Positions 1-64,000 of a stretch of DNA of 64,000 bases are shown in pieces. The stretch's first letter is position 1; every line of letters starts with the position of its first letter. The stretch lies in contig NZ_JACOPW010000003.1 in NCBI RefSeq assembly GCF_015461845.1, positions 124,001 through 188,000 on the forward strand, given 5' to 3'. A model generated the notes under the pieces. The model was not told the origin of the DNA and did no database searches. It worked only from the letters and a program-made list of their open reading frames with translations. The DNA is from Pseudomonas mucoides (GTDB taxonomy: Bacteria > Pseudomonadota > Gammaproteobacteria > Pseudomonadales > Pseudomonadaceae). The position numbers and the translations under genes were made by a program.

Positions 1-1
1 C

Positions 2-304
2 ATGGACGCGTCGGTGTTGGTTCGTTACGAAATGGTCCTGCGCGACCCGCAGAAGCACTGGGACGAGTATCTGGATGCCCAGCGCGACAAGATTCGTCGC
101 GGGTTGGCATTGCTCGAAAAAGACGCGATTGCCGAGCTGACCAGCCATTTCGATGTGGCGGCGATCAGCGTGGCCTGTGCGCTGGGCTACATCGACTTGC
201 GCCATCCGGATCTGGAATGGCGCGAGGCGAATCCGCAGTTGGCGGCGTGGTATTTCGAGGTAAGTCAGCGGCCTTCGATGTTGGCGACGATGCCTAAGGT
301 TTAG
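2..304 (+). CDS. Glutathione S-transferase, C-terminal part (5' end outside window)
   Basis: The reading frame is open from the first bases and ends at a TAG at 302-304, giving the last ~100 residues of a glutathione S-transferase. The helical C-terminal domain is visible (HFDVAAISVACALGYIDLRH, then the typical NPQLAAWYFEVSQRPS ending). The N-terminal thioredoxin-like glutathione-binding domain lies upstream of the window, so the in-frame ATG at base 2 is probably internal. Substrate unknown. The gene points towards creD and is separated from it by a REP pair. Confidence 0.8.
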   Translation: MDASVLVRYEMVLRDPQKHWDEYLDAQRDKIRRGLALLEKDAIAELTSHFDVAAISVACALGYIDLRHPDLEWREANPQLAAWYFEVSQRPSMLATMPKV

Positions 305-327
305 ATTTTCGCTGACTGCACTGGCCT

Positions 328-424
328 CATCGCGAGCAAGCTCGCTCCCACATTTGTTCTTTGGTGTGCGCAGATTTTGTGTTAACTGGAGATCCCCTGT
401 GGGAGCGAGCTTGCTCGCGATGGC
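328..424. repeat. REP doublet (REPIN)
   Basis: Two inverted Pseudomonas REP units: CATCGCGAGCAAGCTCGCTC at 328 and its complement at 399-424, about 45 bases apart. It sits in the convergent gap between the transferase and creD and may act as an mRNA 3' boundary. Confidence 0.85.
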
Positions 425-514
425 ACCACACCGAATCCACCGGAAACAGCTCAAAAATCAGCGTCGCCAATACCTCCCCTTCACGCTGATCCTCACGCAA
501 CCCAATCGACCGGC

Positions 515-1885
515 TCATTCCACCGCCCCCAGATCAAACACCATCGGCTTGGCGCTTTTCTGCCCGATCCCGTACCAGTCCAGCTTGCGGGTCAGCACCA
601 TGAACACCCCGAGCAACCCGAACAGCAACAACGAGCCCATCAGCAACGCGTAATCCTCGGCACTCAGCAAGCCATAGAGCAAGCCGTACAACGCCGCCAA
701 CCCCGCCGAAAAACTCAAGCCATGGCGCACGCTGCGCAGCACATGGCAGACATAGAACCCGATCAACAACACACAGCCCGCCGACGACAACAGATACGCC
801 AGGGCAAAACCAATGTGCTCGGACAGCGACAGCAACAACAGATAGAAGAACGCCAAAGCCACGCCGACCAACGCGTATTGCACCGGGTGCACCGCCAGGC
901 TTTTCAGCACTTCGAACAGGAAGAACCCAGCGAAGGTCAGGACGATAAACAGCAAGGCGTATTTGATCGCCCGATCACTCTTCAGATATTGATCCACCGG
1001 ATCGATAAAGCTCACGCCGAAACTGCGCCCGTTGTACGCCTCGCAACCACCGCCGGACACACAACTGCTCAGCGCTTCTTGCAGGTTGGTGGAGAAAAAC
1101 GAGGTCTGCCAGTTGGCCGTAAAACCTTGATCGGTGACTTCACGCTGGGCCGGCAGGTAGTTGCCGATAAAGCTCGGATGCGGCCAGTTCGCGCTCAGCG
1201 AGACTTTGCTGGTCTTGCCCACCGGCAAAATTTGCAACTGCCCGGTGCCCTGCAACCGCAGGTCAAAACCGAAGGCCAGTTCCGTGACTCGTTTAGTGTC
1301 CAAAGCCGGTAGCGTCACGTGTACGCCTTCACCCAGCCAACCCACCTGACTGCCCGGAACGAAGTCCAGCGTCTGGCCATTCAGGTCCAGCTTCAACGCA
1401 TTTTCGATGCCACGAATGTCGCTGATACCCACCGCCAGGAACGGCTGGTCGAACCGGTAATCCGCGAAGTCTTCCTTGATGCCCCATTGCGCCGGCACCG
1501 AGAAATGCCCGCTGATGTGGTTTTCCGCGTGGAACAGGCGCGCCTCGTAAATGCCTCGCGAGCGCAGCTCGGTCTGGATCTGGCCATCGAGCTCGAAACG
1601 CTCTGGCAGGAAGTACAAACGACCGCGCTCTTCGCCGATGTCCTGGTAGCGCTGGTTGGTTTTCTCGTTGAGCTTCCAGGTGCGCACCACTTTGCGATAC
1701 GGCACCACCATCAGCGGGCCGCTCAGTTGCTGGCTGAAGCTGGCGCTGCGGGCGATGTCTTCGAGTACACCGTCACGCCGTTGCTGGCGGTCCTGGATGA
1801 GGCCGTTGATCATCAAGAGCGGAATCAGTAGCAACAAAATCAGAAGGGCAATGGCCCCGAGTTTTAGGGTCAGGCTGCGGTTCAT
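515..1885 (-). CDS. creD: Inner membrane protein CreD
   Basis: A 456-residue integral membrane protein. It has an N-terminal membrane anchor (ALLILLLLIPLLMINGLI), a large periplasmic part of about 280 residues, and a cluster of roughly five membrane segments at the C terminus. Length and architecture match CreD, the effector-like member of the CreBC regulon, linked in Pseudomonas to beta-lactam response and envelope homeostasis; its biochemical role is not known. It lies downstream of creC in the same direction after a 134-base gap. That gap holds a candidate cre-tag and a hairpin that pairs with the ribosome-binding site GGGAGAG, so both transcription and translation may be separately controlled. 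Confidence 0.9.
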   Translation of the reverse strand: MNRSLTLKLGAIALLILLLLIPLLMINGLIQDRQQRRDGVLEDIARSASFSQQLSGPLMVVPYRKVVRTWKLNEKTNQRYQDIGEERGRLYFLPERFELDGQIQTELRSRGIYEARLFHAENHISGHFSVPAQWGIKEDFADYRFDQPFLAVGISDIRGIENALKLDLNGQTLDFVPGSQVGWLGEGVHVTLPALDTKRVTELAFGFDLRLQGTGQLQILPVGKTSKVSLSANWPHPSFIGNYLPAQREVTDQGFTANWQTSFFSTNLQEALSSCVSGGGCEAYNGRSFGVSFIDPVDQYLKSDRAIKYALLFIVLTFAGFFLFEVLKSLAVHPVQYALVGVALAFFYLLLLSLSEHIGFALAYLLSSAGCVLLIGFYVCHVLRSVRHGLSFSAGLAALYGLLYGLLSAEDYALLMGSLLLFGLLGVFMVLTRKLDWYGIGQKSAKPMVFDLGAVE

Positions 1886-1887
1886 GG

Positions 1888-1915
1888 GACTCTCCCTGTT
1901 TGGATGGGGAGAGTC
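1888..1915 (-). promoter_or_regulatory. Hairpin sequestering the creD ribosome-binding site
   Basis: In the creD mRNA, GACTCTCCC (complement of 1907-1915) pairs perfectly over nine bases with GGGAGAGTC (complement of 1888-1896) across a 10-base loop. The second arm contains the Shine-Dalgarno sequence and ends two bases before the ATG, so the folded form should block initiation. The pairing is seen directly; the regulatory effect is inferred. Confidence 0.5.
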
Positions 1916-1949
1916 TGGGAGGGCTGTGTGGGGGATTTATGGGGGGAAT

Positions 1950-1965
1950 GTGGAGATTATGTGGA
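1950..1965 (-). promoter_or_regulatory. Candidate cre-tag (CreB site) upstream of creD
   Basis: On the creD strand the sequence reads TCCAC-N6-TCCAC, a direct repeat with the exact 6-base spacing of the CreB box TTCAC-N6-TTCAC, each half differing by one base. It lies about 65 bases upstream of the creD ATG, a suitable place for activation by phosphorylated CreB. Confidence 0.45.
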
Positions 1966-1980
1966 GACTGCACCGCCCCC

Positions 1981-2006
1981 TGTGGGAGCGAGCCTGCTCG
2001 CGATGG
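1981..2006. repeat. Single REP unit
   Basis: One unpaired REP unit (TGTGGGAGCGAGCCTGCTCG) in the creC-creD gap, just after the creC stop codon. Confidence 0.8.
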
Positions 2007-2019
2007 CAACGACTCGGTC

Positions 2020-3438
2020 CTAAACCAGGCGCAACCTGACCTCAACACCACCTTCGACATTGCCAATGCTCAATGTCCCGCCATGCAACTGGACCACTTC
2101 TTCGACAAAATTAAGCCCCAGCCCAGTGCTTTTGCGACCACTGTCCGGACGCGGCAATGAGTAAAACCGCTCGCTCAGACGCGGCAAGGCATAGTCAGGA
2201 ATCGCCTCCGCCTGGTTAAACAGCCTGAACTCAATCTGCTCCCCAATTCGCTCGGCGCTAAAACGCAGCACACCCTGAACCGGGGTGAAATCCAGCGCAT
2301 TCTCCAACAAATTCCCCAACGCCTGACGCAACAGAAACGGCTCACCGGTTAGCGTCAGGTCCGCCGAAATCCGTTGCTCCACACGCAACTGCTTACCCTC
2401 GATCCGAGCCGCCTGAGCCTTCAACACTTCATCCACCAACCCGGCCAACGGCACCGCTACCCGTTCCTCCAGACCTTGCCGCTGTTCGACTTGAGCCAGG
2501 TTCAGCAGCCGCTCAATCAACTGCTGCATCCGCACACTTTCGCTATCGATATTGCTGACGAACCGCTGCTGCTGCGCCAACGGCATCTCGCCTTGCAGCA
2601 ATTCCGCCGCCCCGCGAATCGCCGCCAACGGGCTCTTCAACTCATGGGTCAGCGTGTGCACATAACGCTCGACGTAGGCCTTGCCTTCGAGCTGCGTGCG
2701 CATGTGCTCCACCGCTGTCGCCAGTTGCTCCAGCTCACCGCCGCGATAATGCGGCACCTCGACCCGACGGCCGTCACTCACCGCTTGCGCATACGCGGTC
2801 AACCGGCGCAGTGCCGCGCTCAACCACCATGACAACAACGCTCCGAACAACAGACCAAGACCGATCAACCCGGCGCCATAGGCCAGCAATCTTCGTTCGG
2901 TGCGATCGACGTAAGGCTGCAACGAGCTGTTGGGCTTGGCCACGGTGACCACGCCGATGATCTGGCCGTTGTCGCGGATCGGTGCACCGACGTGCATCAC
3001 CGAAGAGTGGGCGTCGTTCGGGTCGCTACGCGTGGAGCGAGCGCCGTATTCGCCGCGCAGGGTCAGGTAAACGTCATTCCAGCGCGAGTAATCCTGCCCC
3101 ACCGCCGCCCCGCTGGAGTCCAGCACCACGATGCCTTTGGCGTCGGTGACGTAGATGCGGTGATTGACCTGATTCTTCGACAAGCCCCAGATGCTGGCTT
3201 TCGGTTGCCGCTCGCCGTAGGCCTTGAGCAACTCGGGCCAGCGATTCTGGTTGAGGGTCCCGGCCTTGAAGTCGTCGCGCAGGATTTCGGCCATCAGGTT
3301 GGCCGTGTCGACCAGGGTTTCTTCGGTGGACTGGCGCACACCGGGGCGGATTTCTTCCATCACGGTGTTGAGCACGAAGTAACCGGTCAGGCCGATGAAC
3401 AACACATAGACCAGAAAAATCCGGATCCCCAGCGGCAT
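2020..3438 (-). CDS. creC: Sensor histidine kinase CreC
   Basis: A 472-residue two-component sensor kinase. It has an N-terminal membrane segment (IFLVYVLFIGLTGYFVLNTV), a periplasmic sensor region of about 150 residues, a second membrane segment (LAYGAGLIGLGLLFGALLSW), a HAMP linker, an H-box with the phospho-acceptor His (THELKSPLAAIRGAAELL), and N and G boxes (LGNLLENALDFTP; KSTGLGLNFVEEV). The ATG at 3438 overlaps the creB stop codon by one base (TGATG), which indicates translational coupling and fixes the start, although the frame stays open further upstream inside creB. The partner is CreB. Known responses of CreBC involve carbon metabolism and, in pseudomonads, PBP4 inhibition. Confidence 0.93.
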   Translation of the reverse strand: MPLGIRIFLVYVLFIGLTGYFVLNTVMEEIRPGVRQSTEETLVDTANLMAEILRDDFKAGTLNQNRWPELLKAYGERQPKASIWGLSKNQVNHRIYVTDAKGIVVLDSSGAAVGQDYSRWNDVYLTLRGEYGARSTRSDPNDAHSSVMHVGAPIRDNGQIIGVVTVAKPNSSLQPYVDRTERRLLAYGAGLIGLGLLFGALLSWWLSAALRRLTAYAQAVSDGRRVEVPHYRGGELEQLATAVEHMRTQLEGKAYVERYVHTLTHELKSPLAAIRGAAELLQGEMPLAQQQRFVSNIDSESVRMQQLIERLLNLAQVEQRQGLEERVAVPLAGLVDEVLKAQAARIEGKQLRVEQRISADLTLTGEPFLLRQALGNLLENALDFTPVQGVLRFSAERIGEQIEFRLFNQAEAIPDYALPRLSERFYSLPRPDSGRKSTGLGLNFVEEVVQLHGGTLSIGNVEGGVEVRLRLV

Positions 3439-4118
3439 CAGCTGTGCCCCGGGCTGTAGCTGTAGCCGAGGCCGCGATGGGTCTGGATCGGCTCCGCGTC
3501 TGCCCGTACCAGACGCAATTTGGCGCGCACGCTCTTGATGTGGCTGTCGATGCTGCGCTCGTAACCGGCATCGGCGGCGATGCCCAGCGCATCCAGCAAT
3601 TGCTCGCGACTGAACACCCGCTCGGGTTGTTCCAGCAGGCATTGCAGCAGGCGGAATTCGTGACGGGTCAGGCTCAGCGGCTGACCGCGATAATTGATTT
3701 GCACCCGTTCGTTGTCGATCCGAAACAACGCCGATGAGGATTCGGCCACCGTCCTTGGCGCCATGCGTTTGAGAATGGCCCGGACCCGCGCGGCGACTTC
3801 CCGCGGGCTGAACGGCTTGACCACGTAATCGTCGGCACCGATTTCCAGGCCGACCACACGATCGATTTCGGCATCGCGGGCACTGAGAAAAATCACCGGC
3901 ACTTCGCTGAAACGGCGCAATTGCTTGCAGGTCTCGAAGCCGCTGATGTCGGGCAAACCAATGTCGAGAATGATCAAATCGGCTGGCATGGCACGCTGAT
4001 GATCCAGCGCTGCCGCGCCCAGGCTCAGCCAGGTCGTGGTGAAGCCTTCACCCTGTAACGCGAAAACCAGGGTGTCGGCAATCGCCGCTTCGTCTTCGAC
4101 AATCAAGATATGAGGCAT
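3438..4118 (-). CDS. creB: Response regulator CreB
   Basis: A 226-residue OmpR/PhoB-family regulator. The receiver domain (residues 1-115) has the acidic pair (VEDEAA), the phospho-acceptor Asp (LIILDIGLPD), the conserved Ser/Thr (IFLSARD) and Lys (YVVKPFSPRE). A winged-helix DNA-binding domain follows, with LTRHEFRLLQCLLEQPERVF and the recognition region RSIDSHIKSVRAKL. It is the first gene of the leftward creBCD unit and is translationally coupled to creC. Ribosome-binding site CAGGACGCC precedes the ATG. Confidence 0.93.
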   Translation of the reverse strand: MPHILIVEDEAAIADTLVFALQGEGFTTTWLSLGAAALDHQRAMPADLIILDIGLPDISGFETCKQLRRFSEVPVIFLSARDAEIDRVVGLEIGADDYVVKPFSPREVAARVRAILKRMAPRTVAESSSALFRIDNERVQINYRGQPLSLTRHEFRLLQCLLEQPERVFSREQLLDALGIAADAGYERSIDSHIKSVRAKLRLVRADAEPIQTHRGLGYSYSPGHS

Positions 4119-4192
4119 GGCGTCCTGGCCCGGTTATGAAGTGGGCGAACGGTGCCCCAAGGCTCACGTCACGTCAATGAGACCACTTGAAT

Positions 4193-4714
4193 TCAGCAAT
4201 CGGGTTTGTCGGCGGTAAAACGGCGTGCCGGGTTCACCGCCGCGCCGAATTCACGCAAGGCTTTGGCGCCGATCAGCAAAGGGTAGTTGAAGCTGCTGCG
4301 GTCGGTCAGGTTGACCTCGACGGTGCGCTTGACGTTGCCCAGGCACAGCTCCAGATCGACCACCGGACGCTTGGTGGGCTCGGTCGCCTCCTTGTCATCG
4401 TCCTCTTCTTCGGAACGGGTCTTGATCTTGCTGATCCGCGCGACCTTGTGTTCGTAGACCTTGTTGCTGGCGTCCTTGGTGGCAAGGCGAAAACGTACCC
4501 AGTCTTCGCCGTCGCGGGTGAAGGTTTCGATGTCCTTGGCCGACAGCGACGCGGTCAGGGCACCGGTGTCCATCTTGGCCTTGAGCACTTCGCCGCCGAT
4601 TTCCGGCAGTGCGATGTATTCGTAACGCCCGTACAGGGTCGGCTCGGCGGCCAGGACTGGCAGGGCCATCAGGGAAAGCAGTGCGAGGATCGATTTCACG
4701 TAATGGGCATCCAT
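4193..4714 (-). CDS. Exported retropepsin-like protein (PF05618, 'ATP-dependent zinc protease' family)
   Basis: A 173-residue protein with a signal peptide (SILALLSLMALPVLAAEP). The mature part has the PF05618 pattern: YIALPEIGGEVLKAKMDTGA with a D-T-G motif like retropepsins, and the family's C-terminal motif FNYPLLIGAKALREF. An acidic insert of about 12 residues (SEEEDDDKEATEP) sits in the middle. The family is often annotated as ATP-dependent zinc protease, but the DTG motif favours an aspartic peptidase fold; substrates are unknown. The start is uncertain: the ATG at 4714 lacks a clear Shine-Dalgarno sequence and a GTG at 4699 would shorten the protein by five residues. Confidence 0.75.
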   Translation of the reverse strand: MDAHYVKSILALLSLMALPVLAAEPTLYGRYEYIALPEIGGEVLKAKMDTGALTASLSAKDIETFTRDGEDWVRFRLATKDASNKVYEHKVARISKIKTRSEEEDDDKEATEPTKRPVVDLELCLGNVKRTVEVNLTDRSSFNYPLLIGAKALREFGAAVNPARRFTADKPDC

Positions 4715-4890
4715 AAGGAGTGGGCAGCGGGATTTTAGACCGTTGTCGAGTAGATCGTTCCCACGCTCTGCGTGGGAGCGAGCGTGTCGCAAGATTAACG
4801 CCCCAAAGGTGAAACATTCGTCACCCCCGATTTGGCCTCCCGCCCGAAGCTGCTTATCATGGCGCGCCCACATGATCCCAAGAGTTACTT

Positions 4891-5778
4891 ATGCGCCGCC
4901 TGCTCACCGGCTGTTTCGTCACCCTGCTGCTGTTGCTCAACACCCTGGTCCTGATCGGGCCGCTGATGGTATTTGCCCTGCTCAAACTGGTCCTGCCCGG
5001 TCGCTATCGCGACTACGCCTCATGGGCCGTGATGTGGATCGCCGAGACCTGGGCCGAGATCGACAAACTGATCTTCCGTCTATGCATCCCGACCCGCTGG
5101 GACATCCGCGGCGGCGAAGGCCTGCGCGTCGACACGTCTTACCTGGTGATCAGCAACCATCAATCCTGGGTTGATATCCCGGCGTTGATCCAGACCCTCA
5201 ACCGGCGCACGCCGTTCTTCAAGTTCTTCCTCAAGAAAGAGCTGATCTGGGTGCCGTTCCTGGGGTTGGCATGGTGGGCGCTGGATTACCCGTTCATGAA
5301 GCGTTACACCAAGGCCTACCTGGCCAGGCACCCGGAGTTGGCCGGCAAGGATCTGGAGATCACCAAAGCGGCGTGCGAGCTGTTCAAGCGTCAGCCGGTG
5401 ACGGTGGTCAACTACCTCGAAGGCACTCGCTACACCGCCGCGAAAAGCGCCCAGCAGCAATCACCCTTCACTCACCTGCTTCGGCCCAAGGCAGGCGGCG
5501 TGGCGTTTGTGCTGGCGGCATTGGGCGAACAGCTGGATGCCGTGCTCGATGTGACGGTGGTGTATCCGCAACAGGCGATTCCGGGGTTCTGGGATTTGAT
5601 CAGCGGTAATGTGCCGAGGGTCATCATCGACATCAAGACCCGCGAACTAGACCCCGCGCTGTGGCAAGGCGATTACGAAAACGATCCGCTGTTTCGCGAA
5701 AAAATCCAGAACTGGGTCAACCAGCTCTGGATCGAAAAAGACCAGCGTATCGACGCATTGCGCGCCGAGCGCCGTTGA
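4891..5778 (+). CDS. PlsC-type 1-acyl-glycerol-3-phosphate acyltransferase (YihG-like)
   Basis: A 295-residue membrane-associated acyltransferase. An N-terminal membrane helix (LLTGCFVTLLLLLNTLVLIG) precedes the catalytic motif H-x4-D (SNHQSWVDIP). Further blocks include FFLKKELIWVPFLGLAWW and the phosphate-binding motif NYLEGTRYT. The family acylates lysophosphatidic acid or related lipids in the inner membrane; the arrangement most resembles YihG, a PlsC paralogue that tunes fatty-acid composition. The gene stands alone; the downstream DUF2780 gene is convergent and starts one base after its stop codon. Confidence 0.87.
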   Translation: MRRLLTGCFVTLLLLLNTLVLIGPLMVFALLKLVLPGRYRDYASWAVMWIAETWAEIDKLIFRLCIPTRWDIRGGEGLRVDTSYLVISNHQSWVDIPALIQTLNRRTPFFKFFLKKELIWVPFLGLAWWALDYPFMKRYTKAYLARHPELAGKDLEITKAACELFKRQPVTVVNYLEGTRYTAAKSAQQQSPFTHLLRPKAGGVAFVLAALGEQLDAVLDVTVVYPQQAIPGFWDLISGNVPRVIIDIKTRELDPALWQGDYENDPLFREKIQNWVNQLWIEKDQRIDALRAERR

Positions 5779-5779
5779 A

Positions 5780-6334
5780 TCAACTGCCGGTGCCAGCGCC
5801 CCAGATCCCGCCCAGGCTTTCCAGCAACGAGCCACCAACGCCCTGCTGACCGAGGTATTGCAACAGCACCGGGGCAAACTGGCCGATCATGCCGCTGTCC
5901 ATGCCCAACTCGCTAAAAGCGTTGTTCAGATCATTGGTGTTCTTCACGGCACCCAAGGCATTGTCCAGACCGGCCGCCTTGCCGGAAGACCCAAGCAGGC
6001 CGGCCAGCGCGCCCAGCTCACCGCCGCCGGACAACTTGTCGATGCCCGGAACGCTTTTGGCCAGTTCCGAGTAATCGGTCGAGCTCAACTGATTCTTCGC
6101 CAGCCCCAGCATCGCCCCAGTCCCGCCGACGGCCTGTTGTGGTGTCACGTTCAATTGGCTGAGCGCGCTCAACAAACCGGCCGTTTCTGAAGTCGGCGCC
6201 GCGGCGGCGGCTGTATTACCGCCCTGCATGCTTGAGGCCGCTTTAGTCACGTCGTCCAGGCTGAAGCCTGCGAAGACCGGGCTGGCCGCAAGGGTCATCA
6301 GCGAAGCCAGTGCAAAACCGCGTGAAATCTTCAT
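5780..6334 (-). CDS. DUF2780 secreted protein
   Basis: A 184-residue exported protein of low sequence complexity, rich in Gly, Ala, Ser and Leu. A signal peptide ends near ASPVFAGFSL. The body contains helical repeats with SALSQLNVTPQQAVGGTGAM and SELAKSVPGIDKLSGG, characteristic of DUF2780. Function is unknown. The ATG at 6334 is chosen because AGAGGA lies nine bases upstream and because the signal peptide starts there. Confidence 0.8.
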   Translation of the reverse strand: MKISRGFALASLMTLAASPVFAGFSLDDVTKAASSMQGGNTAAAAAPTSETAGLLSALSQLNVTPQQAVGGTGAMLGLAKNQLSSTDYSELAKSVPGIDKLSGGGELGALAGLLGSSGKAAGLDNALGAVKNTNDLNNAFSELGMDSGMIGQFAPVLLQYLGQQGVGGSLLESLGGIWGAGTGS

Positions 6335-6795
6335 CCAGACATCCTCTTGTGCCATGAAAACCGCCTGTGAGCGGACGGGAAAACTGCCGGTTTGACCGGG
6401 GTTTTGGCGGTGTTGTTCCTGCTGGCGTTGCCATTTTTTTCGCTGTAACTAAGCAAGACCAGTAGCAATGAAAACATCAATGTCTGTCTCAAATTATAAA
6501 AAGGTTATTTATTACGCCGAACCTTCATAAAAAACTGTTAGATCTGACAGTAGCCAACCACCATCGCACAACTTAATCTCCCAGTTGCAGGGGATACCGT
6601 AACGTATGACATCGTCCCAGGTGATAACGGCCGGTACTACGCGACAAACATTCAAATAGTTAGACGCAAAAAACCCAATTAACTTGAGTTAGCTCTGACA
6701 GTCGGCACTTAGCTACCTGCCTATAACTTCACAACTCCACAGCACTCAACATTACTTGTGTGCCGCATGGACATTAAACACACAAGGAGAGCGTT
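6335..6795. other. Non-coding, AT-rich gap
   Basis: This 461-base stretch between divergent genes is visibly richer in A and T than its surroundings, especially 6460-6560 and 6640-6790. No convincing gene, hairpin terminator or repeat was seen. It must hold the promoters of both neighbours. Its composition matches the following small gene, so the two may have arrived together by transfer. Confidence 0.5.
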
Positions 6796-7179
6796 TTGCG
6801 CACAACTATTATTTCAAGCACCTTTGCGATTCTGACCATCAGCAACTTCGCCTACGCAGACACCTGTCCTGATCCATCAACTTTCAAACAGGCAGACAAC
6901 GTTTTTACCGCAAAAGACAAGTCGGGCCGGATCTGGAAAGGTGAGTACTGGCAGACCGAAGCCCCCTCTTTCAGCTTCGAAAGCGCGGCCTACATCACCG
7001 AAGACGAAGGCGAGGACGGCCTCCCCATAACCGTCAGTCAAATGAGCTGTCGCTACGGGAAAATAGCGATGGTTCTCGATAATGTGAAAGATTGGAAGCC
7101 AGCACCTGGAGTTTGGGACAAATCAAATCACTGCACGAAGTCCATCAGCGAGTGCTCATTCAACAGCAGCAATAAATAA
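6796..7179 (+). CDS. Small exported protein, DUF3757-like
   Basis: A 127-residue protein with a signal peptide (ISSTFAILTISNFAYA) and a four-cysteine mature part. The order CPDPSTF, then a GRIWKGEYW block, then a C-terminal Cys pair near HCTKSISEC, resembles DUF3757 proteins of Gammaproteobacteria; this is from memory and moderate. It uses a TTG start preceded six bases earlier by AAGGAG. Base composition and codon use are more AT-rich than the neighbours. Function unknown, probably periplasmic or secreted. Confidence 0.65.
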   Translation: MRTTIISSTFAILTISNFAYADTCPDPSTFKQADNVFTAKDKSGRIWKGEYWQTEAPSFSFESAAYITEDEGEDGLPITVSQMSCRYGKIAMVLDNVKDWKPAPGVWDKSNHCTKSISECSFNSSNK

Positions 7180-7205
7180 AAAAGGGCGACATCTCTGTCG
7201 CCCTT
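7172..7205 (-). terminator. Rho-independent terminator of the sox-fdhA operon
   Basis: AAGGGCGAC (7182-7190) and GTCGCCCTT (7197-7205) form a 9-bp stem with a 6-base loop. On the minus strand it is followed by a run of T (complement of AAATAAAAAA), placed directly after the fdhA stop codon. The plus-strand side lacks a strong T run but could also stop the small upstream gene. Confidence 0.8.
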
Positions 7206-7224
7206 CTCCCGTCTTGCGTAACGC

Positions 7225-8424
7225 TTACGCCGCGCTGAACAGTTTGTGCGGATCGATCACAAACTTCTTCGGCACGCCCGCATCGAACTCGCCGTAACCA
7301 CGTGGCGCGTCATCCAGGCTGATGACTTCCACGCCAACGATGTCGGCAATGTGAATGCGGTCCCACATGATCGCCTGCATCAGTTGGCGGTTGTACTTCA
7401 TCACCGGCGTCTGGCCGGTGTGGAAGCTGTGGGATTTGGCCCAGCCCAGACCAAAGCGAATGCTCAGGCTGCCCATTTTCGCGGCGGCATCTACAGCACC
7501 CGGGTCTTCAGTCACATAGAGGCCTGGAATACCGATTTTACCGGCGACACGAACCACCCCCATCAGCGAATTGAGCACGGTGGCAGGGGCCTCGTGTTTC
7601 ACGCCGTCATGGCCGTGACCGCGCGCTTCGAAGCCTACGGCGTCGACAGCGCAATCCACTTCCGGCTCGCCCAGCAGCGCAGCGATTTGTTCGTGCAGCG
7701 GCGTGTCCAGGGACAGATCGGCGATTTCGAAACCTTGCGCCTTGGCGTGGGCCAGGCGAACGGTGTTGACGTCACCGATGATCACCACTGCCGCGCCCAA
7801 CAGGCGAGCGGAAGCGGCGGCTGCCAGACCGACCGGACCGGCACCCGCGATGTACACGGTGCTGCCTGGGCCAACACCCGCCGTCACGGCGCCGTGGTAA
7901 CCGGTGGGCAGGATGTCGGAGAGGCAGGTCAGGTCGCGGATTTTTTCCATCGCGCGATCGCGATCCGGCAGTTTCAGCAGGTTGAAGTCGGCGTACGGCA
8001 CCATCGCGTATTCGGCCTGGCCGCCGGTCCAGTCGCCCATATCGACATAACCATAAGCACCGCCCGGACGGGCCGGGTTGACGCTGAGGCAGACACCGGT
8101 GTGCATCTCTTTGCAGGAACGGCAGCGCCCGCAAGCGACGTTGAACGGTACGGACACCAGATCGCCGATTTGCAGGTTTTCGACGTCGCTGCCCTTCTCG
8201 ATGACTTCGCCGGTGATCTCGTGGCCGAGCACCAGACCGGTCTGAGCGGTGGTACGGCCGCGCACCATGTGCTGGTCGGAACCACAGATGTTGGTGGAAA
8301 CCACACGCAGGATGACAGCGTGATTAATCTTCCTGCCGCGCGGGTCCTGCATTTTCGGATAGTCGATTTTCTGTATTTCGACTTTGCCATTGCCGAGATA
8401 CACCACACCACGATTGCCAGACAT
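7225..8424 (-). CDS. fdhA: Glutathione-independent formaldehyde dehydrogenase
   Basis: A 399-residue zinc-dependent medium-chain dehydrogenase, the length of the P. putida glutathione-independent enzyme. The catalytic zinc ligands are visible in STNICGSDQHMVRG and LGHEITGEV, the structural zinc cysteines in CGRCRSCKEMHTGVC, and the NAD-binding Rossmann motif in VYIAGAGPVGLAAA. It oxidises formaldehyde to formate with NAD+. As last gene of the glyA-sox-purU unit it disposes of formaldehyde from sarcosine oxidation and earlier demethylations. Ribosome-binding site GAGGTG; a REP doublet separates it from purU. Confidence 0.95.
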   Translation of the reverse strand: MSGNRGVVYLGNGKVEIQKIDYPKMQDPRGRKINHAVILRVVSTNICGSDQHMVRGRTTAQTGLVLGHEITGEVIEKGSDVENLQIGDLVSVPFNVACGRCRSCKEMHTGVCLSVNPARPGGAYGYVDMGDWTGGQAEYAMVPYADFNLLKLPDRDRAMEKIRDLTCLSDILPTGYHGAVTAGVGPGSTVYIAGAGPVGLAAAASARLLGAAVVIIGDVNTVRLAHAKAQGFEIADLSLDTPLHEQIAALLGEPEVDCAVDAVGFEARGHGHDGVKHEAPATVLNSLMGVVRVAGKIGIPGLYVTEDPGAVDAAAKMGSLSIRFGLGWAKSHSFHTGQTPVMKYNRQLMQAIMWDRIHIADIVGVEVISLDDAPRGYGEFDAGVPKKFVIDPHKLFSAA

Positions 8425-8532
8425 GCTTTCACCTCGCTGTTGTTTTTATGTAGCGGTCGCGTCGCCATGGAGCGGCGGCGCGTTGATTGCTCGGGTTATT
8501 GCCTGTGTGTCTTTGCTTTGTCTGTTGGGGCC

Positions 8533-8628
8533 TCATCGCGGGCAAGCCCGCTCCCACAGTGGCAGCGCTTGACCACAAGACTTGTGAACGACACAAAACC
8601 CTGTGGGAGCGAGCTTGCTCGCGATAGC
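8533..8628. repeat. REP doublet between purU and fdhA
   Basis: Inverted REP units at 8533-8559 (GCGGGCAAGCCCGC variant) and 8602-8627 (GCGAGCTTGCTCGC variant). The two arms belong to different sequence variants. Placed inside an operon, it may protect or separate the upstream and downstream mRNA segments. Confidence 0.85.
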
Positions 8629-8631
8629 AAT

Positions 8632-9489
8632 CTAGAGAACGACGGTGCGATTGGCGTTCAAAAATACTCGTCGTTCAATGTGATAACCCACCGCCCGCGC
8701 CAGGGTCAGCCCTTCGATATCCCGCCCCTTGGCGATCAGGTCTTCCGGGTAATGACTGTGGTCCACCGCCTCCACGCCCTGGGCAATGATCGGCCCCTCG
8801 TCCAGGTCGTTGTTGATGTAATGCGCCGTCGCGCCAACCAGTTTCACGCCCTTGTTGTAGGCCTGGTGATACGGCTTGGCGCCCTTGAAACCGGGCAGCA
8901 GGGAGTGATGGATGTTGATCGCCTTGCCGTCGAGTTTGCGGCACAGCTCTGGCGACAGGACTTGCATGTAGCGCGCAAGAATCACCAGTTCGGCGCCGGA
9001 CTCTTCGATCACCTGCCATACCTGACGCTCCTGCGACGGCTTGTCGTTGGGGTCCAGCGGGAAGTGGTAGTACGGAATCTGGTGCCAGTCGGCCAGCGGC
9101 TTGAGGTCGGGGTGGTTGGAAACCACGGCGGCCACGTCCATCGACAACTGGCCGATGCGCTGGCGATAGAGCAAGTCGTTGAGGCAGTGATCGGCCTTGG
9201 AGACCATGATCACCACTTTTGGCCGGTAGTTCGGTGGTGTCAGTTCGAAGACCATGCCGAAGGCTTTGCCACGTTCTTCCAGTCCGGCGCGGAAGGCTTG
9301 CTCGTCGAAGCCTTCGGGCTGACGGAATTCCACGCGAATGAAGAAGCGGCCCGAGAGCCGGTCATCGAAGGAGTGGTGCTCGGTGACGTAGCAGCCCTGC
9401 TCGAACAGAAAGCGGGTCACCGCGTCCACGGTGCCGAGGACGCTGGGGCAGTCGGCGGTCAGAATCCATGTGTCTGGGGCGCGGCTCAT
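8632..9489 (-). CDS. purU: Formyltetrahydrofolate deformylase
   Basis: A 285-residue enzyme. The N-terminal ACT domain begins WILTADCPSVLGTVDAVTRF. The formyltransferase-like domain follows, with the catalytic Asn-His-Asp set visible in INIHHSLLPGFKGA and the block around INNDLDEGPIIAQ. It hydrolyses 10-formyl-THF to formate and THF. In this operon it regenerates THF that accepts the C1 unit released by sarcosine oxidase. Ribosome-binding site CAGGAG is ten bases from the ATG. Confidence 0.95.
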   Translation of the reverse strand: MSRAPDTWILTADCPSVLGTVDAVTRFLFEQGCYVTEHHSFDDRLSGRFFIRVEFRQPEGFDEQAFRAGLEERGKAFGMVFELTPPNYRPKVVIMVSKADHCLNDLLYRQRIGQLSMDVAAVVSNHPDLKPLADWHQIPYYHFPLDPNDKPSQERQVWQVIEESGAELVILARYMQVLSPELCRKLDGKAINIHHSLLPGFKGAKPYHQAYNKGVKLVGATAHYINNDLDEGPIIAQGVEAVDHSHYPEDLIAKGRDIEGLTLARAVGYHIERRVFLNANRTVVL

Positions 9490-9535
9490 AGTGCGGTGAC
9501 TCCTGTTCGAAAATACCTACACGGCTGCGAAGACC

Positions 9536-9668
9536 TGTGGCGAGGGAGCTTGCTCCCGCTGGGTTGCGAAGCGACCCCAAAATCAGCGACCGCATTCACT
9601 CAGGAGGAATGCGGGCTCAGGTTTTACGACTGCTGCGCAGCCGAGCGGGAGCAAGCTCCCTCGCCACA
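9536..9668. repeat. Long REP-like inverted repeat (GTGGCGAGGGAGCTTGCTCCC family)
   Basis: A 133-base element with arms TGTGGCGAGGGAGCTTGCTC and the complement at 9648-9668. The interior carries a second nested pairing region (GGTTGCGAAGC and GCTGCGCAGCC). A related element is at 18523-18655. It is a different family from the 26-base REPs elsewhere in the window. Confidence 0.75.
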
Positions 9669-9680
9669 GGGGAACGATCA

Positions 9681-10313
9681 TTAAGCCTGGACGCTCAGGC
9701 CGTATTCAGCGGCCGCATCCTGCAACCACAACCACCAGTAATCCGAGAAGCTGCGGCGGATCAGCAGTTCCCAAGTGTCTTCAGCGGTATGGCGAATCAC
9801 CAGTTGCGACTTGGCGAACACCGTGCCCACGGCCTTGCCCACCGGGAAGCTGTTGGGGTGCACGTCGTAGCTGGTGGATTTCATCAGCACCTGGCGCACG
9901 TTCGGGCCGCTCAGTTCGAGGATCTGCTGGCCGCCGCTGACGTTGGTGATTGCGATGTGCAGGTCGCCCAGCGCTTCACGCAGTTTTTGCTCGGCGGCAA
10001 ATTCTTCACCGGTCGGCACGATCAGCAGCCACTCATCCGGCCCCATCCATTGCAGGCTGGTTTCGCCTTTGATGACGACGGTCAGCGCACCCGGCAATTC
10101 GATGCCAAGCGCCTTGTGTACGCCGGCGGCAAACGCAGCATCGTGGCCATCGCCACGGATGGTCAGGTGGCCGAGGAGTTTCTTCTCACGCACGGTCACG
10201 CCGGCGTTTTTGCGGCCCTTGCCCGCCAGGCTGGCGAGGTCGGCATGATGCAGCGACGACTCGGCCTTGGCGCCGGTGGTTGGGCGTTGTTGGTAAACAT
10301 TGGCTGCGGTCAT
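9681..10313 (-). CDS. soxG: Sarcosine oxidase, gamma subunit
   Basis: A 210-residue subunit of heterotetrameric sarcosine oxidase. It has the SoxG pattern: KKLLGHLTIRGDGHDAAFA, LQWMGPDEWLLIVP and GRNFP-like SFPVGKAVGTVFAKSQ, ending WLWLQDAAAEYGLSVQA. Gamma is a structural subunit related to GcvT folds and packs against alpha in the cytoplasmic complex. The ATG at 10313 is used because the family begins there; frame upstream runs into REP sequence. It lies 128 bases after soxA with a REP doublet between. Confidence 0.93.
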   Translation of the reverse strand: MTAANVYQQRPTTGAKAESSLHHADLASLAGKGRKNAGVTVREKKLLGHLTIRGDGHDAAFAAGVHKALGIELPGALTVVIKGETSLQWMGPDEWLLIVPTGEEFAAEQKLREALGDLHIAITNVSGGQQILELSGPNVRQVLMKSTSYDVHPNSFPVGKAVGTVFAKSQLVIRHTAEDTWELLIRRSFSDYWWLWLQDAAAEYGLSVQA

Positions 10314-10340
10314 AAAGCACCTTTCCTGAATTCGTTTCCC

Positions 10341-10430
10341 TGTGGGAGCGGGCTTGCCCGCGATGGGAGCAACTCGGTCTGCCTGAGGCACCGCGTTATC
10401 GTTCATCGCGGGCAAGCCACGCTCCCACAG
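10341..10430. repeat. REP doublet between soxA and soxG
   Basis: Inverted REP units at 10341-10366 and 10404-10429, both of the GCGGGC variant. The second carries an extra A (AAGCCACGCTCC) that breaks the stem. Confidence 0.85.
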
Positions 10431-10441
10431 GTTCTGTGGTG

Positions 10442-13400
10442 TCAGATGTTCTGGCGATCACCCTTAGGATCGAAGAACACCGAAGAAACAATTTCCGCCT
10501 CGATCACGCTGCCATCCGCCAGCGGTGCGAACACACGCTCACCGATACGCTTCAACCCGCCTTTCACCACGCCCATGGCAAATGAATAGCCCAGGGAGTT
10601 GTGCAAGTAGCTGGAGGTCACGTGGCCAACCATGGTCATCGGGATCGCTTGCTTGGTGTTGAACACCAGTTGCGCACCTTCCGGCAGCCATTTGGTCGGA
10701 TCGATCGGCTTCAGGCCCACCAGTTGCTTGCGTTGATCACGCACGCAGTCTTCGCGGTTCATGCCACGCTGACCGATCCACGAGAACGGTTTGGTGCGAC
10801 CGACGCACCAGCCCATGTTCAAGTCATCCGGCGTCATCGAGCCGTCAGTGTCCTGGCCGACAATGATGAAACCCTTCTCGGCCCGCAGAATGTGCATGGT
10901 CTCGGTGCCGTACGGCGTCAGGTTGTATGGCTTGCCGGCCTCGACGATTTTCTCGAGCACGCCCATGGCGTAGTCGGCTTGCACGTTGACTTCGTACGAC
11001 AGCTCACCGGTAAACGAAATCCGGAACACCCGCGCCGGCACACCACCGACCAGACCTTCTTTCCAGGTCATGAACGGGAAGGCTTCGTTGCTCAGGTCGA
11101 TGTCGGTGACGTGGCTGAGCAGCTTGCGGCTGTTCGGCCCGGACAGGGTCATGGTTGCCCAGTGATCTGTCACGGAGGTGAAGTACACCTTCAGCTCCGG
11201 CCATTCGGTCTGGTGGTAGATTTCCAGCCATTGCAGCACGCGTGCAGCGCCGCCGGTGGTGGTGGTCATCACGAAATGGTTGTCGGCGAGGCAAGCGGTG
11301 ACGCCGTCGTCGAAGACCATGCCGTCTTCTTTGCACATCAGGCCGTAGCGCGCCTTGCCTACGTCGAGCTTGGTCCAGGCGTTGGTGTAGATGCGGTTGA
11401 GGAACTCACGGCAATCCGGGCCCTGGATATCGATCTTGCCCAGGGTCGACGCATCCAGCAGACCAACACTGTCGCGCACGGCTTTGCATTCGCGTTTCAC
11501 CGCGGCATGAATGTCTTCACCGCTTTTCGGGAAGTACCACGGACGTTTCCACTGACCGACATCTTCAAACTCAGCGCCGTTTTTCACGTGCCAGTGATGC
11601 AGTGCGGTGTGACGGACCGGCTCGAAGATGTGCCCACAGTGACGACCGGCCACGGCGCCGAACGTCACCGGCGTGTAGTTCGGGCGGAACATGGTGGTGC
11701 CCATCTGCGGGATGGTCACGTTCAGCGAACGGGCAGCGATGGCCAGGCCGTTGACGTTGCCGAGCTTGCCCTGGTCGGTACCGAAGCCCAGTGCGGTGTA
11801 GCGTTTGACGTGCTCGACCGACTCGAAGCCTTCGCGGGTCGCCAGTTCGATGGCGGCAGCGGTGACGTCGTTTTGCAGGTCGACGAATTGCTTCGGCGCC
11901 CGTGCGGTGGCTTTTTCGTGGGGCACCTGGAACAGCGCCAGCGTTGGCTCTTCCAGACGGCTCAAGGCTTTTGGCAGTACGCCTTCGACCGTTTGGAACC
12001 CGGCTTCGGCAGCGGCGCGAGCGCCCCCTTCAAAACCGTCGGCCAGGGAATCGCCGAGGCCGTAGACACCGTTGATACCACCGACGCACACGCGTTTTTG
12101 CGGTGCTTCGCCCGGTACGAAACCGAGGATGTCTTCGCGCCAGATCGGCTTGCCACCCAAGTGCGACGCCAAGTGAACCACCGGGCTGTAACCACCGGAG
12201 CTGGCAACCAAGTCGCATTCGAGCCACTCGCCAGGACTGGTCACGGCGTGTGCTTTGACATCAATCGCCGCCACACGAGCCGCCGTCACGTGCTTGCTGC
12301 CACGGGCTTCGATCACGGCGCTGCCGGTCAGGATGCGGATGCCTTTGGCACGTGCTTCTTCAACCAAAGCGCCACGAGGATTGCTGCGGGCGTCGGCGAT
12401 AGCGACGACTTGCAGGCTGGCGTCGAGCCAGTCCAGAGCAACGCGGTAGGCGTGATCGTTGTTGGTCGACAGCACCAGTTTTTTGCCCGGTGCCACGCCG
12501 TAGCGGCGCACGTAAGTCGACACAGCACCAGCAAGCATGTTGCCCGGCACGTCGTTGTTGCCGTAGACCAGCGGACGCTCGTGAGCGCCGGTCGCCAGCA
12601 CGACACGTTTGGCGCGAACGCGGTGGATGCGCTGACGCACCTGGCCAATCGGAGCACGGTCGCCGAGGTGATCGGTCAGGCGCTCGTGGATGGTCAGGAA
12701 GTTGTGGTCGTGGTAACCGTTGACCGTGGCGCGCGGCAACAGCAGCACGTCCGGGGTGTCTTTCAGTTCGGCGATGACGCTGGCGATCCATTCGGCAGCA
12801 GGCTTGCCGTCGAGGCTTTCGCGGGAGTCGAGCAGGCTGCCGCCGAACTCTTCCTGCTCATCGGCGAGAATCACTCGGGCACCGCTGCGCGCAGCAGCCA
12901 GTGCAGCCGCCAGGCCAGCAGGGCCAGCGCCGACGATCAGCACGTCGCAGTGCTGGTTCATGTAGTCGTAGGTGTCCGGATCGTTCTCGGTTGGCGAGCG
13001 GCCAAGACCGGCGGCTTTACGAATGTACTTCTCGTAAGTCATCCAGAACGATTGCGGGTACATGAAGGTTTTGTAGTAGAAGCCCGGTGGCATCAGCTTG
13101 CCGCCGACCTTGCCGAGAATCCCCATCATGTCGTTGTTCACGCTTGGCCAGCCGTTGGTGCTGGTGGCGACCAGGCCTTGATACAGCGCTTGTTGCGTGG
13201 CGCGTACGTTTGGAATCTGCGTGGCTTCAGTCGCGCCGATCTGCAGCACGGCGTTTGGCTCTTCAGCGCCCGCCGCGAAGATGCCGCGCGGACGGGAATA
13301 CTTGAAGCTGCGACCGATGATGTCGACGCCGTTGGCCAGCAGTGCAGCGGCCAGCGAGTCGCCTTCAAAGCCTTTGTAGCTCTGGCCGTTGAAGGTGAAG

Positions 13401-13459
13401 TTCAGCACTTTGTTGCGGTCGATCCGTCCACCGTTGGACAGGCGATTGATCTGGCTCAT
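10442..13459 (-). CDS. soxA: Sarcosine oxidase, alpha subunit
   Basis: A 1005-residue subunit with three parts. Residues 1-110 form a ferredoxin-like domain (FKYSRPRGIFAAGAEEPNA). A FAD/NAD-binding oxidoreductase core follows (VLIVGAGPAGLAAALAAARS, about residue 174). The C-terminal ~400 residues are an aminomethyltransferase (GcvT-like) domain that binds tetrahydrofolate (YGLMCKEDGMVFDDGVTACL; GTETMHILRAEKGF). It completes oxidation of N-methyl groups and transfers the C1 unit to THF, yielding glycine, 5,10-methylene-THF and H2O2. Its ATG overlaps the soxD stop by four bases (ATGA), showing coupling. Confidence 0.97.
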   Translation of the reverse strand: MSQINRLSNGGRIDRNKVLNFTFNGQSYKGFEGDSLAAALLANGVDIIGRSFKYSRPRGIFAAGAEEPNAVLQIGATEATQIPNVRATQQALYQGLVATSTNGWPSVNNDMMGILGKVGGKLMPPGFYYKTFMYPQSFWMTYEKYIRKAAGLGRSPTENDPDTYDYMNQHCDVLIVGAGPAGLAAALAAARSGARVILADEQEEFGGSLLDSRESLDGKPAAEWIASVIAELKDTPDVLLLPRATVNGYHDHNFLTIHERLTDHLGDRAPIGQVRQRIHRVRAKRVVLATGAHERPLVYGNNDVPGNMLAGAVSTYVRRYGVAPGKKLVLSTNNDHAYRVALDWLDASLQVVAIADARSNPRGALVEEARAKGIRILTGSAVIEARGSKHVTAARVAAIDVKAHAVTSPGEWLECDLVASSGGYSPVVHLASHLGGKPIWREDILGFVPGEAPQKRVCVGGINGVYGLGDSLADGFEGGARAAAEAGFQTVEGVLPKALSRLEEPTLALFQVPHEKATARAPKQFVDLQNDVTAAAIELATREGFESVEHVKRYTALGFGTDQGKLGNVNGLAIAARSLNVTIPQMGTTMFRPNYTPVTFGAVAGRHCGHIFEPVRHTALHHWHVKNGAEFEDVGQWKRPWYFPKSGEDIHAAVKRECKAVRDSVGLLDASTLGKIDIQGPDCREFLNRIYTNAWTKLDVGKARYGLMCKEDGMVFDDGVTACLADNHFVMTTTTGGAARVLQWLEIYHQTEWPELKVYFTSVTDHWATMTLSGPNSRKLLSHVTDIDLSNEAFPFMTWKEGLVGGVPARVFRISFTGELSYEVNVQADYAMGVLEKIVEAGKPYNLTPYGTETMHILRAEKGFIIVGQDTDGSMTPDDLNMGWCVGRTKPFSWIGQRGMNREDCVRDQRKQLVGLKPIDPTKWLPEGAQLVFNTKQAIPMTMVGHVTSSYLHNSLGYSFAMGVVKGGLKRIGERVFAPLADGSVIEAEIVSSVFFDPKGDRQNI

Positions 13460-13785
13460 ACCTTAGCTCCCAGAGCCTGCGCGGCCGCTTTCGGACTTTC
13501 AGTCTTGTCGGTGAACTGCGGCTTGGTGCCGATCTTGTAGGTCTCGAGAATCTCGTAGGTCACGGTGTCGCGGGTGACGTTGAAGTACTGACGGCAACCG
13601 GCAACGTGGTCCCACAACTCGTGGTGCAGGCCGCGAGGGTTATCGCGGAAGAACATGTAGTCGCCCCACTCCTCGTCGGTGCAGGTGGTCGGGTCCAGTG
13701 GGCGCGGGATGTGCGCCTGGCCGGATGCATGGAATTCCTCTTCGGAGCGCAGTTCGCCGCAGTGAGGACAGAAGATATGCAACAT
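13456..13785 (-). CDS. soxD: Sarcosine oxidase, delta subunit
   Basis: A 109-residue zinc-binding subunit. The N-terminal IFCPHCGELRSEEEFH supplies cysteines and a histidine typical of SoxD; HVAGCRQYFNVTRDTVTYEI is the conserved C-terminal block. It stabilises the SoxABDG complex. It sits 14 bases after soxB and overlaps soxA by four. Confidence 0.96.
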   Translation of the reverse strand: MLHIFCPHCGELRSEEEFHASGQAHIPRPLDPTTCTDEEWGDYMFFRDNPRGLHHELWDHVAGCRQYFNVTRDTVTYEILETYKIGTKPQFTDKTESPKAAAQALGAKV

Positions 13786-13799
13786 GGGGATTTCTCCTG

Positions 13800-15050
13800 T
13801 TAGTGGGCAACCGCAGCAGCGCCGTGTTCATCGATCAACGCACCGTTGTGGAAACGGTCGATGGAGAAAGGTGCAGCCAATGGGTGCATTTCACCCTTGG
13901 CCAGACTCGCGGCAAACACGTTGCCCGAGCCAGGTGTCGCCTTGAAGCCACCGGTACCCCAACCGCAGTTGAAGAACATGTTCGGTACCGGCGTTTTCGA
14001 AATGATCGGGCAGGCATCCGGCGTGGTGTCGACGATGCCGCCCCACTGCCGGTTCATGCGGACGCGCGACAACACCGGGAACATCTCGACGATGGCCTGG
14101 ATGGTGTGTTCGATCACCGGGTACGAACCGCGCTGGCCGTAGCCGTTGTAGCCGTCGATACCGGCGCCGATCACCAGGTCGCCCTTGTCGGACTGACTGA
14201 TGTAACCGTGTACGGCGTTGGACATGATCACGCTGTCGATAATCGGCTTGATCGGCTCGGACACCAGCGCTTGCAGCGGGTGCGATTCGATCGGCAGACG
14301 GAAACCGGCGAGTTTGGCCATGTGCCCGGAGTTACCGGCAGTGACCACACCGACGCGCTTGGCGCCGATGAAGCCCTTGTTGGTTTCAACACCGATGCAC
14401 ACGCCGTTTTCCTTGCGGAAACCGATCACTTCGGTCTGCTGGATCAGGTCCACGCCCAAGGCGTCGGCGGCACGGGCAAAGCCCCAGGCCACGGCATCGT
14501 GACGGGCCACGCCGCCGCGACGCTGGACGGTCGCGCCCATCACCGGGTAGCGGGTGTTTTTCGAGCAGTCGAGGTACGGAATCTCGTCGGCTACTTGTTT
14601 GGCATCGAGCAGTTCACCGTCCACGCCGTTGAGGCGGTTGGCACTGACCCGACGCTCGGAATCACGAATGTCCTGCAGGGTGTGGCACAGGTTGTAAACG
14701 CCGCGCTGGGAGAACATCACGTTGTAGTTCAGGTCCTGGGACAGGCCTTCCCACAGTTTCATCGCGTGTTCGTACAGGTGCGCCGACTCGTCCCACAGGT
14801 AGTTGGAGCGAACGATGGTGGTGTTGCGCGCGGTGTTACCGCCGCCCAGCCAGCCTTTCTCGACCACGGCCACGTTGGTGATGCCGTGTTCCTTGGCGAG
14901 GTAGTAGGCGGTCGCCAGACCATGCCCGCCACCGCCGACGATGACTACGTCATAGACCTTTTTCGGGGTCGGCGTGCGCCACATTTTCTGCCAGTTTTCG
15001 TGATGGCTGAGGGAGTGTTTGAAGAGGCCGAAGCCCGAGTAGCGTTGCAT
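13800..15050 (-). CDS. soxB: Sarcosine oxidase, beta subunit
   Basis: A 416-residue flavoprotein of the D-amino-acid-oxidase-like family. The FAD-binding motif [18 protein letters not shown] lies near residue 35, and the covalent-flavin region is in [14 protein letters not shown]. It carries the sarcosine-oxidising active site. I prefer the ATG at 15050, nine bases after GGAG, over an ATG two codons upstream that would sit only three bases from it. It lies 23 bases after glyA. Confidence 0.95.
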
Positions 15051-15073
15051 AGTCATTTACTCCAAAACCGCGC

Positions 15074-16327
15074 TCAGCGATAAACCGGGAAGTCCGCGCA
15101 CAGGGCCGATACTTGCTGCGCAACATTGGCCTCGACATCGGCATCGCCGAGGTTGTCGAGGATGTCGCAGATCCAGCCGGCCAACGTGACGCACTGGGTC
15201 ACCTTGAAGCCGCGCGTGGTCACCGCCGGGGTGCCGATGCGCAGGCCGGAGGTGACGAACGGCGACTGTGGATCATTCGGGACAGCGTTCTTGTTCACAG
15301 TGATGTGGGCGCGACCGAGTGCTGCATCCGCGTCTTTGCCGGTGAGGCCCTGACGGATCAGGCTGACCAGGAACAGATGGTTATCGGTACCGCCGGACAC
15401 TACATCGTAGCCGCGTTTGATAAACACGCCGGCCATGGCCTGGGCGTTGTCGATCACTTGTTGTTGGTAAGCCTTGAAGCTCGGCTCCAGCGCTTCCTTG
15501 AAGCACACCGCTTTACCAGCGATCACGTGCATCAGCGGGCCGCCCTGGGCACCCGGGAACACTGCCGCGTTGAGCTTCTTCTCGATTTCTTCGTTGGCCT
15601 TGGCCAGGATCAGGCCGCCACGTGGACCGCGCAGGGTCTTGTGAGTGGTGGTAGTCACCACATCAGCGTACGGCAGCGGATTCGGGTACAGACCAGCAGC
15701 CACCAGACCGGCAACGTGCGCCATGTCGACGAACAGCAGCGCACCGACCTTGTCGGCGATCTGACGGAAACGTGGGAAGTCCAGAGTCTTGGAGTAAGCC
15801 GAGAAGCCGGCAACGATCATTTTTGGCTTGCATTCGACGGCCAGGCGCTCGACTTCGTCGTAATCGATCAACCCGGTTTTAGTGTCGATGCCGTACTGCA
15901 CGGCGTTGTACAGCTTGCCCGAGGACGACACTTTGGCGCCGTGGGTCAGGTGACCACCGTGGGCCAGGCTCATGCCGAGGATGGTGTCGCCTGGCTGGAT
16001 CAGCGCCAGATACACAGCACTGTTGGCCGAAGAGCCGGAGTGCGGCTGGACGTTGGCGTAGTCGGCACCGAACAGTTGCTTGGCGCGTTCGATGGCCAGG
16101 GCTTCAACCTTGTCGACGTGCTCGCAGCCACCGTAGTAGCGCTTACCCGGATAGCCTTCGGCGTATTTGTTGGTCAGGCCACTGCCTTGCGCTTCCATGA
16201 CGCGTTTGCTGGTGTAGTTCTCTGACGCGATCAGCTCGATGTGATCTTCCTGACGTTGCTCTTCGGCATTCATCGCCGCCAGCAGTGCATCGTCGTAACC
16301 CTGGATCTGGTCTTGCTTGCTGAACAT
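15074..16327 (-). CDS. glyA: Serine hydroxymethyltransferase
   Basis: A 417-residue PLP enzyme. The PLP-lysine motif is [16 protein letters not shown], and the N terminus has [14 protein letters not shown]. It converts glycine plus 5,10-methylene-THF to serine. As first gene of the sox operon it uses both products of sarcosine oxidase, so this copy (glyA1 in related species) is the catabolic paralogue. The ATG at 16327 follows GGGAGA at seven bases. The leader contains a small hairpin (GGCACTG 16371-16377 with CAGTGCC 16387-16393). In P. aeruginosa this operon answers to GbdR and to the sarcosine regulator SouR; I could not identify the sites here. Confidence 0.96.
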
Positions 16328-16517
16328 CGCGTCTCTCCCAGCGGCATCTATGCGCCATTCGTCTCGGTAAGGCACTGGTGTTTCGACAGTGCCCTTTGGA
16401 TGCGATGGTATGACCGGCGCAGACAGGCCAAATGCCTACGGACGCCACGCAAAGGTGCGTTTACGACATGAGCCGAAATGCCTGACCGGACACGGTCCCC
16501 GAACCACCAGAGATCCC

Positions 16518-16608
16518 TGTGGGAGCGAGCTTGCTCGCGATGGCGGCGGGTCAGTCGATATCCCTGTTGAATGACAAACCGATATCGCGAGCAAACCTGC
16601 TCCCACAG
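16518..16608. repeat. REP doublet upstream of glyA
   Basis: Inverted REP units at 16518-16543 and about 16583-16607. The second is degenerate (GCGAGCAAACCTGCTCC). It lies between the glyA promoter region and the stop codon of the TraX-like gene. Confidence 0.8.
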
Positions 16609-16611
16609 CGG

Positions 16612-17322
16612 TCAGGTGACGATTTGGCGGACGAGTAGCAACAGGAAAAAATGCAGCGGATAGAGGGCATAGGCCCAACGCCGCATCGGCAGTGGATGAA
16701 TGCCTTTGGCATGTCGCAAAAGCAGCGTCCCCAACAGTGGCGCAATCAGACAAGCGGCGATGCCTGGCACCGCAGCACTATTGCCCAGCTTCGCGGCTTG
16801 AATCAGCACCCGCCATTCATTGGCCGCCAGGCACACCAGCCCCGGCAGCAGCGCGAAATACCAGGGACGCCGGATCACCAGCAACATCGCCAGCGGCAAC
16901 AACACCCCGAAGAAACCAAACATCAGTCGCTCCGGGAACACTGCCGCCAGCGTCAAAGCGGCGACCGCCAACAGTCGCGATTGCAGCGTCGGGTGCTGCC
17001 AGCCCCGAGCGACCAACAGCCCAAGCGCCAACGTGGGCAACACGTTCAAGGTGTCGGGATCAGGAATGTACAACCTGTAAGGGATCTCACTGATGGCACT
17101 GAACAGCAGCAACCAGCCCAGATAACGCCACTGATGGGGCACTTCCCGTGCACGGGAAACATTCACCGCCATCGCCAGACAGAACCACGGAAACGCCAGC
17201 CGCCCCGGCACATACAGCAGATCGACGGAATAACCGACATATCGCAGGTGATCGAGCACCATGCTCAATAGCGCCAGCCACTTGAGCAGATCCAGTGCCC
17301 CATCCCGTTGAGTCATGTGCAT
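16612..17322 (-). CDS. TraX-family membrane protein
   Basis: A 236-residue polytopic membrane protein with about eight hydrophobic segments. The start MTQRDGALDLLKWLALLSMV and LDHLRYVG match TraX-family proteins, named after the F-pilin acetylase and related to membrane acyltransferases. There are no conjugation genes nearby, so the role is probably chromosomal and unknown. Two ATGs (17322 and 17316) are possible and neither has a strong ribosome-binding site. Its start faces the ltaE start, with about 130 bases of shared promoter region. Confidence 0.8.
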   Translation of the reverse strand: MHMTQRDGALDLLKWLALLSMVLDHLRYVGYSVDLLYVPGRLAFPWFCLAMAVNVSRAREVPHQWRYLGWLLLFSAISEIPYRLYIPDPDTLNVLPTLALGLLVARGWQHPTLQSRLLAVAALTLAAVFPERLMFGFFGVLLPLAMLLVIRRPWYFALLPGLVCLAANEWRVLIQAAKLGNSAAVPGIAACLIAPLLGTLLLRHAKGIHPLPMRRWAYALYPLHFFLLLLVRQIVT

Positions 17323-17455
17323 AATTGCCCGTCGTCTTTGTATTTTTCTGTCAGACGCATCGCGTGTGCTCCCCGGATGATCTTCGGTAAAGTGCGCACC
17401 ATCATTGACCACGAGTCGCTTCACCATAGGCGTCTCGACCACGGAAAGCAGGGCC

Positions 17456-18496
17456 ATGACCGATAAGAGCCAACAATTCGCCAGCGACAACTATTCCGGT
17501 ATCTGCCCTGAAGCCTGGGCGGCCATGGAACAGGCCAACCACGGCCACCAGCGCGCATACGGCGACGATGAATGGACCGCTCGCGCGTCCGACGATTTCC
17601 GCAAACTGTTCGAAACCGACTGCGAAGTGTTCTTCGCCTTCAACGGCACCGCCGCCAACTCGCTGGCCCTGTCGTCGCTGTGCCAGAGTTACCACAGCGT
17701 GATCTGCTCGGAAACCGCCCACGTCGAAACCGACGAATGCGGCGCACCGGAATTCTTCTCCAACGGCTCCAAACTGCTGATCGCCCGCACTGAAAACGGC
17801 AAGCTGACCCCGGAATCGATCCGCGAAGTCGCTCTCAAGCGCCAGGACATTCACTACCCGAAACCGCGCGTCGTGACCCTGACCCAGGCCACCGAAGTCG
17901 GCAGCGTCTACACCCCGGAAGAAATTCGCGCCATCAGCGCCACCTGCAAAGAGCTGGGCCTGAACCTGCACATGGACGGCGCGCGGTTCTCCAATGCGTG
18001 TGCGTTCCTCGGCTGCTCCCCGGCAGACCTGACCTGGAAGGCCGGCGTAGACGTATTGTGCTTCGGCGGTACGAAAAACGGCATGGCGGTCGGCGAGGCG
18101 ATTCTGTTCTTCAACCACAAACTGGCTGAAGACTTCGACTACCGCTGCAAACAGGCCGGTCAACTGGCCTCGAAGATGCGCTTCCTCTCGGCCCCGTGGG
18201 TCGGGATTCTGGAAAACGACGCCTGGCTCAAATACGCCCACCACGCCAACCGCTGCGCACAGTTGCTGGCCGAACTGGTGAGCGACATCCCGGGCGTGGA
18301 ACTGATGTTCCCGGTGCAGGCCAACGGCGTGTTCCTGCAACTCTCGGAACCGGCCATCGCCGCACTGACCGCCAAGGGCTGGCGCTTCTACACCTTCATC
18401 GGCAACGGCGGCGCACGCTTCATGTGCTCGTGGGACACCGAAGAAGAACGCGTACGCGAACTGGCCGCCGACATCCGCGAAGTCATGCCCCACTGA
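17456..18496 (+). CDS. ltaE: Low-specificity L-threonine aldolase
   Basis: A 346-residue PLP-dependent aldolase. The PLP lysine is Lys207 in CFGGTKNGMAVGE, with the upstream Asp of NLHMDGARFSNA. It cleaves threonine or allo-threonine to glycine and acetaldehyde. In P. aeruginosa the equivalent gene (PA5413) lies in the same place in the betaine cluster, so it may feed or drain the glycine pool. Ribosome-binding site GGAAAG. Upstream frame is ignored because it precedes the conserved N terminus. Confidence 0.93.
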   Translation: MTDKSQQFASDNYSGICPEAWAAMEQANHGHQRAYGDDEWTARASDDFRKLFETDCEVFFAFNGTAANSLALSSLCQSYHSVICSETAHVETDECGAPEFFSNGSKLLIARTENGKLTPESIREVALKRQDIHYPKPRVVTLTQATEVGSVYTPEEIRAISATCKELGLNLHMDGARFSNACAFLGCSPADLTWKAGVDVLCFGGTKNGMAVGEAILFFNHKLAEDFDYRCKQAGQLASKMRFLSAPWVGILENDAWLKYAHHANRCAQLLAELVSDIPGVELMFPVQANGVFLQLSEPAIAALTAKGWRFYTFIGNGGARFMCSWDTEEERVRELAADIREVMPH

Positions 18497-18522
18497 TTCC
18501 TTCAAACAGCAACCCGATCCCC

Positions 18523-18655
18523 TGTGGCGAGGGAGCTTGCTCCCGCTCGGCGGCGCAGCCGTCGTAGAACCAGCCAATGCGGTCTGCCAGACAGACCGCA
18601 TTCTCAGTATTCGGGGCCGCTTCGCAGCCCAGCGGGAGCAAGCTCCCTCGCCACA
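18523..18655. repeat. Long REP-like inverted repeat, second copy
   Basis: Same family as the element at 9536-9668, again 133 bases long: outer arms TGTGGCGAGGGAGCTTGCTC (18523) and the complement ending at 18655, with inner palindromic region CGGTCTGCCAGACAGACCG at its centre. It follows the ltaE stop and may terminate it. Confidence 0.78.
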
Positions 18656-18760
18656 AAACCCCTTTCCCCCTCCCCTGATCACTCACCCTGAAACTCTTGG
18701 TCTACATTGATTGGCGAGCCATTTCTATCCGCTCAGACAATAATAATCAGGAGCGTACGC

Positions 18761-19585
18761 ATGTCCTTACAAGGCAAAACCCTGTTCATTACCGGTGCCA
18801 GCCGTGGGATTGGTCGTGAGATCGCGCTGCGAGCTGCGCGGGATGGGGCCAACATTGTGATTGCGGCCAAAAGCGCCGAGCCGCACCCGAAGTTGCCGGG
18901 CACGATTTTCAGCGTGGCGCAGGAAGTTGAGGCAGCGGGAGGCAAGGCGCTGGCCTTGCAGGTGGATGTGCGCGACGAAGATGCCGTGCGCAACGCGCTC
19001 GCCCAGGCCAACGAACATTTCGGCGGCATCGATGCGCTGATCAACAACGCCGGGGCGATCAAGCTGACCGGGGTTCAACACATCGAACTCAAGCGCTTCG
19101 ACCTGATGCACCAGATCAACACCCGCGCCGTGTTGCTGTGCAGCCAGGCTGCCCTGCCCTATCTGAAAAAAACCGGTGGGCACATTCTCAACCTGTCGCC
19201 GCCGCTGAACCTGGCGACCCAATGGTTTGCCCAGTACAGCCCCTACACCGTGACCAAATACGGCATGAGCATGCTGACGATTGGCATGAGCGAGGAATTC
19301 AAAAATTACGGCATCAGCGTCAATTCGCTGTGGCCACAGACCATGATCGCCACCGCCGCTATTGAGTTTCAGCTTGGCTCACGGGAATCGTTCAAGCATG
19401 CGCGAACGCCCGAAATCATGGCCGATGCCGCCCACGTCATTCTGGACAGCAGCGGTCGCAGCATCACCGGGCGATTGCTGATTGATGAGGAGATTCTACG
19501 GGAGCATGGCGTGACCGAATTCGATCACTACCGCTTTGAGCCCGGCACCAACGACAAGCTGATGCCCGACTTATTCGTGGACTGA
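18761..19585 (+). CDS. Short-chain dehydrogenase/reductase (HSDL2-like)
   Basis: A 274-residue SDR. The cofactor motif is TLFITGASRGIGREIALRA, followed by NNAG, the catalytic Ser (HILNLSPPLN) and Tyr-x3-Lys (YTVTKYGMS). The sequence pattern (IAAKSAEPHPKLPGTI) resembles the hydroxysteroid dehydrogenase-like HSDL2 group; the substrate is unknown. CAGGAG lies seven bases upstream of the ATG. It is transcribed alone and is not an obvious part of betaine metabolism. Confidence 0.87.
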   Translation: MSLQGKTLFITGASRGIGREIALRAARDGANIVIAAKSAEPHPKLPGTIFSVAQEVEAAGGKALALQVDVRDEDAVRNALAQANEHFGGIDALINNAGAIKLTGVQHIELKRFDLMHQINTRAVLLCSQAALPYLKKTGGHILNLSPPLNLATQWFAQYSPYTVTKYGMSMLTIGMSEEFKNYGISVNSLWPQTMIATAAIEFQLGSRESFKHARTPEIMADAAHVILDSSGRSITGRLLIDEEILREHGVTEFDHYRFEPGTNDKLMPDLFVD

Positions 19586-19597
19586 AACACAAACCAC

Positions 19598-19687
19598 TGT
19601 GGGAGCGAGCTTGCTCGCGATGACGCCGGAACATTCAACATTGATATTGACTGATCCAACGCTATCGCGAGCCAGCTCGCTCCCACA
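19598..19687. repeat. REP doublet in a convergent gap
   Basis: Inverted REP units at 19598 and ending at 19687, between the convergent SDR and gbcB genes. Likely marks both 3' ends. Confidence 0.85.
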
Positions 19688-19690
19688 GGT

Positions 19691-20791
19691 TTAGAACTCG
19701 ATACGCACGTCGCCCTTCGGCACGCTGCAGCACGACAGGATGAACCCTTCGGCTTCGTCTTCCTCGGTAATCCCGCCGTTGTGGTCCATCTCGACCTCGC
19801 CACCCAGCTTCATCACCTTGCACGTACCGCAAATCCCCATCCCGCACGCTTTCGGTATCAACAGCCCAAGCTTGGCCGCAGCCGCGTGCACCGTTTCGCC
19901 CGGCGCCACACGAATGCTTTTGCCGGAGGCGGTGAATTCCACCTGATGCAGGTCTGCCACGTCGATTTCCGGTGCATCCGCTGCTTGCTCGGCTTGCTCC
20001 ACGGCGTCTGCGCGGGCTTCCGGTGGCGTCGCACCGAACGATTCCTCGTGGTAACGCGACATGTCGAAACCGGCGGTCTCGAGCATGCGTTTCACCGCAT
20101 TCATGTAGGGCGTCGGGCCGCAGCAGAAGACTTCGCGTTCGAGGAAGTCCGGCGCCATCAATTCGAGCATCTTGTGGTTCAGGTAACCGCGATAACCGGC
20201 CCACGGTTCGCCAAGACCATGCTTCTCGCAGATCAGGTGCAGGCTGAAGTTGTCGATCCGCGACGCCATGTGTTCCAGCTCGCGGTGGTAAATGATGTCT
20301 TTGGGCGAGCGGGCGCTGTGGATAAACACCATGTCGACGTTGCCGTTGGTGTCATAGAACCAGCGCGTCATGGACATGACCGGCGTGATGCCGACACCAC
20401 CGCTGAGGTAGAGCACCTTCGGCGCGGTGAAGTCCATGGCGTTGAACAGCCCGACCGGGCCATGCACCGCCAGCTCCTGACCTTCATGCAGAGTGTCGTG
20501 CAGCCAGTTCGAGACCTTGCCGCCGGGCACGCGCTTGATCGTCACCGAGAAGCTGTAAGGCACCGATGGCGAGCTGGAAATGGTGTAGGAGCGCATGATC
20601 GGCACGCCGTCGATTTCCAGCTCCAGGGTGACAAACTGCCCCGGCTTGAAAAAGAACAGGATCGGCTGGTCAGCCATAAAGCAGAAGGTGCGCACATCCC
20701 AGGTTTCCTGGATGACTTTGACGCAACGGACGATGTGACGACCATTGGCCCAGGTCTGGGTCGTTACCGGATTCAGGAAGCTGTTGGACAT
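19691..20791 (-). CDS. gbcB: Glycine betaine demethylase, reductase component
   Basis: A 366-residue oxidoreductase that passes electrons from NAD(P)H to GbcA. Domains in order: FAD-binding (RSYTISSS, residues 67-74), NAD-binding (YLSGGVGITPVMSM, about 128-141; CCGPTPYM), then a plant-type [2Fe-2S] ferredoxin domain with Cys316, Cys321, Cys324 and a Cys at 354 or 355. Together GbcAB turn glycine betaine into dimethylglycine and formaldehyde. GGAG six bases upstream supports the ATG at 20791. Divergent from gbcA, sharing a 281-base promoter region expected to bind GbdR. Confidence 0.95.
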   Translation of the reverse strand: MSNSFLNPVTTQTWANGRHIVRCVKVIQETWDVRTFCFMADQPILFFFKPGQFVTLELEIDGVPIMRSYTISSSPSVPYSFSVTIKRVPGGKVSNWLHDTLHEGQELAVHGPVGLFNAMDFTAPKVLYLSGGVGITPVMSMTRWFYDTNGNVDMVFIHSARSPKDIIYHRELEHMASRIDNFSLHLICEKHGLGEPWAGYRGYLNHKMLELMAPDFLEREVFCCGPTPYMNAVKRMLETAGFDMSRYHEESFGATPPEARADAVEQAEQAADAPEIDVADLHQVEFTASGKSIRVAPGETVHAAAAKLGLLIPKACGMGICGTCKVMKLGGEVEMDHNGGITEEDEAEGFILSCCSVPKGDVRIEF

Positions 20792-21072
20792 GCTGTTCTC
20801 CACCGCCGATGCTCGGCCTTATGTTGGCGATTCTGCGTAACGTGCGAACCACCCATTTACCTATCTGCGACATTCACATACTTATCGCGACCAAGCCCCA
20901 ACTACCGGGGGTTGCGCGTCGGGAACAGAGTGGGCCATGTCGCTCGTAGATAAGGTTCCGGGCAACGCCGGCCCCACACTCGCCCCATACCAAGACACAT
21001 CCTTTACACCTTGCGTAGCAAACCTGATCAGCCACTTTCGCGGCCACGCAGATGGCCTTGAGGAAATACACG
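20792..21072. promoter_or_regulatory. Divergent gbcB-gbcA promoter region
   Basis: These 281 bases separate the two divergently transcribed halves of the betaine demethylase. Family knowledge says GbdR activates both in P. aeruginosa. I see no perfect palindrome, and cannot place the GbdR site with confidence. Confidence 0.55.
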
Positions 21073-22368
21073 ATGGACGTCACCACTACCCTGAGCCTGG
21101 GCGATCCACTGGAACCCGCACGCAAGGCCACCGCGCAGATGCTGCAAGAGCGCGAGCGGACTTTCTCGCTGCCGCAGCCGTTTTACTCTGACGAGCGGCT
21201 GTTTGATATCGACATGCAGGAAATCTTCCAGAAAGAATGGTTGATCGCCGGCATGACCTGCGAGATCCCGACCAAGGGCAACTACCTGACCCTGCAAGTC
21301 GGCAAGAACCCGATCATCGTGATTCGCGGCGCCGACGGCGTGGTGCATGCGTTCCATAACGTCTGCCGCCACCGCGGTTCGCGTCTGTGCACCAGTGAAA
21401 AAGGCAAGGTCGCCAAACTGGTCTGCCATTACCACCAGTGGACGTATGAACTGGACGGCCGCCTGCTGTTCGCCGGCACCGAAATGGGCGCCGACTTCGA
21501 CATGAAGCAGTACGGCCTCAAACCGGTGAACGTGAAGACCGCCGGTGGTTACATCTTCATCAGCCTGTCGGAGAACCCGCCGGCCATTGATGACTTCCTG
21601 TCGACGTTGAGCCATTACATGGAACCGTACGACATGGAAAACACCAAGGTGGCGATCCAGACCAACCTGTACGAAAAAGCCAACTGGAAACTGGTGCTGG
21701 AAAACAACCGCGAGTGCTACCACTGCAACGCATCGCACCCGGAACTGTTGAAAACCCTGCTGGAATGGGACGACGTCACCGACCCGCGCGCCGACCAGGC
21801 CTTCAAGGACCACGTCGCCGCCTCCGCCGCTGCCTGGGAAGCCGAGAAGATCCCGTACGCCCACGCCAGTTTCGGCCTGCGTAACCGTATCGTGCGCATG
21901 CCGCTGCTCAAAGGCACCGTGTCGATGACCATGGACGGCAAACAGGGCTGCGCCAAGCTCATGGGCCGCATCAAGAACCCCGACCTGGGCTCGATGCGCA
22001 TCCTGCACCTGCCGCACTCGTGGAACCACTGCATGGGCGATCACATCATCGTCTTCACCGTGTGGCCGATCAGCGCTCAGGAAACCATGGTCACCACCAA
22101 GTGGATCGTGCACAAAGACGCAGTCGAAGGCGTGGACTACGACGTAGAACGCATGCGCAAAGTGTGGGATGAAACCAACAACCAGGACCGGCGTCTGGCG
22201 GAAGAAAACCAGCGCGGCATCAACTCCACGGCGTACCAGCCTGGGCCTTACTCCAAGACCTATGAGTTTGGCGTGGTGAACTTTGTGGATTGGTACAGCG
22301 AGCGTTTGCTGAATAACCTCGGGGCCGAGCCGGCACCGTACCTCAAAGGTGTTCCTGTACAAGGCTGA
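21073..22368 (+). CDS. gbcA: Glycine betaine demethylase, Rieske oxygenase component
   Basis: A 431-residue Rieske non-heme iron oxygenase. The [2Fe-2S] ligands are Cys98, His100, Cys118 and His121 (NVCRHRGSRLC; VCHYHQW). The mononuclear iron histidines His217 and His222 are in NRECYHCNASHPEL. It removes one methyl of glycine betaine as formaldehyde, using electrons from GbcB. The ATG at 21073 follows GAGGAA. The DnaA-box array lies immediately downstream. Confidence 0.96.
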   Translation: MDVTTTLSLGDPLEPARKATAQMLQERERTFSLPQPFYSDERLFDIDMQEIFQKEWLIAGMTCEIPTKGNYLTLQVGKNPIIVIRGADGVVHAFHNVCRHRGSRLCTSEKGKVAKLVCHYHQWTYELDGRLLFAGTEMGADFDMKQYGLKPVNVKTAGGYIFISLSENPPAIDDFLSTLSHYMEPYDMENTKVAIQTNLYEKANWKLVLENNRECYHCNASHPELLKTLLEWDDVTDPRADQAFKDHVAASAAAWEAEKIPYAHASFGLRNRIVRMPLLKGTVSMTMDGKQGCAKLMGRIKNPDLGSMRILHLPHSWNHCMGDHIIVFTVWPISAQETMVTTKWIVHKDAVEGVDYDVERMRKVWDETNNQDRRLAEENQRGINSTAYQPGPYSKTYEFGVVNFVDWYSERLLNNLGAEPAPYLKGVPVQG

Positions 22369-22380
22369 CAGAGCTAAAAG

Positions 22381-22457
22381 CATCGCGAGCAGGCTCACTC
22401 CTACAGGGATTTGTGACCGACACAGATCAAATGTAGGCGCGAGCCTGCTCGCGATGG
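22381..22457. repeat. REP doublet downstream of gbcA
   Basis: Inverted REP units of the variant CGCGAGCAGGCTCACTCCTAC (22381) and its complement ending 22457. Probably the 3' boundary of gbcA mRNA. Confidence 0.85.
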
Positions 22458-22582
22458 CGCCCTCCCCAACAACCCATCCTTCCCCGCCCCCGATACCCTT
22501 TCCCCGATTCAGAACTGTACGAAATATGATCTATTCCGTTCAGCGCTATGCCCTACGCACCTCCCAGCCTTCCACAAACAAG

Positions 22583-23142
22583 TTATCCACACCTCCACCC
22601 ACAGCTATTGGGGACAAGTGTGGTTTTACACAAAACTTTCTCCACATAAACCGAAGAAAATCCGTGACTTATCCAGAAGCCTGGTTTTTAACAGTCGCTG
22701 GTTATTTTTTGATCGAAAGCTTGTGGGGCACGTTCTACGTGGCCTGCAGAGGATGGCAAACACCTTATCCACAGAAGCGCCAACAGACTTTGGGGGCAAC
22801 TTCTGCACATCTGTGGAAAACCGCTGAAAGCCGCGATAAATAGGGGTATTCGGCATGTTTAGCGGTCCAAACCCATGATTTGATCATTTTTTAACCAAGC
22901 ACCCGAATAGCCCGGTTTATATAGCCTGTAGCGGTTAGCAAACATCTTATCCACAGAAGCGCCAACAGAGATTGGGGGCAAGTATTGAACAGTGAGAAAC
23001 CTTATCCACCGCAAAAAGCCTGTAAAAACCGCACGTTAGGTTGGTTGTTTTTTGTACGAAGGCTTACAGGCCTTGATTTGCATAGGTCGTAGCGAGGGGC
23101 GAACACGTTATCCACAGAAGCGCTAACAGGCTTTGTGGGTAA
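22583..23142 (+). repeat. Four-copy tandem repeat, one perfect DnaA box per copy
   Basis: Perfect TTATCCACA boxes, all in the same orientation, lie at 22583-22591, 22765-22773, 22947-22955 and 23108-23116, spaced 182, 182 and 161 bases. The bases after each box are conserved: AGAAGCGCCAACAG then CTTTGGGGGCAA in copies 2-4, with a weaker match in copy 1 (ACAGCTATTGGGGACAAG). The bases before copies 2-4 are also related (GGCAAACACC, TAGCAAACATC, GGCGAACACG), as is a T-rich block (GTTATTTTTTGATC, GATCATTTTTTAACC, GGTTGTTTTTTGTAC). One-mismatch boxes occur at 22638-22646, 22669-22677, 22812-22820 (reverse), 23002-23010 and 23134-23142 (reverse). This points to a DnaA-binding or titration locus; no replication gene is adjacent. 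Confidence 0.8.
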
Positions 23143-23143
23143 A

Positions 23144-24310
23144 TCAGATTTTATTCAGGCACGAGCGACCCGAAAGCGGGTCCAGGTTCAATTCATAGTC
23201 ATTGAATGCCCGCCACCCGAGCAAAATCGAAGGCACGTACTGCCCGGACACCAAAGACGGAGGAATGGTGAAGCCTGGATAGTATTTGTAGGTGATTGCC
23301 CGGACGTCGCCAGACAAATCCAACTCGCCTTTGAACGTCTGGTGTCGCGAGTTTTCGGCGACGTGAACAGGCAAGTCACCGGGGGAGGCCGACGTCAAGT
23401 AATCCACATTACCTGTATCAAGAATCGCCAGCGTCGCCCGACGATCCAGCCGTGCAGCAATGGTCAGTCGTTGATTGATGTCTGCGCGCGAATAGGTCAC
23501 CGGCGAATCGCACCGCGCGGGAGGTTGCGCGTTGAGTTCCAGGGTTTTTTTCGTGAGCTTCAAACGCCCCAGCTTGCCGACCAGATCCAGTCCTAACAAG
23601 TTATCCCGGTCACTGACAAACACCAGGACGTTGCGGAACTCGCTCCCGCCGACCGTCAACGAATGAAAAACCCCGAGCTTGGCCGACAGGTCATGTTCGC
23701 CATAAAACGTGCTGTAGCCGTAATGGGAGTCGGTTAACAGCGTGATGCCCATGCGCTTCGCAGTTTCGGCGTTGACCCGGGTTTGCGGTGCGCCGGTATC
23801 GACAATAAAGCGTGAAGAGACGCCATTGGCAGCTTTGACGTCGATGTACGGCAGCACTTCGTCCGTGACGTAACCGTCACTGGGGAGCGGATAAACCGTA
23901 AGGACTTCATGCCGTTTGGTGCTGGACACCGAAAAATCGCCGACCGCGCGCAGGGTCGCGATCGATTGACGGCCAAACATGGAGAACAGGACGTTGAGCT
24001 CGGGGTCACTCGCAATGGCCTGAGCATGGCGGCGCTTGATTGCCAGATAGTAATCAGGCAATTGATTGGCGGCTTTGGCCTCGAACATGCGGGCGAACAC
24101 GGACACTGAACAGTTGAGATTGTTTGTAGCGTCCACGACCTTGTCGCAGCGCTGGCGCAGTTGGGCCAAGGAGGCTGTTTGCCCTTGGTCCGACTCCAGC
24201 CACTGATAAAAATCCTGATCGGCTTCAGTGTTGGCAGCCGCCATCAACCCGGCCGGCACGCACATCACCCCACAGAGCAACCAGGCCGCACGCCAACGCA
24301 ACGCCTTCAT
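23144..24310 (-). CDS. Exported two-lobed aspartic protease-like protein
   Basis: A 388-residue protein with a signal peptide (LLCGVMCVPAGLMAAANTEA). The first ~150 residues are helical and include two cysteines. Two retropepsin-like halves follow, each with an Asp-Thr-Gly motif: FIVDTGAPQTRV (Asp171) and LAILDTGNVDYLTS (Asp298). The first lobe ends NLLGLDLVGKLG, the second SILLGWRAFNDYELNL, both typical of the flap-distal strand. A single chain with two DTG lobes could make an intramolecular pepsin-like site. Substrate and role unknown. An ATG at 24310 is used; a TTG two codons upstream is possible. Confidence 0.75.
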   Translation of the reverse strand: MKALRWRAAWLLCGVMCVPAGLMAAANTEADQDFYQWLESDQGQTASLAQLRQRCDKVVDATNNLNCSVSVFARMFEAKAANQLPDYYLAIKRRHAQAIASDPELNVLFSMFGRQSIATLRAVGDFSVSSTKRHEVLTVYPLPSDGYVTDEVLPYIDVKAANGVSSRFIVDTGAPQTRVNAETAKRMGITLLTDSHYGYSTFYGEHDLSAKLGVFHSLTVGGSEFRNVLVFVSDRDNLLGLDLVGKLGRLKLTKKTLELNAQPPARCDSPVTYSRADINQRLTIAARLDRRATLAILDTGNVDYLTSASPGDLPVHVAENSRHQTFKGELDLSGDVRAITYKYYPGFTIPPSLVSGQYVPSILLGWRAFNDYELNLDPLSGRSCLNKI

Positions 24311-24441
24311 GTTCAACCCACGCCTGAAAACGGGTTTTACGACTCAGCGCTGAACGTCTGAAAGCTCCGTGAACCGTGCTGCACCCTTAACCAGCGCACA
24401 GCAAAACTGTAGTTCACCGAGCGGTAGGGCGGAAGGCAGCC

Positions 24442-25008
24442 CTACGGCCGGTACATCAGATAGGCTTCGCCTGTGACCCGGATCATCGGGTGGGGCGTGA
24501 TCTGGCAGGTGTCGACGATACGGAAGCCATGCCGCTCGTAAAACCGCCGGGCGCCGGTATTGGCCGCATAGTCGATCAGGCTCAGGCCATTGAGGCCCAA
24601 CTGGTTGGCGCGGTCGTAGGCGTAAGCGAGGAATTGTTTGCCCAGACCCTGGTTCCGCCAGCCCTCATGCAGCGCCAGGCTGGAAATGTAGAGGGTGTCG
24701 GGGATTTCCAGGGTGGCGTACGGCGCCAGTACCGGGTCGGTGACGGGCGCCGCCATCGGGTCATGGCGCATCACGTAGCTGTGCATCATCCCGATGACCT
24801 CCCCGTTTGCCTCGGCGATCAGGCAATTTTGCCAGGAGAAGTCCACATCGTCGCGGGCATAGCGCAGGGCACCAACGTCCAACAGGTCCTGGCCAGGCTC
24901 TGCCATCTGGCTCCAGATGTAATCCGAAGCGCCCTCTGATGAAATCTGGAACAAGCGAGCAATCTCCCGCGCATCCGCGCGCAGGGCCGAACGAAATTCA
25001 ACAGTCAT
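24442..25008 (-). CDS. GNAT-family N-acetyltransferase
   Basis: A 188-residue acetyltransferase. The acetyl-CoA motif is HEGWRNQGLGKQFLAYAYDR and the C-terminal block is NTGARRFYERHGFRIVDT. The acceptor is not predictable; the gene lies beside the etf/dgc operon but is separated by a REP doublet and seems independent. AAGGAA precedes the ATG at 25008; frame upstream of that is REP sequence. Confidence 0.85.
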   Translation of the reverse strand: MTVEFRSALRADAREIARLFQISSEGASDYIWSQMAEPGQDLLDVGALRYARDDVDFSWQNCLIAEANGEVIGMMHSYVMRHDPMAAPVTDPVLAPYATLEIPDTLYISSLALHEGWRNQGLGKQFLAYAYDRANQLGLNGLSLIDYAANTGARRFYERHGFRIVDTCQITPHPMIRVTGEAYLMYRP

Positions 25009-25018
25009 TGTTTTTCCT

Positions 25019-25109
25019 TGTGGGAGCGAGCCGGCTCGCGAAGGCGGACGGACATTCAAGATAAATGTCGACTGAAGCACCGCGATCGCGAGCAGGCTCA
25101 CTCCTACAG
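25019..25109. repeat. REP doublet between etfB and the GNAT gene
   Basis: Inverted units at 25019 (GAGCCGGCTCGCGAAGG variant) and ending 25109 (GAGCAGGCTCACTCCTAC variant). It lies just after the etfB stop and probably marks the operon end. Confidence 0.82.
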
Positions 25110-25133
25110 TTTTAAAGGTGTGGGGGTGATCGG

Positions 25134-25904
25134 TTAGCGGACCACGCCTTCTTCGATCAGTAACTTGAGAATGGCCTCGGCCCCCGCTTGCGCCGTAACG
25201 CCTTTGAGCACCTGCCCGCCGCCGCCACTGGCCTTGGCTGTCGCCGCTTTCATCCGGTCGGCGCCGCTCTTGGCCTTGATCACCTTGAGGCGCTTAGGCC
25301 GGGGTTTGGCCGGTTGCAACGTGGCGACCGCCAACAGTTCATCGTCGATCACTTCGACTTCATCGGCTTGCAGCACACCCCGTCGCGCCGGGCCGTAAGC
25401 GCTTTGCCGAGGCTTCGGTGCAGCGTTATCCACCGTCGCGAGAAACGGCAGGCGCACTTTCAAGCGACGACGCTGACCCCGCGGCAAGGCTTGAAGCACC
25501 AGCGCCGAATTGCCGTCGATGGATTCCACCTGCGCCAAACCGACCACCAGCGGCCAGCCGAGGCTTTCCGCCAGCAGGAACGGCAACATGCCCGAGCCTT
25601 CACCGGTTTCCGCCTGACTGCCGGTCAGCACGACTTGCGCCCCGGCATCGCGCAAATAAGCGGTCAACGCCGGCAAGGCATCGGCGCCTGACGGTTGTTC
25701 CAGCACATGCAATTGCTCCAGGCCCATACCCAGATAAGCGCGCAGCGCCGGTTCCGCGACGTCGCCGGCATGCAGCACTTGCAGGTGATCCCCAGCCAGT
25801 TGCAGGCCCAGTTCCACCGCTCGCGCATCCTGCTCCGCGCGACGTGGCCGGCCGGAGGTCGGGTGGGCGCCGATGGACACCAGGCTGATGATTTTCGTGC
25901 TCAT
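25134..25904 (-). CDS. etfB: Electron transfer flavoprotein, beta subunit
   Basis: A 256-residue ETF beta subunit (FixA type). The ETF pattern is visible in SIGAHPTSGRPRRAEQDARA, TAYLRDAGAQVVLTGSQAETGEGSGMLPFLLAESLGWP and the C-terminal KGVTAQAGAEAILKLL. With EtfA it carries electrons from dimethylglycine (and possibly sarcosine-side) dehydrogenation towards the quinone pool. It is the last gene of the dgc unit, 15 bases after etfA. Confidence 0.92.
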   Translation of the reverse strand: MSTKIISLVSIGAHPTSGRPRRAEQDARAVELGLQLAGDHLQVLHAGDVAEPALRAYLGMGLEQLHVLEQPSGADALPALTAYLRDAGAQVVLTGSQAETGEGSGMLPFLLAESLGWPLVVGLAQVESIDGNSALVLQALPRGQRRRLKVRLPFLATVDNAAPKPRQSAYGPARRGVLQADEVEVIDDELLAVATLQPAKPRPKRLKVIKAKSGADRMKAATAKASGGGGQVLKGVTAQAGAEAILKLLIEEGVVR

Positions 25905-25919
25905 AACCCTTTCCTTCCC

Positions 25920-27140
25920 TTAAGCCGCATCGCGCTTGGCGTCGTTGCGGTAAGCCGCTACCGCATCGATCAAGGCTTGAAGAATCTCGGCGCTCTCGCC
26001 GATCACCGACAGGTCGGCCCGTTTGATCATGTCGCAGCCAGGGTCGAGGTTGATCGCCACCACCTTGTCGCAGGCACCGATGCCTTGCAGGTGCTGGATT
26101 GCCCCGGAAATGCCCACCGCCACATAAACCCGTGCGGTGACCCAGGTGCCGGACGCGCCGACCTGACGGTCGCGCGCCATGAACCCATCGTCCACCGCCA
26201 CACGGGACGCGCCTTCGGTGGCGCCCAGCGCCTCGGCGGTCCTGTGGAAAAGTCCCCAGTCCTTGACCCCGTTGCCGCCGGAGAAGATGAACTCGGCTTC
26301 GGCCATGGGAATGGCCGCCGGGTCCACCGCTACCGCGCCCAAGTCTTCGATGCGCGACAGGCTACGTGCCACGGCTGTGGATAACTCCACCGGCAGTGCT
26401 TCGTGACGGGTTTCGCTGACCGGTTCGGCGCATTCGGCCGCCGCCAGAATCAAGCGTGCAACCGGGCGCGCAAGGTCTTGCAACCCCGCACCGGCGCGGC
26501 CGATGCATTCCTCGTCCTTGACCTGCCAGACCCGCGTGGCCGGGCGTTCGCCCAGTGCGGCGGCAAAGCGCCGACCGAGTTCACCGCCACCGCTACGACT
26601 GTCCGGCAACAACCAATGACGTGGGTTGAACTGGTTATCCACAGCCCGCAGGCCCTGGACTCGTTGTTCCGGTGCATAACCGCTGAATTCTTCGCCTTCC
26701 AGCACCAGCAAGCGATCAACGCCCGCCGTCGCAAAGGCGTTTTCCTTGTGTTCACCGAAGACCACGGCCAACACCGCACCGTCCGTGCCGGCCAACTGAT
26801 GAGCCAGGCCGAGCAAGTCGCGGTCGTGGCTGCTCAGGCGGCCGCCGACCATGTCCGGCACCACGCTGATGTAGAACGCCGGTGCCGGCACTTGATGCAG
26901 CGGCAATTGCACTTCAACAGCAGCCGTGCGCTTGGTCGCGCCGCCCTGCTGAGCGCCACTGCGGTCAATGCGCTTGATCCCGTTGGGACCGATAAAACCG
27001 ATGCCGTGCAGATTCTTGCGGATGACGCCGTTGGGCCCCATCCAGCTGTGTTGCGCCGGTTGCATGGCCGCGTGCAGCGGGTGCAAGCGGTTACGGGCAA
27101 TCCATTCGGCGCGGGGGTCGCGGCGGATAATGTCGCTCAT
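25920..27140 (-). CDS. etfA: Electron transfer flavoprotein, alpha subunit
   Basis: A 406-residue ETF alpha subunit, longer than the usual ~310 because of an N-terminal extension of about 80 residues (RAEWIARNRLHPLHA...). The FAD-binding C-terminal domain is clear: VYVAVGISGAIQHLQGIGAC and VAINLDPGCDMIKRADLSV. Dedicated to the betaine pathway by position. It overlaps dgcB by one base (TGATG), so translation is coupled. Two perfect DnaA boxes fall inside the coding sequence (26376-26384 reverse, 26635-26643 forward). Confidence 0.93.
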   Translation of the reverse strand: MSDIIRRDPRAEWIARNRLHPLHAAMQPAQHSWMGPNGVIRKNLHGIGFIGPNGIKRIDRSGAQQGGATKRTAAVEVQLPLHQVPAPAFYISVVPDMVGGRLSSHDRDLLGLAHQLAGTDGAVLAVVFGEHKENAFATAGVDRLLVLEGEEFSGYAPEQRVQGLRAVDNQFNPRHWLLPDSRSGGGELGRRFAAALGERPATRVWQVKDEECIGRAGAGLQDLARPVARLILAAAECAEPVSETRHEALPVELSTAVARSLSRIEDLGAVAVDPAAIPMAEAEFIFSGGNGVKDWGLFHRTAEALGATEGASRVAVDDGFMARDRQVGASGTWVTARVYVAVGISGAIQHLQGIGACDKVVAINLDPGCDMIKRADLSVIGESAEILQALIDAVAAYRNDAKRDAA

Positions 27141-29089
27141 CAGTGGGCCTCCGCAGGTTCACGTTGGGCCGGTGCAGCCGGTTTGCTTGGTGCGGCATCT
27201 TCGAGCAACGCGTCGGCCACCAGTTCGGCGATGTCCTTGATCAGCGGACGCGGTTCGACCACGCCTTCGAGCATCGCGGTGCATTGTGGGCAACCCACGG
27301 CCACCAGCTCGGCGCCGGTTTCGCGGATGTCTTCCATGCGCATGTCGGGGATCCGTTGCTTGCCCGGAATGTCGGTGATCGGCGCGCCGCCACCGCCGCC
27401 GCAGCAGCGCGAGCGGAAACCGGAGCGTTGCATTTCTTTCACTTCGATGCCGAGGGCACGCAGCACTTCACGCGGTGCCTCGTATTCGCCGTTGTAGCGG
27501 CCGAGGTAGCATGGGTCGTGATAGGTCACGCTGCTGCCTTTGTGCTGACCAAGGTTCAGGGCGCCAGCACCGATGATTTCGGCCATGTAAGTGCTGTGGT
27601 GTTGCACGAGGTAGTTACCGTCGAAGGCACCGTACTCGTTTTTCAGCACGTGGAAACTGTGCGGGTCGCAGGTGACGATGCGGTTGAAGCTGTATTTGGC
27701 CAGGGTCTGGATGTTGCGTTTGGCCAACAGCTGGAACGTTGCTTCGTCGCCCAGACGCCGGGCCACGTCACCGCTGTCGCGCTCTTCCAGGCCGAGCACC
27801 GCGAAGTCGACCTTGGCCGCTTTCAGCACTTTGACGAAGGCGCGCAGGGTGCGCTGGTTGCGCATGTCGAAGGCGCCGTCGCCGACCCAGAACAGCACAT
27901 CGACGGATGCCTTCTCACTCATCAACGTCAGGTTCAGGTCCGCCGCCCAGTTCATCCGCCCGCCCGGCGCAAAGCCGCCCGGGTTGTCGGTGGCGATCAG
28001 GTTTTCCAGGACTTCGGCGCCCTTGTTCGGGGTCGCGCCTTTTTCCAGAGTCAGATGGCGGCGCATGTCGACGATGGCGTCGACGTGCTCGATCATCATC
28101 GGGCATTCCTCGACGCAGGCACGGCAAGTGGTGCAGGACCACAGGGTTTCAGCGTCCACCAGACCGTTGACGATCGGTTGATGCGGATTGCCCGCGTGCT
28201 CACCAATGGCTTTGCCTGGATACGGGCTACCGGCGAATTTCGCATCGGTGCCACCGGCCAGGCCGACGACCATGTCCTGAATCAGTTTTTTCGGGTTCAG
28301 CGGCTGGCCGGCGGCATAGGCCGGGCACGCGGCTTCGCATTTACCGCACTGCACGCAGGCGTCGAAGCCGAGCAGTTGGTTCCAGGTGAAATCCTTGGGT
28401 TTTTCCACGCCCAGTGGCGCAGTCGGATCGTTCAGGTCCAGCGGTTTCAAACCGGTGGAACGGCCGCCGTTAAAACGCTCGGCGCGACGGTGCCAGGCCA
28501 GGTGCAAGGCACCGGCGAAGGCGTGCTTCATCGGCCCGCCCCAGGTCATGCCGAAGAACAGTTCGCTAACGCCCCACAGCACGCCGACACCGAGGATCGC
28601 CGTCACCAGCCAGCCACCGAAGTTTTCCGGAAGGATGCCGGCGACCGGCAGGGTCAACAGGAAAAACGATGCCGAGAACGCCAACAGGCTTTTCGGCAGG
28701 CGCATCCACGGGCCTTTGGACAAGCGCGCCGGCGGGTTGCGTCGACGCAGGTAAACGAAGATCGCGCCGACGAACATCACGGCCGTCATCAACAGCAGCG
28801 CGTAACCGAGGATGCGGTTATGCAGGCCGAAACCGTGCACCAGAATCGCCAGCACAATGGACGCCACCGCACCACCGGCCGTGGCGACGTGGGTGTTGGC
28901 GATGTATTTGTCCCGCGCGACGACATGGTGCAAATCGACCATGTAGCGCTTGGGCATGGCGAACAGGCCGCCGATCAGGTCGACTTTCGAGGCTCGGCCC
29001 CGGCGCCACATGGCCACCCGCCGCAACGCGCCCAGGACCGCAAGGCCCAGGGCGGCGAACAACAGGATTGGAAGAAGGGTGTTCAACAT
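27140..29089 (-). CDS. dgcB: Dimethylglycine catabolism iron-sulfur protein DgcB
   Basis: A 649-residue membrane Fe-S oxidoreductase. Residues 1-180 contain about four membrane segments. Two [4Fe-4S] motifs follow: Cys245, 248, 251, 255 (CVQCGKCEAACP) and Cys319, 322, 325, 329 (CTTCRACVEECP). The C-terminal half has two cysteine-rich CCG modules (YHDPCYLGRYN...RCCGGGGG and VGCPQC). It resembles the Fe-S/quinone side of ETF dehydrogenase systems and likely moves electrons from DgcA and EtfAB into the respiratory chain. It starts 163 bases after dgcA, with a REP doublet between. Confidence 0.94.
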   Translation of the reverse strand: MLNTLLPILLFAALGLAVLGALRRVAMWRRGRASKVDLIGGLFAMPKRYMVDLHHVVARDKYIANTHVATAGGAVASIVLAILVHGFGLHNRILGYALLLMTAVMFVGAIFVYLRRRNPPARLSKGPWMRLPKSLLAFSASFFLLTLPVAGILPENFGGWLVTAILGVGVLWGVSELFFGMTWGGPMKHAFAGALHLAWHRRAERFNGGRSTGLKPLDLNDPTAPLGVEKPKDFTWNQLLGFDACVQCGKCEAACPAYAAGQPLNPKKLIQDMVVGLAGGTDAKFAGSPYPGKAIGEHAGNPHQPIVNGLVDAETLWSCTTCRACVEECPMMIEHVDAIVDMRRHLTLEKGATPNKGAEVLENLIATDNPGGFAPGGRMNWAADLNLTLMSEKASVDVLFWVGDGAFDMRNQRTLRAFVKVLKAAKVDFAVLGLEERDSGDVARRLGDEATFQLLAKRNIQTLAKYSFNRIVTCDPHSFHVLKNEYGAFDGNYLVQHHSTYMAEIIGAGALNLGQHKGSSVTYHDPCYLGRYNGEYEAPREVLRALGIEVKEMQRSGFRSRCCGGGGGAPITDIPGKQRIPDMRMEDIRETGAELVAVGCPQCTAMLEGVVEPRPLIKDIAELVADALLEDAAPSKPAAPAQREPAEAH

Positions 29090-29145
29090 GGTGGAGCTCC
29101 CAAAGACCTCGGGGTCTTGCAGGTCGAGATGCCTGACTCGGTTCC

Positions 29146-29235
29146 TGTGGGAGCGGGCTTGCCCGCGATTGCATTTTGTCAGTCACATCTGCATTGACTG
29201 ACCCACCGCTATCGCGGGCAATCCCGCTCCCACAG
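29146..29235. repeat. REP doublet between dgcA and dgcB
   Basis: Inverted units at 29146 and ending 29235, of the GCGGGC variant. Intra-operon position, comparable with the doublets inside the sox operon. Confidence 0.85.
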
Positions 29236-29251
29236 GGTCATGTGCAAGCCG

Positions 29252-31312
29252 TTAGAAATCCTTGCACAACCGCAGCGCGTCGTAGATCGCCGCATGGGTG
29301 TTGCGTTGCGCCACGCAGTCGCCGATGCGGAACAGCAAGTAGCCATCGCCCGCCTCGCTCAACGAAGGTTGCGGCTTGATCGCGAACAGGGCTTCGATGT
29401 CCATCTGGCCTTTGTTGCGCGAGCCTTCCTTCAGGGCATAGTAGATTTCTTCGTCCGGACGCACGCCGTTTTCGACGACGACCTGGTCCACCACCCGCTC
29501 CTCTTTGGCGCCGGTGTATTCGTTTTCCAGCACCGCCACCAACTTGTCGCCTTCGCGGTAGACCTTCTCCAGCATCATGTCCCCGGTCATGATCACTTCT
29601 TTGGGGTACATGCTGCGGTAGTACGTCGGGAACGAGGTGCCGCCAATCGCCACGCCCGGCTTGATGTCGTCAGTGACAATCTCAACCTGGCTGCCCTTGT
29701 CGGCGAGGAAGTCGGCGGTCGACATCCCGGTGAACTCGCAAATGGTGTCGTAGACCAGCACGTTCTTGCCCGGCGCCACTTTGCCGTCGAGGATGTCCCA
29801 GCTGCTGACCACCAGGCCTTCAGCCGCGCCCCAATGCTCGTTCTGCTCCAGGAACGGATGACCGCCGACAGCGAGTACCACCACGTCCGGACGCAGGTCG
29901 AGAATGGTCGCCGCATCCGCCGCCACGCCGAGGCGCAGGTCGACTTTCAAACGTGCCAGCTCCAGCTGGAACCAGCGGGTGATACCGGCGATCTGGTCCC
30001 GTTGCGGGGCTTTCGAAGCGGTGGTGATCTGGCCGCCAATGAATTCTTTCTTCTCGAACAGGGTCACGTCGTGGCCACGTTCCGCCGACACGCGCGCCGC
30101 TTCCATCCCGGCAGGACCGGCACCGACCACCACGACTTTGCGCTTCACACCGGTCGACTTCTCGATGATGTGCGGCACGCCCATGTATTCACGGGAGGTC
30201 GCGGCGTTCTGGATGCACAGCACGTCCAGGCCCTGGTACTGACGGTCGATGCAGTAGTTGGCGCCGACGCATTGTTTGATCTGGTCGACCTGGCCCATTT
30301 TGATCTTGGCGATCAAGTGCGGGTCGGCAATGTGGGCACGGGTCATGCCGACCATGTCGACGTAACCGCCTTCCAGAATACGGGTCGCCTGGTTCGGGTC
30401 CTTGATGTTCTGCGCGTGCAGGACCGGGGCCTTGACCACTTCCTTGATACCGGCCGCCAAATGCAGGAACGGCTCCGGTGGATAACTCATGTTGGGGATA
30501 ACGTTGGCCAAGGTGTTGTGGGTGTCGCAACCCGAGCCCACGACACCGATGAAGTCGATCATGCCGGTGTCGTCGTAGTACTTGGCGATCTGTTTCATGT
30601 CCTCGTGGGACAAGCCGTCCGGGTGGAATTCATCACCGCACAGACGGATGCCGACGCAGAAGTCCGGACCGACTTCCTTGCGTACCGCTTTAAGGACTTC
30701 CAGGCCGAAACGCATGCGGTTCTCGAAGCTGCCGCCCCATTCGTCGGTACGTTTGTTGACGCGTGGGCTCCAGAACTGGTCGATCATGTGCTGGTGCACG
30801 GCGGACAGTTCGACGCCATCCAGGCCACCGGCCTTGGCCCGCGCTGCGGCGCTGGCGTAGTTGCCGATCACCCGCCAGATTTCTTCCGGCTCGATGGTTT
30901 TGCAGGTCGCGCGGTGCACCGGTTCACGGATGCCCGATGGCGACAGCAGGGTTGGCCAGTGCTCGCCGTCCCAGCGCGAACGACGGCCCATGTGGGTAAT
31001 CTGGATCATGATCTTGGCGCCATGCTTGTGCATGGCATCGGCCAGGTTCTGGAAATGCGGAATGATCCGGTCGTCGGCCAGGTTGACCGACTTCCACCAG
31101 CCTTGCGGGCTGTCGATGGCCACACTGGAGGAACCGCCGCAAATCGCCAGGCCGATCCCGCCCTTGGCTTTCTCTTCGTAATACTTGACGTACCGGTCGG
31201 TGGTCATGCCGCCGTCGGTGGCATAGACCTCGGCGTGCGCGGTGCTGAGCACGCGGTTACGGATGGTCAGTTTGCCGATCTGGATCGGCTGGAACATTGC
31301 TTCGAAAGCCAT
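29252..31312 (-). CDS. dgcA: Dimethylglycine demethylase subunit DgcA
   Basis: A 686-residue flavoprotein of the trimethylamine/2,4-dienoyl-CoA reductase family. An FMN-binding TIM barrel covers residues 1-340 (RNRVLSTAHAEVYATDGGM; DGVELSAVHQHMIDQFWSP). An Fe-S segment follows, then FAD/NAD domains (VVVVGAGPAGMEAARVSAER). It oxidises dimethylglycine to sarcosine. The Fe-S motif reads CVGANYC...C (Cys348, Ala351, Cys354, Cys366): the second of the four usual cysteines is alanine, codon GCC read directly. The ATG at 31312 lies 15 bases after the DUF5943 gene stop. Confidence 0.94.
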   Translation of the reverse strand: MAFEAMFQPIQIGKLTIRNRVLSTAHAEVYATDGGMTTDRYVKYYEEKAKGGIGLAICGGSSSVAIDSPQGWWKSVNLADDRIIPHFQNLADAMHKHGAKIMIQITHMGRRSRWDGEHWPTLLSPSGIREPVHRATCKTIEPEEIWRVIGNYASAAARAKAGGLDGVELSAVHQHMIDQFWSPRVNKRTDEWGGSFENRMRFGLEVLKAVRKEVGPDFCVGIRLCGDEFHPDGLSHEDMKQIAKYYDDTGMIDFIGVVGSGCDTHNTLANVIPNMSYPPEPFLHLAAGIKEVVKAPVLHAQNIKDPNQATRILEGGYVDMVGMTRAHIADPHLIAKIKMGQVDQIKQCVGANYCIDRQYQGLDVLCIQNAATSREYMGVPHIIEKSTGVKRKVVVVGAGPAGMEAARVSAERGHDVTLFEKKEFIGGQITTASKAPQRDQIAGITRWFQLELARLKVDLRLGVAADAATILDLRPDVVVLAVGGHPFLEQNEHWGAAEGLVVSSWDILDGKVAPGKNVLVYDTICEFTGMSTADFLADKGSQVEIVTDDIKPGVAIGGTSFPTYYRSMYPKEVIMTGDMMLEKVYREGDKLVAVLENEYTGAKEERVVDQVVVENGVRPDEEIYYALKEGSRNKGQMDIEALFAIKPQPSLSEAGDGYLLFRIGDCVAQRNTHAAIYDALRLCKDF

Positions 31313-31327
31313 GGCAGGGTCCTCGAC

Positions 31328-31858
31328 TTACAACGGCTTGACGGTGAACAAACCGTCGTCGTGGCCTTCTTCGGAGCCACCGTAGACTTGCTCGGCAACC
31401 GTACGGATCTTGCTGCCGCGGGCTTGCAGAATCTGGTCCATGGCACCGGCAAACCAGCCAGTGAACATGTAGTCGACCTTGCGCCCGACCTTGCCATAGA
31501 CGTAGACGAACGCCGAGTGTTCGAGCTTGACGCTGGCAGTGCCTTTGTCGAGGTCGATGTCCTGGATCTTGAACAGGCCCCAGCCGCGTTGCGACAGGCG
31601 CTTCATGTAGTGCTCGAACACCGCGACGCCTTCCAGGCCGTGGCATTCGGCTTCTTTTTCACACCAGTGCCAGGCGGATTTGTAGCCGGCCTTGTAAAGG
31701 ATTTCGGCGTAGGCTTCGGCGCCCAGCACTTCCTCGATGCCCATATGGTTATTCACAAAGAAGTGACGCGGTACGTACAGCATTGGCAGGGCGTCGGAGG
31801 TCCAGACACCGGTTTCGCTGTCGACTTCGATTGGCAATTGCGGGGCGATCTTGGCCAT
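31328..31858 (-). CDS. DUF5943/4-vinyl-reductase-like protein
   Basis: A 176-residue soluble protein. The region ILYKAGYKSAWHWCEKEAEC and LEHSAFVYVYGKVGRKVDYM resembles 4-vinyl-reductase (V4R) small-ligand domains. In related pseudomonads (PA5397) a homologue holds the same place before dgcA, suggesting an accessory role in dimethylglycine oxidation such as ligand sensing or cofactor handling; this is inference. Function is not established. Confidence 0.78.
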   Translation of the reverse strand: MAKIAPQLPIEVDSETGVWTSDALPMLYVPRHFFVNNHMGIEEVLGAEAYAEILYKAGYKSAWHWCEKEAECHGLEGVAVFEHYMKRLSQRGWGLFKIQDIDLDKGTASVKLEHSAFVYVYGKVGRKVDYMFTGWFAGAMDQILQARGSKIRTVAEQVYGGSEEGHDDGLFTVKPL

Positions 31859-31898
31859 GGAAACTTAACTCCAGAAAAATTCGTTGTGCTGTTGTCCC

Positions 31899-32000
31899 GT
31901 AGCAGCTGTCGAGCCTGCGAGGCTGCGTTGGGCTGCGAAGCGGCCCCCGAGGGCGGTCCTGCGGACCGCAACGCAGCCTCGTACCTCGGCAGCTGCTACA
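31899..32000. repeat. Long palindromic element (GTAGCAGCTGTCGAG family), copy 1
   Basis: A 102-base near-perfect inverted repeat. Outer arms GTAGCAGCTGTCGAGCC and the complement GGCAGCTGCTAC, inner arms GAGGCTGCGTTG and CAACGCAGCCTC, and a centre GGCGGTCCTGCGGACCGC. A second copy in opposite orientation is at 59441-59543. Distinct from both other REP families. Confidence 0.8.
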
Positions 32001-32022
32001 GGAATCGTTGTTTGAAAGGGGT

Positions 32023-33000
32023 TTACTCGCCCCAGACATCCTTGAGGACGTTGACCCAGTTCTCGCCCATGATCTTGCGCACCACGCGCTCGGAATGACC
32101 GCGCTTGAGCAAGGTTTCGGTCAGGTTCGGGAACTCGCCGACGGTGCGGATGCCCAGCGGGTTGATGATCTTGCCGAAGCTGGTCAGGCGGCGGGCGTAG
32201 CCCTTGTCATGGGTCAGGTATTCGAAGAAGTCCTGGCCATGGCCCTGAGTGAAGTCGGTGCCGATGCCGATGGCGTCTTCGCCGACGATGTTCATGGTGT
32301 ATTCGATGGCTTCGGCGTAGTCGTCGATGGTCGAATCGATGCCCTTGGCCAGGAACGGCGCAAACATGGTCACGCCGACGAAACCGCCGTGATCGGCGAT
32401 GAACTTCAGTTCTTCGTCGGACTTGTTGCGCGGGTGGATTTTCAGGCCCGACGGCAGGCAGTGCGAGTAGCACACTGGCTTCTTCGATTCGAGAATGACT
32501 TCTTCGGAGGTTTTCGAGCCGACGTGGGACAGGTCGCACATAACGCCCACACGGTTCATCTCGGCGACGATTTCACGGCCGAAACCCGACAGGCCGCCAT
32601 CGCGCTCGTAGCAACCGGTGCCCACCAGGTTCTGGGTGTTGTAGCACATCTGCACAATGCCGACGCCGAGCTGCTTGAACACCTCGACATAGCCGATCTG
32701 GTCTTCAAACGCGTGAGCATTCTGGAAGCCGAACAGGATGCCGGTCTTGCCCTGCTCCTTGGCCTTACGGATGTCGGCGGTGGTGCGCACCGGAATCACC
32801 AGGTCGCTGTTCTCGCGGATCAGCTTCTGACTGGCGGCGATATTATTGACGGTGGCCTGGAAGCCCTCCCACACCGACACGGTGCAGTTGGCTGCGGTCA
32901 GACCGCCCTTGCGCATGTCTTCGAACAGTTCACGGTTCCACTTGGCGATAATCAGCCCGTCGATAACGATACTGTCGGCGTGCAATTCGGCTGGGCTCAT
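32023..33000 (-). CDS. M19 membrane-dipeptidase-like protein lacking zinc ligands
   Basis: A 325-residue protein of the renal dipeptidase fold (PA5396-like). Family blocks are clear: YNTQNLVGTGCYERDGGLSG, MNRVGVMCDLSHVG, HPRNKSDEELKFIADHGGF and GIGTDFTQGHG. Of the five classical zinc ligands, His159 and His180 remain, but the N-terminal H-x-D reads L16-I-I18 (VIDGLIIAKWN) and the bridging Glu is Gln93 (LFGFQNAHAF). It is probably not a typical binuclear dipeptidase. As first gene of the dgc operon it may act on a betaine-pathway compound. The ATG at 33000 follows AGGGGA. Confidence 0.85.
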   Translation of the reverse strand: MSPAELHADSIVIDGLIIAKWNRELFEDMRKGGLTAANCTVSVWEGFQATVNNIAASQKLIRENSDLVIPVRTTADIRKAKEQGKTGILFGFQNAHAFEDQIGYVEVFKQLGVGIVQMCYNTQNLVGTGCYERDGGLSGFGREIVAEMNRVGVMCDLSHVGSKTSEEVILESKKPVCYSHCLPSGLKIHPRNKSDEELKFIADHGGFVGVTMFAPFLAKGIDSTIDDYAEAIEYTMNIVGEDAIGIGTDFTQGHGQDFFEYLTHDKGYARRLTSFGKIINPLGIRTVGEFPNLTETLLKRGHSERVVRKIMGENWVNVLKDVWGE

Positions 33001-33234
33001 CAGGCTGTCCCCTATTGGCAATTCATGCGCCGAATCGTGTGCCGGCGCTTTGGGGCCAGCATATGCCTGAGGGACGGGGCAGCCGGGTGCAAAAACGACA
33101 GGGGGTTTGCCGAAAGCGTCAATCCGCGACAAAGGGTCGCCGCGGGGCACGATTGCCCACCTGTTCAAGGGCCTGCGCATGGGCCAGAATTCGCGGCATT
33201 ACTGAATGCACTATTGGATTGAGGCGGCGACGCA

Positions 33235-33636
33235 ATGAAATCGATCTTCCTGGCTCTGGCACTGATAGCGACCGGCGTACACGCGGCAGAAGAGTCCGAC
33301 GACAACCCCTGCGACAAAGTCGAAAACGACGTCCAGACCCTCGAATGCTCGGCCTTTAGCCGAACCACCGCCGAAGACCTGCTCAAAGAAAACTACCAGG
33401 GCCTGGCCGAACGCATGCAAACGGCCTACGGCAAGAACCCGGCACAACTGGCCGACATCACCGCCAAACTCAAAGCCGCGCAGCAGCAGTGGCTGAAAAC
33501 CCGGGATGCGGATTGCGCGGTGGAAGCGTTTCCGGCGACCAGTGGTAGCAAGGCATTCACCATTGCGCAGAATGATTGCGTGGCGCGGATGAGTGATGAG
33601 CGGTCGGAGTTTTTGGAGTCGATCGGGCAGGAGTGA
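33235..33636 (+). CDS. LprI-like exported protein (DUF1311)
   Basis: A 133-residue protein with a signal peptide (IFLALALIATGVHAAEES). The mature part has the LprI/DUF1311 pattern: CDKVENDVQTLECSAF, KAAQQQWLKTRDADC and NDCVARMSDERSEFLESI. This family includes lysozyme inhibitors such as MliC-related LprI; here the function is not shown. Divergent from the dgc operon, so their promoters share the 234 bases between. Confidence 0.82.
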   Translation: MKSIFLALALIATGVHAAEESDDNPCDKVENDVQTLECSAFSRTTAEDLLKENYQGLAERMQTAYGKNPAQLADITAKLKAAQQQWLKTRDADCAVEAFPATSGSKAFTIAQNDCVARMSDERSEFLESIGQE

Positions 33637-33802
33637 CGCTGTATTTCCGTCAGAAGCTGGCACCTTCGCCGGCTTTCGATTCTCAAGAGATGCTGTTTCC
33701 TACAAACCTTGCTGACTGAACCTACAGCACTCCCTACACCTCGCAGCAGACCCTATTGCCTGGGTAACATCCCGACATGCTTCGTTAATTGGCCGAGAGA
33801 GA

Positions 33803-33849
33803 AATATAAGTAACGATTGGAAAATCTTATAAAAGACTTATATTCTCCC
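33803..33849 (+). promoter_or_regulatory. Promoter and operator of the toxin-antitoxin pair
   Basis: A -35 TTGGAA (33817-33822) and -10 TATATT (33839-33844) with a 16-base spacer predict a start of transcription at or beside the toxin ATG (33850). Inverted repeat AATATAAGT (33803-33811) and ACTTATATT (33836-33844) brackets the -35, and its right arm covers the -10. This is the expected place for autorepression by the antitoxin. Confidence 0.5.
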
Positions 33850-34104
33850 ATGAACAGCATTCACTGGACTCGAAAGGCCGTTAAGCAGCTTCTGAAATTG
33901 CATTCCGTTCACCAGATCCAGGTTCGTGATGCCGTCACGGTGCTGACTGACATGCCTGATATAGGCAATGTCAAAGCACTGGTCGGTCATGACTACGCCT
34001 ATCGACTTCGAGTGGGTAACTATCGAGTCATGTTCGACTGGGATGGCGCAATCAAAGTGGTCAGTATTCAAGAGGTCAAAAAACGCGATGAACGCACCTA
34101 CTGA
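33850..34104 (+). CDS. RelE/ParE-superfamily toxin
   Basis: An 84-residue protein with the RelE fold pattern: IHWTRKAVKQLLKLHSVHQ, a central LVGHDYAYRLRVGNYRVMFD and a C-terminal EVKKRDERTY. RelE toxins cleave mRNA on ribosomes; ParE relatives inhibit gyrase, and sequence alone does not separate them here. There is no Shine-Dalgarno sequence before the ATG, and the predicted transcript would be leaderless. A TTG at 33817 in frame is a weaker alternative start. Overlaps the antitoxin gene by 17 bases. Toxin-first order is typical of HigBA- and RelE/Xre-type pairs. Confidence 0.85.
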   Translation: MNSIHWTRKAVKQLLKLHSVHQIQVRDAVTVLTDMPDIGNVKALVGHDYAYRLRVGNYRVMFDWDGAIKVVSIQEVKKRDERTY

Positions 34105-34411
34105 CGTTCAAATCATCAATGACGCAGAGGGGAATCCTGCGTTTGTGGTCATTCCCTATGCGCAATATGTGGCGCAGAAGATTGAGCCCGATCTGATTCC
34201 CCATGAAGTGGTCAGCCGCATCGTCGATGGCGCGACGCCGATTCGCGCCTGGCGTGAGCACCTGAACCTTACACAGGATGAGGTGGCCAAACGCATGGGC
34301 ATTTCTCAACCTGCTTTTGCCCAGCAAGAGACTGTAGCGAAGCCTCGCAAGGCCACCCGCGAGAAAATTGCCGCGGCGTTTGGCATCACGGCTAATCAAC
34401 TTGAGCTGTAG
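34088..34411 (+). CDS. Xre-family antitoxin
   Basis: A 107-residue antitoxin. The C-terminal half is a helix-turn-helix of the Xre/Cro type (HLNLTQDEVAKRMGISQPAF). The N-terminal 45 residues (VQIINDAEGNPAFVVIPYAQ) resemble the Phd/YefM dimerisation segment, so DNA-binding and toxin-neutralising parts are in reversed order compared with Phd antitoxins. It should bind the toxin and repress the operator at 33803-33844. Confidence 0.85.
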   Translation: MNAPTDVQIINDAEGNPAFVVIPYAQYVAQKIEPDLIPHEVVSRIVDGATPIRAWREHLNLTQDEVAKRMGISQPAFAQQETVAKPRKATREKIAAAFGITANQLEL

Positions 34412-34443
34412 GCTGCACACAACCATTTGTGAAAGGGATCGAA

Positions 34444-34860
34444 ATGAAAATCTGCGGCATCGAAATCAAAGGCAGCGAAGCGATCATTGCCGTCGCGTCC
34501 CTGGACGGTCAGACGCTGAGTCACGTAGCCCTGCCCACCAAGAAAATCGCCCTCGACGATGACGACGAAGCCGCGAACGTCAAAGTCTTCGCCGCTCAGG
34601 TGGCGTCGTTTGTACGCGAGAACTCCATCGACCGGATCGCGATCAAGAAGCGCAGCAAGAAAGGCGAGTTCGCCGGTGGACCGACCACGTTCAAGATCGA
34701 GGGTGTGTTTCAGCTGCTGGAAAATTGCGAGGTGACGCTGCTGTCGCCGCAGACGATCAATGCGCAGAGCAAGAAGCACAACGTGGAACTGCCGGCGACG
34801 CTGAACAAGTATCAGCATGAAGCCTACAAAGCAGCCTGCTCGGCTTTAATGAAGAAATAA
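34444..34860 (+). CDS. DUF3010 protein
   Basis: A 138-residue protein matching DUF3010: the start MKICGIEIKGSEAIIAVASL and DRIAIKKRSKKGEFAGGP are characteristic. The opening strand pattern (ICGIEIKGSEAIIAV) resembles an RNase H-like fold. Function unknown. AAAGGGATCG precedes the ATG. It follows the toxin-antitoxin pair by 32 bases but is probably not part of it. Confidence 0.8.
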   Translation: MKICGIEIKGSEAIIAVASLDGQTLSHVALPTKKIALDDDDEAANVKVFAAQVASFVRENSIDRIAIKKRSKKGEFAGGPTTFKIEGVFQLLENCEVTLLSPQTINAQSKKHNVELPATLNKYQHEAYKAACSALMKK

Positions 34861-34880
34861 GATCCACACCAAATCATAAC

Positions 34881-34970
34881 TGTGGGAGCGAGCCTGCTCG
34901 CGAAAGCGGTGGGTCAGTCGACATCAATGGCGGCTGACAGATTGCATTCGCGAGCAGCCTCGCTCCCACA
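34881..34970. repeat. REP doublet in a convergent gap
   Basis: Inverted units at 34881 and ending 34970 between the DUF3010 gene and cdhR, whose 3' ends face each other. Confidence 0.85.
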
Positions 34971-34996
34971 GGTTTTCTTGTTGTTGGAATCTGTGC

Positions 34997-35956
34997 TCAG
35001 ACCAGCTCTCGCCCATCCCCTAGCCGTCGGCGATCCTCGCGCGGGCACCGCGCAAACTTCGCCCGATAGCTGCGGGTGAAATACGACGGCGATTCAAAAC
35101 CGCACGCAATGCTCACCTCCAGCACACTCATGTCCGTCTGTCGCAGCAACTGCCGGGCCTTCTCCAGCCGCAAGCGCAGGTAGAAATTGCTCGGCGTGTC
35201 GTTCAGGTGCAACCGAAACAGGCGCTCCAACTGGCGCCGCGTCACCTTGATCGATTCGGCTAACTCAAGCGTACTCAGCGGCGGTTCGCTGTGCTGCTCC
35301 ATCTCCCCAATCACGTGAACCAGCTTCTTGTTGCTGATGCCATACCGCGTGGCGACCTCCATACGCTGGTGGTCTTTGCGCGGGCGAATGCGGCCGAGTA
35401 CGAATTGTTCGCTGACCTGGATCGCCAGTTCCGGGCCATGGGCCTGGGCGATCAGGTCGAGCATCAGGTCGATGGAGGCGGTGCCGCCGGCCGAGGTGAT
35501 GCGGCGGCGGTCGATTTCGAACAGCTCCTGGGTGACGCTCAGCTGTGGATACGATTCCTTGAACGCGTCGATGGCTTCCCAGTGCAGCGTCAGGCGATGG
35601 CCGTCGAGCAGGCCGGCCTCGGCGAGAATGAAGCTGCCGGTGTCGATGGCGCCGAGGGTCACGCCTTCGTTGTCCAGCCGGCGCAACCAGTGTTCCAGCG
35701 CCGGGGTGGCGAATTTCAGCGGTTCGAAACCGGCGACCACCAACAGGGTTGCACCTTTCTTCAGCGGCTCCAGCGCCGCGTCGGCGTTGAGCGACATGCC
35801 GTTGCTGGCCAGCACCGCCCCGCCGTCGGCGCTCAATACATGCCAGCGATACAGCTCGCCGCGAAAGCGATTGGCGACCCGCAGCGGCTCGATGGCCGAG
35901 ATAAATCCAATCGCCGAGAAACCCGGCATCAACAAGAAGTAGAAATCCTGGGACAT
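34997..35956 (-). CDS. cdhR: Carnitine catabolism activator CdhR
   Basis: A 319-residue GATase1-like AraC-family regulator. The N-terminal class I glutamine amidotransferase-like domain (MPGFSAIGFISAIEPLRVAN to about residue 190) binds the inducer; the C-terminal AraC domain has two helix-turn-helix motifs (ESIKVTRRQLERLFRLHL; VSIACGFESPSYFTRSYRAK). By position and similarity to P. aeruginosa PA5389 it activates caiX-cdhCAB in response to carnitine. It is a paralogue of GbdR at 41721-42824. Divergent from caiX, with 208 bases between. Confidence 0.92.
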   Translation of the reverse strand: MSQDFYFLLMPGFSAIGFISAIEPLRVANRFRGELYRWHVLSADGGAVLASNGMSLNADAALEPLKKGATLLVVAGFEPLKFATPALEHWLRRLDNEGVTLGAIDTGSFILAEAGLLDGHRLTLHWEAIDAFKESYPQLSVTQELFEIDRRRITSAGGTASIDLMLDLIAQAHGPELAIQVSEQFVLGRIRPRKDHQRMEVATRYGISNKKLVHVIGEMEQHSEPPLSTLELAESIKVTRRQLERLFRLHLNDTPSNFYLRLRLEKARQLLRQTDMSVLEVSIACGFESPSYFTRSYRAKFARCPREDRRRLGDGRELV

Positions 35957-36164
35957 GGAGCGCACTCGATAGGCGGGTAACGTCAGGGCGGGTAGCGTTT
36001 GACGTTGATACGCCACTTGCAAGCGGCATTCAAGAGGACAGGTCGCTGCAGTGCAAGAGCTGGTCGCCGTGGTGCGCTTTCATGGGGGCTTAGCTGCGTA
36101 ACTTGGCATCACCGGCGCATCAGACACCGGAACTCACAATAAACGAACTGCCGAGGAACCTGAG

Positions 36165-37109
36165 ATGAAACGACTGATCAGCAGCTGTGTTCTTGCACTC
36201 AGTGGTACCGCTTTGCTGAGCGCCAGCGTCATGGCCGCCGAACCCGCATCGTGCCAGAACGTACGCATGGGCGTAGTGAACTGGACCGATGTAATCGCCA
36301 CCAGCGCCATGACCCAGGTCCTGCTCGATGGCCTCGGCTACAACACCAAACAAACCAGCGCGTCCCAGCAAATCATCTTCGCCGGGATCCGCGACCAGCG
36401 CCTGGACTTGTTCCTCGGCTACTGGAACCCGCTGATGACCCAGACCATCACCCCGTTCGTCGATGGCAACCAGGTCAAAGTGCTGCAAGCCCCGAGCCTG
36501 AAAGACGCTCGCGCGACCCTCGCCGTACCGACGTACCTCGCCGACAAGGGCCTGAAAACCTTCGCCGACATCGCCAAGTTCGAGAAGGAACTGGGCGGCA
36601 AGATTTACGGCATCGAGCCTGGCTCGGGCGCCAACACCCAGATCAAGGCGATGATCGCCAAGAACCAGTTCGGCCTCGGCAAATTCCAGCTGGTCGAGTC
36701 CAGCGAAGCCGGCATGCTGGCCGCCGTGGATCGCGCCGTGCGCCGCAACGAGGCCGTGGTGTTCTTCGGCTGGGCGCCGCACCCGATGAACGTCAACGTG
36801 AAGATGACCTACCTCACCGGCAGTGACGACGCCCTCGGTCCAAACGAAGGCATGGCCACGGTCTGGACCGTCACCGCGCCGAAATACGCCGAGCAGTGCC
36901 CGAACATCGGTCGCTTGCTGAGCAACCTGACCTACACCGCCGAAGACGAGAGCCGGATGATGCAGCCGCTGCTGGATCACAAGGACGCCTTCGAGTCGGC
37001 CAAGCAATGGCTGAAAGATCACCCGCAAGACAAGCAGCGCTGGCTCGAAGGCGTGACCACCTTCGATGGCAAACCAGCGGCTGAAAACCTGCAACTGACC
37101 AGTAAATAA
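36165..37109 (+). CDS. caiX: Carnitine-binding periplasmic protein CaiX
   Basis: A 314-residue ABC-transporter binding protein with a signal peptide ([20 protein letters not shown]). Paralogous to CbcX at 45177: the shared blocks include [35 protein letters not shown] and [16 protein letters not shown]. It delivers carnitine to the CbcWV core transporter, because no permease genes accompany it. First gene of the carnitine operon; a strong hairpin follows its stop codon. Confidence 0.93.
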
Positions 37110-37130
37110 ATCCTGGAACCGAACCACCGA

Positions 37131-37154
37131 TTCGCAGCCCGAGCGGGCTGCGAA
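37131..37154 (+). terminator. Hairpin after caiX (attenuator or mRNA stabiliser)
   Basis: TTCGCAGCCCG (37131-37141) pairs perfectly with CGGGCTGCGAA (37144-37154), an 11-bp stem. It is not followed by a run of T. Such a hairpin can protect the upstream mRNA and so favour high levels of the binding protein over downstream enzymes. Confidence 0.55.
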
Positions 37155-37212
37155 CGGGACTATTACGTCCGGCTTTTCTCCTGAAAAACACTCGCCTGTA
37201 AGGAACCGCCTC

Positions 37213-38100
37213 ATGAACCACGACGTCATCATCACCTGCGCACTCACCGGTGCTGGCGACACGACCAGCAAGAGCCCACACGTGCCGGTCACCCCGAAAC
37301 AAATCGCCGCCGCCGCCGTGGAAGCCGCCAAGGCCGGTGCCACCGTGGTCCACTGCCACGTGCGCAACCCCGAAACCGGCAAGTTCAGCCGTGACGTGGC
37401 GTTGTACCGTGAAGTGATGGAGCGCATTCGCGAGGCCGACGTTGACATCATCGTCAACCTCACCGCCGGCATGGGCGGCGACCTGGAAATCGGTGCCGGC
37501 GAGAACCCGATGGAGTTCGGCCCGAACACCGACCTGGTCGGGCCGCTGACCCGCCTGGCCCACGTCGAAGAACTGCTGCCGGAAATCTGCACCCTCGATT
37601 GCGGCACCCTGAACTTCGGCGATGGCGACACCATTTACGTGTCCACCCCGGCCCAGCTACGTGCCGGCGCCAAACGCATTCAAGAGCTGGGCGTGAAAGC
37701 CGAGCTGGAAATCTTCGACACCGGTCACCTGTGGTTCGCCAAGCAGTTGATCAAGGAAGGCCTGCTCGACGACCCGTTGTTCCAGCTGTGCCTGGGCATC
37801 CCGTGGGGCGCACCGGCCGACACCACCACCATGAAAGCCATGGTCGACAACCTGCCGGCCAATGCCGTGTGGGCAGGCTTTGGTATCGGTCGCATGCAGA
37901 TGCCGATGGCAGCGCAAGCGGTGCTGCTCGGCGGCAACGTTCGGGTGGGTCTGGAAGACAACATCTGGCTGGACAAGGGTGTATTGGCGACCAACGGCCA
38001 ACTGGTCGAACGCGCCGGCGAAATCCTCAGCCGCCTCGGCGCCCGGGTTCTGACGCCGGCGCAAGGCCGGGAAAAAATGGGCCTGACCAAGCGCGGTTAA
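37213..38100 (+). CDS. cdhC: 3-dehydrocarnitine cleavage enzyme CdhC (BKACE)
   Basis: A 295-residue beta-keto acid cleavage enzyme. The zinc-binding histidines are in [17 protein letters not shown]; other blocks are INLTAGMGG-like [15 protein letters not shown] and [15 protein letters not shown]. It condenses acetyl-CoA with 3-dehydrocarnitine and splits it to acetoacetate and betainyl-CoA. It is the middle step of carnitine degradation to glycine betaine. Confidence 0.94.
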
Positions 38101-38115
38101 CCCAAACCCTCTCTC

Positions 38116-38208
38116 TGTAGGAGCCGAGCTTGCTCGCGATTGCGGTATCCCGGCCGCAAAAATGTGCCGGATTTACCGACGCCATCGCGAGCAAGCTCGG
38201 CTCCTACG
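38116..38208. repeat. REP doublet between cdhC and cdhA
   Basis: Inverted units at 38116 and ending 38207, of the GGAGCCGAGCTTGCTCGCGA variant. Intra-operon. Confidence 0.83.
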
Positions 38209-38237
38209 GGACCACCGAATTCTTTCAGGACGTCGCC

Positions 38238-39203
38238 ATGACTTTTATCACCGAAATCAAAACCTTCGCAGCCCTGGGCAGCGGTGTCATCGGCAGCGGC
38301 TGGGTGTCCCGCGCCCTCGCCCATGGCCTTGACGTGATCGCCTGGGACCCGGCGCCCGGTGCCGAAGCCGCCCTGCGCAAACGCGTCGCCAACGCGTGGG
38401 GCGCACTGGAGAAACAAGGCTTGGCGCCTGGTGCTTCTCAGGATCGCCTGCGCTTTGTCGCGACGATTGAAGAATGCGTACGCGACGCCGATTTCATCCA
38501 GGAAAGCGCCCCCGAGCGCCTCGATCTTAAACTGGAACTGCACAGCAAAATCAGCGCCGCCGCCAAGCCCAATGCCTTGATCGGCTCGAGTACTTCTGGC
38601 CTGTTGCCAAGCGAGTTCTACGAGAGCGCAACCCACCCGGAACGCTGTGTGGTCGGCCACCCGTTCAACCCGGTCTACCTGCTGCCGCTGGTGGAAGTGG
38701 TCGGTGGCAAAAACACTGCGCCCGAAGCCGTTCAAGCGGCGATGAAAGTGTATGAATCCCTAGGCATGCGTCCACTGCATGTGCGCAAGGAAGTGCCCGG
38801 CTTTATCGCCGACCGCTTGCTCGAAGCGCTCTGGCGTGAGGCGCTGCACCTGGTGAACGATGGCGTGGCAACCACCGGTGAAATCGACGACGCGATTCGG
38901 TTTGGCGCGGGGTTGCGCTGGTCATTCATGGGCACGTTCCTGACCTACACGCTGGCCGGCGGTGACGCCGGGATGCGCCACTTCATGGCGCAGTTCGGTC
39001 CGGCGTTGCAGTTGCCGTGGACCTATTTGCCAGCGCCGGAGCTGACCGACAAATTGATCGATGATGTGGTGGATGGCACCACTGATCAGTTGGGCACGCA
39101 CAGCATTTCGGCGCTGGAGCGCTATCGTGATGATTGCCTGCTGGCGGTGCTGGAAGCGGTGAAGACCACCAAAGAAAAGCATGGGATGGCCTTCAGCGAG
39201 TAA
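38238..39203 (+). CDS. cdhA: L-carnitine dehydrogenase CdhA
   Basis: A 321-residue NAD-dependent dehydrogenase of the 3-hydroxyacyl-CoA dehydrogenase family. The cofactor motif is [20 protein letters not shown]; the family signature is [18 protein letters not shown], followed by [15 protein letters not shown]. It oxidises L-carnitine to 3-dehydrocarnitine, the first catabolic step. CAGGACG precedes the ATG at 38238. Confidence 0.94.
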
Positions 39204-39223
39204 TGAACTGGCAGGACTGGCCC

Positions 39224-39291
39224 CATCGCGAGCAAGCTCGCTCCCACAGGTTTTGCGCAGTCCTTGTGGGAGCGAGCTTGCTCGCGATAGC
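39224..39291. repeat. Short REP doublet between cdhA and cdhB
   Basis: Two inverted REP units only about 16 bases apart (39224-39249 and 39266-39291), which should fold into one long stem with a small loop. Confidence 0.85.
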
Positions 39292-39326
39292 GGCAGCCCG
39301 ATCACCCTATATTCTGGATCCTCATC

Positions 39327-39803
39327 ATGCCCACCCTCACCACCTACCAAACACGCATCATCCCCGACTGGGTCGACTACAACGGCCACCTGCGCGACGC
39401 TTTCTACCTGCTGATCTTCAGCTACGCCACCGACGCGCTGATGGATCGCTTAGGGCTCGACAGCAACAACCGCGAAGCCAGCGGCCACTCGCTGTTCACC
39501 CTCGAACTGCACCTCAATTACCTGCACGAAGTGAAGCTCGACGCCGACGTCGAAGTGCACACGCAAATCATCGGTCACGACAGCAAACGCCTGCACCTCT
39601 ACCACAGCCTGCATCGGGTCGGTGACGACAAGGAGCTGGCCGGCAACGAGCAAATGTTGCTGCACGTCGACCTTGCCGGGCCGCGATCCGCGCCCTTCAG
39701 TGAACTGTCGCTGAGCAAGCTGCAAGCCATCGTCGCCGAGCAGACTGACTTGCCCACCCCCGAGTACATTGGTCGAGTGATCGCTTTACCCCAAAAAAAA
39801 TAA
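39327..39803 (+). CDS. cdhB: Betainyl-CoA thioesterase CdhB
   Basis: A 158-residue hotdog-fold thioesterase. The family motif PDWVDYNGHLRDAFYLLIFS resembles 4-hydroxybenzoyl-CoA thioesterases, with helix FSYATDALMDRLG after it. It hydrolyses betainyl-CoA to glycine betaine and CoA and so joins carnitine catabolism to the gbc-dgc-sox route. Confidence 0.92.
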   Translation: MPTLTTYQTRIIPDWVDYNGHLRDAFYLLIFSYATDALMDRLGLDSNNREASGHSLFTLELHLNYLHEVKLDADVEVHTQIIGHDSKRLHLYHSLHRVGDDKELAGNEQMLLHVDLAGPRSAPFSELSLSKLQAIVAEQTDLPTPEYIGRVIALPQKK

Positions 39804-39817
39804 CAAGGAGATCGCCA

Positions 39818-40981
39818 TTGAACACCGCCGCCGCTTTTGCCGACTTCCGTACCTACCCGTTGATCAGCGCGTTGACCGCCGTGCACACCCTGGCGGACCG
39901 AATTCAAGTGAGCTGGGCGGACGGTCGCGTCAGCCCCTTTCATCATCAGTGGTTGCGCGACAACTGCCCCTGCCCGCAATGCGTCTATACCGTGACCCGC
40001 GAGCAAGTGCTGGAAATCGTCGATGTCGCCGAAACCCTGTTGCCCTCCGACTCTCGCGTCGATGCTGAAGGTTGTCTCTGCGTCGATTGGCAGGACGGCC
40101 ATCTCAGCCGCTTCGACCCCGGCTGGCTGCGCGCCCATGCCTATGACGATGAATCCCGCGCCGAACGGGAGGCGCGTAAACCCAAGGCCAGGCTGTGGCA
40201 GCAGGATTTGCAGCTGCCGGTGTTCGATTACCAGGCATTGATGAATGACAACGACGCCCTGCTGCAATGGCTACTGGCAGTGCGCGATATCGGCCTGACT
40301 CAAGTGCGCGGCGTACCCACTGAACCGGGCTCGCTGAAGCTGATCGCCCAGCGGATTTCCTTCATCCGCGAGAGCAATTTCGGCGTGCTGTTCAACGTGC
40401 AATCCAAGGCCGATGCCGACAGCAATGCCTACACCGCTTTCAACCTGCCGTTGCACAGCGATCTGCCGACCCGGGAGCTGCAACCAGGGCTGCAATTCCT
40501 GCATTGCCTGGTCAATGATGCCGACGGTGGCGAGAGTATTTTTGTCGACGGTTTTGCCATCGCCGATGCCTTGCGCAATGAGGACCCCGAGGCGTTTAAA
40601 AGTCTCTGTGAAATCCCTGTGGAGTTCCGCAACAAGGACCGTCACAGCGACTACCGTTGCCTGGCGCCGATCATCGCGCTGGATGCACGGGGGCAGGTGT
40701 CGGAAATCCGCATGGCGAACTTCCTGCGCGGACCGTTTGATGCGTCGGTGGAGCAGATGCCCGAGCTGTATCACGCTTACCGGCGGTTCATCGCGATGAC
40801 TCGGGAAGCACGGTTTCGGGTGATGACGCGGCTGAATCCGGGCGAGCTGTGGTGTTTTGATAACCGTCGTACGCTGCATGCGCGCAATGCGTTTGATCCC
40901 GCCAGTGGCGCCCGGCATTTTCAGGGGTGCTATGTCGACCGTGATGAGTTGTTGTCGCGGATCCTGGTGTTGCAACGCTAG
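39818..40981 (+). CDS. Gamma-butyrobetaine dioxygenase
   Basis: A 387-residue Fe(II)/2-oxoglutarate dioxygenase. The N-terminal zinc knuckle is Cys50, Cys52, Cys55 (DNCPCPQC). The iron triad is His213, Asp215 (LPLHSDLP) and His354 (TLHARNAFD), and the C-terminal Arg lies in SGARHFQGCYVD. It hydroxylates gamma-butyrobetaine to L-carnitine. TTG start with AAGGAG seven bases upstream. The stop of cdhB is 14 bases upstream, so it belongs to the carnitine operon. It is absent from the P. aeruginosa cluster as I recall it, and extends the route by one step. Confidence 0.9.
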   Translation: MNTAAAFADFRTYPLISALTAVHTLADRIQVSWADGRVSPFHHQWLRDNCPCPQCVYTVTREQVLEIVDVAETLLPSDSRVDAEGCLCVDWQDGHLSRFDPGWLRAHAYDDESRAEREARKPKARLWQQDLQLPVFDYQALMNDNDALLQWLLAVRDIGLTQVRGVPTEPGSLKLIAQRISFIRESNFGVLFNVQSKADADSNAYTAFNLPLHSDLPTRELQPGLQFLHCLVNDADGGESIFVDGFAIADALRNEDPEAFKSLCEIPVEFRNKDRHSDYRCLAPIIALDARGQVSEIRMANFLRGPFDASVEQMPELYHAYRRFIAMTREARFRVMTRLNPGELWCFDNRRTLHARNAFDPASGARHFQGCYVDRDELLSRILVLQR

Positions 40982-40995
40982 ACCGCGTCATCGTT

Positions 40996-41081
40996 CATCG
41001 CGAGCAGGCTCACTCCTGCCGTTGACCGGGTTCTTTCAGAGGAATGCGGTTGAGTGTAGGCGTGAGCCTGCTCGCGATGGC
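40996..41081. repeat. REP doublet after the dioxygenase
   Basis: Inverted units of the GCGAGCAGGCTCACTCCT variant at 40996 and its complement ending 41080. Probable 3' boundary of the carnitine operon. Confidence 0.83.
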
Positions 41082-41117
41082 TTAAATCCAGACACCCCAT
41101 CCCGCCCTGATTCACAG

Positions 41118-41262
41118 GCAAAAAAAACCCCGATCAAGCCGTGACAGGATCGGAGCTGAGGAGGGTACTGTTGAGGAGCCGTTGCGCGAGGGTGACCAAA
41201 CCTTCGTGTTGCCAGCTGAGTCCAGTGTGCCCACTCCCTTGATTCACAAGTTAGCCGAAAAC
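41118..41262 (-). ncRNA. Candidate small RNA with own terminator
   Basis: On the minus strand a possible promoter (TTGTCG, complement of 41291-41296, 16 bases, TATGAG, complement of 41269-41274) precedes about 145 bases without an obvious gene, ending in CCGATC-loop-GATCGG and a run of eight T (complement of 41120-41135). The plus strand of the same segment carries four closely spaced GGA triplets (41147-41193), a pattern of RsmA/E-binding RNAs, but lacks a terminator in that direction. No known RNA family was recognised. Confidence 0.35.
41119..41153 (-). terminator. Rho-independent terminator-like hairpin, minus strand
   Basis: CCGATC (41130-41135) and GATCGG (41148-41153) form a 6-bp stem with a 12-base loop; on the minus strand a GG and a run of eight T follow. 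No minus-strand protein gene ends nearby, so it belongs either to a small RNA or to a long gbdR 3' end. Confidence 0.55.
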
Positions 41263-41369
41263 GACATGCTCATAGGTATTGCGGCCATTGCGACAAATCA
41301 CCCTTGCCGCCACTTCGTCCCCCTACCAGAATCGAGCCAAGACACCGTTCCCTGAAGAAGGATTGCGTC

Positions 41370-41633
41370 ATGATGTACGCCGATTTGATCGACCAGGAAG
41401 ACCTGTTGGGCCAGCTGAAATCGTTGGGTTTTCAAGTGCCGAGCGGTGCCACAGCCGAACAGGCTTGCGAGTGTGCGGTAAGGGGATTAGACGATGCCCG
41501 GGCATATGAACTGCGCAAGATGGTCAAGGATATGTACACCAGCAGCGCGACCATCCTGCCGGCAGTGCGTCAGGCGATCGACAGGCAATTGCTGCCAGCG
41601 TTGGCGGAGTATCAACAGAGCCCTAGAACCTGA
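41370..41633 (+). CDS. Small conserved-looking protein of unknown function
   Basis: An 87-residue acidic, helical protein (YADLIDQEDLLGQLKSLGFQ; TAEQACECAVRGLDDARAY) ending in a hydrophilic helix. No family recognised. AAGGA lies seven bases before the ATG at 41370, which supports real translation. It is convergent with gbdR; a REP doublet lies between. Confidence 0.65.
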   Translation: MMYADLIDQEDLLGQLKSLGFQVPSGATAEQACECAVRGLDDARAYELRKMVKDMYTSSATILPAVRQAIDRQLLPALAEYQQSPRT

Positions 41634-41641
41634 TAAACCGC

Positions 41642-41707
41642 CATCGCGGGCAAGCCCGGCTCCTACAGTACAGCGTGATCCTGTAGAAGCCGGGCTGGCC
41701 CGCGATG
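41642..41707. repeat. Short REP doublet between the 87-residue gene and gbdR
   Basis: Inverted units CATCGCGGGCAAGCCCGGCT (41642) and complement ending 41707, with a short spacer. It sits where two genes converge. Confidence 0.83.
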
Positions 41708-41720
41708 AAGCCAGCGCGGT

Positions 41721-42824
41721 CTAGAGCCGTACGCTAGCGAAAGTCGACTCGTTACGCGCCTGACTCAACGCCGACAACGGCCCCGACAATGGCGACAGCA
41801 CCAGTGCTTGCGGCAGCGGCATCATCGCCACCTGTTGCGTGGTGTTGGAACCTACGCGCTCGTCACGCGGCGGAATGCCGAAGTATTCGCGGTAGCACTT
41901 GGAGAAGTGCGGCGTCGACACGAAACCGCACACCGATGCCACTTCGATGATCGACATCGGCGTTTGCTTGAGCAACTGCCGGGCGCGGATCAGGCGCAGC
42001 TTCAGGTAGTAGCGCGACGGCGAGCAGTGCAGGTATTTCTGGAACAGGCGCTCAAGCTGTCGACGCGAAACGGCGACGTACACCGCCAGTTCGTCGAGGT
42101 CGATCGGCTCTTCCAGATTGGCTTCCATCAGCGCAACGATTTCCTGCAATTTCGGCTGGTTGGTCCCGAGCATGTGCTTGAGTGGCACACGCTGATGGTC
42201 CTGCTCGTTGCGGATGCGTTCGTAGACAAACATTTCCGAGATCGCGGCGGACAGTTCACGGCCGTGATCGCGGCTGATCAGGTGCAGCATCATGTCCAGT
42301 GGCGCGGTGCCGCCGGAGCTGGTGAAACGGTTACGGTCGAGGGTGAACAAGCGGGTACTCATGGCCACACGCGGGAAAGCTTCCTGCATCGAGGCCAGGC
42401 ATTCCCAGTGCACGCTGCAATCGAAACCGTCCAGCAGGCCGGCGCAGGCCAGGGCCCAGCTGCCGGTGCAGACCGCGCCGAGGCGACGGGACTGACGCGC
42501 CTGGCTTTGCAGCCACGACACGTGTTCACGGGTAACGGTGCGCTGGATGCCGATACCGCCGCAGACGATGATGGTGTCCAGGGGTGGGGCTTTGTGCATG
42601 GAGCAGTCGGGGGTGATCTGCAGACCGTCACTGGCCCAGACCTGGCCGCCATCGACGGTGAGTGTGGACCAGCGATACAGCTCGCGGCCGGACAATTGGT
42701 TGGCCATGCGCAGGGGTTCAACTGCGGAGGCCAGAGAAATAAGCGTGAAATTGTCCAACAGCAGAAAGCCGATGGATTGAGGCGCACGGTTCTGGGGTTG
42801 AGCCCCGGAGTTGGACGTCGTCAT
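41721..42824 (-). CDS. gbdR: Glycine betaine/dimethylglycine-responsive activator GbdR
   Basis: A 367-residue GATase1-like AraC-family regulator. Inducer domain: IGFLLLDNFTLISLASAVEP to about residue 220. C-terminal AraC domain: ELAVYVAVSRRQLERLFQKY and VASVCGFVSTPHFSKCYREY. In P. aeruginosa GbdR (PA5380) activates gbcAB, dgcAB, the sox operon and the cbc transporter in response to betaine or dimethylglycine, so it is the central regulator of this window. GAGGAG precedes the ATG by eight bases. Confidence 0.94.
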   Translation of the reverse strand: MTTSNSGAQPQNRAPQSIGFLLLDNFTLISLASAVEPLRMANQLSGRELYRWSTLTVDGGQVWASDGLQITPDCSMHKAPPLDTIIVCGGIGIQRTVTREHVSWLQSQARQSRRLGAVCTGSWALACAGLLDGFDCSVHWECLASMQEAFPRVAMSTRLFTLDRNRFTSSGGTAPLDMMLHLISRDHGRELSAAISEMFVYERIRNEQDHQRVPLKHMLGTNQPKLQEIVALMEANLEEPIDLDELAVYVAVSRRQLERLFQKYLHCSPSRYYLKLRLIRARQLLKQTPMSIIEVASVCGFVSTPHFSKCYREYFGIPPRDERVGSNTTQQVAMMPLPQALVLSPLSGPLSALSQARNESTFASVRL

Positions 42825-42939
42825 CGCGGTATCTCCTCACACAAAGCGGGTGATGGCCTCAGGCGGAGGCTCTTGTTATTGCCATCGTTCTCGCGTGGGA
42901 GACGGGCTTTGTAATGACAGAGCAAATGCCATGCCTAAA

Positions 42940-42957
42940 ATTGAATGCGCGTTCAAT
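42940..42957. promoter_or_regulatory. Interrupted palindrome ATTGAA-N6-TTCAAT upstream of gbdR
   Basis: The half-sites ATTGAA and TTCAAT (with GTTCAAT complete on the right) equal those of the betI operator at 50649-50668, but are separated by six bases rather than two. It lies about 115 bases upstream of the gbdR ATG. It could bind BetI weakly or a different regulator. Confidence 0.4.
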
Positions 42958-43257
42958 AACTCCTGAAAACGACGTCGCGACATGTCTATATAAGCCGCGC
43001 GGCGACGGGTGGATATAAGTGCCATTATCGGCGATAGACGCCCTGCCTTGCGGGGCGTGAGCAAATCGGTAGCACTTGTGGGAACAGGGCTGCGAGGTGC
43101 CGGGACAGAGTGTCACCGCAAGCACGGGTGACGAGTGGTCAGGGCCGGTTTGGATCCCTGTGATTCGGAAAGGGGCTTATCTGTAAGCGACGCGCTAAAA
43201 GGTGGCGTGTTTTGAATCGGGTGTTCATTTAGCGCGCAGTTTTGACTGGTCTGACGC

Positions 43258-43351
43258 CATCGCGAGCAAGTTCGCTCCCACAGGGATTTGTGGTGCGCAT
43301 CAGTTTTTGAATACACAACAAATCCTGTGGGAGCGGGCTTGCCCGCGATGG
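43258..43351. repeat. REP doublet downstream of sdaB
   Basis: Inverted units at 43258 (GCGAGCAAGTTCGCTCC, one substitution) and ending 43351 (GCGGGCTTGCCCGC). It lies 13 bases after the sdaB stop and may serve as its 3' boundary. Confidence 0.84.
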
Positions 43352-43364
43352 CGTCAACTCGGTC

Positions 43365-44741
43365 TCAACACTCCACCGCGCTCACCGCCAACCCACCCCG
43401 CGATGTCTCTTTATATTTGTCATGCATATCCGCGCCGGTATCACGCATGGTGCGGATCACCCGGTCCAGCGAGATAAAGTGCTGACCATCCCCACGCAGC
43501 GCCATCTGCGCCGCGTTGATCGCTTTCACCGCGGCAATCGCGTTGCGCTCGATGCACGGCACTTGCACCAGCCCGCCCACCGGGTCGCATGTCAGGCCGA
43601 GGTTGTGTTCCAGGCCGATTTCCGCCGCATTGCACAACTGCTCCGGCGTGGCACCGAGGATCTCCGCCAGCCCCGCTGCCGCCATCGCGCAAGCCGAACC
43701 CACTTCGCCCTGGCAACCGACTTCGGCGCCGGAGATCGAGGCGTTCTTCTTGCACAGAATGCCCACCGCCGCAGCACTGAGGAAATAGTCGACCACGTTG
43801 GCGTCCGTCACCGCCTCGCTGAACTTCATAAAGTAGTGCAACACCGCCGGAATGATCCCCGCCGCGCCGTTGGTCGGCGCCGTGACCATGCGCCCACCCG
43901 CGGCGTTCTCTTCGTTGACCGCCAGCGCAAACAGGTTGACCCACTCCATGGCGCTCAAGGTCGAGCCGATCACATTGGGCTTGCCCAGTTCCTGCAGGCT
44001 ACGGTGCAACTTCGCCGCGCGACGGCGCACATTCAGGCCGCCGGGCAGGATGCCTTCGTGCTTGAGGCCCTGGTCGACGCAATCCTGCATGGCACGCCAC
44101 AACTTCATCAGACCGGCGCGGATTTCCTCTTCACTGCGCCAGACCTTCTCGTTCGCCATCATCAATTCAGCCACGCGCAGGTTGTGCGTCTGGCACAGGC
44201 TCAACAGTTCGACGGCGCTGGAGAAATCGTACGGCAACACGGTGCGATCCAGATCGACCACGCCGCTGGACGCCTGGGCCTCATCCACGACAAAACCACC
44301 GCCGACGGAATAGTAGGTGTCGCGATGCAGCTCACCGTGATCGCCTTCGACGATCAGGGTCATGGCATTGGGGTGGAACGGCAGGTTTTCGTCGATCAGG
44401 CGCATGTCCCGCGCCCAAATGAACGGCACCGACAAGCGACCGTCGAGCAGCAACATGTGGGTTTCACGCAGGGTTTCGATGCGAATGCCGATTTGCGACG
44501 GATCGATCGCATCCGGCCATTCGCCCATCAGGCCCATGATGACGGCATTGTCGCTGCCGTGACCGATGCCGGTGGCCGACAGCGAACCATAAAGTTGAAC
44601 TTCGACCCGTCGCACCTGCTCCAGTAGATGCTTGTCCCGAAGCGACTCGACAAACAGCGCGGCGGCCCGCATAGGCCCCACGGTGTGCGAACTGGAAGGA
44701 CCGATGCCGATTTTGAACAGGTCGAAAACACTGATAGCCAT
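43365..44741 (-). CDS. sdaB: L-serine ammonia-lyase (serine dehydratase)
   Basis: A 458-residue iron-sulfur L-serine dehydratase. The alpha and beta domains are fused, with the start [20 protein letters not shown] and the Fe-S cysteines in [17 protein letters not shown] and [12 protein letters not shown]. It converts serine to pyruvate and ammonia, the exit step of betaine catabolism. AGGAG ten bases upstream supports the ATG at 44741. It lies between gbdR and cbcX as in P. aeruginosa (PA5379). Confidence 0.95.
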
Positions 44742-45176
44742 TACTGCCGAACTCCTGGATGTGCCGACTCCAGACGCAAAGGCGCCCAGTGGCGGAGCTG
44801 CTACGCTCAAGCTGCAATCCGCCGAGATGGCCGCATCATCAGGCTTTTGTCATGTCGTTCGACGTCTCACACCGACGCACTCATGCCCACCAACGCCGCA
44901 GGGCGGCGACGCAATGTTTTCGCCGTTTTTTAGCGGATCAGAGGGGAAAAGAGGGCTGAAAAAAGCTGTAAACGACGTCACCGACACTGGATGCGACCCT
45001 CCCTGTACTGGTTACGACGCACCCTGTAGGCGTCAGATTTTCACTGGTACATGATCGTATCGACTCGATTGCAAGGCGCCGTGGTAGAGCTGTCTCCAAA
45101 ACGCCATCCAACCGCAACCTATAAGTGCGGTGGTCCAGTCGGAACACTGCCAAAAAAAACACCAAGGAGTCCATCC
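44742..45176. promoter_or_regulatory. Divergent sdaB-cbcX promoter region
   Basis: A 435-base gap between divergent starts. It must carry promoters for both the serine dehydratase and the ABC importer. I found no long repeat or second gene; a GC-poor block (GTTTTCGCCGTTTTTTAGC, near 44915-44935) stands out. GbdR control is expected from family knowledge but not located. Confidence 0.5.
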
Positions 45177-46124
45177 ATGAAAGGTTCCCCGTCGTTGTTG
45201 TTGGCCGCCATGCTGAGTCTGCCGTTACTGGCTCACGCTGCAGAACCCGCTCAGTGCAGTACCGTAAACTTCTCCGATGTCGGCTGGACCGACATTACCG
45301 CGACAACCGCTACCACCAGCGTCGTGCTCGACGCCCTCGGCTACAAGACCAAAACCACGATGATTTCCGTGCCGGTGACCTACAAGTCCCTGGCCGACGG
45401 CAAGAACATGGACGTCTTCCTGGGTAACTGGATGCCGACCATGGAAAACGACATCAAGGCCTACCGCGATGCCGGCACCGTCGATGTGGTGCGCACCAAC
45501 CTGACCGGCGCCAAGTACACCCTCGCCGTGCCGCAAGCGTTGTACGACAAAGGGCTGCATGACTTCGCCGACATCGCTAAATTCAAGAAAGAGCTCGACG
45601 GCAAGATCTACGGCATCGAGCCAGGTAACGACGGTAACCGCCTGATCCAGAGTATGATCGACAAGAACGCCTTCGGCCTTAAAGACGCTGGTTTCAAAGT
45701 GGTCGAGTCCAGCGAAGCCGGCATGTTGTCGCAGGTCGATCGCGCGCAGAAGCGCGACACCGCCGTGGTCTTCCTCGGCTGGGCGCCGCACCCGATGAAC
45801 AAGCGCTTCAAGATCCAGTACCTCACCGGTGGTGACGACTTCTTCGGCCCCGACTTCGGCGCCGCCACCGTGGCAACCAACACCCGCAAGGGTTACACCC
45901 AGGAATGCAGCAACGTCGGCCAACTGCTGAAGAACCTGGAATTCACCGTCGACATGGAAAGCTCTCTGATGGGCAACATCCTGGACGACAAGATGAAGCC
46001 TGACGCGGCCGCCAAGGCCTGGCTCAAAAAGAATCCACAGGTCCTCGATACCTGGCTCGCTGGCGTGACCACCATTGACGGTAAACCAGGCCTGGAGGCC
46101 GTGAAAGCCAAGCTCGCGCAGTAA
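45177..46124 (+). CDS. cbcX: Choline/betaine-binding periplasmic protein CbcX
   Basis: A 315-residue ABC-importer binding protein with a signal peptide (LLAAMLSLPLLAHAAEPAQ). The aromatic residues for quaternary amine binding are likely within SDVGWTDITATTA, FLGNWMPTMEND and [14 protein letters not shown]. It is paralogous to CaiX and delivers choline or betaine to CbcWV. AAGGAG lies seven bases upstream. A GC-rich hairpin with a UUCG loop follows the stop codon. Confidence 0.92.
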   Translation: MKGSPSLLLAAMLSLPLLAHAAEPAQCSTVNFSDVGWTDITATTATTSVVLDALGYKTKTTMISVPVTYKSLADGKNMDVFLGNWMPTMENDIKAYRDAGTVDVVRTNLTGAKYTLAVPQALYDKGLHDFADIAKFKKELDGKIYGIEPGNDGNRLIQSMIDKNAFGLKDAGFKVVESSEAGMLSQVDRAQKRDTAVVFLGWAPHPMNKRFKIQYLTGGDDFFGPDFGAATVATNTRKGYTQECSNVGQLLKNLEFTVDMESSLMGNILDDKMKPDAAAKAWLKKNPQVLDTWLAGVTTIDGKPGLEAVKAKLAQ

Positions 46125-46133
46125 TCGCTTACG

Positions 46134-46155
46134 CCGGACGGCTTCGGCCGTCCGG
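46134..46155 (+). terminator. Hairpin between cbcX and cbcW
   Basis: CCGGACGGC (46134-46142), tetraloop TTCG, GCCGTCCGG (46147-46155), then GCTGTTTATTTCCTT. It may end part of the transcripts or protect the cbcX mRNA, giving more binding protein than permease. Confidence 0.6.
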
Positions 46156-46190
46156 GCTGTTTATTTCCTTGCATGCGGACGTTCACTACC

Positions 46191-47036
46191 ATGCTGATTG
46201 ATCAGAAAATCCCTTTAGGCCAGTACATCGCGGGCTTCGTTGAATGGTTGACGCAACACGGCGCCAACACCTTCGACGCAATCGCCGTGACACTGGAAAC
46301 GATGATCCACGGCGTGACTTTTGCGCTGACCTGGTTCAACCCGCTGGCATTGATCGGCCTCATCGCACTACTGGCACACTTCATTCAACGCAAGTGGGGA
46401 CTGACGGTTTTCGTCATCGCCTCCTTCCTGCTGATCCTCAACCTGGGGTACTGGCAGGAAACCATGGAAACCCTCGCCCAGGTGCTGTTCGCCACCCTGG
46501 TCTGCGTGGTCATCGGCGTGCCGTTGGGCATCGTCGCCGCGCACAAACCGATGTTCTACACATTGATGCGTCCGGTGCTCGATCTGATGCAGACCGTACC
46601 GACCTTCGTGTACCTCATTCCTACCCTGACCCTCTTCGGTCTGGGTGTGGTCCCGGGCTTGATCTCGACGGTAGTGTTCGCGATTGCCGCGCCTATCCGC
46701 CTGACTTACCTGGGCATTCGCGATGTACCGGAAGAATTGATGGACGCTGGCAAGGCCTTTGGCTGCTCGCGACGTCAACTGCTCTCACGGATTGAATTGC
46801 CCCACGCCATGCCAAGCATCGCGGCCGGCATTACCCAGTGCATCATGCTGTCGCTGTCGATGGTGGTGATCGCGGCACTGGTAGGCGCCGACGGCCTGGG
46901 CAAACCCGTGGTCAACGCACTGAACACTGCTGATATCGCCCTGGGCTTCGAAGCGGGCCTGGCGATCGTATTGCTGGCGATCATGCTCGACCGTATCTGC
47001 AAACAACCCGACGCCAAAGTAGGGGGTGACGCATGA
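46191..47036 (+). CDS. cbcW: Choline/betaine ABC transporter permease CbcW
   Basis: A 281-residue inner-membrane permease of the ProW type with about six membrane segments. The EAA-like contact loop is RLTYLGIRDVPEELMDAGKA followed by FGCSRRQLLSRIELP. Works with CbcV (ATPase) and with CbcX or CaiX. An ATG at 46173 would add six residues; I prefer 46191 because it matches the family's MLIDQKIPLGQY start as I recall it, though neither has a strong ribosome-binding site. Its stop overlaps cbcV by four bases. Confidence 0.92.
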   Translation: MLIDQKIPLGQYIAGFVEWLTQHGANTFDAIAVTLETMIHGVTFALTWFNPLALIGLIALLAHFIQRKWGLTVFVIASFLLILNLGYWQETMETLAQVLFATLVCVVIGVPLGIVAAHKPMFYTLMRPVLDLMQTVPTFVYLIPTLTLFGLGVVPGLISTVVFAIAAPIRLTYLGIRDVPEELMDAGKAFGCSRRQLLSRIELPHAMPSIAAGITQCIMLSLSMVVIAALVGADGLGKPVVNALNTADIALGFEAGLAIVLLAIMLDRICKQPDAKVGGDA

Positions 47037-48211
47037 GCATTATTCGCTTCGATAACGTCGACGTAATCTTCTCCAAAGATCCACGCGAGGCACTCAAACT
47101 GCTGGATCAAGGCATGACCCGTAACGAGATCCTGAAAAAGACCGGGCAGATCGTTGGTGTGGAAAAGGCCAGCCTGGACGTCGAAAAAGGTGAAATCTGC
47201 GTACTGATGGGCCTGTCCGGCTCCGGCAAGTCCAGCCTGCTGCGCTGCATCAACGGCCTCAACACCGTCAGCCGCGGCAAGCTGTTCGTCGAGCACGAAG
47301 GCAAGCAGATCGACATCGCCTCCTGCACCCCGGCAGAACTGAAAATGATGCGCACCAAGCGCATTGCGATGGTGTTCCAGAAGTTCGCCCTGATGCCTTG
47401 GTTGACCGTTCGTGAAAACATCAGTTTCGGCCTGGAAATGCAGGGGCGTCCCGAGAAGGAACGCCGCACATTGGTGGACGACAAGCTTGAGCTGGTGGGC
47501 CTGACCCAATGGCGCAACAAGAAACCCAACGAGCTTTCCGGCGGTATGCAGCAACGTGTGGGCCTGGCCCGCGCACTGGCGATGGACGCCGACATTCTGC
47601 TGATGGACGAACCGTTCTCGGCACTCGACCCGCTGATCCGCCAGGGCCTGCAAGACGAATTGCTGGAACTGCAACGCAAGCTGAGCAAGACCATCGTGTT
47701 CGTGAGTCACGACCTCGATGAAGCCCTGAAGCTCGGCAGCCGCATTGCGATCATGAAAGACGGCCGGATCATTCAGTACAGCAAGCCGGAAGAGATCGTG
47801 CTGAACCCGGCGGACGACTACGTGCGGACCTTCGTCGCGCACACCAACCCGCTGAACGTGTTGTGCGGCCGCAGCCTGATGCGCACGCTGGACAACTGCA
47901 AGCGCATCAACGGTTCGGTGTGCCTCGATCCGGGCGGCGATTCGTGGCTGGACCTGGCTGAAGGCAACACCATCAAGGGCGCCCGCCAGAACGGCGCGAG
48001 CCTGGACCTGCAGAACTGGATTCCAGGGCAAGCGGTGGAAGGTCTGGGTCGTCGGCCGACGCTGGTGGACTCGAACATCGGCATGCGCGATGCGTTGCAG
48101 ATTCGTTATCAGACCGGCAACAAACTGGTGCTTCACGACAACAACAAAGTGGTCGGGATTCTCGGCGACAGCGAGCTGTATCACGCGCTGCTCGGCAAGA
48201 ACCTGGGGTAA
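47033..48211 (+). CDS. cbcV: Choline/betaine ABC transporter ATPase CbcV
   Basis: A 392-residue ATPase of the ProV type. Walker A is GLSGSGKSSLLRC, the signature ELSGGMQQRVGLARALA, Walker B ILLMDEPFSALD, and the H-loop IVFVSHDLDEALK. After about residue 270 comes a C-terminal regulatory (CBS-like) region. Overlap ATGA with cbcW shows coupling. A bidirectional terminator lies 13 bases after the stop. Confidence 0.93.
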   Translation: MSIIRFDNVDVIFSKDPREALKLLDQGMTRNEILKKTGQIVGVEKASLDVEKGEICVLMGLSGSGKSSLLRCINGLNTVSRGKLFVEHEGKQIDIASCTPAELKMMRTKRIAMVFQKFALMPWLTVRENISFGLEMQGRPEKERRTLVDDKLELVGLTQWRNKKPNELSGGMQQRVGLARALAMDADILLMDEPFSALDPLIRQGLQDELLELQRKLSKTIVFVSHDLDEALKLGSRIAIMKDGRIIQYSKPEEIVLNPADDYVRTFVAHTNPLNVLCGRSLMRTLDNCKRINGSVCLDPGGDSWLDLAEGNTIKGARQNGASLDLQNWIPGQAVEGLGRRPTLVDSNIGMRDALQIRYQTGNKLVLHDNNKVVGILGDSELYHALLGKNLG

Positions 48212-48223
48212 GGCAGCAGACAC

Positions 48224-48254
48224 AAAAACGCCGCGAGAGGATCGCGGCGTTTTT
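48224..48254. terminator. Bidirectional Rho-independent terminator after cbcV
   Basis: AAAAACGCCGCGA (48224-48236) and TCGCGGCGTTTTT (48242-48254) form a 13-bp stem with loop GAGGA; each strand ends in five T. It ends cbcXWV and may also stop readthrough from betT. Confidence 0.88.
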
Positions 48255-48298
48255 GTTTATCGGGACATCGGGTCAAGCTGCTTTGCTAGTGATGGCCC

Positions 48299-48365
48299 CT
48301 TCGCGGGCAAGCCCGCTCCCACAAGGACGGTGACAATCCTGTGGGAGCGGGCTTGCCCGCGATGG
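48299..48365. repeat. Short REP doublet between cbcV and betT
   Basis: Two inverted units of the GCGGGC variant with a 16-base spacer, in a convergent gap. Confidence 0.85.
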
Positions 48366-48410
48366 ATAGGACGCGGCGTTTCAGACTGAAATACCGCGTC
48401 CTATCAAGGT

Positions 48411-50417
48411 TTAGCTATAGACACGGCCAAGGAGCTGCCGATGGCTTTCAAACTGATCGAGCACATCACGGGTGATCTGATCCTGGGTGAAGCCCATCAA
48501 GTCGTAATCCTGGCTGCCGTTGTGCAGGTACACCTCGGCGCGGTAGTAGCGTGCGCGCGGTTCATCAGCGCTTTCAGCCGACGCCGTGTCACTCGCCGCC
48601 GCCAGATAGCCGTCCAGGCTCACTTCGTAGACAAAAGGGTTGCCCTCTTCCATCTCGATCCGCACGCCCATGCAGCGTTTCGACTTGCCCAGCAACGTCT
48701 GCACATCCAGACCCTGACCGCGCAATTGCACCGCCGCATCTTCCAGCGCCGGGCTGACTTGTTTGTCCATGAAACGCTGAACAATCGACTGGTTCGGTTG
48801 CAGGTCCAACTGAGTCAAACGCTCGCTGAAACCACGACGACCGCGCGCAGCCAACTCCGCTTGCTCCTGCTCGATCTGCACATCCTGGCGCATGGCCTTG
48901 TGCAAGCCGAACATGAAGAACACCAGCACCACCGAGAACGGCAAACCGGCCAGCACCACCATGGTTTGCATGGCTTCGAAGTTACCGGCGAACAGCAGGC
49001 CGATGGTCACCAGGGTAATCACCGCCGACCAGAAAATCCGCAGCCAGTGCGGCGCATCTTCGTCGACATTACCGCCCTTGCACGAAAGGTTGGCCATCAT
49101 CACCGCGCCGGAATCCGCCGGGGTCAGGAACAGCACAAAACCGACAAAAATCGACACGCCGATCACAACTTTCGACGCCGGGTAATGCTCAAGCAACTGG
49201 TAGATCGCCATGGACGGCTGTTCGAGCGCCGTCTTCCCCAGCTCCACCGCCCCATGGTTCATCACCAGGTCGAGGGCCGAGTTACCGAAGATCGACAGCC
49301 ACGCCAGGGTGAAGCCCAGCGGAATCAGCAGCACGCCGGCCACCAGTTCACGCACCGTGCGACCACGGGAAATACGCGCGATGAACATGCCCACAAATGG
49401 CGCCCAGGAAATCCACCAGGCCCAGTAGAACAGGGTCCACAGGCCCAACCAGCGGTCGGACTTCTCACTGTCGCCTTCGTACACATAGAGGTCGAAGGTC
49501 TTCAGGACCACGCCGTTCAGGTAGTCGCCAATGTTCTGCACGAAGCCGTTGAGCAGGTGCAGGGTCGGGCCGAACAACAGGACGAAAATCAGCAAACCGC
49601 TGAACAGCACGATGTTCAGGTTGGACAAACGGCGGATACCGTTTTCCACACCGGACACGGCGGCGATGGTCGCCACGGTGCTCATCACAATGATCACGAT
49701 CAGCAGGTTGGTGTTGCTGTGCTCCATGCCGAACAGGTTTTCCAACCCGGAAGACACTTGCAGCGAACCAATCCCCAGGTTCGTCACCAGCCCCAGCAAG
49801 GTCACGAACATGCCAAAGCCGTCCACCGCATGACCGGCCGCGCCTTTGACCCAACGCTCGCCCACCAGCGGATACAACGCCGAACGCAGCGCCAGCGGCT
49901 GGTTGTGACGGTAGGCAAAGTAAGCCACGGCCAGACCGACCAGTGCGTAGATCGCCCAGCCATGCAGGCCCCAGTGCAGGAACGTCAGTTGAACGGCCTG
50001 ACGGGCGGCCATGTTGCTCGCGGCCACGCCTTCGGGCGGGTTGAAGTAGTGGTCCAGCGGCTCGGAGGCACCGAAGTACAGGAGCGAAATGCCGATACCC
50101 GACGAGAACAGCATCCCCGCCCAGGCGCCGTAGCTGAAGTCCGGGGTATCGTCCTTGCTGCCCAGTTTCAGTTTGCCGTAGGACGAAAACGCCAGGCCCA
50201 CCACAAACACCAGGTAAGCGGCGATCACCACCATGTAGTACCAGCCGAAGCTGCGGGACAACCAGGCCTGGGCAATACCGAGCACTCTGCCGGCCTCTTG
50301 CGGGGCGATGATCAGAATGGCGGTCAACAACAGGATCAGCGCGGTAGAGGTGTAGAACACCCAACCGTTGACCGTCACCTTATCGGGTGGGGTCTTTATA
50401 AGAGAGGCAGAACTCAT
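48411..50417 (-). CDS. betT: BCCT-family choline transporter BetT
   Basis: A 668-residue sodium- or proton-coupled carrier with about twelve membrane segments. The BCCT signature lies in the block FYWAWWISWAPFVGMFIARI, followed by SRGRTVREL. The C-terminal ~170 residues are cytoplasmic and hydrophilic, typical of osmosensing BetT proteins (BetT1-like). It imports choline for the BetBA pathway. It is divergent from betI, with a 321-base shared region. GGAG ten bases upstream supports the ATG at 50417. Confidence 0.92.
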   Translation of the reverse strand: MSSASLIKTPPDKVTVNGWVFYTSTALILLLTAILIIAPQEAGRVLGIAQAWLSRSFGWYYMVVIAAYLVFVVGLAFSSYGKLKLGSKDDTPDFSYGAWAGMLFSSGIGISLLYFGASEPLDHYFNPPEGVAASNMAARQAVQLTFLHWGLHGWAIYALVGLAVAYFAYRHNQPLALRSALYPLVGERWVKGAAGHAVDGFGMFVTLLGLVTNLGIGSLQVSSGLENLFGMEHSNTNLLIVIIVMSTVATIAAVSGVENGIRRLSNLNIVLFSGLLIFVLLFGPTLHLLNGFVQNIGDYLNGVVLKTFDLYVYEGDSEKSDRWLGLWTLFYWAWWISWAPFVGMFIARISRGRTVRELVAGVLLIPLGFTLAWLSIFGNSALDLVMNHGAVELGKTALEQPSMAIYQLLEHYPASKVVIGVSIFVGFVLFLTPADSGAVMMANLSCKGGNVDEDAPHWLRIFWSAVITLVTIGLLFAGNFEAMQTMVVLAGLPFSVVLVFFMFGLHKAMRQDVQIEQEQAELAARGRRGFSERLTQLDLQPNQSIVQRFMDKQVSPALEDAAVQLRGQGLDVQTLLGKSKRCMGVRIEMEEGNPFVYEVSLDGYLAAASDTASAESADEPRARYYRAEVYLHNGSQDYDLMGFTQDQITRDVLDQFESHRQLLGRVYS

Positions 50418-50471
50418 GGCACAGATGCTCCAGGCAGTGCGAGAGAAGAACACAAGGCAACGCGGTACCCG

Positions 50472-50485
50472 ACTAATCGGTTAGT
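50472..50485. promoter_or_regulatory. Palindrome near the betT start
   Basis: ACTAA-TCGG-TTAGT, a 5-bp inverted repeat with a 4-base centre, 55 bases upstream of the betT ATG. A candidate operator for betT; the protein is unknown. Confidence 0.35.
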
Positions 50486-50648
50486 GGGCAGCCGACCGAC
50501 GGGTGATATAAAGACACCCCGAAAAAAGCCCGAAGCCCGGAACGCCAAGGCGTAGGGGTTTCGAGCCGTTTTGGATGTCGGTTTATCGTCATTTACACGT
50601 AGGAAAAATCTGTAAGCAGCGACGAATTGTCGCAGATCTTATTCTTTG

Positions 50649-50668
50649 TTGATTGAACGTTCAATCAA
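50649..50668. promoter_or_regulatory. BetI operator
   Basis: A perfect 20-base palindrome TTGATTGAACGTTCAATCAA, typical for TetR-type BetI, 71 bases upstream of the betI ATG. It overlaps a possible -35 (TTGAAC) with TAGACT 18 bases downstream, so bound BetI would block transcription of betIBA until choline relieves it. Confidence 0.8.
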
Positions 50669-50738
50669 AACAAAATAGACTGGCCCTCAAACCGATGGAC
50701 GTCTTACGTCCGCCGGAAGGCCTAAGGAGATGTGCAAG

Positions 50739-51332
50739 ATGCCCAAGGTCGGTATGCAACCCATCCGCCGCCAGCAATTGATCGAAGCCACCTTGCTGGC
50801 CGTCGATCAGGTCGGTATGGGGGACGCCAGCATTGCGCTGATCGCCCGTTTGGCCGGTGTCTCGAATGGCATCATCAGTCACTATTTTCAGGACAAGAAC
50901 GGCCTGATCGCTGCCACGGCGCAGTACCTGATGAGTGTACTCAGCGAGAACGTCACCGCACGCCGTCAGGCGCTGACAGATGACAGCCCGCGGGCGCATC
51001 TGCAGGTGATCATCGAAGGCAACTTCGACGCCAGCCAGGTCAACGGTCCGGCAATGAAAACCTGGCTGGCCTTCTGGGCCACCAGCATGCACCACCCGTC
51101 TTTGCACAGGTTGCAGCGGATCAACGATCACCGTCTGTATTCCAACCTGTGCTGCCAGTTCCGCCGCGTATTGCCGCTCGATGATGCGCGCAGTGCAGCC
51201 CGTGGCCTGGCAGCGTTGATTGACGGTTTGTGGTTGCGCGGCGCGCTGTCGGGAGATGCTTTCGACACCGAGCAGGCGCACCGGATCGCTTACGAATACA
51301 TGGATTTCCAACTGGCCAAGCGGGTGAGTTAG
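50739..51332 (+). CDS. betI: TetR-family choline-responsive repressor BetI
   Basis: A 197-residue repressor. The helix-turn-helix is [20 protein letters not shown]; the C-terminal ligand domain matches BetI ([20 protein letters not shown]). It represses betIBA and perhaps betT; choline is the inducer in known systems. AAGGAG lies nine bases before the ATG at 50739, so an ATG three codons upstream, touching that site, is rejected. Confidence 0.94.
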
Positions 51333-51440
51333 AGCACACACAAAACGCTCAACCCCCGAACCGCCACTGACCCGCGTGCCAGCGCAACACGGCACGCCCA
51401 GTGGTTAACGCCAACTAACTTATGCACTTGCGAGGACTTT

Positions 51441-52913
51441 ATGGCCCGTTTCGAACTGCAAAAACTCTACATCGATGGCGGTTACTCCGACGCCAGCAGC
51501 GACGCCACTTTCGAAGCCATCAACCCGGCTAACGGTGAAGTCCTCGCAACAGTACAACGCGCGACCAAGGAAGACGTTGAGCGTGCTGTGGTCAGCGCCG
51601 AAAAGGGCCAGAAAATCTGGGCCGCGATGACCGCCATGGAGCGTTCGCGCATCCTGCGTCGCGCCGTCGACATCCTGCGCGAGCGCAACGATGAACTGGC
51701 CGCCCTGGAAACCCTGGACACCGGCAAGTCGTTCTCCGAAACCAAGTACGTCGACATCGTCACCGGCGCGGACGTGCTGGAGTACTACGCAGGTCTGGTC
51801 CCGGCCATCGAAGGCGAGCAGATTCCGCTGCGCACCACCTCGTTCGTCTACACCCGTCGCGAGCCGCTGGGCGTCGTGGCCGGTATCGGCGCGTGGAACT
51901 ACCCGATCCAGATCGCCCTGTGGAAATCCGCACCGGCCCTGGCGGCCGGTAACGCGATGATCTTCAAGCCAAGCGAAGTCACGTCCCTGACGACCCTGAA
52001 ACTGGCCGAGATCTACACCGAAGCAGGCTTGCCAGCCGGTGTGTTCAACGTACTGACCGGCAGCGGCCGTGAAGTCGGCACCTGGTTGACCGAACACCCA
52101 CGCATCGAAAAAATCTCTTTCACCGGCGGCACCGACACCGGCAAGAAAGTCATGGCCAGCGCTTCTGCCTCGTCGCTGAAAGACGTGACCATGGAACTGG
52201 GTGGCAAATCCCCGCTGATCATTTTCGACGACGCCGACCTTGATCGCGCCGCCGACACCGCGATGATGGCCAACTTCTACAGCTCCGGCCAGGTCTGCAC
52301 CAACGGCACTCGCGTGTTCGTACCGAGCCACCTGAAAGCCGCTTTCGAAGCCAAGATCGTTGAACGCGTAGCGCGCATCCGCGTCGGCAACCCGGAAGAC
52401 GAGAACACCAACTTCGGTCCTCTGGTCAGCTTCGCCCACATGGAAAGCGTGCTGGGCTACATCGCCAAAGGTAAGGAAGAAGGCGCTCGCGTGCTGTGCG
52501 GCGGCGCTCGTCTGACCGACGGCGAATTCGCCAAAGGCGCATTCGTGGCCCCGACCGTGTTCACCGACTGCACCGACGAGATGACCATCGTGCGCGAAGA
52601 AATCTTCGGCCCGGTGATGAGCATCCTGACCTACGAAACCGAAGAAGAAGTGATCCGTCGTGCCAACGACACCGACTTCGGCCTGGCCGCTGGCGTCGTC
52701 ACCAAGGACCTGAACCGCGCTCACCGCGTGATTCATCAACTGGAAGCCGGTATCTGCTGGATCAACGCCTGGGGCGAGTCCGACGCGAAAATGCCAGTTG
52801 GCGGTTACAAGCAGTCGGGTGTTGGCCGTGAGAACGGCATCAGCTCGCTGAACAACTTCACCCGCATCAAATCGGTACAGGTCGAACTGGGCGATTACGC
52901 CTCGGTTTTCTAA
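51441..52913 (+). CDS. betB: Betaine aldehyde dehydrogenase
   Basis: A 490-residue NAD(P)-dependent aldehyde dehydrogenase. Catalytic Glu in [16 protein letters not shown] and catalytic Cys in [17 protein letters not shown]; the cofactor loop is [12 protein letters not shown]. It oxidises betaine aldehyde to glycine betaine. It follows betI by 108 bases in one operon and contains no frameshift. Confidence 0.96.
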
Positions 52914-52940
52914 GGCGGTATTTGCTTCGCCTGCGAGATC

Positions 52941-53036
52941 GCTATCGCAGGCAAACCAGCTCCCACAGGTTTGGCGTCGTTCGCCAAATCTGCGGTGCCC
53001 CCCGATCCCTGTGGGAGCGTGGCTTGCCCGCGATCG
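52941..53036. repeat. REP doublet between betB and betA
   Basis: Inverted units near 52941-52969 (degenerate, ATCGCAGGCAAACCAGCTCC) and 53009-53036 (GGGAGCGTGGCTTGCCCGC). Both arms have diverged, so this is an older copy. Confidence 0.78.
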
Positions 53037-53084
53037 AGTGCGAAGCACTCGCTGACCTGACCAACTTCAAAGAGGGTGCATTCA

Positions 53085-54788
53085 ATGTCCCAAGAATTCG
53101 ATTACATCATCATCGGTGCCGGTTCGGCCGGTAACACCCTGGCGACCCGTCTGACTGAAGACGAAGGCGTCACCGTCCTGCTGCTCGAAGCCGGCGGACC
53201 GGACTACCGTTTCGACTTCCGCACGCAGATGCCGGCCGCCCTGGCGTTCCCGCTGCAAGGCCGTCGCTACAACTGGGCATACGAAACCGATCCAGAGCCA
53301 CACATGGACGGTCGCCGGATGGAATGCGGTCGCGGCAAGGGCCTCGGTGGTTCCTCGCTGATCAACGGCATGTGCTACATCCGCGGCAACGCGATGGACT
53401 ACGACAACTGGGCCAAGTTGCCAGGCCTGGAAGACTGGGATTACCTGAACTGCCTGCCGTATTTCCGCAAAGCCGAAACCCGCGACATCGGCCCGAACGA
53501 CTACCACGGTGGCGACGGCCCGGTCAGCGTGACCACGCCGAAAGCCGGCAACAATCCGCTGTTCCACGCCATGGTTGAAGCCGGCGTGCAAGCCGGTTAC
53601 CCGCGCACCGAAGACCTCAACGGTTACCAGCAGGAAGGCTTCGGCCCGATGGACCGTACCGTGACGCCGAACGGCCGTCGCGCCAGCACCGCTCGCGGTT
53701 ATCTGGACGTCGCCAAGAAGCGTTCGACCCTGACCATCGTCACCCACGCCCTGACCGACAAGATCCTGTTCGAAGGCAAGCGTGCGGTCGGCGTGCGTTA
53801 CCTGATCGGCGCCGCCGAAGAGCGCGTTGAAGCCCGTGCCCGCAAAGAAGTGCTGCTGTGCTCCGGCGCCATCGCGTCGCCGCAGATCCTGCAACGCTCC
53901 GGTGTCGGCCCGGCCGAACTGCTGAACAAGCTCGACATCCCGGTGGTCCATGACCTGCCAGGCGTCGGCGAAAACCTGCAGGATCACCTAGAGCTGTACC
54001 TGCAATACGCTTGCACCCAACCGGTCTCGCTGTACCCGTCACTGCTCTGGTACAACCAGCCGGCCATCGGTGCAGAGTGGCTGTTCAACGGCACCGGCAT
54101 CGGCGCCAGCAACCAGTTCGAAGCCGGCGGTTTCATTCGTACCCGTCCGGAATTCGATTGGCCGAACATCCAGTACCACTTCCTGCCGGTCGCGATTAAC
54201 TACAACGGTAGCAACGGTGTGAAAGAGCACGGCTTCCAGGCGCACATGGGTTCCATGCGTTCGCCGAGCCGTGGCCGTATTCAAGCGAAGTCGAAAGACC
54301 CGCGCGAATACCCGAGCATCCTCTTCAACTACATGGCCACCGAGCAGGACTGGCAGGAATTCCGCGACGGCATCCGCCTGACCCGTGAAATCATGCAGCA
54401 ACCTGCGCTGGATGCTTTCCGTGGCCGCGAAATCAGCCCGGGCATCGACGTGCAAACCGATGAGCAGCTCGACAAGTTCATCCGCGAACACGCCGAAACC
54501 GCGTTCCACCCGTCCTGCTCGTGCAAGATGGGTACCGACGAAATGGCCGTGGTTGATGGCGAAGGCCGTGTGCATGGCATGCAAGGTCTGCGTGTGGTCG
54601 ATGCCTCGATCATGCCGATCATCACCACCGGCAACCTGAACGCGCCGACGATCATGATCGCCGAGAAAATCGCCGACAAGATCCGTGGCCGCCAGCCGCT
54701 GCCGCGCAGCAAGGCTGCCTACTTCGTGGCCGGTGATGCACCGGTGCGTGGCAAGCCGATGCGTGATGTGAGTCCTACGGCGCAGTAA
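53085..54788 (+). CDS. betA: Choline dehydrogenase
   Basis: A 567-residue GMC-family flavoprotein. The N-terminal FAD motif is [20 protein letters not shown], the GMC signature [20 protein letters not shown], and the active-site His is in [12 protein letters not shown]. The C-terminal FAD block is [18 protein letters not shown]. It oxidises choline to betaine aldehyde at the membrane. The ATG at 53085 has AGAGGG eight bases upstream. Confidence 0.96.
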
Positions 54789-54811
54789 GACCGTTACACC
54801 GCGTCGCGGCC

Positions 54812-54904
54812 AATCGCGGGCAAGCCCGCTCCCACAGGTTTTCGGTTGGATTGCAGATATGTGATCAAACCGAAAACCTGTGGGAGCGGGCTCGCCCGCG
54901 ATGG
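54812..54904. repeat. REP doublet after betA
   Basis: Inverted units at 54812 and ending 54904, GCGGGC variant. It marks the end of the bet operon. Confidence 0.85.
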
Positions 54905-55073
54905 GTCCTACCAGACAACACATCCCTGGCTGACACACCGACGTAATCCTTTCCTACACCGCTCCACCCTTGATATCGCTCCCCGCACAGGCCTAATCTA
55001 GCGCCACGCAAACGTTTCACCTCCCCCTTCGCAACACCGCAACACCGCCACTCCATACCAAGGAGGTTCCCGA

Positions 55074-56516
55074 ATGTTCGATTTCCACCCCCAGCTCAAG
55101 CAGCGCTTCGCTGCCTTGCGCACGGGCGCTGAATTCTTTTCGCTGCGTTATGTGCGCGAGTCCGGCCAATACCTGTCGGTGCGCAAGAATGTCGCCGAAC
55201 CTCCCAGCCTGAGCCGTGATGAAGGCGCGATGCTGACCGTGCGCATCAACGGCGTCGAAGCCTACGCCGCGACCAACGACCTGTCGCAACACGGCCTGCA
55301 ATCGGCCCTCGACCGCGCCGAACAACAAGCCCGCCGACTCAAGCCCCATGCGTTGCTCGACCTGCGCGACCAAACCGTCTCCAGCGACCGCGCCGACTAT
55401 TTTTCGCCCAACCTCGACCAGCCTTTCCCGTCCCTGAGTGATTGCTACCAATTGCTCGGCGCCGAATCTGCGTCCGTGCCCAAGGACGAGCGGCTGGTGA
55501 ACTGGCAGGTCAGCATCGGCATCACCCACGTCGAGCAGATCTACCTCAACAGCGCCGGTGCCGAACTGCGCCAGGCCCAACGTTTCGTCTACCCGGGCCT
55601 CGACGTCACGGCCTATGACGGCAGCGACAGCCAGACCCGCAGCCTTGGCCGCGAGAACTTCGGCCAGCAGGGCGGCGCGGATGTGATCAGCCGGTGCGGC
55701 TTGATCGGCGCCGGCCCGCAAGTCGCCGATCAGGCGCTGCAATTGCTGCTGGCGCCGAACACCCCGCAAGGCCCGCGCGACCTGCTGCTGATGCCCGACC
55801 AGATGATGCTGCAGATCCACGAATCCATCGGCCACCCGCTGGAACTGGACCGCATCCTCGGCGATGAGCGCAATTACGCCGGCACCAGTTTCGTCAAGGC
55901 ACAAGACTTCGGTCATCTGCAATACGGCTCGAAACTGCTCAACGTGACGTTCGACCCGGACATCCCCGAGCAGCTCGCCAGCTACGGTCATGACGACGAC
56001 GGCACGGCCGCGAGCAAGCAATTCCTGATCAAGGAAGGTGTGTTGCTGCGCCCATTGGGCGGCGCGCTCTCGCAATTTCGCGCGGGCATGAACGGCGTCG
56101 CCAACAGCCGCGCCTGTGGTTGGAACCGTCCACCGATCGACCGCATGGCCAACCTCAACATCGAGCCCGGCGATCAACCGCTGGCGCAACTGATCGGCAA
56201 CATCGAGCACGGCATCATGATGTCCACCAACCGTTCCTGGTCCATCGACGATGCGCGCAACAAGTTCCAGTTCGGCTGCGAATGGGCGCAGTTGATCGAA
56301 AACGGCGAACTCAAGGGCGTGGTGAAAAACCCGAACTACCGGGCGATTTCCGCGCAGTTCTGGAAAAGCCTCAGCGCCGTCGGCGACGCCAACACCGTCA
56401 AGGTCCTGGGCACGCCGAACTGTGGCAAGGGCGAACCGAACCAGGTGATCCGCGTCGGCCACGCGTCGCCAGCCTGTGTGTTCAGCAACGTGGATGTGTT
56501 TGGGGGAGACGCCTGA
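55074..56516 (+). CDS. TldD-like metalloprotease (PmbA/TldD family)
   Basis: A 480-residue protein. The TldD zinc motif H-E-x3-H is intact (MLQIHESIGHPLELDR), and the C-terminal region keeps a Cys (GTPNCGKGEPNQVIRVGHAS) at the place of the third metal ligand. TldD pairs with TldE to cut peptides, for example microcin B17 precursor or CcdA. This is probably not the housekeeping TldD, which is usually unlinked to its partner. AAGGAGG lies nine bases upstream. Overlaps the next gene by one base (TGATG). Confidence 0.87.
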   Translation: MFDFHPQLKQRFAALRTGAEFFSLRYVRESGQYLSVRKNVAEPPSLSRDEGAMLTVRINGVEAYAATNDLSQHGLQSALDRAEQQARRLKPHALLDLRDQTVSSDRADYFSPNLDQPFPSLSDCYQLLGAESASVPKDERLVNWQVSIGITHVEQIYLNSAGAELRQAQRFVYPGLDVTAYDGSDSQTRSLGRENFGQQGGADVISRCGLIGAGPQVADQALQLLLAPNTPQGPRDLLLMPDQMMLQIHESIGHPLELDRILGDERNYAGTSFVKAQDFGHLQYGSKLLNVTFDPDIPEQLASYGHDDDGTAASKQFLIKEGVLLRPLGGALSQFRAGMNGVANSRACGWNRPPIDRMANLNIEPGDQPLAQLIGNIEHGIMMSTNRSWSIDDARNKFQFGCEWAQLIENGELKGVVKNPNYRAISAQFWKSLSAVGDANTVKVLGTPNCGKGEPNQVIRVGHASPACVFSNVDVFGGDA

Positions 56517-57853
56517 TGAGTACGTCGAAAAATCAGGCCGATGGCTTCAAGGCCTTGGTCAACTGGCTACGCGACGCCATTGGCGAGCCGGAACAATTCA
56601 CCCTCAGCTACGCCGCCGAGTCATCGGCCTTCGTGCGTTTCAACCACGCCAAGGTGCGCCAGGCCGGGCAGGTGCAGCAAGCGAGCATCGGCCTCAAGCT
56701 GATCAACGATGGCCGGCATGCCGACCTCGACATCACCTTGGCTGGCGACCCGGAAGTGGACCGGCAGCGTCTGGCCGAAGGTCTGCAACAGTTGCGCGAA
56801 ATTCTGCCGTTGCTGCCGCAGGATCCGTACCTGCTGATCAACCACAACAGCTGGCAGAGCAAGAATGTGCAGGAACATCCACTGCCGGACACCGGGCAGG
56901 TGGTCGCTGAAATCACTCAGGCCGCGGAAGGGCTGGACCTGGTGGGCTTCTATGCGGCGGGCCCGATCAGTCGCGGTTTCGCCAGCTCTTCGGGTGCGTT
57001 TGGCTGGCATCAGGCCAACAGTTTCAACTTCGACTTCAGCCTGTTTCATGAAAATGGTCAGGCCGTGAAAGCCAGCTATGCCGGACATGACTGGAGCAGC
57101 GAAGGGTTTGCCAAGCGCTTCGCTCTGGCGCGCGAGCAACTGGCGTTTCTCGGTCGGCCGTTGCGCACGCTGGCACCGGGTCAGTACCGCGCCTACCTCG
57201 CACCGGCAGCCCTTGAAGAAATCATGGGCATGCTCGGCTGGGGTGGTTTTTCAGCGCAGTCGATTGCCAGCAAAACCAGCCCACTGCAAAAGCTGTATGC
57301 GGGGGACAGTGCGTTCAGCCCGCAGGTGTCCATTGATGAAAAAGTCAGTGGCTCGTTGAGCCCGGCATTCTCCGGCGAAGGTTATCCCCGCAGTGATCTG
57401 GGGTTGATCGTCGAAGGCAAGGCCGGCGCGCAAATGGTCAGTTCCCGCAGCGCGGCGGAATACGGCTTGACTGCCAACGGCGCGGGCGGTGGGGAGATGC
57501 CCAGTGCATTGAACATGGCGGCCGGGACGTTGCCTGAAGCCGAAATCCTCAAGCAACTGGGCACGGGGTTGTACATCAGCAACCTCTGGTACCTGAACTA
57601 CTCCGACCAACCGGGGGCACGCATGACCGGAATGACCCGGTTTGCGACGTTCTGGGTCGAGAACGGCGAGATTCAGTCGCCGGTGAGCACCATGCGTTTT
57701 GATGACAGCGCCTACAGCTTGCTGGGTTCGCAGTTGGAGGCGTTGACCGAGGAGCGCGAGTTGTTGCTGTCGGCGAGTACCTACAGTCAGCGGGCCACAG
57801 CTTCGGCGTTATTGCCGGGCGCACTCATCAGCAAACTCACCTTGACCCTGTAA
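56516..57853 (+). CDS. TldE/PmbA-like partner of the TldD-like protease
   Basis: A 445-residue PmbA/TldD-fold protein without the HExxxH motif (at that position LEEIMGMLGWGG), as expected for the non-catalytic TldE partner. Conserved blocks are YAAGPISRGFASSSGAFGW, SGEGYPRSDLGLIVEG and GLYISNLWYLNYSDQPGAR. The TGATG overlap with the upstream gene implies equimolar production of a heterodimer. The open frame extends upstream but inside the partner gene, so the ATG at 56516 is used. Confidence 0.85.
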   Translation: MSTSKNQADGFKALVNWLRDAIGEPEQFTLSYAAESSAFVRFNHAKVRQAGQVQQASIGLKLINDGRHADLDITLAGDPEVDRQRLAEGLQQLREILPLLPQDPYLLINHNSWQSKNVQEHPLPDTGQVVAEITQAAEGLDLVGFYAAGPISRGFASSSGAFGWHQANSFNFDFSLFHENGQAVKASYAGHDWSSEGFAKRFALAREQLAFLGRPLRTLAPGQYRAYLAPAALEEIMGMLGWGGFSAQSIASKTSPLQKLYAGDSAFSPQVSIDEKVSGSLSPAFSGEGYPRSDLGLIVEGKAGAQMVSSRSAAEYGLTANGAGGGEMPSALNMAAGTLPEAEILKQLGTGLYISNLWYLNYSDQPGARMTGMTRFATFWVENGEIQSPVSTMRFDDSAYSLLGSQLEALTEERELLLSASTYSQRATASALLPGALISKLTLTL

Positions 57854-57865
57854 ACACAAAACCTC

Positions 57866-57956
57866 TGTGGGAGCGGGCTTGCCTGCGAAGAGGCCATCAG
57901 CCTCAGCATTAATGTTGACTGACACACCGCCTTCGCGGGCAAGCCCGCTCCCACAG
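57866..57956. repeat. REP doublet after the TldE-like gene
   Basis: Inverted units at 57866 (GGGCTTGCCTGCGAAG) and ending 57956 (TTCGCGGGCAAGCCCGCTCC). Confidence 0.84.
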
Positions 57957-58010
57957 AGATTCTGGCTTGCAATGACCTTGCATTAACAACTCCAACCCGC
58001 AAGAGGTCCC

Positions 58011-59438
58011 ATGCCCAACCGCCCGCCTCTCGACGCTGTCACCGCCCGCTGGGTGCCGTGGGTCGTCGCCATCGCGTTTTTCATGCAGTCCCTCGACGGC
58101 ACCATCCTCAACACCGCACTGCCCGCCATGGCCCGCGACCTGGCGGAAGATCCGTTGCGGATGCAGGGCGTGATCATCGCCTACATGCTCACCGTCGCCT
58201 TGCTGATCCCCGCTTCCGGCTGGATCGCCGACCGTTTCGGCACCAAGAAAATATTCTTCGGCGCGATCCTTCTGTTCAGCCTCGGTTCGTTGCTTTGCGC
58301 CATTTCGACGAGCCTGAGCCTGCTGATCGGTGCCCGGATCATTCAGGGCCTGGGCGGTGCATTGATGTTGCCGGTCGGGCGCCTTGTGGTGCTGCGCGCT
58401 TACCCGCGTTCGGAACTGGTGCGGATCATGGGGTTCATCACCATTCCCGGCTTGCTCGGCCCCTTGATCGGCCCAACCATGGGCGGCTGGATGGTGGAGT
58501 ACCTGACCTGGCACTGGATCTTCCTGATCAACCTGCCCGTCGGGTTGGTCGGTTGCTACGCCGTGTGGAAATTCATCCCGGACCTACGCGGCACCGAGCG
58601 CACCCGTTTCGATAGCCTTGGGTTCGTGCTGTTCGGCGCGGCGATGATTCTGATCACCGTCGCCATGGAAGGTCTGGGCGAGCTGCACCTGCCCCACCTG
58701 CGCGTGATGCTGTTGTTGTTCGCTGGCATGGCCTGTCTGGCGGCGTACTGGTTACGCGCCGGGCATACTGAAAACCCGCTGTTCGCGCCGTCACTGTTCA
58801 AGACCCGGACCTTCGCCGTGGGCATCCTCGGCAACCTGTTTGCCCGCCTCGGCAGCGGCGCCCTGCCCTTCCTCGTGCCCTTGCTGCTGCAAGTGGCGCT
58901 GGGGTATTCGCCGTCACAGGCGGGGATGAGCATGCTGCCGCTGGCGGCGGCGGCGATGGTTGCCAAGTGGGTCGCACGTCCGCTGATCGAGCGGTTGGGC
59001 TATCGCATCGTGCTGACCGGCAACACCCTGGCGCTGGGCATCATGCTCGCGAGCATGGGCCTGGTCAGCGAACAGACACCGTACTGGCTGCTGCTGTGCC
59101 TGCTGGCGATTCTCGGGGCGATCAACTCGCTGCAATTCACCGCGATGAACACCGTCACCCTGATCGACCTCGACGATGCCAGCGCCAGTAGCGGCAACAG
59201 CCTGTTGTCGGTCGTCGCGCAATTGTCCCTGAGCCTGGGCGTTGCCTGCGCCGGTGCGTTGCTCGGCGGCTTTACCGCCGAGATCGGAAACGATGGCGTG
59301 GAAACGGTGTTGGGCGCGTTCCAGCTGACGTTTGTCACGGTCGGAATCATGGCCATGCTGGCGGCCACGATCTTTTCCCAGCTCTCACCAACGGACGGCC
59401 GACGGATGGTCACCCGCGAGCACGATATAGAACACTGA
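58011..59438 (+). CDS. MFS drug transporter, DHA2 (14-segment) family
   Basis: A 475-residue polytopic protein with about fourteen membrane segments. Motif A is in IADRFGTKKIFFGA and motif C-like sequence in LIGPTMGGWMVEYLTW; the first helix has AIAFFMQSLDGTILNTALPA, typical of DHA2 proton-coupled exporters such as MdtD. Substrate unknown. It is transcribed alone, although a peptide exporter role with the TldDE-like pair cannot be excluded. Confidence 0.87.
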   Translation: MPNRPPLDAVTARWVPWVVAIAFFMQSLDGTILNTALPAMARDLAEDPLRMQGVIIAYMLTVALLIPASGWIADRFGTKKIFFGAILLFSLGSLLCAISTSLSLLIGARIIQGLGGALMLPVGRLVVLRAYPRSELVRIMGFITIPGLLGPLIGPTMGGWMVEYLTWHWIFLINLPVGLVGCYAVWKFIPDLRGTERTRFDSLGFVLFGAAMILITVAMEGLGELHLPHLRVMLLLFAGMACLAAYWLRAGHTENPLFAPSLFKTRTFAVGILGNLFARLGSGALPFLVPLLLQVALGYSPSQAGMSMLPLAAAAMVAKWVARPLIERLGYRIVLTGNTLALGIMLASMGLVSEQTPYWLLLCLLAILGAINSLQFTAMNTVTLIDLDDASASSGNSLLSVVAQLSLSLGVACAGALLGGFTAEIGNDGVETVLGAFQLTFVTVGIMAMLAATIFSQLSPTDGRRMVTREHDIEH

Positions 59439-59440
59439 CC

Positions 59441-59543
59441 TGTAGCCGCTGACGAGGCACGAGGCTGCGTTGCGCCTCCGCAGGACCGCCCTCGAGGGGC
59501 CGCTTCGCAGCCCAACGCAGCCTCGTGCCTCGACAGCTGCTAC
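59441..59543. repeat. Long palindromic element, copy 2
   Basis: Same family as 31899-32000. Arms TGTAGCCGCTGACGAGGC and the complement ending GACAGCTGCTAC, inner arms GAGGCTGCGTTG and CAACGCAGCCTC, centre GGACCGCCCTCGAGGGGC. It separates the MFS gene from dbpA. Confidence 0.8.
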
Positions 59544-59621
59544 GGCTATTCGTCCAGAATTTGCAGGTAGATAGAGCGAGACTGGTACACTGCGCGACAT
59601 TTTGTTTTGCAGGCCAGTCCC

Positions 59622-61007
59622 GTGACCACCATCGCCACCGCTTTTAATACTTTGCCGCTGTCCGCCGCCATGCTGGCTAACCTCGACTCCCTCGGTTATG
59701 CCCAGATGACGCCGATCCAGGCGCAAAGCTTGCCGGTGATCCTCAAGGGGATGGACCTGATCGCCCAGGCCAAGACCGGCAGCGGCAAGACCGCCGCCTT
59801 CGGTATCGGCCTGCTGAACCCGATCAATCCGCGCTTCTTCGGTTGCCAGGCACTGGTCATCTGCCCGACGCGCGAGCTGGCGGACCAGGTCGCCAAGGAA
59901 CTCCGTCGTCTGGCCCGCGCCGAAGACAACATCAAGATCCTGACCTTGTGCGGCGGCGTGTCCTTCGGCCCGCAGATCGGCTCGCTGGAACACGGCGCGC
60001 ACATCATCGTCGGCACCCCGGGCCGTATCCAGCAGCATTTGCGCAAAGGTTCGCTGGTTCTGCATGGCCTGAACACGCTGATCCTCGACGAAGCTGACCG
60101 CATGCTCGACATGGGTTTCTACGATTCCATCGAAGAAATCATTGCCCAGACCCCGGAACGTCGCCAGACCCTGTTGTTCTCGGCCACGTACCCGTCGGGC
60201 ATCAAGCAACTCGCCGCGAAATTCATGCGCAACCCTCAGATCGTGAAGGCCGAGGCGTTCCATGACGACACGCAGATCGAGCAGCGTTTCTACGAGATCT
60301 CCCCGGATGACCGCATGAGCGCGGTGACCAAAGTCCTTGGCCACTTCCGCCCGGCGTCCTGCGTGGCGTTCTGCTTCACCAAGCAGCAGGTTCAGGAAAC
60401 CGTTGATCACCTGACGTCCAAAGGCATCTCGGCCGTCGGCCTGCATGGCGATCTGGAACAGCGTGATCGCGATCAAGTGCTGGCCATGTTCTCCAACCGC
60501 AGCACCTCGGTACTGGTCGCCACCGACGTCGCCGCGCGCGGTCTGGACATCGATGCGCTGGACATGGTGATCAACGTCGAGCTGGCCCGTGACTCGGAAA
60601 TTCACATTCACCGTGTCGGCCGTACCGGCCGCGCTGGCGAGAAAGGCATTGCGATCAGCCTGGTTGCACCGTCCGAAGCGCACCGCGCCCAAGCCATCGA
60701 GCAACTGCAGAAGGCGCCGTTGAACTGGGACCAGGTGGACAACCTCACGTCCCAGGGCGGCGGTCCACTGCTGCCGGTCATGAGCACGCTGTGCATCGGC
60801 GCTGGCCGTAAAGACAAGGTTCGTCCGGGTGACATCCTGGGCGCACTGACTGGCGATGCCGGCATTCCGGGCGCCCAGGTTGGCAAGATCGCGATTTTCG
60901 ACTTCCAGGCCTATGTGGCCGTGGAGCGCGGGATCGCCAAGCAGGCCTTGCAACGCCTGAATGACGGCAAGATCAAAGGCCGTTCGCTGCGCGTTCGTAT
61001 CCTGTAA
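59622..61007 (+). CDS. dbpA: DEAD-box ATP-dependent RNA helicase DbpA
   Basis: A 461-residue helicase. Motifs: Q motif TPIQAQSLP, I AKTGSGKTAAF, Ia PTRELADQV, II DEAD (LILDEADRMLDMG), III SAT, and VI HRVGRTGRAG. The last ~75 residues are the DbpA RNA-binding domain (LCIGAGRKDKVRPGDILGAL), which targets helix 92 of 23S rRNA in ribosome assembly. A GTG start at 59622 is chosen because the conserved N terminus begins TTIATAFNTLPL. Confidence 0.95.
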   Translation: MTTIATAFNTLPLSAAMLANLDSLGYAQMTPIQAQSLPVILKGMDLIAQAKTGSGKTAAFGIGLLNPINPRFFGCQALVICPTRELADQVAKELRRLARAEDNIKILTLCGGVSFGPQIGSLEHGAHIIVGTPGRIQQHLRKGSLVLHGLNTLILDEADRMLDMGFYDSIEEIIAQTPERRQTLLFSATYPSGIKQLAAKFMRNPQIVKAEAFHDDTQIEQRFYEISPDDRMSAVTKVLGHFRPASCVAFCFTKQQVQETVDHLTSKGISAVGLHGDLEQRDRDQVLAMFSNRSTSVLVATDVAARGLDIDALDMVINVELARDSEIHIHRVGRTGRAGEKGIAISLVAPSEAHRAQAIEQLQKAPLNWDQVDNLTSQGGGPLLPVMSTLCIGAGRKDKVRPGDILGALTGDAGIPGAQVGKIAIFDFQAYVAVERGIAKQALQRLNDGKIKGRSLRVRIL

Positions 61008-61023
61008 GAACAACGCACTTCCC

Positions 61024-61056
61024 CTGTGGGAGCCGGCGCAACGCCGGCTCCCACAG
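61024..61056. terminator. Compact hairpin between dbpA and the YhiN-type gene
   Basis: CTGTGGGAGCCGGC and GCCGGCTCCCACAG pair perfectly over 14 bases with loop GCAAC, followed by TTTGTTTTG. It looks like a REP unit collapsed into a terminator for dbpA. Confidence 0.72.
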
Positions 61057-61091
61057 TTTGTTTTGTGGTGACACACCAAGAGGACACCGTT

Positions 61092-62270
61092 TTGCGCTCT
61101 ACCGAAGTCGTGATCATTGGCGCTGGCGCCGCAGGGTTGATGTGTGCGCTGACCGCCGCCGGGCGCGGGCGCAAGGTGATGTTGCTCGACCATGCGAACA
61201 AGGCTGGCAAGAAAATCCTGATGTCGGGCGGTGGCCGCTGCAATTTCACCAACATGTACACCGAACCTGGCAATTTCCTCTCGCAGAACGAACACTTCTG
61301 CAAATCCGCACTGGCGCGCTACACCCAGTGGGATTTCATCGGCATGGTCGCCAAACATGGCGTGCCGTATCACGAGAAAAAGCTCGGGCAGTTGTTTTGC
61401 GATAACAAATCCAGCGACATCCTCGAGATGCTGCTCAACGAGTGCGATCAGGTGGGCGTCAGCCTGCACCTGGACACCTCGATCCAGACCATCGAAAAGC
61501 TCGAAAGCGGTTACCTGCTGGACACCACGATGGGCCAGATCACTTGTGAGTCTTTGGTCATCGCCACAGGCGGACTGTCGATCCCGACGCTGGGCGCGAC
61601 CGGTTTCGGTTATCAGGTTGCCAAACAGTTCGGCCACCAACTGCTGCCAACCCGCGCCGGCCTTGTGCCGTTCACCATTACCGATCAGTTGAAAGAGCTT
61701 TGCACCGAGCTGTCAGGCACGTCGGTGGATTGCCTGGTGAGCTGCAACGAGCAGAGTTTCCGCGAGAACATCCTGTTCACTCACCGCGGCCTCAGCGGCC
61801 CGGCGATTTTGCAGATTTCTTCGTTCTGGGAATCTGGCGACACGGTCGAGATCAACCTGATGCCGGACCACAACGCGCATGAGTGGCTGCAACAGCAGCA
61901 AGCCGAACGCCCGAACAGCGAACTGAAAACCCTTCTGGGGGAAATCTTCACCAAGAAGATGGCCAATCTGCTGGCGGACAACTGGTTCGTGTCCAAACCG
62001 ATGAAGCAGTACACCCACGCGGAAATCGCCGACATCGCCGAAAAACTGGCGAGCTGGAAAGTGGTGCCGGCCGGTACCGAAGGCTATCGCACGGCGGAAG
62101 TGACCCTGGGCGGCGTCGACACCCACGAAGTGTCGTCCAAAACCATGGAATCGCTGAAAAGCCCCGGCCTGTACTTCATCGGCGAAGTGCTCGACGTGAC
62201 CGGGCATCTGGGCGGCTTCAACTTCCAGTGGGCCTGGGCCTCAGGCTACGCTGCCGCGCAGTACGCCTGA
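61092..62270 (+). CDS. HI0933/YhiN-family flavoprotein
   Basis: A 392-residue NAD(P)/FAD-dependent oxidoreductase. The FAD motif is VVIIGAGAAGLMCALTAAGR; the family block is KKILMSGGGRCNFTNMY, and the C-terminal motif is GFNFQWAWASGYAAAQYA. Its substrate is unknown. It uses a TTG start at 61092 with AAGAGGA seven bases upstream; the frame upstream of it is hairpin sequence. Confidence 0.87.
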   Translation: MRSTEVVIIGAGAAGLMCALTAAGRGRKVMLLDHANKAGKKILMSGGGRCNFTNMYTEPGNFLSQNEHFCKSALARYTQWDFIGMVAKHGVPYHEKKLGQLFCDNKSSDILEMLLNECDQVGVSLHLDTSIQTIEKLESGYLLDTTMGQITCESLVIATGGLSIPTLGATGFGYQVAKQFGHQLLPTRAGLVPFTITDQLKELCTELSGTSVDCLVSCNEQSFRENILFTHRGLSGPAILQISSFWESGDTVEINLMPDHNAHEWLQQQQAERPNSELKTLLGEIFTKKMANLLADNWFVSKPMKQYTHAEIADIAEKLASWKVVPAGTEGYRTAEVTLGGVDTHEVSSKTMESLKSPGLYFIGEVLDVTGHLGGFNFQWAWASGYAAAQYA

Positions 62271-62286
62271 AGCAACACAAAATCCA

Positions 62287-62376
62287 TGTAAGAGTGAGCC
62301 TGCTCGCGCTAGCGGTGTAACAGTCGACAGAGATGTTGAATGTAGCGTCCTCATCGCGAGCAGGCTCACTCCTACA
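62287..62376. repeat. REP doublet between the YhiN-type gene and yccS
   Basis: Inverted units of the GAGCCTGCTCGCG variant near 62287 and ending 62376. Confidence 0.82.
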
Positions 62377-62492
62377 TTGACCCTGTGTGATATCAAGGAA
62401 CAGATTTTGCTGTCAGATGTGATCGACGCCATTGCGTCGGCGTCATTACTGGCTCAATTTAGCGTCATTGCCTCGGAAGGCCTTCGCACTTC

Positions 62493-64000
62493 ATGTCATC
62501 GACTCCTCTCAGTCAGTCTCTGCGTCGCCTCTGGGCGCTGGATAAATTCAGCTACAGCGTGCGGGTGTTCATCGCCCTGACCGGCAGCATGGCGGTCTGT
62601 TGGTATCAGGATGAAATGGGCCTGCTGATCCCGTTGTTCCTGGGGATCATCGCCAGCGCCCTGGCCGAAACCGACGACAGTTGGCAGGGCCGCCTCAATG
62701 CGCTCGCCGTGACACTGGTGTGCTTCAGCGTCGCCGCGTTCTCCGTCGAACTGCTGTTCCCCTACCCCTACCTCTTCATCATCGCCCTGGCCCTCGCCAG
62801 TTTCGGCCTGACCATGCTTGGCGCCCTCGGCGAACGCTATGGCGCCATTGCCTCGGCGACGCTGATTCTGTCGGTCTACACGATGATCGGCGTGGACCAG
62901 CGCGGTGGCGCCGTCACCGACTTCTGGCATGAACCGGTGCTGCTAGTGGCCGGTGCGGCCTGGTACGGTTTGCTGTCAGTGCTGTGGCAGGCAATGTTTT
63001 CCAACCAGCCAGTGCAGCAGAGCCTGGCGCGGTTGTTCCGTGAGCTGGGTTTCTACCTGAAGCTGAAATCGTCGCTGTTCGAGCCGATCCGGCAGATGGA
63101 CGTTGAAGCCCGGCGCCTGGAACTGGCCCAGCAGAACGGTCGGGTGGTGGCAGCGTTGAACGCCGCCAAGGAAATCATTTTGCACCGGGTCGGCAACGGA
63201 CGGCCGGGCTCGAAAGTCAGCCGCTACCTGAAGCTGTACTTCCTCGCCCAGGACATCCACGAGCGCGCCAGTTCGTCACACTACCCCTACAACGCACTCG
63301 CCGAGGCGTTTTTCCACAGCGACGTGCTGTTCCGCTGTCAGCGCCTGCTGCGTCAACAAGGCAAGGCGTGCCGCGCCTTGGCCGAATCGATCCAGATGCG
63401 TCAGCCGTTCGTCTACGACGCAAGCTTCGCCGAAGCCCTGGGCGACCTGAACGCCTCCATCGAACACCTGCGCATCCAGAGCAACCCGGCCTGGCGCGGC
63501 CTGTTGCGCTCGCTGCGGGCGCTCACGGCCAACCTCTCGACACTCGACCGCTTGCTCAGCGACGCGAGCAACCCGGACGCCCTGGCCGATGCCACCGACA
63601 GCAGCCTGCTCGACCGTTCGCCGCGCAGCCTCAAAGATGTGTGGATACGCTTGCGCACACAACTGACGCCAACGTCGCTGCTGTTCCGCCATGCACTGCG
63701 TTTGCCCCTGGCGCTGAGCATCGGCTACGGCATGGTGCATTTGATTCACCCCTCGCAAGGCTACTGGATCATCCTCACCACGCTGTTCGTGTGCCAGCCG
63801 AACTACGGCGCTACCCGACGCAAGCTCGGCCAGCGGATCATCGGCACGGCGATCGGCCTGACCTTGGCCTGGGCACTGTTCGATCTGTTCCCGAATCCGC
63901 TGATTCAGTCGTGCTTCGCCATCGCCGCTGGCGTCGTGTTCTTTATCAACCGCACCACCCGCTACACCTTGGCCACGGCCGCGATTACCTTGATGGTGCT
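62493..64000 (+). CDS. yccS: YccS/FUSC-family inner membrane protein (3' end outside window)
   Basis: The frame stays open from the ATG at 62493 to the window end (502 codons). Two hydrophobic clusters are seen: residues ~20-165 (IPLFLGIIASALAETDDSW; LFIIALALASFGLTMLG) and from about 400 on (LRLPLALSIGYGMVHLIHPS; WIILTTLFVCQPNYGATRRK). The latter is the FUSC_2 signature with the PNYGATRRKLGQRIIG motif. A cytoplasmic helical region of ~200 residues lies between. YccS-like proteins resemble aromatic-acid exporter AaeB; function is not proven. GGAAGG lies 12 bases upstream of the ATG. Confidence 0.87.
   Translation, partial: MSSTPLSQSLRRLWALDKFSYSVRVFIALTGSMAVCWYQDEMGLLIPLFLGIIASALAETDDSWQGRLNALAVTLVCFSVAAFSVELLFPYPYLFIIALALASFGLTMLGALGERYGAIASATLILSVYTMIGVDQRGGAVTDFWHEPVLLVAGAAWYGLLSVLWQAMFSNQPVQQSLARLFRELGFYLKLKSSLFEPIRQMDVEARRLELAQQNGRVVAALNAAKEIILHRVGNGRPGSKVSRYLKLYFLAQDIHERASSSHYPYNALAEAFFHSDVLFRCQRLLRQQGKACRALAESIQMRQPFVYDASFAEALGDLNASIEHLRIQSNPAWRGLLRSLRALTANLSTLDRLLSDASNPDALADATDSSLLDRSPRSLKDVWIRLRTQLTPTSLLFRHALRLPLALSIGYGMVHLIHPSQGYWIILTTLFVCQPNYGATRRKLGQRIIGTAIGLTLAWALFDLFPNPLIQSCFAIAAGVVFFINRTTRYTLATAAITLMV

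Follow-up and report, generated by a model that had tools for sequence, protein, structure and literature searches.

A hairpin nested with a predicted CreB promoter may keep read-through RNA from translating creD in Pseudomonas mucoides and its relatives

In Pseudomonas mucoides, the creD start codon lies two bases behind a 9-bp perfect stem (GACTCTCCC/GGGAGAGTC) that encloses the Shine-Dalgarno (SD) sequence. We consider it close to an even call, leaning slightly to the doubtful side, that this stem is genuine, under selection, and blocks creD translation on RNA originating from creBC or further upstream, and that transcription from a CreB promoter starts within its loop. According to this model, RNA that reaches creD from creBC or from farther upstream would fold into the stem and thereby block creD translation, and activated CreB would drive a promoter with its -10 element in the 5' arm and its start in the loop. 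The short mRNA made in this way, with a leader of approximately 20 nt, would be without the 5' arm and its SD would be freer, and CreD would be made mainly upon firing of the creD promoter by CreB. The window, i.e., the whole stretch of DNA that was analyzed, comprises 64,000 nucleotides, and the features concerned are collected in Table 1.

Table 1. Positions in the window of the cre genes and of the elements at the creD start
Feature	Position	Strand	Basis
creD, inner membrane protein CreD	515..1885	-	NCBIfam NF008712, Pfam PF06123
creC, sensor kinase, upstream, same strand	2020..3438	-	NCBIfam NF008312
creB, response regulator	3438..4118	-	NCBIfam NF008296
creD start codon ATG	1883..1885	-	ORF 515-1885; CreD by NCBIfam and Pfam; N-terminus aligned from residue 1 in relatives
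Stem 3' arm GGGAGAGTC, SD core GGAG at 1895-1892	1888..1896	-	
10-nt loop CATCCAAACA; predicted transcription start A1905	1897..1906	-	start inferred from spacing to hexamer
Stem 5' arm GACTCTCCC	1907..1915	-	sequence, fold, shuffles
-10-like hexamer CAGACT, overlaps 5' arm	1912..1917	-	register in 81/94 representatives; alignment conservation; E. coli TATCCT in register
Four CreB-like half-sites, 11-bp spacing	1928..1965	-	sequence; TCCAC 1965-1961, TCCAC 1954-1950, CCCAT 1943-1939, CCCAC 1932-1928

The creB, creC, and creD assignments are all above the NCBIfam equivalog cut-offs. The gap between creC and creD measures 134 bases (1886-2019), and its creD end reads on the minus strand TCCAC-ATAATC-TCCAC-ATTCCC-CCCAT-AAATCC-CCCAC-ACAGCCCTCC-CAGACT-CTCCCC-A-TCCAAACAGGGAGAGTCCC-ATG. 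In the window, no terminator-like site was predicted in the gap separating creC from creD, which leaves room for read-through, and an intrinsic terminator at the hairpin was discarded, as it is not among the terminator-like sites predicted in the window. REP-like palindromes (TGTGGGAGCGAGC...) are encountered on both sides of creD, as an inverted pair past the creD stop (340-422) and as a single copy between creC and the half-sites (1978-2007). The own genome yielded at least 63 matches, almost all of them to this REP-like element, with 40 of 605 candidates scored.

The minus strand from 1915 to 1883 reads GACTCTCCC CATCCAAACA GGGAGAGTC CC ATG, and the original prediction of a perfect hairpin at 1888-1915, with its stem length, its enclosed SD and its distance to the ATG, proved exact. 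Folding of positions 1850-1945 (minus strand) yielded -20.9 kcal/mol (z -2.14), with 6 of 200 dinucleotide shuffles equally good, and for the creD leader from -50 to +3 the fold z amounted to -4.77. A perfect stem of equal length appeared in none of 1000 mononucleotide shuffles of the leader, in which stems averaged 3.9 bp. Among 28 window genes, the starts of which were assigned by a simple scripted rule, the SD of creD has the lowest predicted accessibility (0.0001 vs a median of 0.30); the median for 26 E. coli genes having an SD core is 0.53. The inverted repeat also folds on the plus strand, where no gene start is found in the matching position. A known Rfam riboswitch, thermometer, or leader RNA was ruled out: a search of window positions 1-6000 gave five matches, all below threshold and with E values of up to 5, and none of them overlaps 1883-1965.

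The cre tag of CreB-dependent promoters is given, in the portions of the published work available, as TTCAC-N6-TTCAC. A TTCAC-like direct repeat with 11-bp distance is present upstream of creD as TCCAC-N6-TCCAC (1950-1965), extended by two more half-sites; exact TTCAC is absent from the creD half-sites of the window, and TCCACA-N5-TCCACA has a single occurrence in the own genome. From the sequence we infer that CreB binds these half-sites, and creD of P. aeruginosa is described as CreBC-dependent, on basis of creBC mutants, in the available part of PMC2654508.

The last half-site ends nine bases before CAGACT, and computation shows this register to be conserved: xAxxxT occurs exactly nine bases past the last YCAY half-site in 81 of the 94 representatives. 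Spacings of 6, 7, 8, 10, and 12 were found in 0, 2, 1, 0, and 4 representatives, respectively, and the spacing of 11 (47 representatives) corresponds to GACTCT within CAGACTCT. In a 45-row alignment the hexamer bases A2, C5, and T6 are each conserved in at least 90% of rows. A2 and T6 are the key bases of a -10 element; the hexamer finder employed for the accessibility and leader pairing counts favours them by construction, which does not hold for the half-site-anchored count or the alignment. The hexamer position is occupied by AATAAT and GATACT in two AT-rich outgroups, and E. coli creD displays CCACA-N9-TATCCT-GCTGCC-A in the same register. CAGACT looks like a -10 element, and the spacing from the conserved hexamer register predicts that transcription from creD's own promoter would start at A1905, inside the loop. 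The open-licence literature yielded no start-site, read-through, or reporter data for creD.

With a start in the loop, the mRNA of this promoter would be without the 5' arm, so that the hairpin could form only in RNA arriving from creBC, and melting would be unnecessary in a CreB-driven mRNA. The proposal that creD translation requires melting was therefore borne out in part: the SD is hidden and the arms co-evolve, but both arms had been assumed to be present in the creD mRNA, whereas the 5' arm overlaps the -10-like hexamer and the predicted start is in the loop. A main creD mRNA that starts upstream and contains the whole hairpin, with a ribosome, an RNA-binding protein (e.g., RsmA/RsmE), or a small RNA gating its translation, would account for the hidden SD and the co-evolution of the arms. 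An ANGGA-type motif, AGGGA, is moreover present at the SD (1897-1893), and RsmA is described as preferring ANGGA in hairpins in the available part of PMC6061880. Such gating is nevertheless considered rather unlikely: the motif is partly in the stem and not wholly in the loop, no Rfam family is found near the hairpin, and the hexamer overlapped by the 5' arm is in conserved register with the CreB-like half-sites, a promoter of which the mRNA should be without that arm.

The 5' base of 93% of the predicted pairs is located upstream of the predicted start. Median predicted SD accessibility is 0.00 in read-through RNA vs 0.36 in RNA that begins at the predicted start, and the short form is the more accessible one in 257 of 269 leaders (out of 276, with E. 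coli, L157, and leaders lacking a usable SD core left out). The short mRNA is predicted to be only partly open, as a 4-bp GGGA/UCCC hairpin is possible. Since the predicted promoter start splits the co-evolving arms, a structure that acts on RNA from upstream (creBC) would be the simplest account. Some observations weigh against this model. The half-sites and the C-rich discriminator fit GGAG to some degree anyway, and in Stenotrophomonas maltophilia RT-PCR detected no creBCD co-transcript according to the available part of PMC4689548, where CreBC is also described as lowering creD expression. If read-through were truly absent, the structure would need a different reason.

A creD gene was found in 228 of 298 genus genomes and in 47 of 119 family genomes. 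Repeated loss of creD in the genus is suggested by the 70 of 298 genomes without a match, and by a single in-frame TGA in at least five matches (G206, G048, G059, G095, and G283). In nine family genomes (G305, G320, G333, G343, G353, G374, G381, G395, and G402) the CreD match is in two pieces, approximately residues 1-280 and 275-454, within one open frame, and the CreD proteins of these genomes may therefore carry an insertion. The closest CreD among named contigs (best 80 of 362 loci) shares 99% identity and bears the label Pseudomonas brassicacearum (L039).

Genus and family genomes, the named contigs (same best 80 of 362 loci), and further stretches supplied 301 leaders, 276 of them unique, with E. 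coli K-12 as one of the latter; L001-L009 (own locus or REP matches) and leaders with less than 110 nt upstream were left out. The upstream sequence of L313 was too short. Concealment of the ribosome-binding site by the stem was supported in the window and in relatives, since at least three SD core bases are predicted to pair to an upstream segment in 261 of the 276 unique leaders and the whole core in 226. L035, among the 15 'unpaired' leaders, is an artefact: the finder's hexamer is too far upstream and the SD is in the usual stem. By a stricter count the whole SD core is paired in 17 of 29 representatives. Of 24 divergent representatives, 12 have a fold z below -1.5 (mean -1.9), and L034, L230, L302, and L290 display no excess structure by this measure. 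The pairing takes forms such as CGCTCC/GGAGCG in L034, a perfect 9-bp stem in L206, and, by eye, GGCTCC/GGAGCC in L202. In E. coli a 10-bp perfect stem (CATAGTCTTC/GAAGACTATG) covers the creD start codon, and the longest perfect stem in 47 other E. coli genes from one 50-kb stretch is 6 bp.

The arms co-evolve as pairing energy, as supported by swap tests in which the upstream segment (-50..-23) of each leader was paired with its own SD segment (-22..-1) or with that of another species, and the duplex energies were compared. Native arms paired better than swapped ones in 20 GC-rich representatives (z -4.3) and in 57 (z -6.3), and when the upstream arm was taken to be the hexamer plus 12 nt, z reached -8.4; L290, L291, L200, and E. 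coli were excluded from these GC-rich tests, and L157 also from the last one. For five pairs of control windows in these 57 leaders, z was +0.9, -2.3, -1.6, -1.9, and -0.8; nominal significance was reached by two of them (p 0.011 and 0.030), indicating that relatedness and composition account for a small part of the swap signal. In a 24-leader set that includes AT-rich leaders and E. coli, native arms scored -15.7 vs -12.5 for swapped arms (sd 0.6), to which composition contributes. Among matched controls from neighbouring genes, creB gave z +1.1, with too few distinct leaders overall (creB 6, creC 1, retropepsin-like 3, acyltransferase-like 2).

Covariation of the arms, put forward earlier as a check on the hairpin, was thus found as the out-pairing of swapped by native arms (z -4.3 to -8.4), but only marginally in fixed columns. 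In the 45-row alignment, 68.0% of the fixed-register cells are paired vs 65.8% after shuffling, with 13 of 500 shuffles as good; the covariation score was equalled in 41 of 500 shuffles and the number of pairs changed on both sides in 415 of 500. RNAalifold reported no common structure for the same alignment. Stems probably slide between lineages, leaving columns out of line, which would explain both the RNAalifold result and the marginal fixed-register counts.

In a group of 21 leaders the pairing partner of the SD is the last CreB-like half-site, over at least 6 bp in 18 of them. This group consists of 15 leaders with GACACTG and six chosen by eye, and is hence defined by motif and inspection rather than as a clade. 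Its half-site/SD pairs include GGGCTCC/GGAGCCC, GGCTCC/GGAGCC, GCCTCC/GGAGGC, and AAGGCTCC/GGAGCCTT; the half-sites contain CTCC, which matches GGAG anyway. In the 15 GACACTG leaders the hexamer matches the nine-base spacing two bases further on. Judged from these sequences, the 5' partner appears to have shifted in the group and yet to remain upstream of the predicted promoter start. An additional short hairpin with loop ACA was noted by eye around the hexamer GACACT in L226, L228, L229, L233, and L234 (also in L231, L237, L240, L241, L292-L295, L298, and L300), for example GGCGCAG-ACA-CTGCGCC.

Beyond the family, an E. coli CreD query matched 32 of 369 class genomes, the genome of the window included, and 28 leaders could be read. 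The eight leaders located beside creC on the same strand have a mean fold z of -2.2, compared to -0.2 for the other 20 (one-sided p 0.012), and a median SD accessibility of 0.23 vs 0.35 in 15 others (p 0.038), five of the 20 being without an SD core and absent from the accessibility test. Among the eight, excess structure is absent from L316 and slight in L312; L325, of which the stem measures 11 bp, lies beyond the preset creC distance and was counted among the 20. A stem-length shuffle test gave P<0.05 in 6 of the 28 leaders (L312, L315, L317, L322, L325, and L327) vs none of 47 E. coli background genes. Stems of 8-11 bp are found in L315, L317, L322, and L325, and L317 combines a 10-bp stem (GGTCCATCCT/AGGATGGACC) with the tag TTCACACTCGCTTCAA, which the available part of the literature reports for S. 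maltophilia creD. Long perfect inverted repeats just before the SD were seen in L327 (11 bp) and, by eye, in L328 (11 bp); no creC was found beside creD in either case. Plain chance as origin of the stem was rejected by the shuffles, the background genes, and the swap tests.

These comparisons also bear on two further explanations. The 5' arm could be kept as -10 element plus discriminator and the 3' arm as SD, their complementarity being fortuitous and the stem functionless. Both arms do have other likely jobs, column-wise covariation is marginal, RNAalifold finds no pairs, and some leaders are weak-stemmed. We nevertheless judge such a by-product unlikely in view of the swap tests with their controls, the differently sequenced 10-bp stem in E. 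coli, the long stems of L315, L317, L322, and L325, and the shift of the 5' partner to a half-site in another group. Alternatively, the inverted repeat that spans -10 and SD could act in DNA, by serving a dimeric regulator as operator or by shaping the promoter, in line with its overlap with the predicted promoter core. This is very improbable, since arm sequences are wholly different between lineages (E. coli, L317, L322, L325) and, unlike in a protein-binding dyad, arm spacing varies, with loops of 6-24 nt in the same leaders. As a broader and more tentative proposal, somewhat short of an even chance, gammaproteobacterial creD would keep a translational insulator with a nested promoter, in which pairing is conserved, sequence and 5'-arm place turn over, and the arm, being upstream of the start, is selected for a role in RNA never made from creD's own promoter.

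The same sequence evidence, including the lack of a predicted intrinsic terminator between creC and creD, would fit a hairpin that acts on read-through transcription itself, via pausing, Rho-dependent termination, or RNA decay, instead of on ribosome access. It is improbable that this is the main role, because the SD core is in the stem in most leaders, which goes beyond the need of termination, and on the minus strand the stem is not followed by a T-run.

Muting of read-through by the hairpin would allow creD RNA and CreD protein to diverge, and reporters that keep an upstream promoter would differ from those that lose it. Studies of beta-lactam and envelope stress use creD RNA as a read-out of CreBC activity, as stated in the available part of PMC4689548. 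A phage device, a promoter nested in a start-hiding hairpin, would then be present in a conserved chromosomal operon, which suggests a genome-wide search for promoters of which the -10 element or activator site pairs with the SD.

No description of a hairpin at creD was found in the open-licence literature, and the device itself is of a known sort. In phage T4 gene e (also in soc, 49, and I-TevI), RNA initiated upstream folds so as to cover the SD or the start codon; the long early transcripts of gene e hide the ribosome-binding site, and transcripts from a late promoter just upstream are without the 5' part and well translated, as described in the available part of PMC3014915. The creD leader resembles gene e in that its SD is paired in upstream-initiated RNA, here by prediction only. 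It differs in that gene e belongs to a phage with timed late promoters, whereas creD is chromosomal, its promoter is predicted to depend on a two-component regulator, and the arrangement is predicted here from the sequence; moreover, the 5' arm at creD overlaps the -10 element or, in one group, a half-site. With the CreB-dependent cre/blr-tag promoters of E. coli, Aeromonas, and P. aeruginosa, as far as the available portions of the literature describe them, creD of P. mucoides shares direct repeats with 11-bp spacing upstream of creD, whereas here the repeats are TCCAC/CCCAT/CCCAC, four half-sites are present, and the promoter core is nested with a stem that hides the start. Finally, the read-through hairpins of the IS10 and IS50 transposase genes protect against translation of RNA from outside promoters. 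Such protection is what the creD hairpin would share with them, the IS10 and IS50 hairpins differing in being part of mobile elements.
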